Part shown: positions 1-54,584 of the stretch, piece after piece | How positions within the stretch are numbered: the stretch's first letter is position 1 | How the letters are laid out: the number at the start of each line of letters is the position of its first letter | Assembly (NCBI GenBank): GCA_016188985.1 | Contig: JACPGM010000010.1 | Location: forward strand, 1 to 54,584 | DNA length: 54,584 bases | Origin: Lentisphaerota bacterium | GTDB lineage: Bacteria; Verrucomicrobiota; Kiritimatiellia; JAAZAB01 | Reading direction: 5' to 3' | Notes under the pieces: generated by a model | Database searches by the model: none | What the model was told of the DNA's origin: nothing | Seen by the model: only the letters and a program-made list of their open reading frames with translations | Made by a program: the position numbers and the translations under genes

Positions 1-840
1 AATGGTCTCCTCAGCCGCCGAACGCGCCTGCGCTACCTCCGCGGCGCGAGCCTGCAATTCCACCCGCGCCTGGCGAATGGCCGCCAATTCCGTTTCAAGC
101 TGCTTAACTTGCTCCCCTTGCTTGGCGCCGGCGGCTAAACGTTTCTCCTCCGCCGCCAACCGCTCCTGGAAAGATGCTTTCTCCTTTTCCACGGCTGCTA
201 TTTGCTTTTTGCTCTTTTCCAATTGCTCCAGGGCCGCCGCCTGGGCGACTTTCTCCTTCGCCAGCTCGGAACGCACCTGCTCAATGGCGCCCGCGCGCTC
301 CTGCAATAGGTTGAGGTTGGTCTGCACGTTCGCCAGCCGTGTATTAAATGCCCCGATGGCCTGCTCAAGCTGCGCACGAGTAGATGTAACCTCCTTGATT
401 TCGCTTTCCACTCCGTCCCGTTTTTGGCGCAGCTTCGCCAATTCATCACGCAACCACTCGACTTCCCGAATCTGCTTCTTCAAAACCTTGGAGCGATCGT
501 CATCATCCACCAGCTTCTGTTTGAGCGCGGTTATGGTCTCCGCCAGCTTGGCCTGGGCGGCCTTCGCTTCGGCCAGTTGCGCCTCGGTTTGCCCTTTCCG
601 GCTGGTCTCCTGGGAAAAAGCCGCCTGCAGGTCGGCCGCAACCTTGAGCACAGCGCGCAGATCATCAAGCGCCGCATCTACAGCCTTAGCCTTGGCATTC
701 AAGGTTGGAATGATTTCACCCTGACCTGGCGCAACTTCGGGCGAGGGATCTTGGCCGGCGGCGGCTAACGCGCCAATCAACAGACAGATCAAACCGCCGA
801 TCGGCACGAGGGCAATCTGGCTTAACCGATTATGTTTCAT
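1..840 (-). CDS. Exported coiled-coil protein, C-terminus cut by window edge
   Basis: The frame is open from an ATG at 840 to the left edge (280 codons, no stop), so the C-terminus is missing. The start has an ideal ribosome site, AGGAG, six bases before the ATG. Residues 1-35 look like a signal peptide or membrane anchor (MKHNRLSQ, then a hydrophobic stretch LVPIGGLICLLIGALAAAG). From about residue 50 to the edge the sequence is heptad-rich Ala/Glu/Lys/Gln/Leu, for example QLAEAKAAQAKLAETI and LEKSKKQIAAVEKEKA, which is a long parallel coiled coil. I do not recognise a family. The composition resembles periplasmic or envelope-associated coiled-coil proteins such as septum or tether proteins, but that is inference. 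Its promoter must lie in 841-895, next to tRNA-Arg. Confidence 0.75.
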   Translation of the reverse strand, partial: MKHNRLSQIALVPIGGLICLLIGALAAAGQDPSPEVAPGQGEIIPTLNAKAKAVDAALDDLRAVLKVAADLQAAFSQETSRKGQTEAQLAEAKAAQAKLAETITALKQKLVDDDDRSKVLKKQIREVEWLRDELAKLRQKRDGVESEIKEVTSTRAQLEQAIGAFNTRLANVQTNLNLLQERAGAIEQVRSELAKEKVAQAAALEQLEKSKKQIAAVEKEKASFQERLAAEEKRLAAGAKQGEQVKQLETELAAIRQARVELQARAAEVAQARSAAEETI

Positions 841-895
841 TTACGCTCCTAATATAGATGCAGGCAAAAAGGCTTTTCTAATCCGCTAAAACGAG

Positions 896-969
896 CACCC
901 CCGGCAGGACTCGAACCTGCGGCCATCGGATTAGAAATCCGATGCTCTGTCCACCTGAGCTACGGGGGT
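896..969 (-). tRNA. tRNA-Arg (anticodon TCT)
   Basis: A full cloverleaf can be folded on the minus strand. The acceptor stem ACCCCCG pairs with CGGGGGT, the D stem is GCTC/GAGC, the anticodon stem ATCGGA/TCCGAT encloses the loop TTTCTAA (anticodon TCT), and the T stem is GCAGG/CCTGC with loop TTCGAGT. The 3' CCA is not encoded. It reads AGA codons. Confidence 0.95.
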
Positions 970-1054
970 AATGTAGGCGTTTAGCGGCTTTATTTCAATA
1001 ACCGATCTATAATTATTAAGCAACAGCGGATTTCCGGCAGGCGGCGCAAAGTGC

Positions 1055-1082
1055 TTGCCTTTGTCCTGGCACGTCCGATAAT
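1055..1082 (+). promoter_or_regulatory. Possible sigma70 promoter for the tRNA-Leu pair
   Basis: TTGCCT at 1055-1060 and GATAAT at 1077-1082 are separated by 16 bases, on the plus strand about 45 bases before the broken tRNA-Leu copy and 137 before the intact one. Spacing and -10 match sigma70 promoters. No alternative lies between the two tRNA copies, so the intact gene would be expressed through the broken one. This is inference from motif match only. Confidence 0.4.
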
Positions 1083-1126
1083 ACCTGCCGGGCTTAGCTT
1101 ATCAGGATGACACGCCGAATGGCTCA

Positions 1127-1218
1127 GCCTGGGTGGCGGAATGGCAGACGCATCGGACTTCCCGCCGCAGGCGGGTCCGCCTCAGGCGGAAAAATCTGCC
1201 GGTTCATACTTGGTCTTG
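1127..1218 (+). pseudogene. Broken tRNA-Leu copy interrupted by a double-hairpin repeat
   Basis: Bases 1127-1160 are identical to the first 34 bases of the intact tRNA-Leu that starts at 1219 (acceptor arm, D arm, anticodon stem up to the anticodon loop). At 1161 a 30-base insert of two hairpins begins (CCCGCC-GCA-GGCGGG, then TCCGCC-TCA-GGCGGA). Directly after it, at 1191, the sequence AAAATC resumes exactly where the tRNA anticodon loop left off, then degenerates. The copy is therefore a duplicated tRNA-Leu split in its anticodon loop by a family D repeat, with a decayed 3' half. It cannot fold as a tRNA. Confidence 0.8.
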
Positions 1219-1301
1219 GCCTGGGTGGCGGAATGGCAGACGCATCGGACTTAAAATCCGATGGCTTAACGGCCGTAAGGGTTCGACTCCCTTCCCAGGC
1301 A
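1219..1301 (+). tRNA. tRNA-Leu (anticodon TAA)
   Basis: Class II tRNA with a long variable arm. The acceptor stem GCCTGGG pairs with CCCAGGC, discriminator A; the anticodon stem TCGGA/TCCGA encloses CTTAAAA (anticodon TAA); the variable arm lies around 1263-1277; the T arm is GGG-TTCGACT-CCC. CCA is not directly encoded (GGCACCA follows). It decodes UUA and UUG. Confidence 0.95.
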
Positions 1302-1313
1302 GGCACCAGAAGA

Positions 1314-1335
1314 ATGGTTGATGGTCTATGGTTTA
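1314..1335 (+). repeat. 7-base quasi-repeat, left arm flanking the PCC-domain gene
   Basis: The tract reads as ATGGTTG, ATGGTCT, ATGGTTT. Its first 12 bases (1314-1325, ATGGTTGATGGT) have an exact reverse complement at 1895-1906, on the other side of the gene at 1356-1820, so that gene sits inside an inverted pair. Confidence 0.75.
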
Positions 1336-1355
1336 TGGAAGATGAGGAAAACTGA

Positions 1356-1820
1356 TCAGCGGCGCGGGCTTCCCGGGACCGCCCGATTCAATTCCAGCAG
1401 ACGGAACCCGGACACGGGATGCCGGGCCCGCACGGCCGTAAAACCGGTTAATTCCAGGATCACAATTTCCGCGATCAAATAAGTTCGAATCCCCTTGCGG
1501 ATACAGCCGACCAGCGTTTTCTGCTTGCGCCCCATGGCGGCATGCAGATGGAGTTCTGGCCCTTGCTCGCCCGGAAACAGGGTGCCCACCCCCATGATTT
1601 CATGGCCGGCGCTAAAGGCCTGCACCATGGCAACCGGCTTCGCCGTCGTCTTTTTCGGGCCGACCACCAGCCGCCCGGCGCGGGCGCCGCCGACCAGCAA
1701 TACCAGGGCGGCTTTAATCCGGCGCCGACGGGCCAGGGTCTCAATGCAATCCGGCAAACGTTCGCCTTCTTCCAGGCGGACCGCAAAAATGCGATTGATT
1801 TTTCCTTCGGCCACTTGCAT
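1356..1820 (-). CDS. PCC-domain (DUF296) protein
   Basis: The 154-residue protein is a single PCC (plants and prokaryotes conserved, DUF296) domain. The family hallmark is visible around residues 75-95 as GVGTLFPGEQGPELHLHAAMG, where the histidines of ELHLHAA form a metal-binding cluster in characterised members. Family length is usually 130-150, so it is complete. Some members in plants bind AT-rich DNA; the bacterial function is not established. The last 15 residues (ELNRAVPGSPRR) look like a non-conserved tail. The gene is monocistronic, between a tRNA (other strand) and a divergent small gene, and is bracketed by inverted 7-base repeats. Confidence 0.85.
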   Translation of the reverse strand: MQVAEGKINRIFAVRLEEGERLPDCIETLARRRRIKAALVLLVGGARAGRLVVGPKKTTAKPVAMVQAFSAGHEIMGVGTLFPGEQGPELHLHAAMGRKQKTLVGCIRKGIRTYLIAEIVILELTGFTAVRARHPVSGFRLLELNRAVPGSPRR

Positions 1821-1890
1821 ATTGAACTCCTGCTTTGAGGTTGAAATTCAACCACTGCTCCCGACCTTGGGGAAAGTCGGCGCAGATTTC

Positions 1891-1906
1891 ATTAACCATC
1901 AACCAT
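1891..1906 (+). repeat. 7-base quasi-repeat, right arm flanking the PCC-domain gene
   Basis: The tract ATTAACCATCAACCAT contains the exact reverse complement (1895-1906) of 1314-1325. It lies in the divergent promoter region between the PCC gene and the small gene starting at 1920. Confidence 0.75.
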
Positions 1907-1919
1907 TGCAAGGTCTTTT

Positions 1920-2198
1920 ATGACGCGATTTTCCAAAGAGGACGCCATCAAGACGATCCAAAGCCGTCGCGCACAGGTCGAAGCCATCCTGCGACAGACC
2001 ATTCCCACGTCCGATCTGAGCCGGACCCTGCGAAGCACGTTCGACCGCGCCATGTTGTGTTGTGATCTCAGCGACACCGAACTGAGCCTGCTTTCCGCCG
2101 AGTACCTGAACGACATCCTTGACAATGGATGGTGGTCGGAGGTCGGACGTGCGCACCTGCGCCGCATGCTGGAAGCAGCCCGCCGGCCCCGGCCCTGA
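1920..2198 (+). CDS. Small hypothetical protein, 92 aa
   Basis: I do not recognise a family. The 92-residue product is charged and helical by composition (MTRFSKEDAIKTIQSRRAQ...), with a WW pair at 70-71 and a basic C-terminus (RRMLEAARRPRP). An AAGG lies about eight bases before the ATG as a weak ribosome site. It converges with the zincin gene on the other strand, with only 12 bases between the stops. The clean fit between its neighbours and the absence of a better frame support it as a real gene, but no function can be given. Confidence 0.55.
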   Translation: MTRFSKEDAIKTIQSRRAQVEAILRQTIPTSDLSRTLRSTFDRAMLCCDLSDTELSLLSAEYLNDILDNGWWSEVGRAHLRRMLEAARRPRP

Positions 2199-2210
2199 TC
2201 CGGTTTTAGG

Positions 2211-2585
2211 TCAATCCAGATGCCGCTCGGCAAGTTCCGCTTCCTCCCAACCGAGGGCATGGCCCAGCTCGTGCAGGAGGGTCTTGCGGATTTCCTTGCG
2301 GAACGAGCGCTCGTCATCGCCGGAAGCATCCCGGATATTTTCGAGAAACAAGATGATTTGCGGCGGCAAGGGACTTGCCCCCGGATCATCCAGCGAGGAA
2401 GGTCCAAGGAAGAGGCCCAGGGTGTCAGCCTCAATACCGTCTGCCCGCAGCGCGCGGCTGGGCCGCTGCTCGAACACAATGGGGACAACCTCCGCCCGGC
2501 GTTTGACGTCCGGCGGCAAGGCGCGGAGCACGGCGGCGACTTCATCAGTCCCTACTTTCAGCATCCATTTCCAGATTGGTGTCAT
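2211..2585 (-). CDS. Small zincin-like metalloprotease family protein
   Basis: The 124-residue protein ends with the zinc motif of the possible-metallopeptidase family (zincin_1, DUF1025-like): LLHELGHALGWEEAEL at about residues 103-118. HELGH gives two histidine ligands and the catalytic glutamate; the downstream acidic residues match the family pattern. Length fits the family (110-140). A central PPQIILFLENI strand is also typical. The substrate is unknown for this family. Its ATG at 2585 is only 18 bases from the ATG of the divergent methyltransferase gene, so the two must share a very compact control region or one start is internal. Confidence 0.85.
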   Translation of the reverse strand: MTPIWKWMLKVGTDEVAAVLRALPPDVKRRAEVVPIVFEQRPSRALRADGIEADTLGLFLGPSSLDDPGASPLPPQIILFLENIRDASGDDERSFRKEIRKTLLHELGHALGWEEAELAERHLD

Positions 2586-2603
2586 TAAAGCAGGTAGTGT
2601 AGC

Positions 2604-3710
2604 ATGGCCAAGCCGACGATGAAAACCACAGAAAACGCCACCACCATCATGATCTGTCGGGAAGGATATGAGGATATCCTCCAGGAAGAAATGATCATCA
2701 AAGGCGCAATCTCAAAGTCGGCTGAGTTGAGCTCATCGCCCAGCGGGCCTGGAGCCGGCCTGCTTATAGTCCGCTTCCCCGCAAAGGCGGCTGGCGCTGA
2801 CCGTTTTTCTACGCCGTTTATTTTTGAACGCCAGCGGCTAGAATCCGCACTCTGGTTTAACGACCAGCCCTTGAAAGCCATGGCGCGCGCGATCGTTGTC
2901 CAGCTTCTGCCTTTGATTTCCAGTCGAAACCAGCCTTGGACTTTGCACGCGTTCGCATCCAACCCCAACAGCGCCCATCCATTAATCCAACGGGCGAATC
3001 ATGTGCGGCAGGCCGTGCTCGACTTTTGCGCAGATCACTTCACAGTCGTTTTCCGACGTTACCAAGCATCAGATACGTTTTCAGCCGCGGATGCGTTTCT
3101 AGTCCTACAGATCTGCGTCACGCCAGGCGGCCTCTGGGGCGCTGTGACGCCGTCTCACCGGCTCAGCGATCCACGGCCGGGTGGAATGCATCGCATCCGA
3201 TTTGATATCCAGGCGCCATCGCGCTCATACTTAAAAATCGAAGAGGTTTTTGAACGCCTCCAGGAGGCGCCCATCCGGGGCCAGCACGTCGTAGACCTGG
3301 GCGCGGCGCCGGGCGGCTGGAGCTATGCCTTTCTCAAGCGGGGATGCCGCGTGCTGGCAGTGGACAACGGCCCCTTGAAACTCAACCACCCGGGTACTGC
3401 TGGCGGAAGCCTGACACACCACCGCGAAAATGGTATTTCATTCGTGCCGCCGCCGACTTGGCGGCCCTTAGATTGGATGGTCAGCGACATGCTGATTTCA
3501 CCCGGCCAGACGCTCGGCATGTTCCGGAAATGGATCGAGCGCGCCTGGACACGCCGCTTTGTTCTCAACATTAAGCTCCCGCAACAGCACCCTTACCCGG
3601 CCATAAAACCGATTGAAACGTTCTTGCGAAGCCAGCCCCGAATCCAGTTTCATATCCGCCAGCTTTATCACGACCGGCGCGAGATAACGGTATTTGGAAT
3701 GCGGGGTTGA
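2604..3710 (+). CDS. rlmM: RlmM-like 23S rRNA 2'-O-methyltransferase
   Basis: The 368 residues match the length of RlmM (YgdE), which methylates the ribose of C2498 in 23S rRNA using SAM. The C-terminal half is an FtsJ/RrmJ-type domain with the SAM loop VVDLGAAPGGWSYAFLKRG at about 230-248. The catalytic K-D-K-E tetrad is visible: K about 210 (SYLKIEE), D about 295 (WMVSDML), K about 323 (LNIKLPQ), E about 361 (REITVFG). The N-terminal half (about 10-180) is THUMP-like. Other 2'-O-methyltransferases cannot be excluded for specificity. The true start may be Met6, since the annotated ATG leaves only 18 bases to the divergent zincin gene. Confidence 0.85.
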   Translation: MAKPTMKTTENATTIMICREGYEDILQEEMIIKGAISKSAELSSSPSGPGAGLLIVRFPAKAAGADRFSTPFIFERQRLESALWFNDQPLKAMARAIVVQLLPLISSRNQPWTLHAFASNPNSAHPLIQRANHVRQAVLDFCADHFTVVFRRYQASDTFSAADAFLVLQICVTPGGLWGAVTPSHRLSDPRPGGMHRIRFDIQAPSRSYLKIEEVFERLQEAPIRGQHVVDLGAAPGGWSYAFLKRGCRVLAVDNGPLKLNHPGTAGGSLTHHRENGISFVPPPTWRPLDWMVSDMLISPGQTLGMFRKWIERAWTRRFVLNIKLPQQHPYPAIKPIETFLRSQPRIQFHIRQLYHDRREITVFGMRG

Positions 3711-3719
3711 CGCATTGTT

Positions 3720-3815
3720 CGGTAAATGACAATACGGAAAATGTCGAACATCAAATTAAGATCCTTTTCCGTATTCATTCGACGTTCGATGTTGGATATT
3801 TGGCGTTTGCTACGA
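3720..3815 (+). repeat. 7-base quasi-repeat inverted pair between convergent genes
   Basis: The right part (3781-3808) reads as GACGTTC, GATGTTG, GATATTT, GGCGTTT. The left part (about 3732-3756) carries the opposite orientation (GTCGAACATC, and GGAAAATG mirrored by TTTTCC). The pair can fold as a long imperfect hairpin between the convergent stops of the RlmM-like and lipid kinase genes, a position suited to bidirectional termination. Confidence 0.65.
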
Positions 3816-3851
3816 CGGATAAGCCGTCGAGAAGCAGCATACCGCGAGCTC

Positions 3852-4856
3852 CTATCCCGGCTCTGCGGGGATTTTCAGATGTAAGGCGCAGGGCGCTACC
3901 CAGACTTGAAACCGGTCGCTGGCCGGCCATTCCTCACCGTCATACTGCGCCGCCTCTGGGTTGGACAAGCGCACCTCGATCTGCTGGCCGCGGGCATAGG
4001 CAGAGATCTTGTTTAATCGTTCGGCCAGCTGCTGGATGCGGCGCGGATGATTGCGGAACGAGAGAAAATATTTTGCCAGATAATCCGTATGGCCGGTGAA
4101 TACCACTACGTCCAGCAAGCCGTCGTTGGCATACGCATCGGGGCAAATGACAAATTCGCCCCCGTAGTTGCGGGTGTTGTTGATGACCAGGTTGATGATC
4201 GGGCCCGCATACCAGGGCCGGCCGTCAATCACAATCTCCGCGGTCATCGGCTTCTGCCGCCAGAACTGCAAACCCATACACCAGGTATAGAGCAGATTCC
4301 CCTTGATGATCCGGCGCATGACAGGAAAACGGGCCACTTCCTGCTTGCGGCGGTTATGTTCCCGGAGAATATTGGAATCCAATCCGACCGTCAGGGCATT
4401 CACAAAATACATTCCGTTGAGGCACCCCAGATCCAGCCAATAATCCGCGCCGTAACGGATCGCCGCCACCGCGCGACGCAGATCACCAATAAAAAAATTA
4501 TCGCGCGTGGTAAGGCCGAAGGACTTGGCCATATCGTTGCCCGTGCCCATGGGAATCAGCACGTACGGGGGCAACACCCGATCCGCATGAGCGGCGTGAT
4601 AGCGCATCAGGCCATTGATCACCGCCGAATGGGTGCCGTCCCCGCCGATTCCGGCGATAGCCGCATAGCGCTCCGGGCCGGCCTGTTCCAACCGCCGGCT
4701 AATCTGCAAATCGGGAGTCACGTCTTGCGCGGCCAGCAGTTCATAGGAGATCTGGAAGGACTCCAGCAAAGCGGCGATTTTCGGCCAACGTTGAAGGGCA
4801 ATTCCACCACCGGCCATCGGATTGAGCACACATAGAATATGGGGCGATGCTTGCAT
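3852..4856 (-). CDS. DagK/YegS-type lipid kinase
   Basis: The 334-residue protein is a full-length diacylglycerol kinase catalytic-domain protein (DagK/YegS/LCB5 family). The nucleotide-binding motif IAGIGGDGTHSAVINGLMR is at about residues 66-84, and the second conserved block IPMGTGNDMAKSFGL at about 109-123. The N-terminus ILCVLNPMAGGG is the typical first strand and glycine loop. The C-terminal beta-sandwich contains NNTRNYGGEFVICPDAYANDG and DGLLDVVVF. It would phosphorylate a lipid (diacylglycerol or a related lipid) with ATP at the inner membrane; exact substrate is not predictable. It is transcribed alone, leftwards. Confidence 0.9.
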   Translation of the reverse strand: MQASPHILCVLNPMAGGGIALQRWPKIAALLESFQISYELLAAQDVTPDLQISRRLEQAGPERYAAIAGIGGDGTHSAVINGLMRYHAAHADRVLPPYVLIPMGTGNDMAKSFGLTTRDNFFIGDLRRAVAAIRYGADYWLDLGCLNGMYFVNALTVGLDSNILREHNRRKQEVARFPVMRRIIKGNLLYTWCMGLQFWRQKPMTAEIVIDGRPWYAGPIINLVINNTRNYGGEFVICPDAYANDGLLDVVVFTGHTDYLAKYFLSFRNHPRRIQQLAERLNKISAYARGQQIEVRLSNPEAAQYDGEEWPASDRFQVWVAPCALHLKIPAEPG

Positions 4857-4983
4857 GGCCTTCCGCCCAATGCAGCCTATACTCGCCGCGTCATTACACT
4901 TGCGCTCCGCAAGTAACGTGGCAACTCAAGTATGCTTATCAGTTAATGCGAATGTGGCTCGAATTCGGTCGGGAAACCGATTT

Positions 4984-5008
4984 CTGCATTCTATATTCTG
5001 CCTTTCTT
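4984..5008 (+). repeat. 7-base quasi-repeat, downstream arm flanking mazG
   Basis: The tract reads as imperfect ATTCTGC units and ends with ATTCTGCCTTTCTTCC (4993-5008). The exact reverse complement of these 16 bases occurs at 5828-5843, directly upstream of the mazG start, so mazG is enclosed by a perfect inverted repeat. Confidence 0.8.
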
Positions 5009-5020
5009 CCGTAGCACGTC

Positions 5021-5827
5021 TTACGTGCTTCCGGCGGCCTTCACCGCATTCCAATACTCATCCAGCTCCGCTAAGGAACATTCCGTCAATTCACGGCCGG
5101 TCTGGCGGACCCGCTGTTCGACCGCTCGAACACGGCGGGCAAACTTATCCACGGCTCGGCCAAGCACTTCCTCGGCATTCAAGCCTTGAAATCGGCTGAG
5201 ATTAACCACGGCAAACAGGAGGTCGCCCAATTCTTCCGAGATCCGGGCAGTATCACCCGCCGCCAGGGCCTGCTTGACTTCGGAGAGTTCCTCCTCAATT
5301 TTCGCTACGACGTCGTGCACCTGCTGCCAATCGAAGCCCAGCCGGGCGAGGCGTTTCTGGAGATGATGCGCCTTGTGCAGGGCCGGCAGGTGGCGTGGGA
5401 TGTCGCTCACCAGGGAGGATGATGTTCCGCAGCCCGGCTCATTAGCCGCCCCCTGTTTTTCCTGCAGCTTGATAGCCTCCCAGTTTTTCAGCACTTCGCG
5501 GCTGTCGGAGACGCTGGCCTGGCCGAATACGTGCGGATGCCGGCGAACCAATTTTGCGCAGAGACGATCCACCACGTCCGCAAACGAAAACTGGCGCTGT
5601 TCGGCGCGGATTTGCGCCTGAAAGACCACCTGCAGCAGCAGGTCGCCCAGTTCTTCGGCGTGTTTCTCCGTCTGGCCCGCATCAATAGCATCAATGAGTT
5701 CATAGCATTCCTCAATGAGATATTGCTTCAATGAAGCGAGGGTCTGCTCGCGATCCCAGGGGCAGCCGCCCGCGCCGCGCATTCGCGCCATAATGTCGAG
5801 TAAGTCCTTGATCGTATAGGCAGTCAT
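5021..5827 (-). CDS. mazG: Nucleoside triphosphate pyrophosphohydrolase MazG
   Basis: MazG hydrolyses NTPs and dNTPs, including damaged or ppGpp-related pools, to NMP and pyrophosphate in the cytoplasm. The 268-residue product has the usual two tandem MazG domains. Domain 1 begins with MRGAGGCPWDREQTLASLK and contains the metal-binding motifs EECYELIDAID (about 44) and EELGDLLLQVVF (about 58). Domain 2 repeats EEELSEVKQAL and EELGDLLFAVVN (about 195-212). The length fits E. coli MazG. The gene is framed by 16-base inverted repeats on either side. No toxin-antitoxin partner is next to it. Confidence 0.95.
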   Translation of the reverse strand: MTAYTIKDLLDIMARMRGAGGCPWDREQTLASLKQYLIEECYELIDAIDAGQTEKHAEELGDLLLQVVFQAQIRAEQRQFSFADVVDRLCAKLVRRHPHVFGQASVSDSREVLKNWEAIKLQEKQGAANEPGCGTSSSLVSDIPRHLPALHKAHHLQKRLARLGFDWQQVHDVVAKIEEELSEVKQALAAGDTARISEELGDLLFAVVNLSRFQGLNAEEVLGRAVDKFARRVRAVEQRVRQTGRELTECSLAELDEYWNAVKAAGST

Positions 5828-5860
5828 GGAAGAAAGGCAGAATGCAGAATTAAGAATGCA
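5828..5860 (+). repeat. 7-base quasi-repeat, upstream arm flanking mazG
   Basis: Units of GCAGAAT and variants occupy the whole space between the mazG start and the thiC terminator. The first 16 bases (5828-5843, GGAAGAAAGGCAGAAT) are the exact reverse complement of 4993-5008. The arm also replaces any obvious ribosome site for mazG. Confidence 0.8.
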
Positions 5861-5885
5861 GAAAAAAGCCTGAATGAAGTCAGGC
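5861..5885 (-). terminator. Rho-independent terminator after thiC
   Basis: On the minus strand the six-base stem GCCTGA/TCAGGC closes a six-base loop (CTTCAT) and is followed by a run of six T. It lies 36 bases beyond the thiC stop and is a textbook intrinsic terminator for the HAD-thiC transcript. Confidence 0.9.
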
Positions 5886-5920
5886 CCAAACCTGAAATTA
5901 TGAAATATGTGAGGCCGACT

Positions 5921-7213
5921 TCAGCCGCTCAACTTCTGAGCTAACTTCTGCGAGGTGCGCATAGCGCAGAACTCGGCGCCGCACATGCTGCAGTGATCCA
6001 GCGCCTCGGCAAAAGTGGGCGAGGTCTGACGAAACCTCTTGCGGGCATGGTCCCCATCCAGCGCCAGCTTGAACTGACCATCCCAGTCAAACTTGATGCG
6101 CGCGCGGGTCATGGCGTCATCCCAGTCGCGCGCGCCGGGCAGGTTACGGGCCACGTCGGCGGCATGGGCGGCAATCCGGTAAGCCATCAGGCCCTCATGC
6201 ACCTCCTTTTCGGTCGGCAGACCCAAGTGTTCGGCCGGAGTCACGTAGCAAAGGAGCGCGGCGCCATAATAGGCCGCGGCGGTGGCGCCGATGCAGGAAG
6301 TAATGTGATCATAGCCGGGAGCTACGTCGGTTACTACCGGCCCGAGCACGTAAAAGGGCGCGCCCGCGCAGACGCGGGTAGCGCGCTCGACGTTCATCTG
6401 AATCTGGCCAAAGGGCACATGGCCGGGCCCTTCCACCATGACCTGCACGCCGCGCGCGCGACACCGCGCAACAAGCTCGCCCAGGGTATCCAGTTCGGCA
6501 AACTGGGCCTCATCGCTGGCGTCGGCCTGGCAGCCGGGCCGCAGGCCATCGCCCAGCGAGATGGTGACATCATGGGCTTGGCAGACAGCGAGCACTTCAT
6601 CGAAGCGGGTATAGAGCGGGTTCTCTTGGCGGTGCTCCATCATCCAGGCGGCCAGGATTGCGCCGCCCCGGCTGACAATCCCAGCCAAGCGCTTGAGGGC
6701 CAGGGGCACATGCGCCTTGAGGATACCCCCGTGCAGCGTCATGAAATCCACACCTTGCTCGGCCTGCTCGGCTATAACGCTAAACAGAACCTCAGGATCA
6801 AACGCTTCCACCGCGCCGCCCGTCCGCGAGACGGCTTCATAGATGGGCACCGTGCCGAAGGGGGCAGCGCATTGCGCCAGCATGGCTTTGCGCAGGGACG
6901 CCAGGTTCGGTCCGACGCTGAGATCCATGACGCAATCGGCGCCGGCGGCTAAAGCTACTTTCAGCTTAGCCAATTCGGTCTCATCATCGGAGCGCTCCGT
7001 GGAACGCCCGATATTGGCGTTGACCTTAGTGCGGAAGGCGCGCCCGACAATCCCGGGCGCGAGCGCGGTATGAGCGGGGTTAGCCGGCAAGACGGCGCGA
7101 CCGGCGGCAAGTTCCGCCACCACCTGGCTAACGGGGACTCGCTCGGCGGAAGCCGCGCTTTGCATGGCGGCGCTCACCGTGCCGGCGCGCGCGAGCTCAA
7201 GCTGGGTTTTCAT
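5921..7213 (-). CDS. thiC: Phosphomethylpyrimidine synthase ThiC
   Basis: ThiC is a radical-SAM enzyme that rearranges aminoimidazole ribotide into hydroxymethylpyrimidine phosphate for thiamine synthesis. The C-terminal cluster motif CSMCGAEFC is present at about 408-416, and the core motifs VNANIGRS, GADCVMDLS, VPIYEAV, DFMTLHGGI, SLGDGLRPG, VEGPGHVP, PGYDHI and CYVTPAEHL are all intact. At 430 residues it is the short form that lacks the long N-terminal extension. The paralogous hydroxybenzimidazole synthases (BzaA/BzaF) have a similar fold, so thiamine is the likely but not proven pathway. It is the second gene of a two-gene operon, six bases after the HAD-like gene. I found no TPP riboswitch upstream. 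Confidence 0.93.
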   Translation of the reverse strand: MKTQLELARAGTVSAAMQSAASAERVPVSQVVAELAAGRAVLPANPAHTALAPGIVGRAFRTKVNANIGRSTERSDDETELAKLKVALAAGADCVMDLSVGPNLASLRKAMLAQCAAPFGTVPIYEAVSRTGGAVEAFDPEVLFSVIAEQAEQGVDFMTLHGGILKAHVPLALKRLAGIVSRGGAILAAWMMEHRQENPLYTRFDEVLAVCQAHDVTISLGDGLRPGCQADASDEAQFAELDTLGELVARCRARGVQVMVEGPGHVPFGQIQMNVERATRVCAGAPFYVLGPVVTDVAPGYDHITSCIGATAAAYYGAALLCYVTPAEHLGLPTEKEVHEGLMAYRIAAHAADVARNLPGARDWDDAMTRARIKFDWDGQFKLALDGDHARKRFRQTSPTFAEALDHCSMCGAEFCAMRTSQKLAQKLSG

Positions 7214-7219
7214 GGGACA

Positions 7220-7975
7220 TTACCGGAATGAACACGAACGCAGCAGCGAGTGCAAATCCTTGACCCGCAGTTCTTTCAGGTCTTCGACCACCAAGTCGGC
7301 GCCGCCAAAATCCTGGTAGGAAGTAAACTCATTGGGAATGACTACACAGCGCAGACCGGCTCCCAAGGCCGCATAATTGGCCTGCGCACTGCTTGCCAGG
7401 GCCACACTGCAACGCGCCGAAACACCGATAGCCTTGCAAGTCATCAGCCAACCCTCCGCGGTTGGCGCCGGCGCGCCCTTTTGCGCCATGACCTGCAGAC
7501 TAACGCGCTCCTGAAGTCCCAAATGCGCCAGCAGGGCCTGAGCCCGGTCGCCGGGCAGCAACGACAAGGCCCCTACCTTGATATTGGCCCGGGCCGCTTC
7601 CCGCAACAACTCATCGAGAGCGCCATTCAATTTAAGCGTCGGCCGGGCGATGGCGCGCAGAAACGCCTCTTGAGCTTCCAGCGCCAGTTTATCGCCCGAG
7701 AGCGGTTTCCGGTCGGCCGTCGCGAGCAAACGATTCAAGGCTTCGGCCAACGGGGCGGCAAGCCCGAACCGCGACCACAGCGCCGGGGTCAGGACAATTT
7801 GCTTGTCTTTGAGAACTTTCTGGCAGGCTTCGAATAGCAGGTGCTGGCCGGGGACCGCCAGTTGTTCCAGCTCAAACACGAGGCCGCTGACCACCACCGG
7901 CGCCGGCACGTTTTTTTTACCGCCGGCGGCGAGTCCGCCTTTGGCAGATCGGGCTTCCCCAGTCAAGGTACCCAT
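7220..7975 (-). CDS. HAD-like protein with a lost catalytic nucleophile
   Basis: The 251-residue product has the outline of a beta-phosphoglucomutase/phosphoglycolate-phosphatase type HAD protein. Motif I, which should be FDLDGVLVDS, reads FELEQLAVPGQ: both catalytic aspartates are missing. The C-terminal block VVIPNEFTSYQDFGGADLVVEDLKEL is a well preserved HAD ending (PNEFT.HQDF..AD). This suggests a pseudoenzyme, or an enzyme with a changed mechanism. The start chosen, 7975, has a GGGAGA ribosome site nine bases upstream; an in-frame start at 8029 would add 18 residues. It is co-transcribed with thiC, so a role in thiamine or phosphate-ester metabolism is possible but not shown. Confidence 0.75.
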   Translation of the reverse strand: MGTLTGEARSAKGGLAAGGKKNVPAPVVVSGLVFELEQLAVPGQHLLFEACQKVLKDKQIVLTPALWSRFGLAAPLAEALNRLLATADRKPLSGDKLALEAQEAFLRAIARPTLKLNGALDELLREAARANIKVGALSLLPGDRAQALLAHLGLQERVSLQVMAQKGAPAPTAEGWLMTCKAIGVSARCSVALASSAQANYAALGAGLRCVVIPNEFTSYQDFGGADLVVEDLKELRVKDLHSLLRSCSFR

Positions 7976-8169
7976 AATATTTTTTCTCCCTTGGAATGGT
8001 TCCGCGGCGTCGTGTTCCGCGCGCCGCACCGCCCGGGTCCTTTAACAGGCCGGGCGCGCGGGCCGGAAACAAACGAGGCCGACACTGAGTATATTCTATC
8101 AGCCGGGTTGGAACTATAGGTTTAGCCGAAGCCCCCCGTCAAGCCTTTTTGCCGGGAACGGAAATAATC

Positions 8170-8198
8170 TTGACTTTCGGGGCGCCGGATTTTAGATT
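8170..8198 (+). promoter_or_regulatory. Sigma70 promoter of the nusA-infB operon
   Basis: TTGACT at 8170-8175 and TAGATT at 8193-8198 are separated by exactly 17 bases. Transcription would begin near 8205, about 37 bases before the nusA ATG at 8242. It is the best consensus match in the divergent gap shared with the HAD-thiC operon. Confidence 0.75.
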
Positions 8199-8241
8199 GC
8201 CTTTTCGTCCGCACTGGATGCATTGAGCTTACAGGACTGTC

Positions 8242-9522
8242 ATGAGCAGCAACGAACTATTGGCCGTTATCGAAAACATGGAGAAGGAGCGCGGCATTGA
8301 CCGCGACTACCTGATCCAGATGGTCGAGGCCGCCCTGATTTCCGCCTCCAAAAAGAGCGTGGGGCCGGCCAGGGATCTGCGCGTGGAAATTGACCGCAAG
8401 ACCCTGAGCATAAAAGCCTATACCAAGGTCGAGGTGGTCGAGCGCGTCCGCGCCAAGACCAGCCAGATCGCCTTGAGCGACGCCCGCCGGATTAAGCCCG
8501 ATGCCCAGCTCGGCGATTTTGTGGAAGTGGAAGTCGTGGCCAAAGATTTCGGGCGCATCGCCGCGCAGACCGCCAAGCAGGCCATCATTCAGCGCATCCG
8601 TCATGCCGAAAAGGAAATTGTGGTCAAGGAATACAAGGACCGTCTGGGCGACATCGTCAGCGGTTCCATCGTCCGCCTGGAACGGGGCGACGTGATCATT
8701 GACCTGGGGCGCGTGGAGGCGATTATGCCCGCGCGCGAACGGGTGCCTTCCGAGGAATATCAAATGGGCGACCGCCTGCGGGCCTATGTGCTCAGCGTCC
8801 AGGACCACGTCAGCGGGCACCATATCGTGCTCTCGCGCAGCCACCCGAATTTTGTCAAGCGCCTGTTCGAGCTGGAAATTTCAGAAATTGCCGACAAGAC
8901 CGTGGAAATCAAGGGCATTGCCCGCGAGGCCGGCTATCGCACCAAGATTGCCGTCTTCAGCCATGACGAGAAAGTGGACCCGGTTGGCGCCTGTGTGGGC
9001 ATGAAGGGCATGCGGGTCAAGAACATCGTGCGCGAGCTGCTGGGCGAAAAGATTGACATTGTGCGCTGGAGTCCGGACATCAAGACTTACGCCACCAACG
9101 CGCTCAACCCGGCCAAGCTCAACAAGGTTATTGTGGACGAGGCCGACAATAAGATCACCGTGATTGTGGATGCCGACCAGTTATCGCTGGCCATCGGCAA
9201 ACGCGGCCAGAATGCCCGGCTCACTTCCAAGCTCTTAGGCTGGAAAATTGATATCCAGAAGGATAAAGACGACATCAGCTTCGAGGAAAAGGTGGCCATG
9301 GCGATCGAGTCCTTGACGCATATGAAGGGCGTGGACCGCGGCGCGGCCGAGAAACTGGTGCATGCCGGTTTCCTGACCCTGGAAGGCATTGTGGAAGCCG
9401 ACCTCAGCGACCTGATTGATGCTACCGGCCTGGACGAGGCTTCCCTGAGCGCAATTAAAGCCGAAGCTTCGGCCGCCTTGGAGCAAGCCGCCACGAAACC
9501 TGTTACCACGAATGAGCAATAA
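8242..9522 (+). CDS. nusA: Transcription termination/antitermination factor NusA
   Basis: NusA binds RNA polymerase and nascent RNA and controls pausing, termination and antitermination. The 426 residues contain the N-terminal polymerase-binding domain (about 1-125), an S1 domain (about 133-200, DIVSGSIVRLERGDVIIDLG), two KH domains (about 200-345, with VGACVGMKGMRVKNI and SLAIGKRGQNARLTSKL) and a short C-terminal helix-hairpin-helix-like repeat (about 360-415, GVDRGAAEKLVHAGF). The stop overlaps the infB start by one base (TAATG), so the two are translationally coupled. The usual upstream partner rimP is absent; the preceding gene is divergent. Confidence 0.97.
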   Translation: MSSNELLAVIENMEKERGIDRDYLIQMVEAALISASKKSVGPARDLRVEIDRKTLSIKAYTKVEVVERVRAKTSQIALSDARRIKPDAQLGDFVEVEVVAKDFGRIAAQTAKQAIIQRIRHAEKEIVVKEYKDRLGDIVSGSIVRLERGDVIIDLGRVEAIMPARERVPSEEYQMGDRLRAYVLSVQDHVSGHHIVLSRSHPNFVKRLFELEISEIADKTVEIKGIAREAGYRTKIAVFSHDEKVDPVGACVGMKGMRVKNIVRELLGEKIDIVRWSPDIKTYATNALNPAKLNKVIVDEADNKITVIVDADQLSLAIGKRGQNARLTSKLLGWKIDIQKDKDDISFEEKVAMAIESLTHMKGVDRGAAEKLVHAGFLTLEGIVEADLSDLIDATGLDEASLSAIKAEASAALEQAATKPVTTNEQ

Positions 9523-11675
9523 TGCGCGCCTACGATTTAGCCCACGAATTGAATGTCTCCAGCAAGGAGGTGATGGCCCGGCTGGCCAGAGCCGGTATCG
9601 CCGTCAAGAGCCCGTCGAGCGCCATCAGCGACGAGGCGGAACAACTGATTCGCCGCCAGTTTCCCAAAGCGGCCGCTCCTGTGCCGGCTCAACCGGCGGC
9701 GGTCAAGCCGGTTGAGCAACCAGCGGTCGTTGTTGCGCCGCCGGCGCCCGCGGCGAAACCAACGGCCAAACCGCCGCCCCCACTTGTTAAGTCCGCCAAG
9801 CCCGTGGCGGCCAAGGCGCCACCGCGGCCAACTGAGTCCGCCATAGGCACTGCTGCCCCGGCCGGAAAACCAGCGCCACCGCGCGCCCCGGCGGAAGCTA
9901 AAGGCAAGGTCATTACCGTGCGCGGAGCGGTTATCGTGCGTGAATTAGCGGAGCAACTGGGACTAAAGCCCAACCAGCTTATCATAGAACTGATGGCAAT
10001 GAACGTCCTGGCCTCGATTAACGAGCGCATTGATCTGAAGGTTGCGCAACAAATCGCTGAAAAGCACGGCGCCTTGCTGGAACACGAGAAGAAGCCGGTG
10101 GAACAGAAGCCGCCCGTCCGCCGCGAGGAAGAAGTGCCCCTGGAAGCGGACCGCCCGGAAGACCTGCTGCCCCGGCCGCCGGTGGTAACCTTCCTCGGCC
10201 ATATTGACCATGGCAAGACCTCTTTGCTGGACCGCATTCGCAACACGGCGGTGGCCAAAAGCGAGGCCGGCGGCATTACCCAGCACGTCGGCGCTTATAC
10301 CATTGAGCGCCAGGGCAAAAAGATCACGTTCCTGGATACACCGGGCCACGCCGCCTTTACCGGCATGCGCTCGCGCGGCGCCAACCTGACGGATATCGCC
10401 GTCATCGTGATTGCCGCGGATGACGGCATCATGCCCCAGACCGAGGAAGCCATCAAACATGCCCAGGCCGCCAGGACCACCATCTTGGTGGCCATCAATA
10501 AAATGGACCTGCCGGCGGCCAACCCCGACCAGGTCAAGCGTCAGTTGCAAGGCATCGGCCTGACGCCGGAAGACTGGGGCGGCACCACCATCTGCGTGCC
10601 GGTCAGCGCCATGACCGGCCTGGGCATTGATCATCTGCTGGAAATGATTTTGCTGCAGGCGGAGGTAATGGAGCTCAAGGCCAGCCCCAAGGGCCGCGCG
10701 CACGGCTATGTCATTGAAGCGCAACTGGAACCGGGCATGGGGCCGACCGCCAACCTGCTGGTCCGGCGCGGCACGCTGCATGTCGGCAACATAATTGTTT
10801 CCGGGCCATACTGGGGACGCGTCAAGGCGTTAATCAACGATCACGGTCACAAGGTGCGCACGGCCACGCCGGGAACACCGGTCAAATGCATGGGGCTTTC
10901 CGGCGTGCCGCGTCCCGGCGAAGCATTTCAAGTGTATACTAACGACCGGGCCGCGCGCGATCTGGCCCAACAGCGCCAGGACGAGCAACTCTCCGCAAGG
11001 CCGGCCGCGCGGCGCAAAGCGTCGCTGGAGACCCTGATGGAGCAGATGAAACAGAGCCAGCGCCTGGAGCTGAAAGTGATTTTGAAATGCGATACTCAAG
11101 GTTCGCTGGAGGCCATTCGGAAGCTGCTGGACGAAATTAAAAGCGACAAGGTGGCCATTGAGATTGTGATGGACGGCGTGGGCAATATCAACGAAAACGA
11201 TGTCCTCCTGGCCAGCGCTTCGGATGCGATCATCATCGGGTTCCACGTCGGCAAGGAAGAAAGGGTTGCCCAATTGCAGAAAACCGAAGGGGTCGAAATC
11301 CGGCTCTACAGCATTATCTACCAGATTGCCGATGAAATCCGGGAAGCCATGAGCGGGATGCTGGCCCCCGAGTTGCGCGATAAATTAATCGGCCGGGCCG
11401 AAGTGCGCCAGGTCTTCCCGATCTCCAAGAAAGGCAACGTAGCCGGATGTTTGGTCGTATCCGGCCGGGTCCAGTCGCGTTGCAAAGCGCGCCTGAAACG
11501 CGCCGGCGACCTGATGTTCGAAGGCGGCATTCAGACCTTGAAGCGCTTTCAGGACGAAGTCAGCGAAGTGCGCGAAGGCCAGGAATGCGGCATCCGCCTG
11601 GACAATTTTGCCGACGTCGCCGTGAACGACGTCCTGGAATTCTTTGAAGTCGAAAAAATCCCACAGCAACTGTAA
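9522..11675 (+). CDS. infB: Translation initiation factor IF-2
   Basis: IF-2 is the GTPase that brings initiator tRNA to the 30S subunit. The 717-residue protein has an IF2_N helix module (about 1-50), a Pro/Ala/Lys-rich linker (about 50-130), a second IF2_N module (about 135-190) and the G domain from about 220. The GTPase motifs are GHIDHGKTS (G1, about 225), DTPGHAAF (G3) and NKMD (G4). Domains II to IV follow, with the C-terminal initiator-tRNA binding domain ending at [11 protein letters not shown]. The length is in the short range for bacteria. The ATG overlaps the nusA stop. Confidence 0.98.
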
Positions 11676-11679
11676 TGGC

Positions 11680-11768
11680 GGTGTTCGGAGCGCACTTGGG
11701 TTGCGGGCAACAGAGGCAGTAACGCCGTTGGACCGTCGCTGAGACCCAAACTTGGAGCACCGAACACC
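11680..11768 (+). repeat. Imperfect inverted repeat between infB and rbfA
   Basis: GGTGTTCGG at 11680-11688 is the exact reverse complement of CCGAACACC at 11760-11768. The complementarity continues inwards with mismatches (left ACTTGGGT, right ACCCAAACTT), giving a stem of about 25 pairs. It fills most of the 122-base gap between two cotranscribed genes and has no T run, so RNA processing or pausing is more likely than termination. Confidence 0.7.
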
Positions 11769-11797
11769 CGAGTTTTCCCGAACACTGAAAACCTTGT

Positions 11798-12166
11798 ATG
11801 AGTGTTGATCGCCTCACACGCGTTAACGAACTGCTCAAACGTGAAATCGGCGACTTGCTTTTCCGGGTCATGCCGAGCAATGTCTTCGACCTCGCCGCGG
11901 TGACGGTCACGCGCGTAGCGACCAGCAGGAACCTGCGCGAGGCGCGGGTGTATGTTTCCATCCTGGGCCACGAGGCCGAGCGGCCGCGCCTGCTGGCGCT
12001 ACTGAACAAAAGGCGCGGCGAGTTGCAGCGCCGGATCAACAAGGATATCGTCCTCAAGTACACCCCGCGTCTGACCTTTGAATTGGACGCTTCCGTGGAA
12101 GAAGGCGATCGGGTGCTGACGATCCTGGCCAAACTTGAGCCCGCAACCACGCCACCGCAACCATGA
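11798..12166 (+). CDS. rbfA: 30S ribosome-binding factor RbfA
   Basis: RbfA is a cold-shock 30S assembly factor that acts on 16S rRNA processing. The 122-residue protein is a single KH-like RbfA domain, with the typical start RLTRVNELLKREIGDLLF and core VTVTRVATSRNLREARVYVSILG, and the conserved TPRLTFELDASVEEGDRV near the end. The stop overlaps the truB start as ATGA (12163-12166), which couples the two. Confidence 0.95.
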   Translation: MSVDRLTRVNELLKREIGDLLFRVMPSNVFDLAAVTVTRVATSRNLREARVYVSILGHEAERPRLLALLNKRRGELQRRINKDIVLKYTPRLTFELDASVEEGDRVLTILAKLEPATTPPQP

Positions 12167-12921
12167 TACCCGCGCTTTACCATGCCGGCAGCACCTTTGG
12201 CCTGGCGCAGGCCGACGGCCTATTGCTGGTGGACAAACCACCGCGCCTCACGTCGCACGACGTGGTGGATCGCATCCGCCGGCAATTTCGCTTCAACAAG
12301 GTCGGTCACGCCGGCACGCTGGACCCCCAAGCCACCGGCTTGCTGATTCTCATGATCGGCCGCGCCACCCGGCTGGCTAACGCCCTCCTGGCCGGCGATA
12401 AAACTTATGAAGGCGCCCTGCGCCTGGGCATTGCCACCGATACCCAGGATGCCGACGGCCGGATCATTGCCGAGGCCGATTACCGCCAGGTCACCCGCGC
12501 CCAGGTCGAAGCGGCGATCAAAAATATGACGGGCGATCTCATGCAGACGCCGCCGATGGTTTCGGCCGTCAAAAAGGACGGCGTGCCCCTCTACAAGCTG
12601 GCGCGGCAGGGCAAAACCATTGAACGCGCGCCAAAGCTGGTGCGGGTCTATGAGTTTGCGCTGCGGGATTTTACCCCGCCCAGGGTAACTTTTTTTCTGC
12701 ACTGTTCCAAGGGCTTTTACGTGCGCACCCTGTGCGCCGACATGGGCGCGACCCTGGGTTGCGGCGCGCACCTGGAACAGTTGCGCCGTACCCGGATCGG
12801 CGAGTTTGACCTTGCGCAAGCCACCCCGCTGGACGAGCTTCTGCACCTGGAGCGCAAGGAGCTCCTGGAAAAGCTTATCCCCTTAACCCGCGTCAACCTG
12901 GGAACCCCGCGCGCCCCATGA
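12163..12921 (+). CDS. truB: tRNA pseudouridine-55 synthase TruB
   Basis: TruB makes pseudouridine 55 in the T loop of tRNAs. The catalytic aspartate is in the motif GHAGTLDPQATGLL at about residues 47-60, preceded by LLLVDKPPRLTSHDVV. Other family blocks are KTYEGALRLG, TPPMVSAVKKDGVPLYKLARQG and GFYVRTLCADMG. At 252 residues it is of the short type without a long PUA extension. It overlaps rbfA and ribF by four bases each (ATGA), so rbfA-truB-ribF is a tight translational unit. Confidence 0.96.
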   Translation: MIPALYHAGSTFGLAQADGLLLVDKPPRLTSHDVVDRIRRQFRFNKVGHAGTLDPQATGLLILMIGRATRLANALLAGDKTYEGALRLGIATDTQDADGRIIAEADYRQVTRAQVEAAIKNMTGDLMQTPPMVSAVKKDGVPLYKLARQGKTIERAPKLVRVYEFALRDFTPPRVTFFLHCSKGFYVRTLCADMGATLGCGAHLEQLRRTRIGEFDLAQATPLDELLHLERKELLEKLIPLTRVNLGTPRAP

Positions 12922-13862
12922 AACGCTATGCCACACTTGCGCGCCTGCGCCGGGAACGGCGAACAATTCTGCTGGCGGCCGGTTTTTTTGACGGCGTCCA
13001 TCGCGGCCACCAGGGAATCATCCGCAAGCTCGTCAACGCCGCGCGCCGGGAAGGCGGCGCCGCCTGGGTCATGACTTTCGACACCCATCCGCTCAAAATC
13101 CTTGCGCCTTCCACCGCGCCCCGCCTGCTAACCTCAACCGCGCACAAGCTGCAACTGCTCAAGGCTCTGGGGATAGACGGGTGCGTGGTAATCCGCTTCA
13201 CGTTGGCCCTGGCCCGGCGCGAACCGGAGGAATTTATCGCCAGGCTGGTCCGCTCGGCGCCGACGCTGCGCCGGATTGTGGTCGGCCGGAACTGGACATT
13301 CGGCCGCCAAGGCCGCGGCACATCGCGCATGCTTAAGGCCCTGGCCGCCACCTATGGGTTCAAGGTCAGTCTTATTCCGCCGGTGCGTTGGAAGGGCAAG
13401 GTGGTCTCCAGCACACGGATTCGCGCCGCCGTGCTGGCCGGAGAGCTGGAGCAGGCCCGCGGCATGCTTGGCCGGCGTTTCAGCCTGTTGGGCACGGTTG
13501 TCTCTGGCCGCGGACTGGGCCGCAAGCTGGGCATACCCACGGCCAACCTCGATCCGCACAATGAAGCACTGCCACCCGATGGCGTCTATATCGTCCGCGC
13601 GCGCTGGAATGCAGGCGACTACCCGGGCATCGTCAATCTGGGTATCCGGCCCACGGTGCGCCCGGCCGGGCCAACTGTGCCGGAACGAGTGCTGGAATTG
13701 CACCTCATCGGTTTGCGCCGCAATCTTTATGGCAAAGCCGTGGAAATCACGTTTTTCAAGAAGCTGCGCCGCGAACGGGCATTTCCCTCCTTGGCGGAGC
13801 TGCGGCGCCAGATTCAGCGGGATATCCAGCGGGCGCAAGCCTGGTGGCAACGGGGAAAATAG
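12918..13862 (+). CDS. ribF: Bifunctional riboflavin kinase/FMN adenylyltransferase RibF
   Basis: RibF converts riboflavin to FMN and then FAD. The N-terminal nucleotidyltransferase half (about 1-175) carries GFFDGVHRGHQGIIRKL and the later VVSSTRIRAAVLAGELEQAR. The C-terminal flavokinase half (about 185-310) begins at LLGTVVSGRGLGRKLGIPTANL and contains NLGIRPTV and LELHLIG. Length (314) fits the bifunctional family. The ATG overlaps the truB stop. The stop codon lies in the left arm of a terminator-like hairpin before rpsO. Confidence 0.95.
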   Translation: MKRYATLARLRRERRTILLAAGFFDGVHRGHQGIIRKLVNAARREGGAAWVMTFDTHPLKILAPSTAPRLLTSTAHKLQLLKALGIDGCVVIRFTLALARREPEEFIARLVRSAPTLRRIVVGRNWTFGRQGRGTSRMLKALAATYGFKVSLIPPVRWKGKVVSSTRIRAAVLAGELEQARGMLGRRFSLLGTVVSGRGLGRKLGIPTANLDPHNEALPPDGVYIVRARWNAGDYPGIVNLGIRPTVRPAGPTVPERVLELHLIGLRRNLYGKAVEITFFKKLRRERAFPSLAELRRQIQRDIQRAQAWWQRGK

Positions 13863-13882
13863 TATTTTTTATTTTCCCCTTT
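13852..13882 (+). terminator. Hairpin with short T tail at the end of ribF
   Basis: GGGGAAAATA (13852-13861) pairs perfectly with TATTTTCCCC (13870-13879), with an eight-base loop and three T after the stem. It overlaps the ribF stop codon and probably separates the nusA-ribF transcript, at least partly, from rpsO-pnp, which has its own promoter immediately after. Confidence 0.65.
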
Positions 13883-13909
13883 ACAAGGGCGGCCGGCGGC
13901 CACTATACT
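13880..13909 (+). promoter_or_regulatory. Promoter of rpsO-pnp
   Basis: TTTACA at 13880-13885 and TATACT at 13904-13909 are separated by 18 bases. Transcription would begin near 13916, 25 bases before the rpsO ATG. The -10 is a near-perfect sigma70 box. Confidence 0.7.
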
Positions 13910-13940
13910 GCCCGGCAAAAAACGAAAAGAAAAAAGCGCT

Positions 13941-14204
13941 ATGGCCATACCAACCAAAGCTGAAATCAAGAAAGAGTTTCAGCACCACGAAAAAGACAGT
14001 GGTTCGGCTGGTGTTCAAGTGGCTTTGCTGTCTCGGCGGATTGACATGCTGACCGAGCACCTCAAGGCCAACAAGAAAGACCACAGTTCGCGTTACGGGC
14101 TGATCAAGATGGTCAGCGCGCGCCGCAAACTGCTGAATTACTTAGCGCGCACAAACAAGGCCGGCTATCAAGCCATCATCGAGCGTCTGAAATTAAGGCG
14201 CTGA
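13941..14204 (+). CDS. rpsO: 30S ribosomal protein S15
   Basis: S15 binds the central domain of 16S rRNA and nucleates platform assembly. The 87-residue product matches the family length and its signatures [23 protein letters not shown] and [24 protein letters not shown]. It is directly followed by pnp, the arrangement found in most bacteria; the stop and a possible early pnp ATG overlap (TGATG). Confidence 0.98.
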
Positions 14205-14263
14205 TGCGATTCGCTCCGGCCGGAGATCAAAACGCTGAACAGCGCGCCGCGCTAAGGGACACC

Positions 14264-16366
14264 ATGAAAGCTGCCACTTGCGTCGAAGTCAACGTCGGCA
14301 ACAAACTGCTGCGCATTGAAACCGGGCTCCTGGCCCCGCAGGTCCAGGGCGCCGTCGCCATCCAAACCGGCGAAACTATCCTGTTTTCGGCCGTCACCTC
14401 CTCGGATACCCCGCGGGAAGGAGTTGACTACTTTCCTTTGCAGGTCGAATACCGCGAAAAGTACTACGCCGCCGGAAAATTTCCCGGCGGTTTTTTCAAG
14501 CGCGAAGGACGGCCCTCCGAGAAGGAAGTCCTGACCGCCCGGCTTACCGATCGGCCGGTCCGGGCTCTGTTCCAGAAAGGTTTTTACAATGAAGTGCAGA
14601 TCAATAACATGCTGTTGTCGGCCGACGGTGAAAGCGACGCCGATATCCTCAGCATCAACGCCGCGAGCGCGGCGCTGACGCTCTCGGACCTGCCTTTTTA
14701 CGGCCCGATCGCCGGTATTCGCGTAGGCCGCGTGGACGGCGCCTGGGTGCTTAATCCCACCCACAGCGAACGCAGCCGCAGCGACATGGACCTGGTCTAC
14801 GCCGGCACGCGCGAACTGCCCATCATGATCGAGGGCGATGCCCGGGAAATCTCGGAAGCTGATTTGCTCTCAGCCATGCGCGCGGCCCATCAAGCCTGTG
14901 TGGCGATCATTGACGCCCAGCTTGAGCTGCGGCGTAAAGCGGGGCTCCCGGACAAAGTCATCGCCGAACCCGCCACGGACCAGGCGCTGCTTACGGCCGC
15001 GCGCAGCCTGACCGGGGACAAGCTGAGCGCCGTCTTAAGCATTGCCGCAAAAAACGAGCGCCGCGAACGACTGAAAGCCCTGCAGGAAAAGCTCAAAAGC
15101 CAACTGCTTGAGCAGTTCCCCACCCTGACCGACGCGCAATTTTACACCGTCATGGACGAAGTGAAGATTGAAACGGTGCGCGCCAACGTGCTGCAGCACG
15201 GTCGCCGCATTGATGGCCGAGGCCTGAACGAACTCCGGCCGCTGGTCGGGGATGTCGGCCTGATTCCACGGGCGCACGGCTCAGCGCTCTTCAGCCGCGG
15301 CGAAACCCAGGCCCTGGGCACGGTAACGCTGGGCAGCAAGAGCGACATTCAGAAACTGGATGCCATCACCGGCGGACCCGAGGAAAAGAAGTTCATGTTG
15401 CACTACAATTTCCCGCCTTACTGCGTCGGCGAAGTCGGCCGCTTAGGTTCGCCCGGGCGCCGGGAACAGGGCCATGGGGCCCTGGCCGAACGCTCGCTGG
15501 AGCCGGTATTGCCTGCGGATTTTCCCTACACCGTCCGGGTAGTGGCGGACATCATGAGCTCCAACGGTTCAAGCTCCATGGCCAGCGTATGCGTGGGGTG
15601 TTTGGCGCTCATGGATGCCGGTGTGCCGCTGCGCCGGCCGGTGGCCGGCATTTCCATCGGGTTATTCACCGGGGACAACCGCGCCGTCCTGGTCACCGAC
15701 ATAATCGGCGAGGAAGATCACTGCGGGGACATGGATTTCAAGGTGGCCGGCACGCGCCAGGGTATTACCGGCTTTCAGGTGGATTTGAAAATCCGCGGCC
15801 TGTCCTGGGAGCTGGTGACGGCGGCCTTTGAGCAGGCCCGCCAGGCGCGCGGGCAGATTCTGGATTTCATGGCAAAAATCCTGGAAAAACCGCGCGATGA
15901 AATGTCAAAGTACGCGCCGCGTGTTTCGGTGGTTAAGATCAATCCCGAAAAGATCGGCGAACTGATCGGCCCCGGCGGTAAGAATATCCGCCGGATCACC
16001 GACATGACGGGCACGCAGATTGACATCGAGGATGACGGCACGGTCAGCATCTTCAGCATTGATCAGGCTTCGATGGAACTGGCCCTGCGCGAAGTCAGCC
16101 TGGTCTCGGCCGAGCCTGAGGAAGGCGTGATTTACAACGGCACGGTGACGGGCATCAAGGAGTTCGGCGTCTTTGTCGAAATTTTCCCGGGGCGCGACGG
16201 CCTGGTGCACATCAGCGAACTATCCGATTTACGCATCCGCAACACGGGGGAGATCTGCAAACTGGGCGACCAGATGTGGGTCAAGTGTATCGGGGTAGAT
16301 GAGCGCGGCCGCGTCCGCTTGAGCCGCCGCGCGGCCATGCAGGAAAAGGGCCTGGCCGATAAATGA
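14264..16366 (+). CDS. pnp: Polyribonucleotide nucleotidyltransferase (PNPase)
   Basis: PNPase degrades RNA 3' to 5' with phosphate and is a core degradosome enzyme. The start at 14264 is chosen because AAGGGA lies just before it and the product (700 residues) then has the family length; an in-frame ATG at 14204 would add 20 residues. Two RNase PH domains are visible (first from about 1-215, second about 300-520 with [14 protein letters not shown] and [12 protein letters not shown]). A KH domain (about 545-600, [20 protein letters not shown]) and an S1 domain (about 610-690, [20 protein letters not shown]) follow. The gene ends eight bases before a perfect 38-base palindrome. Confidence 0.97.
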
Positions 16367-16372
16367 AAGCAT

Positions 16373-16437
16373 CCCAGGGTGCCTGCCTGCCGGCAGGCAG
16401 GCACCCTGGGCTATAATCTTGGACGCCGTTGGCGTCC
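16373..16437 (+). repeat. Family A element: 38-base perfect palindrome plus GGACGCC hairpin
   Basis: Bases 16373-16410 are a perfect palindrome with CCCAGGGTGCC at one end and GGCACCCTGGG at the other (19-base arms, no loop). It is followed by CTATAAT and a second hairpin, GGACGCC-GTT-GGCGTCC, at 16421-16437. The same two-part module recurs at 17402-17471, and the GGACGCC hairpin alone at 22380-22396. Here it follows the pnp stop and could end or stabilise that mRNA. Confidence 0.9.
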
Positions 16438-16458
16438 CGGAAGTGACTGCATTATTCC

Positions 16459-16881
16459 ATGAATTCCGAATGCGTCTTCTGCAGAATTGTGGCGGGCGAA
16501 CTGCCGTCCTGCAAGGTGTATGAAGACGATGACACGCTGGCCTTCATGGATATCGGCCCGATTGTTCGCGGCCATACCCTGGTCATTCCCAAGACGCATA
16601 TGGATCCGCTGACCGCCGCGCCGGCGGAGGTCCTGCAGAAACTGATCCTGGTAGTGCAAAGCATAGCGCGCGCCCAGGTGCGCGCCTTCAAGGCCGACGG
16701 CTTCAACGTCATGCAATCCAATGGCCGCGCGGCCGGCCAGGTGGTGCCCCACTTACATTTCCACGTGATCCCGCGGTTCGCCGGCGACGGCCACCACTGG
16801 AACTGGCGGGCCCACCCTTACGAGAAGCCCGAAGAAATGAACGCGCTGGCCCAGCAGATCAAGGCGGCCTTAGCGGATTAA
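16459..16881 (+). CDS. HIT-family nucleotide hydrolase/transferase
   Basis: The 140-residue protein is a complete histidine-triad protein of the Hint branch. The triad HLHFHVIPR is at about residues 98-106; the histidine of the central position is the nucleophile toward nucleoside phosphoramidates or AMP-esters. The N-terminus SECVFCRIVAGELPSCKVYEDD has the usual CxxC and family block. The last third (HHWNWRAHPYEK) is variable. The physiological substrate is not predictable. It is 15 bases upstream of the Minf_1886-family gene and likely cotranscribed. Confidence 0.93.
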   Translation: MNSECVFCRIVAGELPSCKVYEDDDTLAFMDIGPIVRGHTLVIPKTHMDPLTAAPAEVLQKLILVVQSIARAQVRAFKADGFNVMQSNGRAAGQVVPHLHFHVIPRFAGDGHHWNWRAHPYEKPEEMNALAQQIKAALAD

Positions 16882-16896
16882 GACGCGGTTGCACTT

Positions 16897-17319
16897 ATGC
16901 GCAAAGCATCATTTGAAGAAGTGGTAGCCCAGATTCAGAAGGAAGACCCCCGCTATGCGCCGGAGGCCTATTTTTTTATCCGCGAGGCGCTGGATTTCAC
17001 CGCCCGGCTGCTGAAAAAACCGGCGCAAGGCCCGGGCCGCCACGTCAGCGCCGCCGAGTTGCTGGAAGGCATCCGCCAGTTCGCCCTGCATGAATATGGG
17101 GCCCTGGCCATGACCGTATTGAATGACTGGGGCCTGCGTAGCTGCGCCGATTTCGGCCAGGTGGTCTTCCACCTGGTGAACAAGGAGTTCCTCGGCAAAA
17201 CCGAAGGGGATTCCATCAGCGATTTCGACCATGGTTACGATTTTGCCAGCGTATTCCGCGCGCCGTTTGCGCCGGAAAAGAAATGCAGATCCGCACCCCA
17301 ACGGGGCGCCACTTCATAG
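16897..17319 (+). CDS. Minf_1886-family conserved protein (PVC-restricted)
   Basis: The 140-residue protein has the pattern of the Verrucomicrobia/Planctomycetes-restricted family Minf_1886: FEEVVAQIQKEDPRYAPEAYFFIREALDFT at the start, HVSAAELLEGIRQFALHEYGALAMTVLNDWGL in the middle, and DFGQVVFHLV...DFDHGYDFASVFRAPF at the end. Function is unknown. Its presence is a strong taxonomic marker. The last residues, SAPQRGATS, and the TAG stop are encoded by a family A repeat (from 17293), so the native C-terminus has been replaced by repeat-derived sequence. Confidence 0.85.
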   Translation: MRKASFEEVVAQIQKEDPRYAPEAYFFIREALDFTARLLKKPAQGPGRHVSAAELLEGIRQFALHEYGALAMTVLNDWGLRSCADFGQVVFHLVNKEFLGKTEGDSISDFDHGYDFASVFRAPFAPEKKCRSAPQRGATS

Positions 17320-17473
17320 CCCAGGGTGCAACCCTGGGATTGGGAAACGGAAAAAATACCAACCCCGCACCCCGTTGGTGGGTGTGCGGATGGGTTGGGT
17401 TTCAAATCCCCAGGGTTGCCTGCCGGCAGGCAGGCACCCTGGGCTATAATGTTGGACGCCGTTGGCGTCCCGG
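17293..17473 (+). repeat. Family A element, long inverted form
   Basis: The element begins with the hairpin GCACCCC-AAC-GGGGCGC, then CATAGCCCAGGGTGCAACCCTGGG (17315-17338, described here by its core CCCAGGGT). About 60 bases later the mirror arm follows: CCCCAGGGTTGCC, a GCCTGCCGGCAGGC palindrome, GGCACCCTGGG, CTATAAT and the GGACGCC hairpin. The two halves are complementary, so the whole forms one large stem. It overlaps the 3' end of the Minf_1886 gene and abuts the M16 peptidase start. Confidence 0.85.
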
Positions 17474-17482
17474 AAATGTTCG

Positions 17483-20308
17483 ATGTTTGCTTCTCTATTC
17501 CGATTCCGTCCGTCTATTCTGACATTCTGCATTCTGCATTCTGCATTCTGCATTTCCTCTTCCGGCGCCGCGCCGGCGGAAGCCGCGCTGGCCCAGCTTG
17601 CCGCCGGGTTGGAGCGGTTCGTGCTGGAAAACGGGCTGACCGTGCTTGCCCGCGAGGACACCAAAGCGCCGGTCGTATCCCTCCAGGTTTGGGTTGGCGC
17701 CGGGGCCGTCCATGAGCAGGAGTTCCTGGGCGGCGGCCTTTCGCACCTGCTCGAACACATGATTTTCAAGGGCACGCCGACGCGCGAGCCCGGGGAGATC
17801 AGTCGGACCATCAGCGATCTCGGCGGCTCGATCAACGCCTACACCTCCCAGGACCGCACGGTTTTTCTGGTGGATATCCCGGCCGCGCACTGGCGCAAGG
17901 GGCTCTCGGTACTGGCCGACGCCGTGTTAAACGCTTCTTTCCCGGAGGATGAATGGCGGCGCGAAAAAGATGTTGTCCGGCGTGAAATGGCCATGGGCAA
18001 AGACAACCCGGCGCGGCGGGTCGGGGAACTGCTGTGGCAAACCGCCTATCGCGTGCATTCCTATAGGTTCCCCGTAATCGGCTACGAGGACATTTTCAAA
18101 ACACTTACCCGCGCCGATCTCCTGACTTTTTTCCGCCGCCATTATCTGCCCAACAACATGATTGTCGCCATTGTGGGCGACGTGCCCGGCGCTGAAGTGC
18201 GCGCCGAAGTCCAGAAACAGTTTGGCCAATACCCGCGCCGCGCCTATTCCGGCGTGATATTGAACGCCGAACCGGAGCAGCTTGGCGAGCGCACCGCCCG
18301 AGAGACCGGCGCCTGGAACGTGGCCCGGCTGGAGTGGGCCTGGCATACCGTGGAACTCAGTCATCCGGACACGCCCAGCCTGGATTTGCTGGCCATAATA
18401 GTCGGCCAGGGAAACAGCTCGCGCCTAGTCCGTGAAATCAGGGAAAACAGGAAACTGGCCTCGGAAATCACGGCCTGGAGCCACACGCCTCGCGACCCCG
18501 GGCTCTTCGGCATCAGCGCCGTATTCGATCCCACCAACGAGCCGGAGTTGACCCTGGCGCTGCAAGAGGAAATTGCGCGCTGGCTTACCCTCCCGTTCAG
18601 CGCAGAGGAAATCGAGAAAGCGCGGCGACAGATGCTGACCGGGACGCTTGGCGCCTTTGAGACCATGCACGGCCAGGCCGAGCAATTTGCTTCCGGCGAA
18701 TTTTATGCCGGCACGCCCTTCTTCTTTCAAGTCTACCTGCAGCGTCTTAACAGAGTAACGCCCGCTTCCCTGGCGGCGGCAGCCCGCCGGCATCTAAGGG
18801 CGGAAAACCTCACCAGGGTTGCGCTGGCGCCAGATAAGATAGACGACGGACGACAGCCTGCCCTGCGAAGCCCGAAGGGCGAAGCAGGGACGACAGACGA
18901 CGGAGAACGGAAAACGAAAAAAGGCACAGAGAAGCAAACGCCCAACGCCCAACATCCAACATCGAATGTCGAAGGTCTGAAATCAGAGTCGGGAGCGACA
19001 GACCCCGCGAAGCGCGAGACAGGTAACGAGGTTCAAAAAACAATTCTATCCAGCGGTCTGACTCTGCTTACGCGCGCGGATCATAAGCTGCCCTTTGTTG
19101 ATTTCCGCGTGGCCTGCGGCGGCGGATTGCTGCTGGAAGACGAAAGCAATAACGGCATTTCCGTTTTGATGGCCGAGCTGCTGACGCGCGGCGCCGCGCG
19201 CCGAAGCGCCCAGGACATTGCCAGCCTGGTGGAATCCCGCGGCGGCAGCCTGGAGGCGTTTGGGGGACAAAACAGTTTCGGCCTGACGGCGCGCTGTCTG
19301 AAGGAAGACGCTGAGATTTTTATGGAGTTGCTGGCCGATTGCCTGCTTAATCCCGCCTTCGCGGCGGAAGAAACGGCAAAACAGAAATCAATTCAACTCG
19401 CCGCGATCAAGGCGCAGCACGATGCTCCCATGTTCCTGGCCCAGGAAGCGCTGCGACAGGCTTTGTTTCCGGGTCATCCCTATCGCTTCAGTCCCGATGG
19501 CGCCGCCGCGACGGTCCAGTCGCTTTCCCCGATGGACTTGCGGGCTTTTCATGCCCGAACGGTGGTCCGCGACAACACGGTCTTGGCAATTTTTGGCGAC
19601 CTTACCACGGAACAAGCCCGCGCCCTGGCTGAGCGATTCCTGGGCCAATTTCCTGTAGCCGCGGCGGTGACGCCGCCCGCCTGCAGCGCTTTGAGCGCAG
19701 CGATTGCGGGCAGGTGGCCTCCGGCGCCGGCACCGGGCGCCCCTCAACCGACCTTGCCACGGCAAGTCACACGCACGGCGCCCAGAGAACAAACTATTAT
19801 CCTCACTGGATTTCCGGGGATTGAATTAAAAGACCCGCGGCGCGCGGCGCTTGATGTCCTCCAGGAAGCGTTAAACGGCTTATCTTCCGACCTTATGATC
19901 CGCATTCGCGATAAGGAAGGCCTGGCCTATTACACCGGCGCCTGGCAGCGCCCCGGTCTGGACCCGGGATTCTTTGCGCTCTTTGCGGGCACGCATACCG
20001 GCGCGGCGGAGCGCGTGCTGCGGCTCATGCAGCAGGAAGTCAAGCGCCTGACGACCAAGGGACTGCGCGCGGAGGAGTTTGAGCGCGCCCGCGCGCAACT
20101 TATCGCCGAGCATCAGCAACGGCTGCAACTGAACGGCGAAACTGCGCTCGAATGCGCCTTGAATGAGTTGTATGGCTTAGGCTACGATTACGGCTTTAAG
20201 CTCGCGGAACGCCTGGCGGAGCTGAAATTGGAAGACGTGCGCCAGGCTGCGGCCACGTTGCTGGTTCCGGAGAAATGCGTGACTGTGGTGGTGCGGCCGA
20301 GGCCGTGA
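17483..20308 (+). CDS. Secreted tandem M16 (insulinase-family) zinc peptidase
   Basis: The product (941 residues from the ATG at 17483; a TTG at 17462 is also in frame) is a fused pair of M16 peptidases, as in PqqL and processing-peptidase-like proteins. The N-terminal half holds the inverted zinc motif HLLEH (in GGGLSHLLEHMIFKGT, about residue 85). The C-terminal half (from about 520, ILSSGLTLLTRADHKLPFVDF) lacks it and is the non-catalytic partner. Residues 1-35 are a signal peptide whose core ILHSAFC is encoded by four perfect ATTCTGC repeats. The linker between the halves (about 450-515) and a segment near 725-755 (PVAAAVTPPACSALSAAIAG) are also repeat-derived. It is likely periplasmic. 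Confidence 0.88.
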   Translation: MFASLFRFRPSILTFCILHSAFCISSSGAAPAEAALAQLAAGLERFVLENGLTVLAREDTKAPVVSLQVWVGAGAVHEQEFLGGGLSHLLEHMIFKGTPTREPGEISRTISDLGGSINAYTSQDRTVFLVDIPAAHWRKGLSVLADAVLNASFPEDEWRREKDVVRREMAMGKDNPARRVGELLWQTAYRVHSYRFPVIGYEDIFKTLTRADLLTFFRRHYLPNNMIVAIVGDVPGAEVRAEVQKQFGQYPRRAYSGVILNAEPEQLGERTARETGAWNVARLEWAWHTVELSHPDTPSLDLLAIIVGQGNSSRLVREIRENRKLASEITAWSHTPRDPGLFGISAVFDPTNEPELTLALQEEIARWLTLPFSAEEIEKARRQMLTGTLGAFETMHGQAEQFASGEFYAGTPFFFQVYLQRLNRVTPASLAAAARRHLRAENLTRVALAPDKIDDGRQPALRSPKGEAGTTDDGERKTKKGTEKQTPNAQHPTSNVEGLKSESGATDPAKRETGNEVQKTILSSGLTLLTRADHKLPFVDFRVACGGGLLLEDESNNGISVLMAELLTRGAARRSAQDIASLVESRGGSLEAFGGQNSFGLTARCLKEDAEIFMELLADCLLNPAFAAEETAKQKSIQLAAIKAQHDAPMFLAQEALRQALFPGHPYRFSPDGAAATVQSLSPMDLRAFHARTVVRDNTVLAIFGDLTTEQARALAERFLGQFPVAAAVTPPACSALSAAIAGRWPPAPAPGAPQPTLPRQVTRTAPREQTIILTGFPGIELKDPRRAALDVLQEALNGLSSDLMIRIRDKEGLAYYTGAWQRPGLDPGFFALFAGTHTGAAERVLRLMQQEVKRLTTKGLRAEEFERARAQLIAEHQQRLQLNGETALECALNELYGLGYDYGFKLAERLAELKLEDVRQAAATLLVPEKCVTVVVRPRP
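17524..17551 (+). repeat. Four perfect ATTCTGC repeats encoding the signal-peptide core
   Basis: Four head-to-tail copies of ATTCTGC lie inside the M16 peptidase gene. Read in frame, 21 bases encode ILHSAFC, which forms the hydrophobic core of the signal peptide. The same unit, on the other strand, forms the signal-peptide core of the lipoprotein gene at 20971-21843 and flanks mazG. Confidence 0.9.
18838..19030 (+). repeat. Repeat-derived linker inside the M16 peptidase gene
   Basis: This stretch links the two M16 halves and is built from repeats: a hairpin module around CCCTGCGAAGCCCGAAGGG (18853-18892), GACGGAC-like heptads, then five 7-base units from 18940 to 18974 (GCCCAAC, ATCCAAC and variants). 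The encoded peptide is polar and low in complexity (KEKQTPN-like). Related sequence occurs in the kinase-fusion gene at 34487-34585. The reading frame is kept. Confidence 0.75.
19655..19735 (+). repeat. Family C element inside the M16 peptidase gene
   Basis: The 20 bases at 19655-19674 (GTAGCCGCGGCGGTGACGCC) are identical to 20322-20341 in the intergenic family C element just downstream of the same gene. They are followed by the hairpin module CCCGCCTGCAGCGC...GCGGGCAGG, which is also found at 43836-43872. The insert encodes VAAAVTPPACSALSAAIAG in a loop of the inactive M16 half. Confidence 0.85.
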
Positions 20309-20321
20309 GGAGCCGTTCTAT

Positions 20322-20516
20322 GTAGCCGCGGCGGTGACGCCGTGGCCTGCCCGCAGTGCTACAGCGTTGCAGGCGGGCCGCCGAAGGAATCCACGCCCTC
20401 ACGGGCGCGGCTACCAGGCTTGATTTCGTAGCTGCGGGCGTGAGGCAAGTGGCCGCCGAAGGAATATCGCTCGGCGGCCCTGCCAGACGAATCCACACCC
20501 TCATGGGCGCGGCTAC
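20322..20516 (+). repeat. Two tandem family C elements
   Basis: Each unit is bounded by GTAGCCGCG or GTAGCTGCG on the left and CGCGGCTAC on the right (20322-20414 and 20429-20516), with internal complementary blocks such as CCTGCCCGCAGTGC/GCAGGCGGG. They fill the 230-base gap between the M16 gene and the DUF1844 gene. Another unit lies at 42148-42229. Confidence 0.85.
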
Positions 20517-20538
20517 AAAAAAATAAAAGAGGTATTCC

Positions 20539-20946
20539 ATGAACGTCGCCAACCCTGATATCAACAAGGTCCTCTTCATGCACCTGGTCTCGATGCTGGC
20601 CATGTCGGCCATGCAACAGTTAGGCAAGCTGATCAACCCGGCCACGGGCAAGGCCGAAATTCACCTGGAAGCCGCCCAGGCCACGATTGACACGCTGGAT
20701 ATGCTTGCGGCCAAGACCAAAAATAATCTGGATGGCGATGAGGAAACACTGCTTAAGGACACTTTAGCGTCGCTCAAGCTGAACTTTGTGGAGACCAAAG
20801 ACGAAAAAGAACGCCCTGCGCCCGCAACACCCGAGAAACCCCAGGAAAGCAAAGCTGTAACCGAAGAGCAAAAGCAGGAGCAGCCAGAATCGAAATCAGA
20901 CCAAGCGCCGTCCAAAGACCCGAAGTTCCATAAAAGCTATGAGTGA
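20539..20946 (+). CDS. DUF1844 family protein
   Basis: The 135-residue protein begins with the DUF1844 pattern: LFMHLVSMLAMSAMQQLGKLINPATGKAEIHLEAAQATIDTLDMLAAKT, followed by LLKDTLASLKLNFVE. This domain ends at about residue 92; the rest is a charged, disordered tail rich in Lys, Glu and Pro. The family is widespread in PVC bacteria and some proteobacteria, without a known function. A GAGG-type ribosome site (AGAGGTATTCC) precedes the ATG. Confidence 0.85.
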   Translation: MNVANPDINKVLFMHLVSMLAMSAMQQLGKLINPATGKAEIHLEAAQATIDTLDMLAAKTKNNLDGDEETLLKDTLASLKLNFVETKDEKERPAPATPEKPQESKAVTEEQKQEQPESKSDQAPSKDPKFHKSYE

Positions 20947-20975
20947 TAAATTTTTCGCCGGGCGAAAAATTTATT
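20945..20975. terminator. Bidirectional terminator between convergent genes
   Basis: The arms TAAATTTTTCGC and GCGAAAAATTTA form a perfect 12-base stem with a three-base loop. The stem has T runs on both strands, and the sequence lies between the convergent DUF1844 and lipoprotein genes, overlapping both stops. The identical 12-base arms recur at 33260-33284, so it is also a repeat. Confidence 0.8.
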
Positions 20976-21843
20976 GGGCCACGGCAGTCACAGCGGCCTC
21001 GGAGCCGGCTTCCTCGATGAACGTGGCTTGCATGGTGCGGGCGGAGAGGGTCGTGCCATTGAGGGTTCCCTGCAGGACGCCGACTAAGGTTACCTTGTAG
21101 CCATTGGCAACACCCGTGGCGCTGAACTGGGCCACTACCGGTCCGGAACTCGGCAGAACCGCTCCGGAAGCGTTAAGATCAACCGGTTGCCCGCCGGTGG
21201 TGCGCACCGTGCCGATGGTGCCTTCATAGCCGGCGCCGTTGCTGTCGCCGATCTGGAGCTTATTGCCGGTCTGATAGACCACGAACGAATAAATGGCATC
21301 ACCATGATTGCCTTGAATGGGTGTAACGACTTCCACCGTGCTGACATACAGGTAAGTGGCCAGAATCTGAGTGCCGTTGGCAATCGGCGCCGGGAAGGTC
21401 AGCGCCCAGGCGCGAGTAAGATAATTGAGCGTGCCGGCGGAGCCATCGGCGGGCGTAACGGAGAGCGAGACCGTGTCGGCGGAGGTACCGGCGCTGTCGG
21501 TGAACTGATAACCGCCCACGGTAAAAATAGTCAGCGACCCGCGCACGGGCGCGTAGGTCAATTGCCCGTTAAAGGACGTGTTGGTGCCATTGCCGGTGGC
21601 CAGCAACTCGCTGGAAACGGTATTAGTGGCAGTGGTTATATTAGTTGTGCTGAGCGCATTGGTTACGCCGAACTGACGCACGAGCACATTGCCATCCGAG
21701 GCTTTGTAGGTACCGCTGAAGTCCACCCAGTTGCCGCTGTCATCCCAGGAAGTGACGCTGCTGCCGGCGTCCCACTCGCAGCCGGCGAGGAAAAGAATGC
21801 AGAATGCAGAATGAAGAATGAAGAAATATTTCAGGAATTTCAT
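20971..21843 (-). CDS. Outer-membrane or secreted lipoprotein, unknown family
   Basis: The 290-residue protein starts with a lipoprotein signal peptide ending in the lipobox LAGC (Cys about 22), so it is lipid-anchored. The hydrophobic core FILHSAFCILF is encoded by four 7-base repeats (21792-21819). The mature part is Ser/Thr/Gly/Asn-rich with predicted beta structure (FSGTYKASDGNVLV, GQLTYAPVRGSLTIFTVGGYQF, YKVTLVGVLQGTLNGTTL). I recognise no domain; similar lipoproteins occur near PVC surface-protein genes. A GAGGT ribosome site lies upstream of the ATG. It is convergent with the DUF1844 gene. Confidence 0.75.
   Translation of the reverse strand: MKFLKYFFILHSAFCILFLAGCEWDAGSSVTSWDDSGNWVDFSGTYKASDGNVLVRQFGVTNALSTTNITTATNTVSSELLATGNGTNTSFNGQLTYAPVRGSLTIFTVGGYQFTDSAGTSADTVSLSVTPADGSAGTLNYLTRAWALTFPAPIANGTQILATYLYVSTVEVVTPIQGNHGDAIYSFVVYQTGNKLQIGDSNGAGYEGTIGTVRTTGGQPVDLNASGAVLPSSGPVVAQFSATGVANGYKVTLVGVLQGTLNGTTLSARTMQATFIEEAGSEAAVTAVAQ
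21792..21819 (-). repeat. Four 7-base repeats encoding the lipoprotein signal core
   Basis: On the minus strand the units are ATTCTTC, ATTCTGC, ATTCTGC, ATTCTTT. They encode FILHSAFCILF, the same ILHSAFC heptapeptide as in the M16 peptidase signal peptide. Confidence 0.9.
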
Positions 21844-22398
21844 GTTTCTATTACCTCAGTCAGTCTTTGGTAATAAAGCATAAAGCTCGATAATCCGCAA
21901 TACCAATAAATCTGCCTTCCGCACTCTCGCCCCGCACCCCAAAGGGGTGCCACGTCATAGCCCAGGGTGTCCGCCCTTATGGCGGGAAACCCTGGGATTG
22001 AAAAGGGAAAATACCCCCAAAAAAACCCAGCACCGCATTAAAGGGTAAACGGACGGGTTGGGTTTCAAATCCCCTTCGGCTGCATTAAGGCGGGCTTATG
22101 CCCGCATCTCCCAAGAAAATAACAACAAGGATGTTTGAACAAAAGGTAACAAAGCAAACTAAAGGGGCGTATGCCCGCAACCCAAGCAAGACAAACCTCA
22201 CCACGGAGACACGGAGATAGAAATTCTCCGCCCATGTTCTCTTCCAACCAATCGTTGTGCGCATCCCGAGGCGCGCTTACGCGCGCTCAGGATGCGCGCA
22301 ACACTCCTGTGGGGATCCGGAAGAGATTAAGGAGACGGAGTCATTCTCCGTGTCTCCGTGGTGAATCCCATATAATATTGGACGCCGTTGGCGTCCCT
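21844..22398. repeat. Gene-free gap with family A and CCACGGAG inverted repeats
   Basis: This 555-base gap holds no convincing gene. 21940-22082 is a family A element: GCACCCC-AAA-GGGGTGC, CATAGCCCAGGGTG, a CCGCCC/GGGCGG-like hairpin, ACCCTGGG and the GGGTTTCAAATCCCC arm. 22201-22217 and 22345-22361 are a perfect 17-base inverted pair (CCACGGAGACACGGAGA and its complement). 22380-22396 is the GGACGCC-GTT-GGCGTCC hairpin just after the giant gene stop, where it could act in termination. Confidence 0.8.
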
Positions 22399-25300
22399 TC
22401 ATTTCAATACCGGCAGCATGCCGGGGGCGCCGAAGCGGCCCTGGTAGTATTGTCCGCTCCAGCAGCTAACATACCACATGCCGGTGTTGGTGTCGTAAAT
22501 AGCCACGTCGGTGCGGCCGTCGCCGTCATAATCGCCCGGCACCGGCACGCAACCGGCCCAGCCGAAAGTGCCCTGCAGGAACTCCCCCGTCCAGGTCAGC
22601 AGCATCCAGCGCCCGCTGGCGCTCTCGAACAGGCAGGCATCATTGCGGCCGTCGCCATCGTAATCGCCCGGCACCGGCAGCCACAGCGGCCCGCCCAGCG
22701 CGCCGCCGAAATAAGTCCAGGCGCGGTAATACTTGTGGAAGCAGGCGATCAGCCAGTTGCCCGTGGCCGGCTCATAGACCGCCAGGTCGGCGGCGCCGTC
22801 GCCGTTGTAGTCGCCCGGTACCGGGATCATGCCGGAAGAACCCCAGCGCATGGAATATAACTCGCCGCTCCAGGCGTTGAAAATATGCCAGGTGCCGTTG
22901 TCGGTCTCGAACAGGGCCAGCTCCGCGCGGCCGTCGCCGTTATAATCGGCCGGCACCGGCAGCATGGAGACATCGCCGAGTTGCAAAGCCGCCGCCTGGT
23001 CGCGCGCGGCGCTGTAGAGCGTCCAGAGCCCCTGCGCCGGGTCATAGAGCCCGAACTCGGAATAACCATCGCCATCAAAATCGCCCACAAAAGGCTGGAC
23101 GCGCGTGACGCCGAAGAGCAGATCCAGGGGCTGCCCGGCCATGGTAATCAGGCGCCAGACCCCGGCGTTGTAATCATAGAGGGCCACATCGCTGCGGCCA
23201 TCGCCGTCGTAGTCGCCCGGGCTGCTCCAGGCATCGAAGCACATGGGCCGGTAGGCCGGCACGCTGTTTGCGTCCAGCGGGTCGGTATGATAGCGCCATA
23301 GTTCGGCGCCATCGGAGTAACCATCGCCATCGGTATCCCACAAATTGGGATTCAAGACGCCGGCCTGCGCTTTCATGGAATAGCGGGGGCCGAAGGCGGC
23401 GGCGTTATAGTTCGGCTCGAAGGCATCGCTCAGGCCGTCGCCATCGGTATCCCAGGAAGCCGGGTTGAGGTTCAAGCCATCGTGCAGGTATTCCTCCAGA
23501 TTAGTCTCGCCATCGCCGTCATAGTCCATATCGGCGGTCTGGTCCAGGTCGCCGAAGAAGGCCATTTCCCAGGCATCGGGCAGTTCATCATTATCGGTGT
23601 CCCGGTCGCGGATAATCACCCTGGCGGCATCCTTAAATTGGACGCTGAAAATGTCTATCGCCCCCGGCTGGTAGAAGCTGGTCGGATCGCGGTAGAAGCC
23701 CCAGGAGTTCCAATAATTCAATTTGCCGTTGCGCTCGGCGCCGGAAGCCGGGGTGGTGTCAAGGAACGCTCGCACATAATAGGTCCCCTGCTGCAATCCG
23801 GCCAGGGTGTAGGATCCCTTCACCCAGTTGGTGGTGCCCGCCAGGGTCAACTTAACTCGCGCCGCGGGCTGGCCGCTGAACCCGCGGTTATCGAAGGCTT
23901 CCACGATGATGTTATTGGCCGGCGCCTTGCCGAAGTAATAGATCTCGCCGGTAATCCAGCGCGAATTGGTGGTGGTCAGATCAACCTGGAAGGTCTGCGC
24001 GTCCGACCAGGCGCTCTCGCTCTGGGGATTCCAACTGGCAATCCGCCAGAAATAAACGCCGTTACCAAGGTCGCTCAAATACGATGGCAGGTAGTCCCGA
24101 TACAACCCGTCGTTATCGCGATAGGGCACCGGATAATAGTCGTCCACCACCATGCTCAAGCCGCCATCCGATGCCTGCCTGGCTATCTGCAAGTGATAAC
24201 GGGTGGAATAGAAATCCATATCCCAGGTAATTGCGCTGCGTGCCTGATAATAGATGTCGCCTTTGGGATATAACAACGTAGGTGTAGCCAGTGAAGATGG
24301 CCACGTGACGGGAAATACGCCATGGTAATTAGTTCCAGAAGTAGTAGTGAAAACCCACCACTGATATGAACCAGAAGACAAACCGTAGATTCCTGCATTC
24401 TGAAAATCCCATTCACCCAAACCAGGATAGCTTGTATATTTTTCGAAAATCAGCGGGGCGCCTTGTTGACTGAGCCGATTAATAAGGACGTGACTAATAC
24501 CGCGGAGTGATGAAACATTGTAACTTTCCCAAAGATGTCGAAAATATCCCGGCTGGAAATCAGAAATCCCAACCCGAAATCCATCGAAACTGCTATGATT
24601 TAAAAAATACGGATTATCTTCACCCTGTCCTGCGGGTTCTGTTACCGTCAATTCACCAGATTGCCTGCTATTCCATAAACCATCTCCATTCACATCCATA
24701 TAGGCAAAAAGACTGAAGTCGCCTTCCCCTGGCCCCACAAATGAAAAGTTACCCTGATCATCACATGTCCCCGATAATCCGGATTTGTTCCAAGCTTTAC
24801 CTGTATCAAGCATGTTTGTTCCAATCAAAGCCCAAACACTTACAGAAGAAAGGGAAGCTGTATTCGTCCCGAAATAATGGACGGTTCCTGATATCAATGG
24901 AGTTGGCTCGTTAGTCGGATTTGAAGGGTCGGTTCCCGCCAAATATTCCTGGTAATTGCTCCAGCCATCGTCATCCAGGTCCAGGTTGGCGTCGTACTTC
25001 TGGGGATCGAGGCCGTTCTGGCTTTCCCAGTCGTCGGGCATACCATCGCCATCGGTGTACATTTCGCCATAGGTGCGGGAATACGTGCCGCGCGGGCTGT
25101 CATAGTCGCCAATGCCATTGCCGGCGGTGTCCGTGCGGAAGGGATCAGTGCCGGCCAGGTATTCGCCGCGGTTATTGAGGCCGTCGTTATCCGGGTCGCC
25201 CCAGGGACCATTGACACCGGTGGCGTCATTGGGATCCAATTGATATTTCTGCTCCCACCAGTCAGGCAGCCCATCGCCATCGGAATCGGTCGAATCCGGG

Positions 25301-28300
25301 TCGCCGGAGAGCCCGCTCAGCCAGGAGTTGGTAGCCACGCCGCGCGCACCGCGGAACAGATAGAAATCCGCAAAGCCAGGAGTACCATCACTGTATTGTA
25401 AGCCATAGGGATTAGCCGGGTTCTTATAACCAACGGGCATTGAAGTGACAATATTGGTTATGCCATTGGTAACTACGACGATATTTGTGGGCTGGCGCAA
25501 GCTATCATCATAGGGTGGGATTTGAGCTACATGCGCCGCCAAGTTCTGGGCGTGGACCATGTAATTGTACATGCCATTAAGACCGGTATAGACGGTTGAG
25601 CGGTTCACGCTGTTGCTCCACCAAGAGATGGGCGGATGGAGCTCCGCGCTTGTATCCAAGGCGGTAAAATAGTTGGGCACAATCGGCTCATCCAGGACCC
25701 CGGCGCTATTGCGGTGATTCGGGTCGGGCACGTCGTCAAAGTTGCAATAGATAACAAGGGGTGAACTGGCAATATCATCCCAGGTGAGGCGCCGGTCTTT
25801 ATTAGCAATAATCTCGCCCTGCGTGCGGGGGCCATTCCAGACGCGCACTTCGTCAATACAGCCGCCAAAATGGTTATAAGTCTGCACCGAATCATAGCCG
25901 CCGGCCGAGTTAGTATCCGAGGCGCCGATAATAAGCGAGCTGCCGCGGCCAGCTATGGAATTTCCGGAAACCGAATCAACGCCGTTATCGGGAATTTCTT
26001 CGGTACGCACCGAGGCGCTGATATCGCCATTCACGTAAATGGTAAGGTTGGTTCCGTCGTAGACCCCGGCAAGATGCGTCCAGTTGGTCCCTGGCTGGAG
26101 CTGGTGGCGCTGGGCGGCGATGGCCTGGTGCGAGCGCAGCGAGCCGCGGCCGTTATACATGATAAAGGGCAGGCCATTGGCAATCCCCAGCCGGTAGTTG
26201 GCGCTGACATTCGTTAAGGATAGATTGAACGGGTTACGCGTCTGCGAAGCGCGCTCGGTTATCACCTGCTCGCCGGCGCGAGTCGGGTTATCCGGCTTGA
26301 TCCAGGCCTCGACACAGAAACGCGTAAGGTAACTACTCGAAAGAACAAGCCACGCATCGAAAGTCCGGGCAAAATCATTGGTGCCATTCAGGTAAAGGGC
26401 GCGGTTGCGGATGGGATTACGGGCATCAAGCGGGTCATTGCCGGTTTCGCCCATGGCCGAATTGATTTCACTGTAGTCGCCGCGGCCGTCATGGTCGGTG
26501 TCAAACCCCTCCGTGTTTTCAAATGGATATGGCGTAAAATCATAATAAAGCGAGAACGCACCGGCCCACATGAAAACATAATTGCGCCAGACAAAGCTGC
26601 GGGTGTCATACCAATCGCCGCGCCAGGACGGGCTCGGATCCGTGTGGTAATAGGAGTACGTGCTGCTGTAGGAATATTCATCCACGTTGGGCAAGCCATC
26701 GGCGTCCGGATCCATCAAAGGCAACCCGCAGTTGAATGGGCCGACCATATCGTAAATTGCCGTTACGCGATCAATAGAACTCGTCGCCGCAAAGTTAGCA
26801 ATAAACTCGGGCAGGGAAGTAAAAGGATCACCGGCAAAGCCGACCTGGTAATCGCGGGCATCGCTGTGCGCGCTGGGATCGGCATCCAGCTCAGCGACCG
26901 AATTCATAAGTGTAGTATGCCTGATATCAGTAGGACCAACCGGCATCATGAGGCTGTATGTTCCCAGGCACGGATTAAGGCCGTGATAGACCTCCCAAAA
27001 ATCGTCCATGCCATCCCAGTCTGAATCCGGATCGGTCGCCAAGGTAGTATGATATTCAATAGCGGCCCAGGCACTGGCCGCAGGGAAATTGGCGCGCAGG
27101 TAGGCTAGATTCGTAGAGACCCCATTTCGCAGCATGAAGCTGGGATCCGAGAGAAAATCGGGCGGCAGGAAATCCGGCGCCGGCATGGGTACATTTCGCG
27201 GATCCCAGGACATGGTGGGGCGGCAGGTAAAATCAATATTCACTATGAAATTAGTCCCGGCAGTACTCCAGGAGGGATCACAATACATCCATTCCGTCAC
27301 CGCACCGGTAAGATATTCCTGCCAATCAAGCAAACCATCGCCATCGGTATCGTTCGAGGTGTTGGTGCCCGCCGCCGTGCCGGCGTAAACCTCCCAGCCG
27401 TCAGGCAGATAATCGCCATCAGTATCATACGAACACGGGTCGCCTGAATCGCCTTGGTCAGTCAGCCCATCCCAATCGGTGTCTTGCGGATGGGGATCGT
27501 TGGGCGATGGCGCGGTGAGCACGCCGGGATCGGTCGGCCAGAACTTGTCCGGCCGGGTGGCGCTGACATTACCCAGCGGATGGGTGGCATTAAACCACTC
27601 GGCATTATTAAACAACTTATCGCCATCTCCATCCAAGCCTGCGTCGGCGGCATCGTTGGGGTTCAAGCCCACGTATAATTCCCAGCCGTCGGGCATCTGG
27701 TCGCCATCGCTATCCTGCGAACTTGGCAGTGAGTAGCTGTTGCGCGTCAGAGCCACGTCATTGTCATTGGCTATGAAAACCCGGCCGGCGGCATCCCAGG
27801 CTAAGCGGCCTAAATAATTTCCGCCCACGTATTCCTGAAAGTCGCCATAAGCGGCCGTATTAGGCGCCGCCGAGGGTTGATTTGTTCCGACGGCCACATT
27901 ATTTGTCCAGGCAGTCTGCGGGCTGAAACTACACACGCCCGGCCCGGGCGAAGCCGGCGCCATCATGTAGAGCCATTCATGCTTTTTCACCGGATTGACG
28001 ATAGCCACGTCGCCAGCATCGTAATTCGTGTTGCCGTTCATATCCACCCAGACGGCATAACCCTGCTGGAAGGCGCCCAGGCCGGAATTGGTGCCGTAAT
28101 ACACGGTGTTGACAAATGTCGCGCCAGTTTGGCGATTGGTTAGCGCTACCGTCGCTATGAGAATGGTGTCCCGGAACAAATCAAAGGCATTGGTGCCGGT
28201 ATTGGTATAGACGTTGACCCAGGCAGCCACTGGATTAGAAACCGAGCCGACATAAGCCACGGCGTTGGTAAAGGCCGTCCCGCCCGTCACCAGCCCGGTA

Positions 28301-30594
28301 GTAAGAATGAATGCATTTGATGAACCGACGGCATAGAAATCGCCATCCGCCGTCCGCGAGTAGTTGGCATAATCCAGGGCATTGCTGGCGGCCGAGGGCG
28401 TAATGATGGCAACTTCATAGTAGTCATCCATCCCATCGCTATCGGTATCGGCGCTGGTGGGATCAGTGCCGTTCTGAAACTCAAGCAAATCCGTGCCGAC
28501 GTTCGGGCCGGCGTCGCCATCAGTATCGGCGTCGCCATCGGTTTGGGAAATTTCACGGGTATCGCTGGGCGAAATGCGCACCCAATCGAGGTTGGCGCTG
28601 TTGCTGACGCCGGCGGCATAGGCGCTGGACGAGCGCCAGTACCAGAAATAATATTCCCAGCCATCGGTCATATTGTCTTCGTCAGTGTCATCATTCAGCG
28701 GGTCAGTCAGGGGGTCGTCGCCATCGGCCGAGGTGTAGGACAAGCCAACCGTATTGGTCCGGTAGTAGCCATCAATGCCGCGGCACTCGCGATAGTTATT
28801 GAAAGCAACCCCATTGGCATAGCCCAAGCTGCCGGCTGAGTAATAGACCGAACCCACGCTCAGCAGCCGGCTGCGGAGCAGCGGATAACCGGCATTGGTG
28901 CCCTGGCCGATATAGGTCATGAGATTAGCGGCCATAGAGGCCAGCGTAGGCGGCGTTACGCTCGAACTGGGAATAAAGTCGCCATCGGTATTGTCGTTGC
29001 GCCCATAGGGCGAATCATCGTCTTCGGCCGGCCCGCCGTAGAGCTGGTCGCCAAACCTTAAAATTTCCCAGCGATCCGGCAAGCCATCCTGATCAATATC
29101 GCCCACATTATCGTTAGTATAATACTCCCGGCTGAACAACAGCCAGACGCTATAGGACTGGTTCATGACGAAAGAATAACTGGTGTCAAAGTTTTTCGTT
29201 TCCGAGAAAGCGCCCCCTGTCCGGTACCACTTATAGACAGCGCTATCCATGCCATTCGTGGTCAAGGGCAGCCCGGTCAGGGTAACCGTTTCATTTGGTG
29301 TAATTGGATAGGTGGCTTCGGTCGCAGTCTGAGTGTTGGTGGTGCCCGAGACCGCAACCCTGCAATTACCGAGACCAAACCCCGGCAACAAAGCCTGACT
29401 GTTATCCCAGTAAGTCATGCGCAATGTCAAGGTATAGCCGGAAAACGTGTAGGTGCCCGACAGGGTTGTGGTTTGGTTGGAGCTGACTGTCCCCGAAGCG
29501 TTAGCCGGCGCGGTATAACCGGAAAAATCATTAAAATCGACCGTATAACTTCCGGCCGGCACGCTGGCCAGCGTGTATGTGCCCGTCCCCGTAAGCAAAT
29601 TGGTATAATCCGAGGGCGTTGTGATCAGGGTCCACGTGGCATTGGAGGCGCCGTCCGGCGAGATATTGATTTGCAATGTCCCATAAAGCCGGGAATAAAC
29701 TCCCGTCACGCCGTTTACCGCCGGGCTGGCGCTGACAATGTTGGTGGATTGCGGGTTGGCCGAGGTCAGCGTGAAACCGGCTACGGTCGGGAAGGTAACC
29801 GCGTAAAGCCCGGTCGGGACCGAAGCAACAGTATAGTTGTTGGTCCAAGTTGTGCCGTAAGTGTTCGCATTGGTGAATTCCGTTGGCCCGGCAACTGTCC
29901 AGATTACGTTTGTGGTGATGGTAATGCCCGATATCGTAACCGCCAGATCATTGGAATACGGTTGATAGGTTACGGTGTTCGTCACCTGGCGCGGATTGCC
30001 GGTGATGCCGAGACTGACGTCTGCGGGCTTGTTATATCCGCGCACGCGGCTGAACTCGGCTGCATAGGTTCCATCCGGAATCTTGGTCAGGGTGAACGAG
30101 TTGGTAAATCCCAACTGATAAGCCGTGGCATTAGTTAACTCGGAAGGCCAGGAGGTAAAGCGCCAGGTGTTGCTGGTGCCGCTCACCAGGCCGGTGATTA
30201 CCATGGCCAGTTCGTTGGAATAGATCCGATAAAAGTTGGTCAGGATGGGATTTTCGGCGGCAAACGAGTGGTTGCTGGGGTTGTTTTGGTAATAGTCGGT
30301 AATCCGGTTAAAGAACACAATGTGTTCGCCATCGGCCTGATTCAGGATCGTTACGCCGCTGGCATACCAATTTTCATTAGAGGTAAATGTCGTCCAGCGG
30401 GCATAGGTATCAACATAGTTACGCTGATTGAGATACTCGCCCTGCGTCATGTAGTCGTTACTGACCGGCCGCAGGATATAAGTCAGGTTGACTACCCCCT
30501 GGGCTTCCGGGGCCAACAGGCCAGCCATAAGGAGCCCGAGGGTCAGAACCCCGGCCAGGAGCCTGCTTCCGGACATGATTGTCTTTGTCTTCAC
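22399..30594 (-). CDS. Giant secreted multidomain surface protein, 2731 aa
   Basis: The GTG start at 30594 gives a signal peptide (SRLLAGVLTLGLLMAGLLAPEAQG); an ATG six codons later is an alternative. From the N-terminus: PEGA/carboxypeptidase-regulatory-like beta repeats (about 60-380, for example PAGSYTVDFNDFSGYTAP); many calcium-type repeats of the form DTDGDGLxDxWE (about 490-1350 and 1740-1890); a LamG/concanavalin-like domain (about 1395-1600, ALYLNGTNDFARTF to CIDEVRVWNGP); fibronectin-like and carboxypeptidase-like domains (about 1890-2350); more DxDGD repeats; and six FG-GAP/VCBS-like repeats (about 2450-2731, VPGDYDGDGRTDVAIYD). It is probably an adhesin or carbohydrate-binding surface protein; no catalytic domain is seen. 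Residues 1890-2110 are encoded by visibly more AT-rich DNA. Confidence 0.88.
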   Translation of the reverse strand: MKTKTIMSGSRLLAGVLTLGLLMAGLLAPEAQGVVNLTYILRPVSNDYMTQGEYLNQRNYVDTYARWTTFTSNENWYASGVTILNQADGEHIVFFNRITDYYQNNPSNHSFAAENPILTNFYRIYSNELAMVITGLVSGTSNTWRFTSWPSELTNATAYQLGFTNSFTLTKIPDGTYAAEFSRVRGYNKPADVSLGITGNPRQVTNTVTYQPYSNDLAVTISGITITTNVIWTVAGPTEFTNANTYGTTWTNNYTVASVPTGLYAVTFPTVAGFTLTSANPQSTNIVSASPAVNGVTGVYSRLYGTLQINISPDGASNATWTLITTPSDYTNLLTGTGTYTLASVPAGSYTVDFNDFSGYTAPANASGTVSSNQTTTLSGTYTFSGYTLTLRMTYWDNSQALLPGFGLGNCRVAVSGTTNTQTATEATYPITPNETVTLTGLPLTTNGMDSAVYKWYRTGGAFSETKNFDTSYSFVMNQSYSVWLLFSREYYTNDNVGDIDQDGLPDRWEILRFGDQLYGGPAEDDDSPYGRNDNTDGDFIPSSSVTPPTLASMAANLMTYIGQGTNAGYPLLRSRLLSVGSVYYSAGSLGYANGVAFNNYRECRGIDGYYRTNTVGLSYTSADGDDPLTDPLNDDTDEDNMTDGWEYYFWYWRSSSAYAAGVSNSANLDWVRISPSDTREISQTDGDADTDGDAGPNVGTDLLEFQNGTDPTSADTDSDGMDDYYEVAIITPSAASNALDYANYSRTADGDFYAVGSSNAFILTTGLVTGGTAFTNAVAYVGSVSNPVAAWVNVYTNTGTNAFDLFRDTILIATVALTNRQTGATFVNTVYYGTNSGLGAFQQGYAVWVDMNGNTNYDAGDVAIVNPVKKHEWLYMMAPASPGPGVCSFSPQTAWTNNVAVGTNQPSAAPNTAAYGDFQEYVGGNYLGRLAWDAAGRVFIANDNDVALTRNSYSLPSSQDSDGDQMPDGWELYVGLNPNDAADAGLDGDGDKLFNNAEWFNATHPLGNVSATRPDKFWPTDPGVLTAPSPNDPHPQDTDWDGLTDQGDSGDPCSYDTDGDYLPDGWEVYAGTAAGTNTSNDTDGDGLLDWQEYLTGAVTEWMYCDPSWSTAGTNFIVNIDFTCRPTMSWDPRNVPMPAPDFLPPDFLSDPSFMLRNGVSTNLAYLRANFPAASAWAAIEYHTTLATDPDSDWDGMDDFWEVYHGLNPCLGTYSLMMPVGPTDIRHTTLMNSVAELDADPSAHSDARDYQVGFAGDPFTSLPEFIANFAATSSIDRVTAIYDMVGPFNCGLPLMDPDADGLPNVDEYSYSSTYSYYHTDPSPSWRGDWYDTRSFVWRNYVFMWAGAFSLYYDFTPYPFENTEGFDTDHDGRGDYSEINSAMGETGNDPLDARNPIRNRALYLNGTNDFARTFDAWLVLSSSYLTRFCVEAWIKPDNPTRAGEQVITERASQTRNPFNLSLTNVSANYRLGIANGLPFIMYNGRGSLRSHQAIAAQRHQLQPGTNWTHLAGVYDGTNLTIYVNGDISASVRTEEIPDNGVDSVSGNSIAGRGSSLIIGASDTNSAGGYDSVQTYNHFGGCIDEVRVWNGPRTQGEIIANKDRRLTWDDIASSPLVIYCNFDDVPDPNHRNSAGVLDEPIVPNYFTALDTSAELHPPISWWSNSVNRSTVYTGLNGMYNYMVHAQNLAAHVAQIPPYDDSLRQPTNIVVVTNGITNIVTSMPVGYKNPANPYGLQYSDGTPGFADFYLFRGARGVATNSWLSGLSGDPDSTDSDGDGLPDWWEQKYQLDPNDATGVNGPWGDPDNDGLNNRGEYLAGTDPFRTDTAGNGIGDYDSPRGTYSRTYGEMYTDGDGMPDDWESQNGLDPQKYDANLDLDDDGWSNYQEYLAGTDPSNPTNEPTPLISGTVHYFGTNTASLSSVSVWALIGTNMLDTGKAWNKSGLSGTCDDQGNFSFVGPGEGDFSLFAYMDVNGDGLWNSRQSGELTVTEPAGQGEDNPYFLNHSSFDGFRVGISDFQPGYFRHLWESYNVSSLRGISHVLINRLSQQGAPLIFEKYTSYPGLGEWDFQNAGIYGLSSGSYQWWVFTTTSGTNYHGVFPVTWPSSLATPTLLYPKGDIYYQARSAITWDMDFYSTRYHLQIARQASDGGLSMVVDDYYPVPYRDNDGLYRDYLPSYLSDLGNGVYFWRIASWNPQSESAWSDAQTFQVDLTTTNSRWITGEIYYFGKAPANNIIVEAFDNRGFSGQPAARVKLTLAGTTNWVKGSYTLAGLQQGTYYVRAFLDTTPASGAERNGKLNYWNSWGFYRDPTSFYQPGAIDIFSVQFKDAARVIIRDRDTDNDELPDAWEMAFFGDLDQTADMDYDGDGETNLEEYLHDGLNLNPASWDTDGDGLSDAFEPNYNAAAFGPRYSMKAQAGVLNPNLWDTDGDGYSDGAELWRYHTDPLDANSVPAYRPMCFDAWSSPGDYDGDGRSDVALYDYNAGVWRLITMAGQPLDLLFGVTRVQPFVGDFDGDGYSEFGLYDPAQGLWTLYSAARDQAAALQLGDVSMLPVPADYNGDGRAELALFETDNGTWHIFNAWSGELYSMRWGSSGMIPVPGDYNGDGAADLAVYEPATGNWLIACFHKYYRAWTYFGGALGGPLWLPVPGDYDGDGRNDACLFESASGRWMLLTWTGEFLQGTFGWAGCVPVPGDYDGDGRTDVAIYDTNTGMWYVSCWSGQYYQGRFGAPGMLPVLK

Positions 30595-30707
30595 ACCAGC
30601 ATACTACTACTTTAGCCCTTGCAGGGCAAACTTTTTTTTAGGGGGTAAAAGCGCAAAAATGCTTGCTTCCGGCCCACACATTTGCCATTGATATTGCGCA
30701 TTGCCAA

Positions 30708-30779
30708 GCGAGCGTAGCTCAGCGGTAGAGCTCCACCTTGCCAAGGTGGATGTCGAGGGTTCAAATCCCTTCGCTCGCT
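30708..30779 (+). tRNA. tRNA-Gly (anticodon GCC)
   Basis: The acceptor stem GCGAGCG pairs with CGCTCGC; D arm GCTC-AGCGGTA-GAGC; anticodon stem CCACC/GGTGG with loop TTGCCAA (anticodon GCC); T arm GAGGG-TTCAAAT-CCCTT. CCA is not encoded. It decodes GGC and GGU. Confidence 0.95.
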
Positions 30780-30835
30780 CCCTCCTACGCGAAGCCGCTA
30801 CGGAGGGCAGGCCCGCCTTCGCCATGCACGCCAAA

Positions 30836-31140
30836 TCCCAGGGTTGCACCCTGGGCTATGATGTTACACCCCTTCGGGGGTGCCCTGGTTCCCTATTATG
30901 TGCCACCCCTTCGGGGTGCTGCACGCCAACGGCGTGCTACATTATAGCCCAGGGCATCGCCCTGGGATTCGGGAACCGGAAAACAAAAAAATCTCAATAC
31001 CCATGCATTCCAACGGGAGACGCCCCTGATTGATATTTTTTTACCTCCCGATATCCGATTCCCAGGGTTACCTGCCTGCCGGCAGGCAGGTACCCTGGGC
31101 TATGATGTTACACCCCTTCGGGGTGAAGTCACACCCCAGG
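30836..31140 (+). repeat. Cluster of family A elements after tRNA-Gly
   Basis: The stretch from tRNA-Gly to pgi carries no gene. It contains CCCAGGGTTGCACCCTGGG, several ACACCCC-TTC-GGGGTG hairpins, GCACGCC-AAC-GGCGTGC, CCCAGGGCATCGCCCTGGG, and a second arm at 31062-31098 with the GGTTACCTGCC/GGCAGGTACC palindrome. The last copy runs into pgi and provides its final codons and stop. It is the densest family A site in the window. Confidence 0.85.
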
Positions 31141-32874
31141 CTATGATGTTGCACCCATTCGGGGCGCCTGCCGATACCTTTGAATCAACGCATTTGTGGA
31201 GGAATCGTGCCTTAAATCCGGCTCCGCCTTGGCCGTCAGCTCGCCCTGGATGCGCCCGGCCAGCTCCTTGCCCAGTTCCACCCCCCACTGGTCGAAGGCA
31301 TCAATATCCCAGATCACGCCCTGAGTAAAAATCTTGTGCTCATAGAGCGCAATCAACGCCCCAAGCACCCCCGGCGTTAATTCTTCCGCCAGGATGGTGT
31401 TGGTCGGCCGATTGCCCTCAAAAACCTTGTGCGGGACAAGCTCAGGCAGAACGCCTTGCTTAGCCACCTCAGCCGTCGTGCGGCCGAACGCCAGGGCCTC
31501 GGTCTGCGCAAAAAAATTGGCCATGAGCTTCACGTGATGATTGGCAATTTCGCGTCTGGGTATTTCAGAAGGTAGGGCCGCACAGCCTGTGCGGCCGGAG
31601 AGAACGGCGGGACAGGGCTGTCCCGCCCTACCAGTTGCCGCCCGGCAGAACCCGATAAAGTCGGCCGGAATCAACCGCGTGCCCTGGTGGATCAACTGGA
31701 AGAAGGCGTGCTGGCCATTGGTCCCGGGTTCGCCCCAGATTATTTGCCCGGTTTGCCAGCCGACCTTGCGTCCCTGCTGGTCAACCGATTTGCCGAGGCT
31801 CTCCATATCCGCCTGCTGCAAATAGGCGGGAAACCGGCAAAGATATTGCGCGTAGGGCAGGATGGCGTGCGTCGCGGCGCCGAAAAAATTGTTATACCAG
31901 ACTCCCAGCAATCCCAGGATAACGGGCAGATTGCGCTCCAAGGGCGCCTCGGCAAAATGGCGGTCCATGGCATGGAAGCCATCCAGCATTGCCAGAAAAT
32001 GCTCCGGCGCAATCGCCACCATCAGCGCGAGCCCCACGGCCGAACACAGCGAATAGCGTCCGCCAACCCAATCCCAGAATTCAAACATGTTTTGCGGGTC
32101 AATGCCGAAGCGCGCAACTTCCTTCTCATTGGTGGAGACCGCCACGAAATGGCGCGCGACGGCCTTTTCATCCTTGAGCGCCGCCAGGCACCAGGCGCGG
32201 GCGGTCTGCGCATTGGTCATCGTTTCCTGGGTCGTGAACGTCTTGGAGGTAACAATGAAGAGGGTTTCTTCCGGCGCCAGGTCGCGGGTGGCTTCCCCGA
32301 TATGCGCAGCATCAACATTGGAAACAAACCGCACGGTCAAATTCCGCCGGGCATAGGCTTTCAAAGCCTCGTAGGCCATGGCCGGACCCAAGTCCGAGCC
32401 GCCGATGCCGATATTGATGATGGCCCGGATCGGCTTGCCGGTAAACCCGCGCCACTCACCGCTGCGCACGGCCTGCGCAAAGGCCTGCATCCTGGCCAGC
32501 ACACGGTTGACTTCCGGCATGACATCATGGCCCTGCGCGTAAATGGGCGTATTGGATCGGTTACGCAGGGCCACGTGCAGGGCTGGCCGGTTTTCCGTGC
32601 GGTTGATGGGTTCGCCCGCGAACATGGCCGCGCGCGCAGTTTCCACCCCGCAGGCGCGCGCTAACGCCGTCAGCCGTTGCATGGTTTCCGCGGTTACGCG
32701 GTTTTTCGAGTAATCCAGGGTAAGCCCGGCCGCGGAGAGCGTGAAACGCTCCGCCCGCTGCGGGTCGCGGGCAAACAGTTCGCGCAGGTGCACTCCACGC
32801 ATGACCTCATAATGCGCGGCCAGCGCTTTCCACTCCGGCAAATCGGTCAGACGCGGTTTAGTGCTCTGGCTCAT
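31141..32874 (-). CDS. pgi: Glucose-6-phosphate isomerase
   Basis: Pgi interconverts glucose-6-phosphate and fructose-6-phosphate in glycolysis and gluconeogenesis. The 577-residue product carries the family signatures [71 protein letters not shown] and the C-terminal [13 protein letters not shown]. It is about 20-30 residues longer than usual for two reasons. Residues about 415-435 are encoded by a 62-base family B repeat inserted between ADFIGFCRA and the conserved [20 protein letters not shown]. The last residues, QAPRMGATS, and the stop come from a family A repeat. Catalytic blocks are otherwise intact, so the enzyme is probably functional. Confidence 0.95.
31571..31632 (+). repeat. Family B element inserted inside pgi
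   Basis: A 62-base unit bounded by GGTAGGGC and GCCCTACC. It contains two perfect hairpins, GGCCGCACAG-C-CTGTGCGGCC and GGCGGGACAG-GG-CTGTCCCGCC. It lies within pgi in a loop before the conserved [11 protein letters not shown] block, and the frame is preserved. Related units are at 43802-44037 and 52506-52634. Confidence 0.9.
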
Positions 32875-32900
32875 AAATATGGTGACGTATTCGATTATTC

Positions 32901-33091
32901 ATGAGATTCCTCGACTCCGCTTTCCGCCAGAGGCGGATGCTACTCTGCGAAGTAAGCCTCCCTGCTCTGCGAAGCCGCTACGCAGGGCGTAGAAGAGTCG
33001 CTACGAAGCACGAGCCCGCCTCTGGCGGGCGCTTCGCTCGGAATGACAAGGATGAGATGTCATCCCGAGCGGAGTCGAGGGATCTCCATTA
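32901..33091 (+). repeat. Inverted-repeat element upstream of pgi
   Basis: The left arm GAGATTCCTCGACTCCGC (32903-32920) is mirrored by GCGGAGTCGAGGGATCTC (33070-33087). Between them are TCCGCC-AGA-GGCGGA (32923-32937), CTGCGAAGCCGCTACGCAG-like blocks, GCCCGCC-TCT-GGCGGGC (33011-33027) and GGAATGACA/TGTCATCC. Nothing here looks coding. It separates divergent pgi and the kinase-fusion gene and must share space with their promoters. Confidence 0.75.
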
Positions 33092-33162
33092 CTGAGACAA
33101 GACAGATGCTCTTTCAGGCCATACTATAGCCGCCCCGCCCACTGATTGCATTTATTTTTTTA

Positions 33163-35829
33163 GTGTGGTTCAAATATCGGCGGGACGCGGCAGACACGGA
33201 GGTCCGCCCTCCATGCAAAACATCGCATCCCAGGGAGGTCGCGGCGCCTACACCTGATATAAATTTTTCGCGGCGAAAAATTTATTTGGCTTTCCAAGCG
33301 CCGGCCCGATGGCCATACTTACCATTCGTGTTATTGATCCTCAACAATTTGACGCTCTATGCCCGCATGGCCGGCCAGAGCCTCGCTTATTTCGGCAGCG
33401 GCCGCTGGCGCCGAACAAGCCACCAGCCCGGCCGCGTCTGCCAGGTCCCGGCCGATTTTTTCGGCCTGTGCGTGGCCAATGCGCCAGACCCGGCTTCGGA
33501 CGATTATGTCATCGCGCGGCTCAACAATCTCGGCCTGCGCCACGTACGGCTGGATTTCACTTATACCGACCGCGAGGCTTATACCGAACGGTTCCTCGAC
33601 CGGCTGCTGGCCGAAGGGTTCCGTGTCTGTCTGCACCTGGTTCAGCCGCGGGAAGAAGCGCGCGTCATGCTGCGCCAACCGGAAGCCGCGGAACGCTGGC
33701 GGGCTTTTGTCGGCGAGATGCTGGACCAGTACGGCCGCCGGATGGAACTGATCGAGATCGGCGCCACCTGCAACCGCCGGAAATGGTCGGGCCATTCGCC
33801 CGCCGCTTTTTTGGCCGCCTGGCAAATCGCCTGGGAAGAAGCGCACGGGCGCAACCTTTCGATCGCCGGACCGAACGTCACGGATTTCGAGCCGGTCTAT
33901 AACGCCGGCTGGCTTGGCTGCCTGCGGCGGCTCCGTATGGCGCCCAGCGCGCATACCGACAACTTGTTCGTGGAGCGCTGCACGGAGCCGGAAGCCTTTG
34001 ATCATAAAATCGCGGGAAAAAGCCTCGCCGGGCTGCTGCGCTTTAACCTGGTGCGCAAGGCCCAACTGCTCTCCGATATCGGCGCGTGGGCCGGCGTGCC
34101 AACCCTCATCTGCGCCCACGTAAGCTGGAGCCTGCGGCGCATTGCCCGAGCGCTGGAGGATGTCGAAGAAAAGCAGGCCGATTATCTCGCCCGCTATCTC
34201 TGCCTGGCGGCGGCTTCGGGCGCCTTAACCCGCGTCTATTGGGGTCCCTTGATCGGCCAGCGCGAAGGCCTGATTGATGACGGCACTGCCGAATACCCTG
34301 AAATTCCGAACGTAACTTATTATGAACAGGCGCGCGGCGAGATGAAAAATTACCGCTTGCGCCCGGCCTTCCGCGCCTTTGAGACCGTTAGCCGACTGCT
34401 GCGAAGCGCCACGTTCCAGCGGCGGCTGCCAACCGGGCCAGGACTGGAAATCCTGGAGTTTGGGTTAAATGCAGACGACGGAAGCGGGAAAGAAAAGCAA
34501 ACGCCCAACCACGCGAAACGCGTGGCAAGCATCCAATTTATCCCGCTCAGAGCGGGACACCCAACGCCCAACGCCCAATTTCTGCATGCGGTCTGGACAA
34601 CCGACGGCCGTGGCGCCGGCGCGGACGAGTGCTATCCGCCGGAGCTCCTGGCTCAAGCCGAAGTTTATTCCCGCGATGGCGAACGGCTGCCCAAAGCGCC
34701 ACGAATGTTTTGCGAAAGCCCCGTGTATCTTTTATGGCCATCCGATGTCCGTCCTCCGGCGCTCGATGTTCCGGAGTCTGGCGTCCCGCCTTCGCCCAAG
34801 GGGCTATGGCGGGCAGGCCGTCGTCCCGCCTTCGCCCAAGGGGCTATGGCGGGCAGGCCGTCATCCGTCGTCCGCCGTCCAATCACCGGCATCCGCTTCG
34901 CGCATCGGCCGGGATGGAAGTTTGATGTTATCCGCCTGGAAGCCGGCCAAACTGGTTTCGACGGCGTCTACCTGGCCGAGGCCGAGGAAACACTCGTTGA
35001 TATTCAGGCGCTGATAGACATGCTCGGCCAGGGAAATTCCGAAGTCAGCGATCAGAGATCAGCGGTCAGTAATTCGGCGGAAGAAACTGGAAGTCCGAAG
35101 TCGGCATACGCTCCCCGCTCTACGCTCCAGACTCAACGAATATTACGCGCGGCGCGTAATACCGTCTGGAGCGTAAGCGCGCCCTGGGATAGCGAAAGCC
35201 GGATTGTGATCAAGGCTTTCGCGCGGCGCGGGGCATTGCGGCGGTTGCTGGATTGCGGCAAGCCTGACAAGGCGCTGCGCAGTTGGAACAACGCTCAGGA
35301 ACTTATCCGGCGGGGCCTGAGCACGCCCACGCCCCTGGCCTGCCTGCTGCCGGCGCGGCATGCCGCCGCCAGTTACTATATCTGCGAAATGTTTGCGAAC
35401 ACCTGGTCGGCCCGCGATATTTTCAACGCCTTCCGCGCCGGCGCAACTGAATTCAAGGGTCATTCCGCGGGCGCCTGGTATGCGGCTCTTGCCCTGTTTC
35501 TCCAGAAACTGCACACGCGCGGCGTGTATTTCCGGGATTTATCCGCCGGCAACTTGCTCGCGCGGGAAAGTTCGGCAGGTGAACCGGAGTTAGCGCTGAT
35601 TGACACCGCCCGCGCGCGGTTCTTTCCAGGAAGCTTAGGACTGCGCCTGAGACTCTGCGACCTGATGCGAATTTGCCACCCGCTCCATTGGGCCGGCCGG
35701 AATGTTTTTATGGAACAATACCTGGCGCACAGCGGCCGCCGCTTTCACTGGTGGCTGAAAATCCCCTTCCTCTATTACGACACCAAGCACTGGCTCAAGA
35801 ACCGGTGGAAAAAAGCTCGAAGGAAATAA
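33163..35829 (+). CDS. Glycosidase-like TIM barrel fused to a WaaP/InaA-type LPS kinase
   Basis: The 888-residue frame begins at a GTG; a Met at 33367 (residue 69) after a hydrophobic stretch is an alternative. About 90-440 resembles a clan GH-A (GH39-like) glycoside hydrolase barrel: FFGLCVANAPDPASDDYV, LGLRHVRLDFTYTD, then IEIGATCNRRKW where the usual catalytic NE is replaced by AT, so it may be catalytically dead. About 440-690 is a beta-rich region invaded by repeats (34487-34585, 34783-34862, 35041-35072, 35121-35175). About 690-870 is a Kdo/WaaP/InaA-type kinase: IVIKAF (ATP lysine), YYICEMF hinge, GVYFRDLSAGNLL catalytic loop and LALIDTARARF metal-binding Asp. A role in LPS core phosphorylation is likely, supported by the nearby LpxL-type gene. 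Confidence 0.75.
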   Translation: MWFKYRRDAADTEVRPPCKTSHPREVAAPTPDINFSRRKIYLAFQAPARWPYLPFVLLILNNLTLYARMAGQSLAYFGSGRWRRTSHQPGRVCQVPADFFGLCVANAPDPASDDYVIARLNNLGLRHVRLDFTYTDREAYTERFLDRLLAEGFRVCLHLVQPREEARVMLRQPEAAERWRAFVGEMLDQYGRRMELIEIGATCNRRKWSGHSPAAFLAAWQIAWEEAHGRNLSIAGPNVTDFEPVYNAGWLGCLRRLRMAPSAHTDNLFVERCTEPEAFDHKIAGKSLAGLLRFNLVRKAQLLSDIGAWAGVPTLICAHVSWSLRRIARALEDVEEKQADYLARYLCLAAASGALTRVYWGPLIGQREGLIDDGTAEYPEIPNVTYYEQARGEMKNYRLRPAFRAFETVSRLLRSATFQRRLPTGPGLEILEFGLNADDGSGKEKQTPNHAKRVASIQFIPLRAGHPTPNAQFLHAVWTTDGRGAGADECYPPELLAQAEVYSRDGERLPKAPRMFCESPVYLLWPSDVRPPALDVPESGVPPSPKGLWRAGRRPAFAQGAMAGRPSSVVRRPITGIRFAHRPGWKFDVIRLEAGQTGFDGVYLAEAEETLVDIQALIDMLGQGNSEVSDQRSAVSNSAEETGSPKSAYAPRSTLQTQRILRAARNTVWSVSAPWDSESRIVIKAFARRGALRRLLDCGKPDKALRSWNNAQELIRRGLSTPTPLACLLPARHAAASYYICEMFANTWSARDIFNAFRAGATEFKGHSAGAWYAALALFLQKLHTRGVYFRDLSAGNLLARESSAGEPELALIDTARARFFPGSLGLRLRLCDLMRICHPLHWAGRNVFMEQYLAHSGRRFHWWLKIPFLYYDTKHWLKNRWKKARRK
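33260..33284 (+). repeat. Second copy of the TAAATTTTTCGC palindrome
   Basis: A 25-base palindrome with arms TAAATTTTTCGC and GCGAAAAATTTA and a one-base centre. The arms are identical to those of the terminator at 20945-20975. Here it lies 5' of the likely start of the kinase fusion (33367), in the region that would otherwise be read as residues 33-41, which argues that the early part of that frame is untranslated leader. Confidence 0.8.
34783..34862 (+). repeat. 40-base tandem duplication inside the kinase-fusion gene
   Basis: Two identical 40-base copies (34783-34822 and 34823-34862) of a hairpin unit that starts GTCCCGCC and ends GGCGGGCAGGCCGTC. Because 40 is not a multiple of three, the same DNA is read in two different frames (VPPSPKGLWRAG, then PAFAQGAMAGRP) and both are open. 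Confidence 0.9.
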
Positions 35830-35864
35830 CTACGGTTCGGTGGTTCACAATTAAGGGTTGGAAA

Positions 35865-35957
35865 GTTTACAGTTAGACAGTTCTCAGTTAGACAGTTTTC
35901 AGTCTTAATGTCAGCCTTCGAACTGTGAACTGTCCAACTGTGAACTGTGAACTGTCC
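35865..35957 (+). repeat. 7/8-base quasi-repeat inverted pair between convergent genes
   Basis: The left arm (35865-35913) consists of units such as GTTTACA, GTTAGACA, GTTCTCA. The right arm (35930-35957) consists of GAACTGT units with one CC insertion. The arms are complementary and could fold as a long hairpin between the convergent kinase fusion and OmpA-protein genes. Confidence 0.85.
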
Positions 35958-35961
35958 ACAC

Positions 35962-37338
35962 CTACTTAAGCGATGCGTCCGGCTTGGGCTGCGCCTCCGG
36001 CTTCGGCGGCGCGTCTTCGGGTTTGCCCGGCTCGGCCTGGGCAGCGCCAGGCTGGTCGGAACCCTCGCGGATATAGACTTCCACGCGCCGATTCTGCGAG
36101 TTGCCGTTGACCGGATCGTTCATCGCCAGCGGCCGGGTAAAGCCGTAGCCAACCGCCGTCATGCGGTCCGGAGCAATCCCGAAACGCTCATTGAGATAAT
36201 TGCGCACGGCCTGGGCGCGGCGCTCGGAGAGCTTCATATTGTATTTATGTTCCGAAGTCTTGCGCTTGTCGGCATGGCCTTCGATCCGGGCCGTCGCCTT
36301 ATTGTCGCGCTCCAGGACTTTGCCGATCTTATTCAGGTCGCCGAAATACCGGTCGCGAATAACGGCCTTGTCGGTCTCGAACTCGATATGCAGGGTGAAG
36401 AGCAGCAGGTCGTCGGAGGGATCCAGCGGATTGGTGCTGTCCTCCTTAACCTCATGACCGTCGGCCACGCCGCCTTTATCGGTATCGCGCACCAGCGGAT
36501 TGGTTTTGTATTTATGAATCTCCTCGCCATCGTTGAGTCCGTCGTAATCGGTATCCGGGTTAAGCGGGTCGGTTTTATATATTTTAACTTCCTCGCCGTC
36601 GGTCAGGCCGTCGCCGTCGGTGTCGGGATTATTGGGATCGGTGCCCAGGGCGCGCTCTTCCTCGTCGGAAAGTCCATCGGCATCGGAGTCGAGAGCGCCA
36701 CCGGCGACGGCGTATTTGGCCGGCACGCGTGCGCCCCACTTCCAGTTCACGCCGAGGCTGGGCATGAAGTTGAATTCATACCGCTCGCCCAAAGTGGTAA
36801 CGCCGAGGGCATCGAGCCGCACGGCCCATTCCGGGTTGAAGTGGTAAGCCAGCCCTACGCCGTAGCGGGCGTCAATATCGGCGCGCTCGCGGAACTGGCG
36901 GTCCTCGCTGTAGTAGAGAGCGCCTAAGCCGGCCAGCACGTAGGGATCCCAGTGGCGGTTATCGGCAATATTCAGGTGCAAGAGCGCATCGGCGGCAAGT
37001 CCGGCGGCCCAGGCGCTGTCGCCACCCAAGCCCGGGCGGGGTACCGGCGCGCCAGTATCGTAATCGTAGACGACGTTGCGTTTCAGATGCGGCAGCACGT
37101 CCACGCCGTATTCCAGCGACAGCAATTGGGAGAAATCATAGCCCAGGCGCAATGAGCCAAAACCGCTGTCTTTAGGCGCCTCATCGCCCTCAAAATTGAT
37201 TAAGCCGCCGCGCAAGCCCAGGTACCATGGCGGGTTATCTGCCGCCGCCGGGTCGCTCTGCCCCAGCGCGGCGACAGCAAACAGGTTGCCAATGGTTACG
37301 GCCACAATCACGCCGAGATAACAACGAAGTCTGCTCAT
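35962..37338 (-). CDS. OmpA-family outer-membrane protein with calcium-type repeats
   Basis: The 458-residue protein has a signal peptide (1-27, cleavage after VAALGQS region), an OmpA-type beta barrel (about 35-210, [29 protein letters not shown]), a linker of four DxDxDGxxDxEE thrombospondin-3-like repeats (about 217-300), and a C-terminal OmpA peptidoglycan-binding domain (about 308-425, [48 protein letters not shown]). A Pro/Lys/Glu-rich tail follows. It links outer membrane to peptidoglycan. AAAGGAG before the ATG is a strong ribosome site. It is the last gene of a leftward group, facing the kinase fusion. Confidence 0.93.
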
Positions 37339-37460
37339 GGTTTGGCGCTCCTTTAATAAATAGTTGCCAGCGGTTGTTAAAGCGGATTAAAGATCAACAG
37401 GCGCGGGAAGGCAACAATAAAAAATTAACGATTATTTTGCCTAAATCGGGCCTTTCCCCT

Positions 37461-38330
37461 TCAGGTTGCCGGTAAGGGTTGGGTGCGCCAGCGCCGGTGC
37501 AGCCAGATCCACTGCTCCGGGTGCGCGCGCACAAATTGTTCAATGATCGTGGTGTAGGCTTGCGTAGCCTGGCGGATGGCCTCTTGATCAGTGCCCGCGG
37601 GCGGCTTGAGCGGATCAAGGACGTGCAGGCGGTGGCGGCCATCGCTCCCGCGCAGCATGAATGCCGGCAGGACCGGGGCGCCGCATTGCGCGCTAAGCAG
37701 GGCCAACCCCGGCGAAGTGCAGGCCGCGGCGCCGAAGTAATCCACGAAAATACCGCGATTGCGCTTCATGTTCTGGTCCAGGATAAAGCCCAGAATCCCA
37801 TTGGCCTTCAACACCTCGCGGCACGCGCGATAGGAGTTACGCGCCGGGAGCATCTTCACGCCGAACTTTGCGCGGGTCGCAACCCACCAGGCATTTAGCC
37901 ACTTCGGTTTCAGCTCCTTGACGAGCACACTCAGCGGCGCGCCCTTGAAAGCCGCCAGCATGGCCAGCAGCTCAAAATTGCCGACGTGCGCCGTAAGCAC
38001 AAGGAGCCCGCGGCCCTCCTCCAGAAGCCGCATGGCCTTATCCAAATCGGAAAAATCAACCTCGGCGGCCAAGGCCGCGGGAGACAAACGGCCGGAGCGC
38101 AGGGCTTCGATCAGCAACGTTCCCAGGTGCCGGTACATGCCGTCGGCCACCGCACGCGTTTCGGCTAATGTTTTTTCCGGAAAACAGCGCTGGATGGTTG
38201 AGAGCACTTCGCCCCGGCGATAGCGCAGCAGCGAACCCAGCAGCCATCCCAAGACGCGTCCGGCGCGCTGAACCTGCGCGAGCGACAAGCGGGCGCATAA
38301 CCATGACAAGGCGCGCAGGATGGCAATCAT
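37461..38330 (-). CDS. LpxL/HtrB-family lipid A acyltransferase
   Basis: The 289-residue protein belongs to the lysophospholipid acyltransferase family of LpxL/LpxM (HtrB/MsbB). The catalytic HX4E motif is HVGNFE at residues 115-120. Other family blocks are RNSYRACREVLKANGILGFILDQN, GIFVDYFGAAACTSPGLALLSAQCGAPVLPAFM and the C-terminal FVRAHPEQWIWLHRRWRT. An N-terminal hydrophobic helix anchors it in the inner membrane. It would add a secondary acyl chain to lipid A, which implies an LPS-type outer membrane. It lies upstream of the OmpA-type gene, same direction, 122 bases apart. Confidence 0.9.
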   Translation of the reverse strand: MIAILRALSWLCARLSLAQVQRAGRVLGWLLGSLLRYRRGEVLSTIQRCFPEKTLAETRAVADGMYRHLGTLLIEALRSGRLSPAALAAEVDFSDLDKAMRLLEEGRGLLVLTAHVGNFELLAMLAAFKGAPLSVLVKELKPKWLNAWWVATRAKFGVKMLPARNSYRACREVLKANGILGFILDQNMKRNRGIFVDYFGAAACTSPGLALLSAQCGAPVLPAFMLRGSDGRHRLHVLDPLKPPAGTDQEAIRQATQAYTTIIEQFVRAHPEQWIWLHRRWRTQPLPAT

Positions 38331-38375
38331 AGCACCTCAATCATGAGGAACTGCCATAAAAAACAAGAATTTTTA

Positions 38376-38498
38376 CCACGGATGACACGGATAACACTGA
38401 CCGTTGACGGCCGCCAGGCGGCCGTCAACGGTCTGACTATCCATGAAATCCGTGTAATCAGTGGTTTCCGCCATAGGCGGATCCGCCTGAGGAGGAAA
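38376..38498 (+). repeat. CCACGGAT inverted pair and double hairpin covering the clpC 3' end
   Basis: CCACGGATGACACGGAT (38376-38392) is mirrored by ATCCGTGTAATCAGTGG (38448-38464). Between them, 38401-38431 is a perfect hairpin (CCGTTGACGGCCGC, three-base loop, complement). A family D double hairpin, TTCCGCC-ATA-GGCGGA then TCCGCC-TGA-GGAGGA, follows at 38466-38497 and encodes the last residues of ClpC. The clpC stop lies in the repeat. Confidence 0.85.
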
Positions 38499-41031
38499 TT
38501 TCTTTGGGTTGCGGGGCCGGTTTACTCTCGACAGACTTCTCTGTGGCGGGCTCGTCCGCCGGGGCGCTGGCAACCACGGGGACAAAGGTAAGCTTTTCCC
38601 CCGCGCGCTGGACTTCCACCGCCGGCGCCGCGCCCAGCCGGCCGGCGAGAATCTCCTCGGCCAGCGGATCCTGCACAAATTTCTCAATGGCGCGGCGCAG
38701 CGGCCGCACGCCATAGACCTCGTCAAACCCCTTTTCGATCAGGAAAGCTTTGGCCTCGGGCGTCAAGCGGATTTCGACATGCTTCGTCGCCATGCGCGCG
38801 CGGACTTGCGCCATTTCCAGCTCCAGAATCGCGGCGACATCCTCGCGGCTCAAGGGCCGGAAAACAATCATGTCATCCAGGCGATTGATGAGCTCCGGCT
38901 TGAAAACGTGTTTGGCTTCATCCAGCATCTGGGTCTTCAGACCTTCGACCTGGGCCGTGGCCGTGCCGGTGGCAAAGCCCAAACCGCCGGTGCCCCGGGC
39001 AAACTTGGAGCCCAGGTTGGAGGTCATGATGATCACCGTGTTGCGGAAACTGACCCGCCGGCCCAGACTGTCAGTCAGCATCCCCTCCTCCAGGATCTGC
39101 AAGAGAATATCCATGACCTCCGGATGGGCCTTTTCGATTTCGTCGAAGAGCACCACGGCATAAGGCTTGCGCCGGACCTTTTCGGTTAATTGGCCGCCCT
39201 CCTCGTGGCCGATATAGCCGGGCGGCGAGCCGACCATGCGCGAGACCATGAACTTGTCCATGTATTCCGACATATCCAGTTGAATCAGGGCGTCGCGGTC
39301 GTTGAACATGTATTCCGCCAGGACTTTGGCCATGAGGGTCTTGCCCACTCCGGTCGGGCCCAGGAAAATGAAGGAGCCGATCGGGCGGCGGGGATCCTTG
39401 AGGTCGGCGCGGGAGCGCCGCAGGGCCCGCGATATGGCCGCCACCGCTTCGCCCTGGCCGACAATGGCTTTGGCCAATTCCTGCTCCATGTTCAAGAGGC
39501 GCTTGGTTTCGCTCTCATCGAGACGGGTCAAGGGCACGCCCGTCCAGCGCGCAATAACGGCCATAATTTCGGCTTCCTTCACGGCCACGACCTTGCGATC
39601 CTGACCTTTGCGCCATTTAGCGAGCACACGATCGAGTTTTTCCCGCTCGGTGCGCTCCTGGTCGCGCCACTTGGCGGCTTCCTCGAATTTCTGAGTGCGG
39701 ATGGTTTCTTCCTTGCGCTGTTTCAGTTCGATGATTTTTTTCTCCGCCTTCTTGAGTTTTGGCGGCCGGGTCATCACTCCGATATGCGCCTGGGCGCCGG
39801 CCTCGTCGAGCACGTCAATAGCCTTGTCCGGCAGGAATCGGCCGCTGATATAACGGGCCGAGAGCCGCGCGGCGGCTTCCAGGGCGGCCTCGGCGAATTT
39901 GACCTTGTGATGTTCCTCGTAGCGTCCCTGCAAGCCTTTGAGAATCTGGATGGTTTCTTCCACCGTCGGCTCATCCACGATGATCGTCTGAAACCTGCGC
40001 TCCAGGGCGGCATCTTTCTCGATATACTTGCGGTACTCGTTCATCGTGGTGGCGCCGATACACTGCAGTTCGCCGCGGGCCAGGGCGGGCTTAATGATGT
40101 TGGAAGCGTCCATGGCGCCTTCGGCGGCGCCCGCGCCCACGATGGTGTGCAATTCGTCCATAAAGAGGATAAAGTTTTTCGAGCGGCGCAACTCGTCCAT
40201 CACCGCCTTGATCCGTTCCTCGAACTGGCCGCGATACTTGGTGCCGGCCACCATCAGGGCCATATCCAGCATGACGACTTCCTTATTGGCCAGCAGTTCG
40301 GGCGCGTCGCCGGCGGCGATCGTCTGGGCCAACCCTTCCACGATCGCAGTTTTGCCGACGCCGGCCTCGCCCAGTAACACGGGATTGTTTTTCGTGCGCC
40401 GGCAGAGAATCTGGATCATCCGCTTGGTCTCCTCCGACCGGCCTATCACCGGATCGAGCTTGCCCTGGCGGGCCAATTCCGTCAGGTTGCGGCTGAAGGC
40501 ATTCAAGGCCGGGGTCTTGACGGGCTGGGCCCGCGCGGGCGCCGTGGCGCCGGCCGCGACCGGTGGGGAAGCTTCGGCGGCCTGCTCGGCTTCGACATTA
40601 GGGTTAAGCTCCCGCAGAACCTCAAGCCGCGCACGCTCGATATCCACGTTCAAATTACGCAGCACGCGCGCCGAGATCCCCTCCTCTTCGCGCAGCAAAC
40701 CCAGCAGGATATGCTCAGTGCCGACGTAGCCATGGTTGAGCGCCTGGGCTTCAACTTTGGCCAGGGCCAGCACTTTCTTGGCGCGCGGCGTCATGGGCGG
40801 CGCGCCGATGGTCTGGGTATCCGGTCCCTGGGGGGCCGCTTTCTCGACCTCCAGGCGCAGGATATCCAGGTCCACGCCCATTTTTTCGAGCACGGCCACG
40901 GCCACGCCTTCGCCCAAGGCAATCAGACCCAGCAACAGGTGCTCGGTGCCGATATACGCGTGATTGAAGCGCTCAGCCTCCTTGCGCGCCAATTGAATCA
41001 CCTGTTGCGCCCGTGGTGTAAATTCGCTCAT
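38458..41031 (-). CDS. clpC: ATP-dependent Clp protease ATPase subunit ClpC
   Basis: ClpC unfolds substrates for the ClpP protease; in Firmicutes it recognises arginine-phosphorylated proteins marked by McsB. The 857-residue protein has two N-terminal Clp_N repeats (about 1-145), NBD1 with Walker [10 protein letters not shown] (about 210), a middle domain with UvrB/C-type motif (about 410-450, [23 protein letters not shown]) that distinguishes ClpC from ClpA, and NBD2 with Walker [10 protein letters not shown] (about 550). The C-terminal residues [10 protein letters not shown] are encoded by a family D double hairpin. A good ribosome site (AAGGAT) overlaps the mcsB stop. It is last in ilvE-mcsA-mcsB-clpC. 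Confidence 0.96.
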
Positions 41032-41033
41032 GG

Positions 41034-42116
41034 TTATCCTTGCTGACGCTTGTCGGCGGCGCTCAGCCGCGCCCGGACAAGCCGGGCGCGCGCCAAGTCG
41101 CGCTTCTCCGCGCCAATAATCCTGCCTTCCACCTTTTGCAGATGGCCCGGCTGGATCAGAAGAAACAACTCGTCAATTACCGCGGCCGACCATTCCCGCA
41201 GCAAGCCCAGTTCGATGCCCAGGCGCAGCGCCGAAAGCATATCCATTGTCTCCCGGGAATTCAGCAGGCAGGCGTTGGTTAGAATGCCGCAGGCCCGCCC
41301 CACATGGTCGCGCAGCGAGATTTCTTTTTGCTGCAACAGCCGCGCCCGGGCGTGCTTCTCATGCTCCTCGATTTCCAGGACAATCTGCTCCAGGCGGCTG
41401 ATGATGGTCTGCTCGGTTTCGCCGAGCGTAGTCTGGTTCGAAATCTGGAACATGTTTCCGGCCGCATCGGTGCCTTCGCCCCACAACCCGCGCACGGCCA
41501 GGCCGATCTTGTTGACGCCCTTGACAATCGGATTAATCTCATTCATCAGCACCAGGCCCGGCAGGTGCAACATAACGCTGGCGCGCATGCCGGTGCCGAC
41601 GTTGGTGGGACAGGCCGTGAGGTAGCCCAGCCGCGGCGAGAAGGCATAACGCACTTGCTGGGCCAGGTCAGTGTCAATGCTGTCTATCGTGCGCCAGAGC
41701 TCCGGCAGACTTAAGCCGGGCGACATGGCCTGCATGCGAATATGGTCTTCCTCGTTGATCATCAAGGCCACGGTTTCATCGGCCTTGAGCACCAAGGCGC
41801 TGCCCGGCCCCTTCTCCGCCAAGTCGCGGCTGATCAGGTGGCGTTCAACCAGGATTTCCTTATCCAGCCGGCTCAAGTTTTCCATCTCCAGCACTACCGG
41901 CGCGGCGCAGCCGGGCAGAGCCTCCAGGACCGGCCGCAGCGATTGCCACAGGCGCTGCGATTCGTCCTCGCCGGCCCAGCCCGGAAAAGCCGTATTTTCC
42001 AGGTTGCGCGCCAGCCGCACCCGGCTCGAGACCATGACGCCCGGATGAGCGCCGACTTTCAGCCAGGCACCGGGGTTCTTGAGCAATTCATCAACAACTT
42101 TCATTCTGTTTCCCAT
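41034..42116 (-). CDS. mcsB: Protein-arginine kinase McsB
   Basis: McsB phosphorylates arginine residues and so tags proteins for ClpCP. The 360-residue protein is a guanidino-kinase (ATP:guanido phosphotransferase) domain with MVSSRVRLARNLENTAFPGW at about 28-47, the nucleotide-binding arginines in HIRMQAMSPG, and the hallmark CPTNVGTGMRASVMLHLPGL at about 170-189 with the active-site-region cysteine. The C-terminal part has the helical McsB-specific domain. It is two bases from clpC and about 150 bases from mcsA, separated by a family C repeat. The regulator CtsR, usual in Firmicutes, is not here. Confidence 0.95.
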   Translation of the reverse strand: MGNRMKVVDELLKNPGAWLKVGAHPGVMVSSRVRLARNLENTAFPGWAGEDESQRLWQSLRPVLEALPGCAAPVVLEMENLSRLDKEILVERHLISRDLAEKGPGSALVLKADETVALMINEEDHIRMQAMSPGLSLPELWRTIDSIDTDLAQQVRYAFSPRLGYLTACPTNVGTGMRASVMLHLPGLVLMNEINPIVKGVNKIGLAVRGLWGEGTDAAGNMFQISNQTTLGETEQTIISRLEQIVLEIEEHEKHARARLLQQKEISLRDHVGRACGILTNACLLNSRETMDMLSALRLGIELGLLREWSAAVIDELFLLIQPGHLQKVEGRIIGAEKRDLARARLVRARLSAADKRQQG

Positions 42117-42147
42117 TCATTCTTAAAAAGCATAATCCATAACTCAG

Positions 42148-42229
42148 GTAGCCGCGGCGCCTGAGCGAGCGTCGGCCAGGGTGACGCCGTGGCCGCCGGA
42201 AGAATCCACGCCCTCACGGGCGCGGCTAC
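42148..42229 (+). repeat. Family C element between mcsA and mcsB
   Basis: The unit is bounded by GTAGCCGCGG and CGCGGCTAC, and contains GGTGACGCCGTGGCC and CCACGCCCTCACGGG, the same blocks as 20322-20516. It sits inside an operon, between two cotranscribed genes, so it does not necessarily terminate transcription. Confidence 0.85.
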
Positions 42230-42267
42230 AAACGAAAATATCTTAAGAATCCTTTTTTTCTTAGTGC

Positions 42268-42789
42268 TCAGGGCCGCTGATTCGGCGACGCTTTTTCAGC
42301 GTGCTGGCGAATCTGATCCCGCAGCCGCGCGGCTTCCTCGTACTGTTCGGCAGTAATGGCGGAGGCCAGTTTCTGACGCAAGGCCGCCAAGGATGACAGC
42401 GAACCAACCGCCGGGATAGCCGCTTTGACTTCCTTGGGATAAGCCGGCGCCTTGCCCACATGCTGCTGGCCCTTGTGCATGGCCTGCAAGAGGGGCTTCA
42501 GTTCGTCGGCAAACGTATCATAACAGGCCTGGCAACCCAAGCGCGAGGTCTTCTTGAAGTCCGCGATGCGCATGTGGCAAAGCCCACAGGCTGTGTCCCG
42601 CTCGCGGGTTTCCGGTTGTTTCGGGGCGCCCAGTCCCAGGAGCACGTCGGAAAAAGCCGCGGGGTTATTGACGTCCAAGCCCTTGGCCGTGGCACAGGCC
42701 TCGCAGAGATGCATCTTGCGCACAACGTCGTTGATCATCTCCGTCCAGTGTACGGTCGCTGCCTTCTTACCGCAGGCTTCACACATCAT
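42268..42789 (-). CDS. mcsA: McsA-type activator of the arginine kinase
   Basis: McsA binds and activates McsB and carries zinc fingers. The 173-residue product has four CxxC pairs: MCEACG, LCEACAT, ACGLCHM and GCQACYD, spaced as in McsA, and a C-terminal UvrB/UvrC motif (about 130-165, LAALRQKLASAITAEQYEEAARLRDQIR). This motif also occurs in ClpC, and the two together mediate interaction. It is 11 bases downstream of ilvE and upstream of mcsB. Confidence 0.93.
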   Translation of the reverse strand: MMCEACGKKAATVHWTEMINDVVRKMHLCEACATAKGLDVNNPAAFSDVLLGLGAPKQPETRERDTACGLCHMRIADFKKTSRLGCQACYDTFADELKPLLQAMHKGQQHVGKAPAYPKEVKAAIPAVGSLSSLAALRQKLASAITAEQYEEAARLRDQIRQHAEKASPNQRP

Positions 42790-42799
42790 GACAGGCCCC

Positions 42800-43669
42800 T
42801 CATTTGATCAGCGTGCCATTCTCCTCGGCAAAGGCGTGAAAACGCGCGCCCAGCTCCATGGTCTTGGCCCCGGGTTTGCCTCTGCCGATGGCGCGGGCGT
42901 CCATCTCAATTACGCTGATGATTTCCGCGGCCGTTCCGGTCAGAAACATCTCATCGGCGTTATAGAGATCGTAGCGGGTCAGCACGGCCTCGCGCACGTC
43001 CAGGCCATTCTGCCGGGCCAACTCCATGACGACATTGCGGGTGATGCCTTCGAGCGTGCCGCAACTGATCGGCGGAGTCAACAGTTCGTTGCCCCTGATG
43101 ATAAAGATGTTATCGCCGGAAGCTTCGGCCACGAAGCCCTGCGGATTGAGCATGATAACCTCTTCCACCCCGGCGTTGATCGCCTCGATTTTAGCCAGAA
43201 TATTATTCAGGTAGTTCAGGCTCTTGATGTTGGGACTGATTGCTTCCGTATGATTCCGCAGCGTGCCGGCGGTTACGACCCGCAGGCCCTGCGCGTAGAG
43301 TTTGGGCGGATAAAGCTGAATCTTGGCCGCGATAACGATCACTCCCGGCTTGCGGCAGGTAAAGGGATTGAGCCCCAGCGTGCCGACCCCGCGCGTGACC
43401 ACCAGGCGCACGTAACCGTCCCGGATATTATTGGCCCGGCAGGTTCTGATCACGGCGGCTGTCAGCGCCGGTTTGCTCAGGGGAATTTTCAAGGCAATGG
43501 CCTGAGCCGAGCGGTAAAGGCGCTCAATATGGGCCCAGAGCATGAAAACGCGCCCATTATAAACGCGAATGCCCTCGAACACGCCATCCCCGTAAAGCAA
43601 GCCGTGGTCGAACACGGAAACCTTGGCTTCCGCCTCCGGCACCAACTTGCCATTTAAATAGATTTTCAT
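42800..43669 (-). CDS. ilvE: Branched-chain amino acid aminotransferase
   Basis: IlvE is a PLP enzyme that transfers the amino group between glutamate and Leu, Ile or Val keto acids. The start at 43669 is chosen because MKIYLNGKLVPEAEAKVSVFDHGLLYGDGVFEGIR matches the family and a GGAGTG site lies upstream; a start at 43702 would add 11 residues. The PLP lysine is in NIKSLNYLNNILAK (about residue 150), the class IV pattern EASGDNIFII and the TGTAAEI loop follow. At 289 residues it is full length. It leads the operon ilvE-mcsA-mcsB-clpC, an unusual partner for a proteolysis module. Confidence 0.93.
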   Translation of the reverse strand: MKIYLNGKLVPEAEAKVSVFDHGLLYGDGVFEGIRVYNGRVFMLWAHIERLYRSAQAIALKIPLSKPALTAAVIRTCRANNIRDGYVRLVVTRGVGTLGLNPFTCRKPGVIVIAAKIQLYPPKLYAQGLRVVTAGTLRNHTEAISPNIKSLNYLNNILAKIEAINAGVEEVIMLNPQGFVAEASGDNIFIIRGNELLTPPISCGTLEGITRNVVMELARQNGLDVREAVLTRYDLYNADEMFLTGTAAEIISVIEMDARAIGRGKPGAKTMELGARFHAFAEENGTLIK

Positions 43670-43774
43670 AGTTTGCCGTTCACTCCAATAGTTAAGATAC
43701 ACCCCTTTCTGGAAAATACAAGGGCAAGCGCACTCCGGGCGTAATGGGTCAGTTATGAGGTGGTTGCGTGAAGG

Positions 43775-44037
43775 TTCCGCCGGCAGGCGGATCCGCCAGG
43801 GTGGAAGGGACGGCTCCCCGCCACAGGGCGGGGCAACCTGCCCGCAATGCTGCGCATAGCGCTGCAGGCGGGGCGCCGAGTTTATCCCGCCTCGGCGGGA
43901 CCGTCCGCGGCCTGCCTGCCGAAGCCGCTTCGGCGCAGGCAGGCGCGTTCGGGCCTACTCCGCCGTAGTTCCGCCTTAGCGGATCCGCAAGGGCGGAAAG
44001 CCTACTGGCTACGAAGGCTGGACGAACGCGCCCTACC
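43775..44037 (+). repeat. Composite family B element with nested family D double hairpins
   Basis: 43775-43806 is a double hairpin (TTCCGCC, GGCA, GGCGGATCCGCC, then GGTGGAA). It directly borders a long family B element ending in GCCCTACC at 44030-44037. Inside are CCCCGCC-ACA-GGGCGGGG, CCTGCCCGCAATGC/GCAGGCGGG, CCCGCC-TC-GGCGGG, GCCTGCCTGCC/GCAGGCAGGC, and another double hairpin at 43969-43998. Much of the right half is the inverse of 52506-52634. The 403-base gap between ilvE and lolD holds no gene apart from this and the ilvE promoter region. Confidence 0.85.
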
Positions 44038-44072
44038 TGTTACCCCCACGAGACTGAGGCCATACCCCCGGA

Positions 44073-44804
44073 CTACGCGTCTTGCAGGCAGCCGTCCTTA
44101 AGTTCCAGCACGCGATCGCAACGGCGGGCCACGGCGCTATTATGCGTTACCAGGACGAGCGTGCGTCCCTCCCCGCGGGTAAGCGCGAACAGATATTCCA
44201 GTACTTGCTCGCCGGTCACGGAATCCAGGTTGCCGGTAGGCTCATCGGCCAGCACCAATTCGGGCTGATTCATCAGGGCGCGCGCCAGGGCCGCGCGTTG
44301 TTGCTCGCCGCCGGAGAGTTCCATCGGTAGATGCTGCGCGCGCGCGCTCAGGCCCACCGCCGCCAGCAGAGAGAGCGCACGCTCCCGCGGACTAACAGCC
44401 GGCTGAGCGTTCCCGCCGCTCAGGGCAGGCAACATGACATTCTCCAGCAGGTCGAGCTCCGGCAGAAGATGGTAAAACTGGAAAACGAAACCGATTTTCC
44501 GGGAGCGCACTTGCGCCCGCTCGCCGGCCGAGAGACCATAGAGATCGCGTCCCTGGAAACACACCGAGCCGCCGCTGGGTTTCTCCAACGCGCCCAGGAT
44601 ATGCAACAGCGTGGTTTTGCCCGAGCCGCTGGCGCCGATGATGGCCAGGATTGCGCCCAAGCGCACCTTTAAGCTCACATCGCGTAAAACGGGAATTACG
44701 GTTCGACCCAGCGTAAAAGTCTTGCTGAGCCGCTCAACCTGCAAGATATCTTCGCCCGCCGACCCGTGGCGGCGGATTTCGGCTGATGGCATTTGATTAT
44801 TCAT
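44073..44804 (-). CDS. lolD: Lipoprotein-releasing ABC ATPase LolD
   Basis: LolD powers release of outer-membrane lipoproteins from the inner membrane. The 243-residue ATPase has Walker A GASGSGKTT (about 55-63), Q loop GFVFQFYHLLPELDLLENV, the signature LSGGEQQRAALARAL and Walker B LVLADEPTG, and the LolD-type DLENVMLPAL region. The start at 44804 lies inside the lolE stop region (TATGAATAA), so translation is coupled; the longer frame to 44894 is unsupported. It completes a LolE-LolD pair. Several lipoproteins in the window (for example 20971-21843) are possible cargo. Confidence 0.92.
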   Translation of the reverse strand: MNNQMPSAEIRRHGSAGEDILQVERLSKTFTLGRTVIPVLRDVSLKVRLGAILAIIGASGSGKTTLLHILGALEKPSGGSVCFQGRDLYGLSAGERAQVRSRKIGFVFQFYHLLPELDLLENVMLPALSGGNAQPAVSPRERALSLLAAVGLSARAQHLPMELSGGEQQRAALARALMNQPELVLADEPTGNLDSVTGEQVLEYLFALTRGEGRTLVLVTHNSAVARRCDRVLELKDGCLQDA

Positions 44805-46032
44805 AGCGCAAGGCCTGGGCCGGATCCAGCCGCGCCGCGCGCCAGGCCGGCAGCAGCCCGGCCAAGGTGCTGATGGCCAGCGCCAGGACCGCAATCAGGG
44901 CAATATCACCCGGCGCCGTTCGCGCCGGGATTTCGCTCAGGTGATACAATTCTTTGGGAAAAAGCTCAAGGCCGCTGAGCGCGGCCAGGCCGTGCATAAG
45001 ATCATTGCGGTAGCGCAGCATGACAAATCCCAGCAAGATCCCCAGCACCGTGCCGCAGAATCCCTGAATAAAGCCCTGCCAGAAAAAGATGCGCATGATG
45101 CTCCCGGAAGCAAAGCCCAGGGCCTTGAGCAACCCGATTTCCCTGGTCTTCTGGACCACGACAATGATCAGCGTATTGGTAATGCCGAAAGCCGCCACCA
45201 GCACGATGAAAATCAGGAGAAAAAACATCATGTTTTTCTCAACCCGCAAGGCCGTGAAGAGCTGGCGATTCAAGTCCATCCAGGTCTGCGCGCGCAGGTC
45301 CGGATAATCTCCGGCTAAGCGCGCGACGATGCGCGCGGCCACGTCCTGAGCCCGGAACGGGTCGGCCGTCATGACCCGCAGGGCATGAATGCCGTTCTCA
45401 AGAGCGTAGATTTCCTGGGCGCGCTCCAGCCTCATCAGCAGGAAGCCGACATCGTATTCCCACATGCCGATCTCGAAAATGCCGGCCACCTGCATTTCCA
45501 GCGGCAAACTGATTTCATCCCGGCCGGCCACAAAACTCTGCGGCGAATAGACCAGGAGCTTGTCGCCCACGGTCAGGTTCAGGCGCCGGGCCAGCTCGCG
45601 GCCGATGAGCACCTGGTCCTCGTCCAGGGCAAATTTTCCGGCCACCAGGTAGCGCGGTAATTGGCTGACCTGAGACTCGCGCGCAAGATCCACGCCACGC
45701 ATAACCGGGGTTTGGACAATGCCGCCATGCTGAACGAAAATCAGGCCCTGCACGCTGGGCGCCACTCCGGCCACGCCCGGCAGGGCGCTGATTGCCTCGG
45801 CCAACAAGGCTTCGTCCTCCATGACGCCCAAGCGGGTGACGGTTACGTGCGCGTCAAATCCCAGAATTTTATCGCGCCACATATCGTCGAACCCGCTCAT
45901 TACCGAGAGCACGATCACCAGCACCGCCACGCCCAGCAACACCCCGATAACCGAGATAATCGAAATCACCGAAAGCCACGTGCGCTTGGGCTTCAGGTAT
46001 TTCAAGGCCATGAACAAAGGAAAGCTCAGCAT
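44797..46032 (-). CDS. lolE: Lipoprotein-releasing permease LolC/LolE
   Basis: The 411-residue inner-membrane protein has the FtsX/MacB fold: an N-terminal transmembrane helix (about 20-45, SVISIISVIGVLLGVAVLVIVLSVMSG), a large periplasmic domain (about 50-265), and three C-terminal helices (MMFFLLIFIVLVAAFGITNTLII; GFIQGFCGTVLGILLGFVML; IALIAVLALAISTLAGLLPAW). The starting pattern LKYLKPKRT fits LolC/E. Only one permease gene is present, so the complex may be a homodimer (LolF-like) or use a partner elsewhere. It overlaps lolD by eight bases and lies downstream of lysS. Confidence 0.92.
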   Translation of the reverse strand: MLSFPLFMALKYLKPKRTWLSVISIISVIGVLLGVAVLVIVLSVMSGFDDMWRDKILGFDAHVTVTRLGVMEDEALLAEAISALPGVAGVAPSVQGLIFVQHGGIVQTPVMRGVDLARESQVSQLPRYLVAGKFALDEDQVLIGRELARRLNLTVGDKLLVYSPQSFVAGRDEISLPLEMQVAGIFEIGMWEYDVGFLLMRLERAQEIYALENGIHALRVMTADPFRAQDVAARIVARLAGDYPDLRAQTWMDLNRQLFTALRVEKNMMFFLLIFIVLVAAFGITNTLIIVVVQKTREIGLLKALGFASGSIMRIFFWQGFIQGFCGTVLGILLGFVMLRYRNDLMHGLAALSGLELFPKELYHLSEIPARTAPGDIALIAVLALAISTLAGLLPAWRAARLDPAQALRYE

Positions 46033-46062
46033 AGGGACAGTGAACCTAAAGAAGTTGATTAG

Positions 46063-46167
46063 AATATTTGATCATTTGACGATTCGTAAGTCGATGATTT
46101 GCCAATTCGGTGATTTATGTTTCTGTTACAAACAAATGCACGAATCATCCAATCATCTAATCATCTT
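46063..46167 (+). repeat. 7/8-base quasi-repeat inverted pair between lysS and lolE
   Basis: The left part (46063-46117) holds units such as ATTTGATC, ATTTGAC, GATTCG, GATGATTTG. The right part (46141-46167) holds GAATCATC and AATCATCT units, the opposite orientation. The lysS stop codon (TGA, 46161-46163) is inside the right arm. Confidence 0.75.
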
Positions 46168-47645
46168 TGCGTTTCTTCTATTGCCTTAGGCCGCAATTGC
46201 GGAAACAGGATAACCTCGCGGATGGCTTCCGCGCCGGTCAGAATCATCACCAGCCGATCAATTCCCACGCCCATGCCGCCGGCCGGCGGCATGCCGTGCT
46301 CGAGGGCCAGCAGAAAATCTTCGTCCACTTTCTGGGCCGTTGCGCCGGACTGCTCCTCCAGCCGCCGGCGCTGTTCGCCGGGATCGTTCAGCTCCGAGTA
46401 GCCGGGGGCAATTTCCAGGCCGCCGATAATCAGCTCAAAGACATCCACGACGCCCGGGTCGTCCGCGCAAACTTTAGCCAGCGGCACCAGCTCCCGCGGC
46501 AGGCGCGTCACAAAAGTTGGACGGCGCAGTTGGCGTTCCACGAGCTTCTCAAAAACTTCGTGGGTAATCTGGGTCAGCGACCAGGCCGGATCCATGACCA
46601 GTCCCAAGCCGGTGGCGCGCGCACGGGCGGCCTCCGGCGCCAGGCTGAACCAATCGGCCCCGGCCTTTTCCCGAACCAGATCGCAATAAGGAACTTCCCG
46701 CCAGGGCGGCGCGAGGTCAATCAGGTTATCAGCCAGGCCCACTTGCAAGGCGCCGCACACTTTTTGCGCTACGCTCGTTATCAATTCCTGCGCCAGCGCC
46801 TGCATACCGGCGCGGTCGGACCAGGCTTGGTACACTTCCAGCATGGTGAACTCCGGGTTATGGGAGCGCGAAAGGCCCTCGTTCCGGAAATTGCGGTTAA
46901 GCTCGAAGACCTTGGTGAAGCCGCCGACCAGCAGGCGTTTGAGATAGAGTTCCGGCGCAATCCGCAGAACCATTTCCGCGTTCAGAGCCGTGTGATGGGT
47001 CTTAAACGGGCGCGCGGCGGCGCCGCCGGCTTGCGTTTGCAACATCGGCGTTTCCACCTCGCAGAAACCCTTGGCCCAGAGAAATTCGCGGATGGCGCGC
47101 ACAATCCGTGAGCGCCGCTCGAAGATCTCGCGCACTTCCGGATTGGCAATCAGGTCGAGGTAGCGCTGGCGGCAGCGAATCTCCACGTCTTTAAGCCCAT
47201 GCCATTTTTCCGGCAAGGGACGCAGGGCCTTGGCCAGCAGCGTCCATTTCTGGAGACGAATCGTGCGTTCGCCCAGGCGCGTGGTGAAGAGCACGCCTTC
47301 CACGCCAATCAGGTCGCCGGCATCCAGCAGTTGCTTGAAAGTGTCGAAAGCCTCGGTGTGCCCTTTGGTGGCATAGAGCTGGAAGCGGCCGCTGCCGTCG
47401 CTCAAGTCGGCGAAAACGCTTTTGCCCATGTCGCGGACGGTCAGCAGCCTTCCGGCGGCGCGGACGCTCGCGCCTTCCAGAAAACCCTCGCGCACTGCGG
47501 CCAGCATGGCCGTATCAGGAAAGGCCGCCCCGTAAGACGGGAAGCCGGCCGCCTCCAGGGCGCGCCGCTTAGCCAGACGTTGTTCGCCGCTATCATCACG
47601 GTCGGGAGCATTGGCCGCGTTAGGCTGTGCCGGGGGTGCGGTCAT
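46161..47645 (-). CDS. lysS: Lysyl-tRNA synthetase, class II
   Basis: LysS charges tRNA-Lys. The 494-residue enzyme has the N-terminal OB-fold anticodon-binding domain (about 50-160) and the class II catalytic core: motif 1 near RSRIVRAIREFLW, motif 2 FRNEGLSRSHNPEFTMLE (about 265-282), and motif 3 GMGVGIDRLVMIL (about 460-472). The C-terminus reads ILFPQLRPKAIEETQR, the stop being supplied by a repeat. A short N-terminal extension precedes EQRLAKRRALEAAG. It lies nine bases after the phosphoesterase gene in a leftward operon. Confidence 0.97.
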   Translation of the reverse strand: MTAPPAQPNAANAPDRDDSGEQRLAKRRALEAAGFPSYGAAFPDTAMLAAVREGFLEGASVRAAGRLLTVRDMGKSVFADLSDGSGRFQLYATKGHTEAFDTFKQLLDAGDLIGVEGVLFTTRLGERTIRLQKWTLLAKALRPLPEKWHGLKDVEIRCRQRYLDLIANPEVREIFERRSRIVRAIREFLWAKGFCEVETPMLQTQAGGAAARPFKTHHTALNAEMVLRIAPELYLKRLLVGGFTKVFELNRNFRNEGLSRSHNPEFTMLEVYQAWSDRAGMQALAQELITSVAQKVCGALQVGLADNLIDLAPPWREVPYCDLVREKAGADWFSLAPEAARARATGLGLVMDPAWSLTQITHEVFEKLVERQLRRPTFVTRLPRELVPLAKVCADDPGVVDVFELIIGGLEIAPGYSELNDPGEQRRRLEEQSGATAQKVDEDFLLALEHGMPPAGGMGVGIDRLVMILTGAEAIREVILFPQLRPKAIEETQR

Positions 47646-47654
47646 GGAGGTTCA

Positions 47655-48386
47655 TCAGCGGCCGATGGCCAGGCGCACCGCCAGGCGTTCGGGCAAACCG
47701 GCCTTGCGAATTTTTTCCTGGGTGGCCGTGAGCTCATAGGGGACCCGCCGCAGTTGGATTTCCTTGTTCTCCAGGTCGTAAATTGCATAGGACGCCCGGT
47801 TATCGCCATCGCGCGGCTGGCCGATACTGCCGACATTGACAAAGTATTTCTTTTCCAGGCTGATTTTCAGACGGTTGTAAAGGCCGCCAGTGACTTCGCT
47901 GGCCTTTTCAAAAGCCAGCGGCACGTGGGTATGACCATAAAAGCAAACGGTGGTCATCTGGTAATTAAAACTCGCCTCAGCCTCCAGGCTCTCGAAGACA
48001 TAGCCCCACATGTCCGGCATATCGAGCGTACTGTGCACCGCCGTGAAATTGGCCACCCGCCGCACCAGGGGCAGGTCCGCCAGAAATTTCTGCTGCTCAG
48101 CCGAGAGCTGGCGGCGGGTCCAGCCGACCGCGTCCGCTGCCAGAGGATGGAACCCGGTCAGGTCGTCATCAAACGAACAATACTGGTCGTGATTGCCCCG
48201 GACGATGGGACAACCCAGCGCGCGCATCTGTTCCAGGCACTCGGACGGGTTGGCATTGTAACCGACCACGTCACCCAGGCAGACATACTGGGTAACGCGC
48301 TGTTCGGCGGCATCTTTGAGCACCGCGCTTAAGGCTTCGGCGTTCCCGTGAATGTCGCTGAAGATGGCGTAAATCGGGCCGCTCAT
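47655..48386 (-). CDS. Metallophosphoesterase family protein
   Basis: The 243-residue protein carries the calcineurin-like metal-binding blocks in order: FSDIHGN (about 8), LGDVVGYNANP (about 36), GNHDQY (about 62), and GHTHVP (about 145), then VNVGSIGQPRDGDNRASYAIYD. The whole pattern fits the YfcE/ApaH-like bacterial phosphodiesterase group (COG0639-type). The substrate is not predictable. The start at 48386 has an AGGAG site upstream; a frame start at 48443 is longer and less supported. It is in the ispD-phosphoesterase-lysS-lolE-lolD transcription unit. Confidence 0.9.
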   Translation of the reverse strand: MSGPIYAIFSDIHGNAEALSAVLKDAAEQRVTQYVCLGDVVGYNANPSECLEQMRALGCPIVRGNHDQYCSFDDDLTGFHPLAADAVGWTRRQLSAEQQKFLADLPLVRRVANFTAVHSTLDMPDMWGYVFESLEAEASFNYQMTTVCFYGHTHVPLAFEKASEVTGGLYNRLKISLEKKYFVNVGSIGQPRDGDNRASYAIYDLENKEIQLRRVPYELTATQEKIRKAGLPERLAVRLAIGR

Positions 48387-48471
48387 AATTAAGAGTGCTC
48401 CTATGCCGGAAGAGCCCGGCACCGTCGCTGTGGCCGCTCTCACAAGTCTCGCAGGAATTCCGCCAGCAGGA

Positions 48472-49149
48472 TCATAAGCGCATTAAGGCCGCGGCCAGCA
48501 CCAGGTCGTCGGGCGCAGTAATCTTGATATTAGATGAACTGGACGGCACCAGGCGCACATCGTTGCAGATCAATTCCACGGAAGAAGCTTCGTCGGTAAT
48601 CTTGATTTTCTTCTTGGCCACCAGCTCAAAGGCTTTGCGCAACAGGTCCACTTTGAACGCCTGGGGCGTCTGCACGCGCCAGAGCTTGGTGCGGTCAATG
48701 GTTTTGGCAATAGTCAGGCCTTTCTCGACTTCCTTGACGGTATCGGTAATTTTGACGGCCGCCACGCCGGAGCCGTGTTGACGGGCCGAGTGGATGGTGG
48801 CCGTGATCAGGTCGGGGGTTACGCAGGGCCGGGCGCCATCGTGCACGGCCACCACCGTGGCGTTTTCACTGATTTCGTCCAGGCCGTTCGCCACTGATTG
48901 CTGGCGTTGATTTCCGCCGGCAATGATTTTGACTACTTTCTTGCAGCCGAACATTTGCACGGCCAGGCGGGCGGCCTCAAGGCGCTCTCTCCGGACCACC
49001 AGAACCACTTCGTCCACATCCGGGCATTTTTCAAAGGCCAATAAGGAATACACCAACACCGGCTTGGCCCCCAAGCTGAGGAAGGCTTTGTCCAAGTCCG
49101 GCCCCATGCGTTCGCTCTTCCCGCCTGCGACAATAATTCCACTGTTCAT
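48472..49149 (-). CDS. ispD: 2-C-methyl-D-erythritol 4-phosphate cytidylyltransferase
   Basis: IspD makes CDP-methylerythritol in the MEP isoprenoid pathway. The 225-residue protein has the nucleotide loop SGIIVAGGKSERMG (residues 3-16), the VHDGARPCVTPDLI block (about 102-115), the conserved lysine-containing ITDTVKEV, and the RTKLWRVQTPQAFKVDLLRKAF block. The length fits the family. It is the first gene of the leftward operon and diverges from the SOS operon; the 216-base gap holds both promoters. Confidence 0.94.
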   Translation of the reverse strand: MNSGIIVAGGKSERMGPDLDKAFLSLGAKPVLVYSLLAFEKCPDVDEVVLVVRRERLEAARLAVQMFGCKKVVKIIAGGNQRQQSVANGLDEISENATVVAVHDGARPCVTPDLITATIHSARQHGSGVAAVKITDTVKEVEKGLTIAKTIDRTKLWRVQTPQAFKVDLLRKAFELVAKKKIKITDEASSVELICNDVRLVPSSSSNIKITAPDDLVLAAALMRL

Positions 49150-49315
49150 CGCGAACTAAAAGTAAATCCTTATTACTCCCCAAAAAACTAATACTAAAAT
49201 AGCTGCGGCTAAAAAGTCAATTCCAAACTCCAATCCCCTAAAAAAACCCGCGGGCTCCTGGGCAGTATCTTATCTTCGTTTAGCCCGCCGGGGCTCCAAG
49301 GGGACAAAATTTCTC

Positions 49316-49344
49316 TTGAAACTGAACGTTCGTTCAGCTATAAA
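49316..49344 (+). promoter_or_regulatory. LexA-controlled promoter of lexA-dinB
   Basis: TTGAAA (49316-49321) and TATAAA (49339-49344) are separated by exactly 17 bases. The palindrome CTGAACG-TT-CGTTCAG (49322-49337) fills the spacer. It contains GAAC-N4-GTTC, a LexA operator of the Gram-positive type, so bound LexA would block polymerase. LexA is encoded 22 bases downstream, indicating autoregulation and SOS induction of lexA and dinB. Confidence 0.85.
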
Positions 49345-49365
49345 GGTGGCTGAAAAAAGACGCCG

Positions 49366-49947
49366 ATGCCTAAAACTCTCAAATTACAGCCAAAAGCGGC
49401 CCTCTTGCGACGGTTTTGCCGACTGGAAGGCCGCATCCCCAGCTACACCGAAATGCTGACACTCTTCGGCTACCGCTCCAAGAATGCGGTGCACGGCCTG
49501 CTTGGCCGGCTGCAGCAGGCCGGCTACATCCGCAAGCACAAGGGCAAACTCGCCCTGACCGCCCGGCTCAGTGGCGCGGTCAAACTGCTGGGCGCCGTGC
49601 CGGCCGGCTTTCCCTCCCCCGCCGAGGAAGAGTTGGTTGACACGATTAACCTGGAAGAATTCCTCGTCCGGCGGCCGGAGGCCACTTACCTGCTCACAGT
49701 TTCCGGCGATTCCATGGTGGAAGCCGGCATTTATCCCGGGGACATTATCCTCGTTGAAAAAGGAACGACTCCCAAACCTCACGACATTGTTGTGGCCCAG
49801 GTGGATGATGAATGGACGATCAAATATTTCGAGCAGGACGCCCAGGGTGTGCGTCTGGCGCCGGCCAACGCCAAGTACAAGGCCATTCGTCCCAAACGCT
49901 CTCTGACCATCGGCGGCGTTGTCCGCGCCGTAATCCGGAAATACTGA
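49366..49947 (+). CDS. lexA: LexA SOS repressor (S24 autoprotease)
   Basis: The 193-residue protein has an N-terminal winged helix (about 5-65, with SKNAVHGLLGRLQQAGYIRKHKG as the recognition region) and a C-terminal S24 peptidase domain. The self-cleavage site is Ala80-Gly81 in GAVPAGFPSP. The catalytic dyad is Ser116 in SGDSM and Lys153 in WTIKYF. On DNA damage, RecA-assisted cleavage would induce the operon. The predicted operator lies in its own promoter. It is followed by dinB on the same strand. Some residues of the recognition helix differ from E. coli LexA, in line with a GAAC-type operator. Confidence 0.93.
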   Translation: MPKTLKLQPKAALLRRFCRLEGRIPSYTEMLTLFGYRSKNAVHGLLGRLQQAGYIRKHKGKLALTARLSGAVKLLGAVPAGFPSPAEEELVDTINLEEFLVRRPEATYLLTVSGDSMVEAGIYPGDIILVEKGTTPKPHDIVVAQVDDEWTIKYFEQDAQGVRLAPANAKYKAIRPKRSLTIGGVVRAVIRKY

Positions 49948-49950
49948 AGA

Positions 49951-50052
49951 ATGGTTAATGGCTGATGATTGATGGTTGAGGGAAAGGCGATCACCAAATT
50001 ATCCACATGTCTATTCTCCATCAACCATTGACCATTCCCCATTGACCATGCC
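49951..50052 (+). repeat. 7-base quasi-repeat inverted pair spanning lexA stop to dinB start
   Basis: The left arm (49951-49978) reads ATGGTTA, ATGGCTG, ATGATTG, ATGGTTG. The right arm (50018-50052) reads CCATCAA, CCATTGA, CCATTCC, CCATTGA, CCATGCC. The arms are complementary. The last unit supplies the ATG start codon of dinB at 50048. Confidence 0.85.
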
Positions 50053-51355
50053 TTCTGCGCCCTTCATGCTGGAATCGTTCCCGCGGGCCATTCTGCACCT
50101 GGATGGCGACGCCTTCTTCGCCTCAGTTGAGCAAGCCGTTCACCCGGAACTCAAAGGCCGGCCGGTGGTCACGGGTAAAGAACGCGGCATCATTGCCTGC
50201 GCCAGCCTGGAGGCCAAGGCTCTGGGCATCCGGCGCGGCGTGCCTCTGTTCGCCGCCCGGCGCCGCCATCCCGAACTCGTCGTCCTGCCCAGCGATTACG
50301 AGACTTACAGCCTGTATTCCCGGCGGATGTTCGCCATCATGCGCCGCTATACGCCAAGCGTGGAGGAATATTCGATTGACGAAGGTTTTGCCGATCTCTC
50401 CGGTCTGCGCCGCGTCTTCCATGCCTCCTACCAGGCGATCGCCCGGCGGATGCAAGCCGATATTCAAAAGGAGCTCGATATCACCGCCGCGGTCGGACTT
50501 AGTCTCTCCAAGAGCCTGGCCAAGCTGGCCTCCAAGTTCCGCAAGCCCGCCGGGCTCACTGCCGTGCGGGGCCGGCACATTCATCTCTTCCTCCAACACA
50601 TACCCCTGGAAAAAGTCTGGGGCTTCGGTCACAACACGGTGCACCTGCTGACCAGATATGGATTGAAAACCGCTTACGATTTCGCCGAGCGGCCGGCAAT
50701 CTGGGCGCAGCGCCTGCTCGGCAAAATCGGCGGCGAACTGTGGCGCGAACTACGCGGCGAGGCGGTCTATCCAATCTGCCCGGAAGAAAAAAGCGCTCCG
50801 GCCAGTATCAGCAAATGCAAGACTTTCACCGCCCCCTCGGCTAACCGGGAGTTCATCGCTGCCATGCTGATCCGCAACCTGGAGTCGGCCTTCATCAAAC
50901 TCCGGCGCCACCGGCTGCGCGCGCGCGCGATTGCGGTAATTCTGCGCGAGCGGGATTTCAGCGAGACCGGTCTGGAAGCGGCCTTAAGCCGCGCCACGGC
51001 CGCCACCCATGAGGCCGTGCCGCTGGCGAAAGCATTGTTCGCGCGAGTGTTCCAGGACGGAAAAGAGTACCGCGCCACAACCATCATCCTCGGCAAACTC
51101 GAACCCGACGAACTGGCGCAGCCGGACCTGTTTGAAGACCGGCTGCGCATTGATAAATTGGCGCAAGTCTCCCAGGCGGTTGACGCCGTCAACGAACGTT
51201 TTGGCAAGCACACGCTGAGCTTGGGCTCTTGCTTGTTCCTGGAGCGCCACCGCCAGACTGAACGTGATGAGCGCCCGGTCCGCAAAGCGGCGCTGCTGCC
51301 CGGCGAGACCCGCCGTCGGCGCTTGGCCATCCCACGACTGTTTATTAAGGTGTGA
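50048..51355 (+). CDS. dinB: Y-family DNA polymerase (DinB/UmuC type)
   Basis: Translesion polymerase expressed under LexA control. The 435-residue protein has the palm motifs HLDGDAFFASVEQ (metal Asp, about 17-29) and YSIDEGFADLSG (about 112-123), the fingers GIRRGVPL and the VGLSLSKSLAKLASKFRKP block, a helix-hairpin-helix (IPLEKVWGFGHNTVHLLTRYGLKT) and a little-finger domain. The C-terminus lacks a clear beta-clamp-binding motif. DinB and UmuC branches are hard to separate by eye. The start chosen is the ATG at 50048 that forms part of a 7-base repeat; no good ribosome site is visible. Confidence 0.9.
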   Translation: MPSAPFMLESFPRAILHLDGDAFFASVEQAVHPELKGRPVVTGKERGIIACASLEAKALGIRRGVPLFAARRRHPELVVLPSDYETYSLYSRRMFAIMRRYTPSVEEYSIDEGFADLSGLRRVFHASYQAIARRMQADIQKELDITAAVGLSLSKSLAKLASKFRKPAGLTAVRGRHIHLFLQHIPLEKVWGFGHNTVHLLTRYGLKTAYDFAERPAIWAQRLLGKIGGELWRELRGEAVYPICPEEKSAPASISKCKTFTAPSANREFIAAMLIRNLESAFIKLRRHRLRARAIAVILRERDFSETGLEAALSRATAATHEAVPLAKALFARVFQDGKEYRATTIILGKLEPDELAQPDLFEDRLRIDKLAQVSQAVDAVNERFGKHTLSLGSCLFLERHRQTERDERPVRKAALLPGETRRRRLAIPRLFIKV

Positions 51356-51666
51356 AAAGGCGAACACTTGCGCTATATTATTCCGGCTTGAATATTGCCA
51401 AGATCGTTTGCGAAGCGAACGGCCGCGGAACCCCGCGAGGCGCGGGGCAAGCGTAGGAGCAAGCCGCTCAATTTACCAGGCGCGAGAGTGCGGCCAAGCT
51501 CACTGCCCAGATTCGATTCATTGCGGCCGCGCTGTGGCGGCAGCAAGCTATTGGGGCGGAGTTTCGAAACTCCGCCCATGCCCTGAAAATTAGGCGCGCA
51601 GCGCGACCAAACCGCAAAAAAATTCCGCAGATTCAATCGGAGGCAAATAGTGGTAGAGGAATTATC
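51356..51666. repeat. Gene-free gap with palindromes after dinB
   Basis: This 311-base gap shows no gene. It contains a perfect 24-base palindrome at 51554-51577 (GGGCGGAGTTTC and its complement), a CCCCGCG-AGG-CGCGGGG hairpin at about 51433-51449, and GGCCGCGG-type blocks. AATCGGAGGCAAATAG near 51637 may belong to the leader of the next gene. Confidence 0.7.
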
Positions 51667-52467
51667 ATGACTAATATCGCCAGTTTGCAAAACCCGCGGG
51701 TAAAAGCGGCGGTCAAACTCCGCCAGAGGGCGCACCGCGACGCGCAAGGGTTGTTCATCGTCGAAGGGTTCCGGGAACTGAAGCGCGCTCTGGCAAGCGG
51801 CCGCCGACCAAAAATCCTGTTCGTCTGCGAAAAGCTGTTCCTCGGCGAAAACGAGCCGGAACTGATCGAGCAATCCCGGCAAGTCGGCGCGGAAATAGTA
51901 AGCTGCCCGCCGCCGGTCTTTGAAAAGATGGCCTACCGCGAACGGCCGGAAGGGCTCTTAGCCATTCTGCCGCAGGTGCTTCAGAACCTGGCAGACTTGA
52001 AACTACCGCCGCGACCGCTCCTGATTGTGGCCGAGAAAATTGAAAAGCCTGGCAACCTGGGCACGATCCTGCGCTCGGCAGATGCCGCCGGCGCCGCCGC
52101 CGTAATTGTCTGTGACCGCTGCACGGACATTCATAACCCTAACGTCGTGCGCGCCAGCATCGGGACGCTCTTTACGGTGCCCGTTATGGAAACCTCTTCC
52201 ACGGAGGCGCTGGCCTGGCTGCGCCAGCATAAGATTCAAATCCTGGCGGCCAGCCCGCACGCGCAGCTCGATTACACTGATGCCGATTTACGCCCGGGGA
52301 CCGCAATCGTGGTCGGCGCGGAACAATACGGACTCAGCAGTTTCTGGCTTGAGGCCGCCGATCGGAAAGTTCGCATCGCCATGCATGGTCAGGCCGATTC
52401 GCTCAACGTGGCCGCCGCCACTACCATTCTGCTGTTCGAAGCTCTGCGGCAAAGGACAAAGCGATAA
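51667..52467 (+). CDS. TrmH/SpoU-family RNA 2'-O-methyltransferase
   Basis: The 266-residue protein is a SPOUT methyltransferase with an N-terminal SpoU substrate-binding domain (about 1-100, NPRVKAAVKLRQRAHRDAQGLFIVEGFRELKRAL). The catalytic domain has motif 1 EKPGNLGTILRSADAAGAAAVIV (about 118-140), motif 2 IVVGAEQYGLSSFWLEAAD (about 213-231) and motif 3 IAMHGQADSLNVAAATTILLFEA (about 236-258). It methylates rRNA or tRNA ribose, probably 23S rRNA, but the exact target cannot be predicted. It stands alone, 311 bases after dinB. Confidence 0.93.
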   Translation: MTNIASLQNPRVKAAVKLRQRAHRDAQGLFIVEGFRELKRALASGRRPKILFVCEKLFLGENEPELIEQSRQVGAEIVSCPPPVFEKMAYRERPEGLLAILPQVLQNLADLKLPPRPLLIVAEKIEKPGNLGTILRSADAAGAAAVIVCDRCTDIHNPNVVRASIGTLFTVPVMETSSTEALAWLRQHKIQILAASPHAQLDYTDADLRPGTAIVVGAEQYGLSSFWLEAADRKVRIAMHGQADSLNVAAATTILLFEALRQRTKR

Positions 52468-52505
52468 ATGGCTATACCTGGCGACAATAAATCTTACAGC
52501 ATTGT

Positions 52506-52634
52506 GGTAGGGCGCTTTCGCCCAGCCTTCGTAGCCAGGAGGCTTACTACCGCGGAGTAGGCCCGAAAGCGCCTGCCTGCGCCGAAGCGGCTTCGGCAGG
52601 CAGGCCGCGGACGGCTCGGCGAGCCGTCCCTACC
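52506..52634 (+). repeat. Family B element after the SpoU gene
   Basis: The 129-base unit is bounded by GGTAGGG and CCCTACC. Internal hairpins include GGCGCTTTCGCC, GCCTGCCTGC/GCAGGCAGGC with a GCCGAAGCGGCTTCGG core, and GGACGGCTCG/CGAGCCGTCC. It shares long inverted stretches with 43890-44037. Confidence 0.9.
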
Positions 52635-52711
52635 AAGAGATTATGCTGCGTTATTTATGACGCTCTGTATATTTCAAGGGCTTCTCTGACCAGCCGGATG
52701 CCATCGGCCGG

Positions 52712-53050
52712 TTATTTCCCGGCCGGCGCTGTTGTTTTGACCGCGGGCTTAGCCGCGCCCGCTGTTTTTTTCAGGGCGTTAGTGCGCGCCGCTTCCTGCG
52801 CCGCGAACATCGGCCGCTCATAACGGTAGCGCGTGCCGGCGGAGAGATGCTTCCAGGGTACGGTATATTTGCCTTTTGAGCGCTGGATCACCAGGCCCTC
52901 GGGCGTCGCTTCCTGAACCGTCCCCTCAATAACCGTGCCGTTGGCCAGCCGCGGCGGAACGTCAGAAAGCTCCTCGGCAGCCGGAGCCCAAAGGCCCAAG
53001 GCCGCCACGACCAATATGGCGCTCAAGCCTAGTTTAATACCAGTCTTCAT
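52712..53050 (-). CDS. Small exported protein, unknown family
   Basis: The 112-residue product begins with a signal peptide (MKTGIKLGLSAILVVAALGLWAPAAAEE region, cleavage near residue 25). The mature part starts with a compact beta module, LANGTVIEGTVQEATPEGLVIQRSKGKYTVPWKHLSAGTRYRYE, which resembles small SH3-like barrels of the type x-G-xVxxxTPEGLVI seen in PVC exported proteins. The C-terminal 30 residues are Ala/Lys/Thr-rich and disordered. No function can be assigned. It is transcribed leftwards, alone. Confidence 0.7.
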   Translation of the reverse strand: MKTGIKLGLSAILVVAALGLWAPAAEELSDVPPRLANGTVIEGTVQEATPEGLVIQRSKGKYTVPWKHLSAGTRYRYERPMFAAQEAARTNALKKTAGAAKPAVKTTAPAGK

Positions 53051-53176
53051 GGCGATTTATAAAACAAACCTTAGCACCTTGACGTCCTGAGCGCAATTCT
53101 TCATGGCCTGCCAATCTGCCTCGTTGAACTTCGCAGGACAAGTCCCGCAGCACAAGCCCCACAGGGGCGCCACATG

Positions 53177-53428
53177 CTACCCAAGAAAACGTTTGTGCCA
53201 GAACGCGTGACCAGAGCCGGTCTTGAAATATCGCTCCAGTTCGACAGCCCGTGATTTTGATGGCACAGCCACATATGCGATCAGTTGCCACGGGCGCCAA
53301 CGCTGAGTGGCAGGAGAGCCACCAGCATTATGAACCGCAAGACGTTCATGAATGTCTTCGGTCATGCCGACGTACGTTGTTTTCTGATGAAACAAGCTGC
53401 GCAGAAAATATACGAAATATATGTGAAT
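53177..53428 (-). CDS. GIY-YIG endonuclease-like protein with a probable ATT start
   Basis: The product of 83 residues is a complete single GIY-YIG (UPF0213/YhbQ-like) domain: IYFVYFLRS supplies the first motif, TYVGMTEDIHERLAVHNAGG the second, then RPWQLIAYVAVPSKSRAVELERYFKTGSGHAFWHKRFL. The frame contains no ATG, GTG or TTG before the domain; the first TTG (53395) would cut off the first strand. An ideal AGGAGG (53435-53440 on the minus strand) lies six bases before an ATT codon at 53428, and a stop lies upstream, so ATT is the best start. The upstream DNA is repeat-like. The enzyme may cut structured or damaged DNA. Confidence 0.75.
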   Translation of the reverse strand: MHIYFVYFLRSLFHQKTTYVGMTEDIHERLAVHNAGGSPATQRWRPWQLIAYVAVPSKSRAVELERYFKTGSGHAFWHKRFLG

Positions 53429-53547
53429 ACTTGCCCTCCTGCGCTCGGCGGCACAAGCCTTGAGCTACGGAGGGCATCCTTCGCTCTGCGCCCCACTGGC
53501 TTGCCATTCGTAGCTCAAGCCCCTTCTGAGGGGCGCAGAGCGAAGAA

Positions 53548-53641
53548 TGGCGGAGGGAGAGGGATTTGAACCCCCGGTCCACCGCAAGGCGGACACATGA
53601 TTTCGAGTCATGCGCTTTCAACCGGCCTCAGCCATCCCTCC
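53548..53641 (-). tRNA. tRNA-Ser (anticodon CGA)
   Basis: Class II tRNA on the minus strand with the acceptor stem GGAGGGA/TCCCTCC, anticodon stem CATGA/TCATG enclosing CTCGAAA (anticodon CGA), a long variable arm (GTCCGCC-TTG-CGGTGGAC) and T arm GGGGG-TTCAAAT-CCCTC. The terminal CCA is encoded, unlike the other tRNAs in the window. It decodes UCG. Confidence 0.95.
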
Positions 53642-53915
53642 GGCAGCTACTACCTAAAAATCCTTGCGCATGCTCTTTCCCCAACGCTTTGCCATCATTA
53701 TGCAGCTAAAGCACCTTTGTCTGAAGAAGCAAAAAATGAAGCGCTGCATGCCATTAAAAATACGGGACAAACCACGGCAAGTCAAGTCCACCGGCACTGA
53801 TGGATGGCCCCGATGGATAGTGAAAATCGGTTTGCCAACTTGCGTCCGATAGGCATAATGCCGGCTTACGGTAATTAACAGTAACTAAGATTCTTTTTCA
53901 AAAAAAAGAGGCAAC
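53642..53915. other. Gap with no convincing gene before the sulfotransferase
   Basis: This 274-base gap is more AT-rich than its surroundings. Short open frames at 53597-53800 and 53664-53852 overlap or lie next to tRNA-Ser and show no coding signature. The right end should hold the promoter of the gene at 53916, whose ribosome site is GAGG six bases before the ATG. No repeat family from the rest of the window is seen here. Confidence 0.5.
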
Positions 53916-54584
53916 ATGAACCCGTCCAGAAGGCATTTATTGGCTTCCGCTATTGTTGCCCTGGCTTCCTGGAGCGCCCTGGGCGTTATTCCATCCATTC
54001 AGGCCAATGGCGGAGGCGGCACGGTGACCGTAGTCGAGAGCAACTCTCTGTCGCTGACCATCCAGTTGAACGCGGAAGGCGCAACGGGGACGGCGGATTG
54101 GTGGCTGCTGGCCAATGCCGGTTCAGCTTGGTATTTTTTTGACGCCGCCAGCGGACACTGGCAGCCGGGTTTTCAGGTTACCCACCAGGGAGCGCTTGTT
54201 GATCTTTCCTCAACCGAAGTTCTGCGTCTTTCCGGTCTGGCGCCGGGCGTTTATTATATCTACTTCGGCGTTGATTTGACCCCCGACGGGGTGGTTAATG
54301 ACCCGCTGGACTATGACCTCATTACGGTCAATGCCGTAACCCACGATTCGCTATCTGACCTGTATGTTGACGTTTACGATGAAGCGAAAGCTTATAACGG
54401 TTTGACCTATTTTTCCGAAGCGCACAGCGTGCCGCGAATCGTAGCGGTAGATATGTCGGGCGCCATCACTTGGGAATATATTGTGCCGAGCAACCTGCGC
54501 GAGTACACCGACCCCGGCTTTGACGTGGAAGTCCTGACCAACGGCCATATTCTTTTCGTCTTGCCCAGCAATGGCGTGTATGTG
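53916..54584 (+). CDS. Arylsulfotransferase-like secreted protein, 3' end cut by window
   Basis: The frame is open from an ATG at 53916 to the right edge (223 codons), so the protein is truncated by the window, not by mutation. Residues 1-30 are a signal peptide (RRHLLASAIVALASWSALG). A beta-rich domain follows (about 35-150). From about 165 the sequence AVDMSGAITWEYIVPSNLREYTDPGFDVEVLTNGHILFVLPSNGVYV fits the first propeller blade of arylsulfate sulfotransferases (ASST family), with a GxITWEY strand and a PGFDVEVLTNGHILF histidine-containing strand. It would transfer sulfate between phenolic or other acceptors. The family call depends on the part that is missing here. Confidence 0.65.
   Translation, partial: MNPSRRHLLASAIVALASWSALGVIPSIQANGGGGTVTVVESNSLSLTIQLNAEGATGTADWWLLANAGSAWYFFDAASGHWQPGFQVTHQGALVDLSSTEVLRLSGLAPGVYYIYFGVDLTPDGVVNDPLDYDLITVNAVTHDSLSDLYVDVYDEAKAYNGLTYFSEAHSVPRIVAVDMSGAITWEYIVPSNLREYTDPGFDVEVLTNGHILFVLPSNGVYV

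Follow-up and report, generated by a model that had tools for sequence, protein, structure and literature searches.

In Xanthomonas and Nostoc, heptamers of the types GGGAATC and GGGGA(C/T)T occur in few copies and mostly in intergenic DNA (Rehm et al. 2015, PMC4692102). According to the accessible sections of that report, their purine-rich strand lies in sense orientation just past stop codons and in antisense orientation just before start codons, each Xanthomonas genome holds 70 to 75 facing inverted pairs, and the repeats recur at the same gene pairs across species. The ATTCTGC arrays analyzed here resemble these heptamers in unit length, intergenic bias, strand geometry, facing inverted pairs, and conservation between species. 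They differ in sequence, and whereas the Rehm heptamers form G-quadruplexes, ATTCTGC and its complement GCAGAAT are not G-rich. Coding of signal peptides is not described in those sections. TAACTGA direct repeats are known from marine Beggiatoaceae, cyanobacteria, and Bacteroidetes (MacGregor 2015, PMC4679880); in the accessible text, the author notes the encoded heptapeptide LSVISYQ and its tolerance at protein ends and proposes a role in initiation or regulator binding for the Beggiatoaceae arrays. The likeness lies in heptamer arrays placed a few nucleotides before starts, few Shine-Dalgarno sequences, and a patchy spread across phyla; however, every frame of the TAACTGA strand contains stops, one indirect (inverted) repeat is reported, and signal peptides are not reported in that text.

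Two other known repeats also contribute to protein sequence. The YPAL/RU-2 MITE of Yersinia has a hydrophobic translation that partly forms the predicted signal peptide of YPO1552 (Delihas, reviewed in PMC2229807). Like the ATTCTGC arrays, it is a small stem-loop repeat with a hydrophobic translation and a part in a signal peptide, but it is a fixed-sequence mobile element rather than a heptamer array, it has one featured locus, and it was hypothesized to yield a new exported protein, whereas ATTCTGC arrays would replace an existing core. Rickettsia palindromic elements are found inside proteins such as guanylate kinase too (PMC2229807). They share with our arrays a hairpin-forming repeat that lies both between genes and in frame within proteins, but they are longer (105 to 146 bp) and not leader specific. 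Separately, both the intergenic geometry of heptamers and the contribution of a repeat to part of a signal peptide are known. Our searches of the open-access literature on signal peptides containing heptanucleotide repeats, and on simple sequence repeats with signal peptides or hydrophobic cores, returned nothing relevant, and a search for Kiritimatiellaeota intergenic repeats returned unrelated papers only; that recurrent signal-peptide cores made of heptamer arrays were not met in this literature is weak evidence of novelty.

Two arrays in the window and the genes they enter

The window, meaning the whole stretch of 54,584 nucleotides that was analyzed, contains the two arrays described in the original prediction and two further arrays that it had missed, at 4981 to 5001 and 5837 to 5864. 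The features are as follows.

4981 to 5001, plus strand: degenerate array TTTCTGCATTCTATATTCTGC, 19 bp past the stop codon of the minus-strand MazG gene
5837 to 5864, minus strand: third array, ATTCTGC-type, in a 5' leader; the MazG ATG lies 9 nt past the array
17278 to 17289, plus strand: left-edge remnant AAGAAATGCAGA, encoding EKKCR, the C-terminal end of the upstream ORF
17483 to 20308, plus strand: M16 family peptidase gene with two M16 halves, ATG start at 17483
17483 to 17584, plus strand: M16 signal peptide region MFASLFRFRPSILTFCILHSAFCISSSGAAPAEA, translated from the ATG at 17483
17524 to 17551, plus strand: (ATTCTGC)x4 array, right-hand edge of the spacer from gene 16897-17319 to M16, encoding TFCILHSAFC
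20971 to 21843, minus strand: lipoprotein gene, 290 residues, with a GAGGT Shine-Dalgarno sequence 5' of its ATG
21778 to 21843, minus strand: lipoprotein signal peptide MKFLKYFFILHSAFCILFLAGC with lipobox LAGC, from translation and motif
21792 to 21819, minus strand: ATTCTTC-ATTCTGC-ATTCTGC-ATTCTTT array, encoding ILHSAFCILF of the lipoprotein signal peptide

Direct reading and Tandem Repeats Finder (17516 to 17554, period 7, 5.4 copies) agree with the predicted four perfect units inside the M16 signal peptide. The minus-strand array in the lipoprotein signal peptide ending in LAGC is likewise borne out by the sequence, the repeat finder (21793 to 21825, period 7, 4.7 copies), and the translation; two of its units are perfect and two carry one change. 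The perfect dimer has 9 matches (overlaps counted) in the 3.09 Mb assembly against 0.03 expected under an order-2 Markov model, and the reversed-sequence control gave 0 matches. The MazG gene (5021 to 5827, minus strand) is flanked on both sides by ATTCTGC-type arrays.

The peptidase belongs to M16 by Pfam (PF00675/PF05193), and a Pfam search with the 290-residue lipoprotein matched no family. As predicted, the two proteins are unrelated, with no similarity outside the repeat. We judged signal peptides by hydropathy and cleavage motifs. The M16 leader has the charged start, hydrophobic core, and small residues before cleavage of a Sec signal and is conserved in relatives; the lipoprotein leader has the hydrophobic core followed by a lipobox of an SPII signal, and its Cys is conserved in orthologues (LAGC in genomes G000, G003, and G007; LTGC, FTGC, MCGC, and VTGC among other relatives). 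The left edge at the M16 locus is fuller in the congener G003 (AAGAAATGCAGAATTAGGAATGCAAAATGA), where the upstream protein ends in EKKCRIRNAK at its stop codon. Given this edge and its EKKCR remnant in the window's upstream ORF, one spacer touches both neighbors at the M16 locus.

The original prediction explained the common heptapeptide by a shared reading frame, but the first array base is at codon position 3 in the M16 gene and at codon position 1 in the lipoprotein gene. Because 7 is coprime with 3 (it leaves remainder 1), all three frames of the ATTCTGC strand give cyclic ILHSAFC, and all three frames of the opposite strand give AECRMQN; both are stop-free. All frames being equivalent, a shared frame is not needed for the common heptapeptide. 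The predicted hydrophobicity was confirmed, with a mean Kyte-Doolittle value of 1.63 that only 8.5% of stop-free heptamer classes exceed. Heptamer hydropathy climbs steadily with the T count per unit. A unit length indivisible by three makes the peptide frame-independent, and T-richness makes it hydrophobic.

Several other repeats were seen in the window. The M16 inter-half linker (18840 to 19045) and part of the second half (19660 to 19760) contain seemingly dispersed low-complexity repeats with GACGACGG-, CCAACAT-, and TCGAATG-type 7-mers (GTAGCCGCGGCGGTGACGCCG), and their peptide stretches have numerous further matches across the genus. A dispersed repeat (CGCACCCC..GCCAC.TCATAGCCCAGGGTG..CCCTGGG) is present in both intergenic regions, 17289 to 17450 and 21930 to 22110; the copy at 17289 to 17450 appears to have broken the left edge of the M16 spacer, and the repeat is found at the G004 M16 locus too. 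A heptamer array of a type other than ATTCTGC, GAACTGT x5 at 35920 to 35955, adjoins a 15-bp repeat at 35870 to 35903. Directly upstream of the lipoprotein gene, a secreted-looking protein of 2,731 residues (22399 to 30594, minus strand) carries Laminin_G_3, TSP3_bac, and FG-GAP repeats.

Arrays at the edges of intergenic spacers

We collected 127 arrays, each with at least one ATTCTGC unit, from the window's own genome, four congeners, and two family members. In the five congeners, the arrays are mainly the edges of intergenic spacers, usually in the order stop codon, AAGAAAT(GCAGAAT)n, a spacer of about 20 to 140 bp, (ATTCTGC)nATTTCTT, and start codon. Within this set of genus and family arrays, neighboring arrays on opposite strands and closer than 500 bp form 26 outward-pointing pairs and 0 inward-pointing ones; contigs from other phyla returned by a genome scan gave 34 outward and 4 inward pairs. 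On the antisense side, array edges typically lie 5 to 10 bp from the neighbor's stop codon, and the upstream protein often takes its C-terminal tail from the left edge (KKCRMQNAECRMAGKKD or MQNAE directly before the stop, for instance). Eighteen array-bearing gene edges are common to different species. Arrays of three units are sporadic in the phylum (8 of 388 genomes). Three complete spacers fold as long hairpins with z between −6.0 and −7.5, and a fourth folding input, missing its right arm, gave z +0.7, without excess.

With tandem 7-bp units in at least two copies dispersed over the genome, a mostly noncoding location beside starts and stops, strand bias, and facing inverted pairs, the arrays fall within the class of intergenic heptameric simple sequence repeats. 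They lack the G-quadruplex potential of the Rehm type, as GCAGAAT has no G run longer than one. Compared with a MITE, the arms are inverted and the spacers look different between junctions among those inspected. The arrays did not originate as signal-peptide elements. Self-matching of intergenic DNA in the genus peaks at lags 7, 14, and 21, and the peaks persist after masking of ATTC-type arrays, which indicates that other heptamers are present in intergenic DNA too; in the coding DNA of the genus, these peaks are absent apart from the codon period.

Translated arrays and exported proteins

N-terminal ILHSAFC recurs within the genus, but of the roughly 15 arrays detected in the window's own genome, only the M16 and lipoprotein arrays contribute to an N-terminus. 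Across the genus, eight families have N-terminal array translation, comprising five Sec-type signal peptides and three prepilin-type leaders.

M16 peptidase: array in coding sequence in G000, G003, and G004
Lipoprotein: array in coding sequence in G000
VNGHF family: array in coding sequence in G002, G003, and G004
TSP3_bac family beginning AQGP: array in coding sequence in G002 and G004
YHHTPP family: array in coding sequence in G001 and G004
Two N_methyl prepilin-like proteins: array in coding sequence
TadE-like protein: array in coding sequence

We assigned each array to coding sequence or 5' leader from start codons and domain limits, partly by eye and unblinded. On this basis, all eight families with a translated array have a signal peptide or prepilin-type leader (for VNGHF and YHHTPP, export status comes from leader motifs alone), compared with 1 of the 24 families in which the start codon follows the array, the exception being the G003 lipoprotein orthologue (family-level Fisher test for this lineage, P = 9e-7). 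The leader-array families include XerC-type integrase, PolA-type exonuclease, riboflavin synthase, IGPS, NagB, GspE, GlmS, MazG, topoisomerase VI A, LptF, and others. In the sample from other phyla, the table for which omits L104 and L200 (no Pfam family), 3 of 3 proteins with translated arrays and 1 of 18 with leader arrays are exported (P = 0.003); both samples combined give P = 1e-9. Translated arrays were confined to exported proteins. Frames L216 minus, L217, L255, and L264 at 1361 were excluded as antisense or chance.

The three cases from other phyla are Bacteroidota signal peptides partly built from the repeat.

L111: Reg_prop sensor, signal peptide MLSKRFVFLFGICILHSAFCILNCFSQ
L130: PhoD-like protein with Por_Secre_tail, signal peptide MKKLFSTFCILHSAFCISFAQ
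L161: trehalase-like protein, long lipoprotein leader ending in LSGC

Together with the eight genus families, they support the predicted formation of hydrophobic cores by the repeat in unrelated exported proteins. How much the core depends on the repeat varies. Removing the array lowers core hydropathy from 2.55 to 1.47 in the window's M16 leader and from 2.98 to 1.17 in the lipoprotein, as the original prediction would have it, and the L130 core collapses from 2.34 to 0.45. In contrast, the M16 leaders of G003 and G004 retain another hydrophobic stretch without the array (2.83 and 2.34), as do L111 and L161; in these four leaders, the array adds to a core rather than making one. An array at L274:2536-2570 falls within a hydrophobic stretch of a PMT-family mannosyltransferase, internally rather than N-terminally (TFRFLHSAFCILPFFH).

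Origin of the array-encoded leaders

For four of the eight families (M16, lipoprotein, VNGHF, and YHHTPP), we compared relatives lacking the array, and all four showed ordinary signal peptides. For ATTCTGC arrays, this applies to M16 in G002, G005, G007, and G009, to the lipoprotein in G002, G003, G004, G008, and G009, to VNGHF in G000 and G007, and to the YHHTPP paralogues. In the G003 lipoprotein gene, the array sits in the 5' leader, directly before GAGG and the ATG. The original prediction had named as a counterargument relatives with the same signal peptide in non-repetitive codons; the relatives' codons are indeed non-repetitive, but the peptide is not the same. Because array-free relatives already have signal peptides, export appears to have come first, with the array rebuilding the core; judged from sequence, the repeat would have rebuilt existing signals, and not created export, in every family whose relatives were examined.

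Other heptamers occupy the same leaders elsewhere. In G007, whose genome is rich in CTTCTGC arrays, four CTTCTGC units form the lipoprotein core (MKFLKYFCLLPSAFCLLLLAGC). The M16 leader of G008 contains FNFSFLIFK from AATTTTT-like units, and the upstream protein ends in KKLKIKN in complementary sequence. These two cases indicate that different local heptamers fill one leader across genera. Unit number (four) and frame of the M16 array are the same in three species, and a substitution is present in G003 and G004; the array was probably gained in the ancestor of G000, G003, and G004.

We consider it probable that spacer-edge arrays overran gene starts, replaced the cores of existing signal peptides and prepilin leaders, and are translated where an export leader is needed. 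ATTCTGC arrays are the right edges of spacers bounded by outward-pointing heptamer arrays, and the paired edges could fold as a hairpin within intercistronic RNA, where the hairpin may have a role. Gene packing in this lineage is so tight that coding sequence is often reached by the edges: the left edge turns into the C-terminal tail of the upstream protein (CRMQNAE before the stop), and, through the right edge, the downstream protein would gain a stop-free hydrophobic ILHSAFC extension in any frame. In cytosolic proteins, whose start codon lies past the array, selection would remove the extension; where an N-terminal hydrophobic leader is needed anyway, the extension may be tolerated. Selection would act in this way as a filter against array translation, and arrays would have repeatedly replaced the cores of existing leaders, by invasion or slippage rather than by array loss elsewhere. 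On the most economical reading, signal-peptide cores are loosely constrained, so that an invading or expanding edge array can be translated there without harm. The array-encoded leaders are presumably translated and processed in vivo.

The original prediction went further and proposed that the repeat could seed new signal peptides, which would make non-exported proteins exported. A stop-free repeat that is hydrophobic in every frame and recurs among unrelated exported proteins fits this proposal, but the signal peptides of array-free relatives and paralogues in M16, lipoprotein, VNGHF, and YHHTPP contradict it, and the families surveyed here include no cytosolic one whose export signal is encoded by an array; we regard it as very unlikely. 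It is unlikely, too, that the arrays are 5' leader signals for initiation or regulator binding whose overlap with signal peptides is incidental, with true starts downstream. Many arrays do end 6 to 15 nt before an ATG, often without a Shine-Dalgarno sequence. However, Shine-Dalgarno-like motifs precede 8 of 21 array genes and 77 of 178 others, rates similar enough that a replacement of the Shine-Dalgarno sequence by the array, which we tested for, is not visible. Moreover, the lipoprotein gene has GAGGT and an ATG before its array and LAGC right after it, GAGGT and an ATG likewise precede the array of VNGHF in G003 and G004, and the M16 gene lacks an ATG between array and domain, the only candidates being TTG at +57 and GTG at +69, in a conserved region.

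Since 7 is not a multiple of 3, a change in unit number shifts the exit frame, and the arrays might then toggle M16 or the lipoprotein as a phase-variable switch. The sites are near the N-terminus, where simple sequence repeats are reported to be enriched (Lin and Kussell, as cited in the accessible part of PMC4692102), but the constancy of the M16 array across three species and the housekeeping nature of most array-flanked genes make such a switch highly improbable. An ancestral signal-peptide cassette copied between the M16 and lipoprotein genes by recombination would account for the identical heptapeptide in genes that lie close together; we find this barely credible, as there is no similarity beyond the repeat and the lipoprotein start ATGAAATTCCTGAAATAYTTC was found once among the ten genomes searched. 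G007, outside that search, has the start ATGAAATTCCTGAAATAYTTC with CTTCTGC units, which shows that the core follows the local heptamer.

Replacement of existing cores by edge arrays would offer a testable route from noncoding repeat DNA to functional protein sequence, with signal peptides as a permissive landing site for the repeat. Only tentatively do we extend it to a general mutational source of signal-peptide cores that crosses phyla, in which frame-independent T-rich 7-mers at gene edges (ATTCTGC, CTTCTGC, and AATTTTT-like, at orthologous positions in one bacterial family) might overwrite existing signal-peptide cores repeatedly and independently, with translation filtered to exported proteins. 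For annotators, N-termini resembling ILHSAFC and C-termini resembling CRMQNAE stem from a single repeat, and a cytosolic enzyme annotated with an ILHSAFC-like N-terminus has probably been given the wrong start.

Two minor observations concern starts and leaders. At L241 and L223 to L260, many array-preceded ATGs lack a Shine-Dalgarno-like motif, and array-free genes of the genus lack one about as often. The M16 leader of G007 (L281/L055) includes CDLCASAVKKSF from a CTCTGCG-type repeat, another low-complexity leader sequence.
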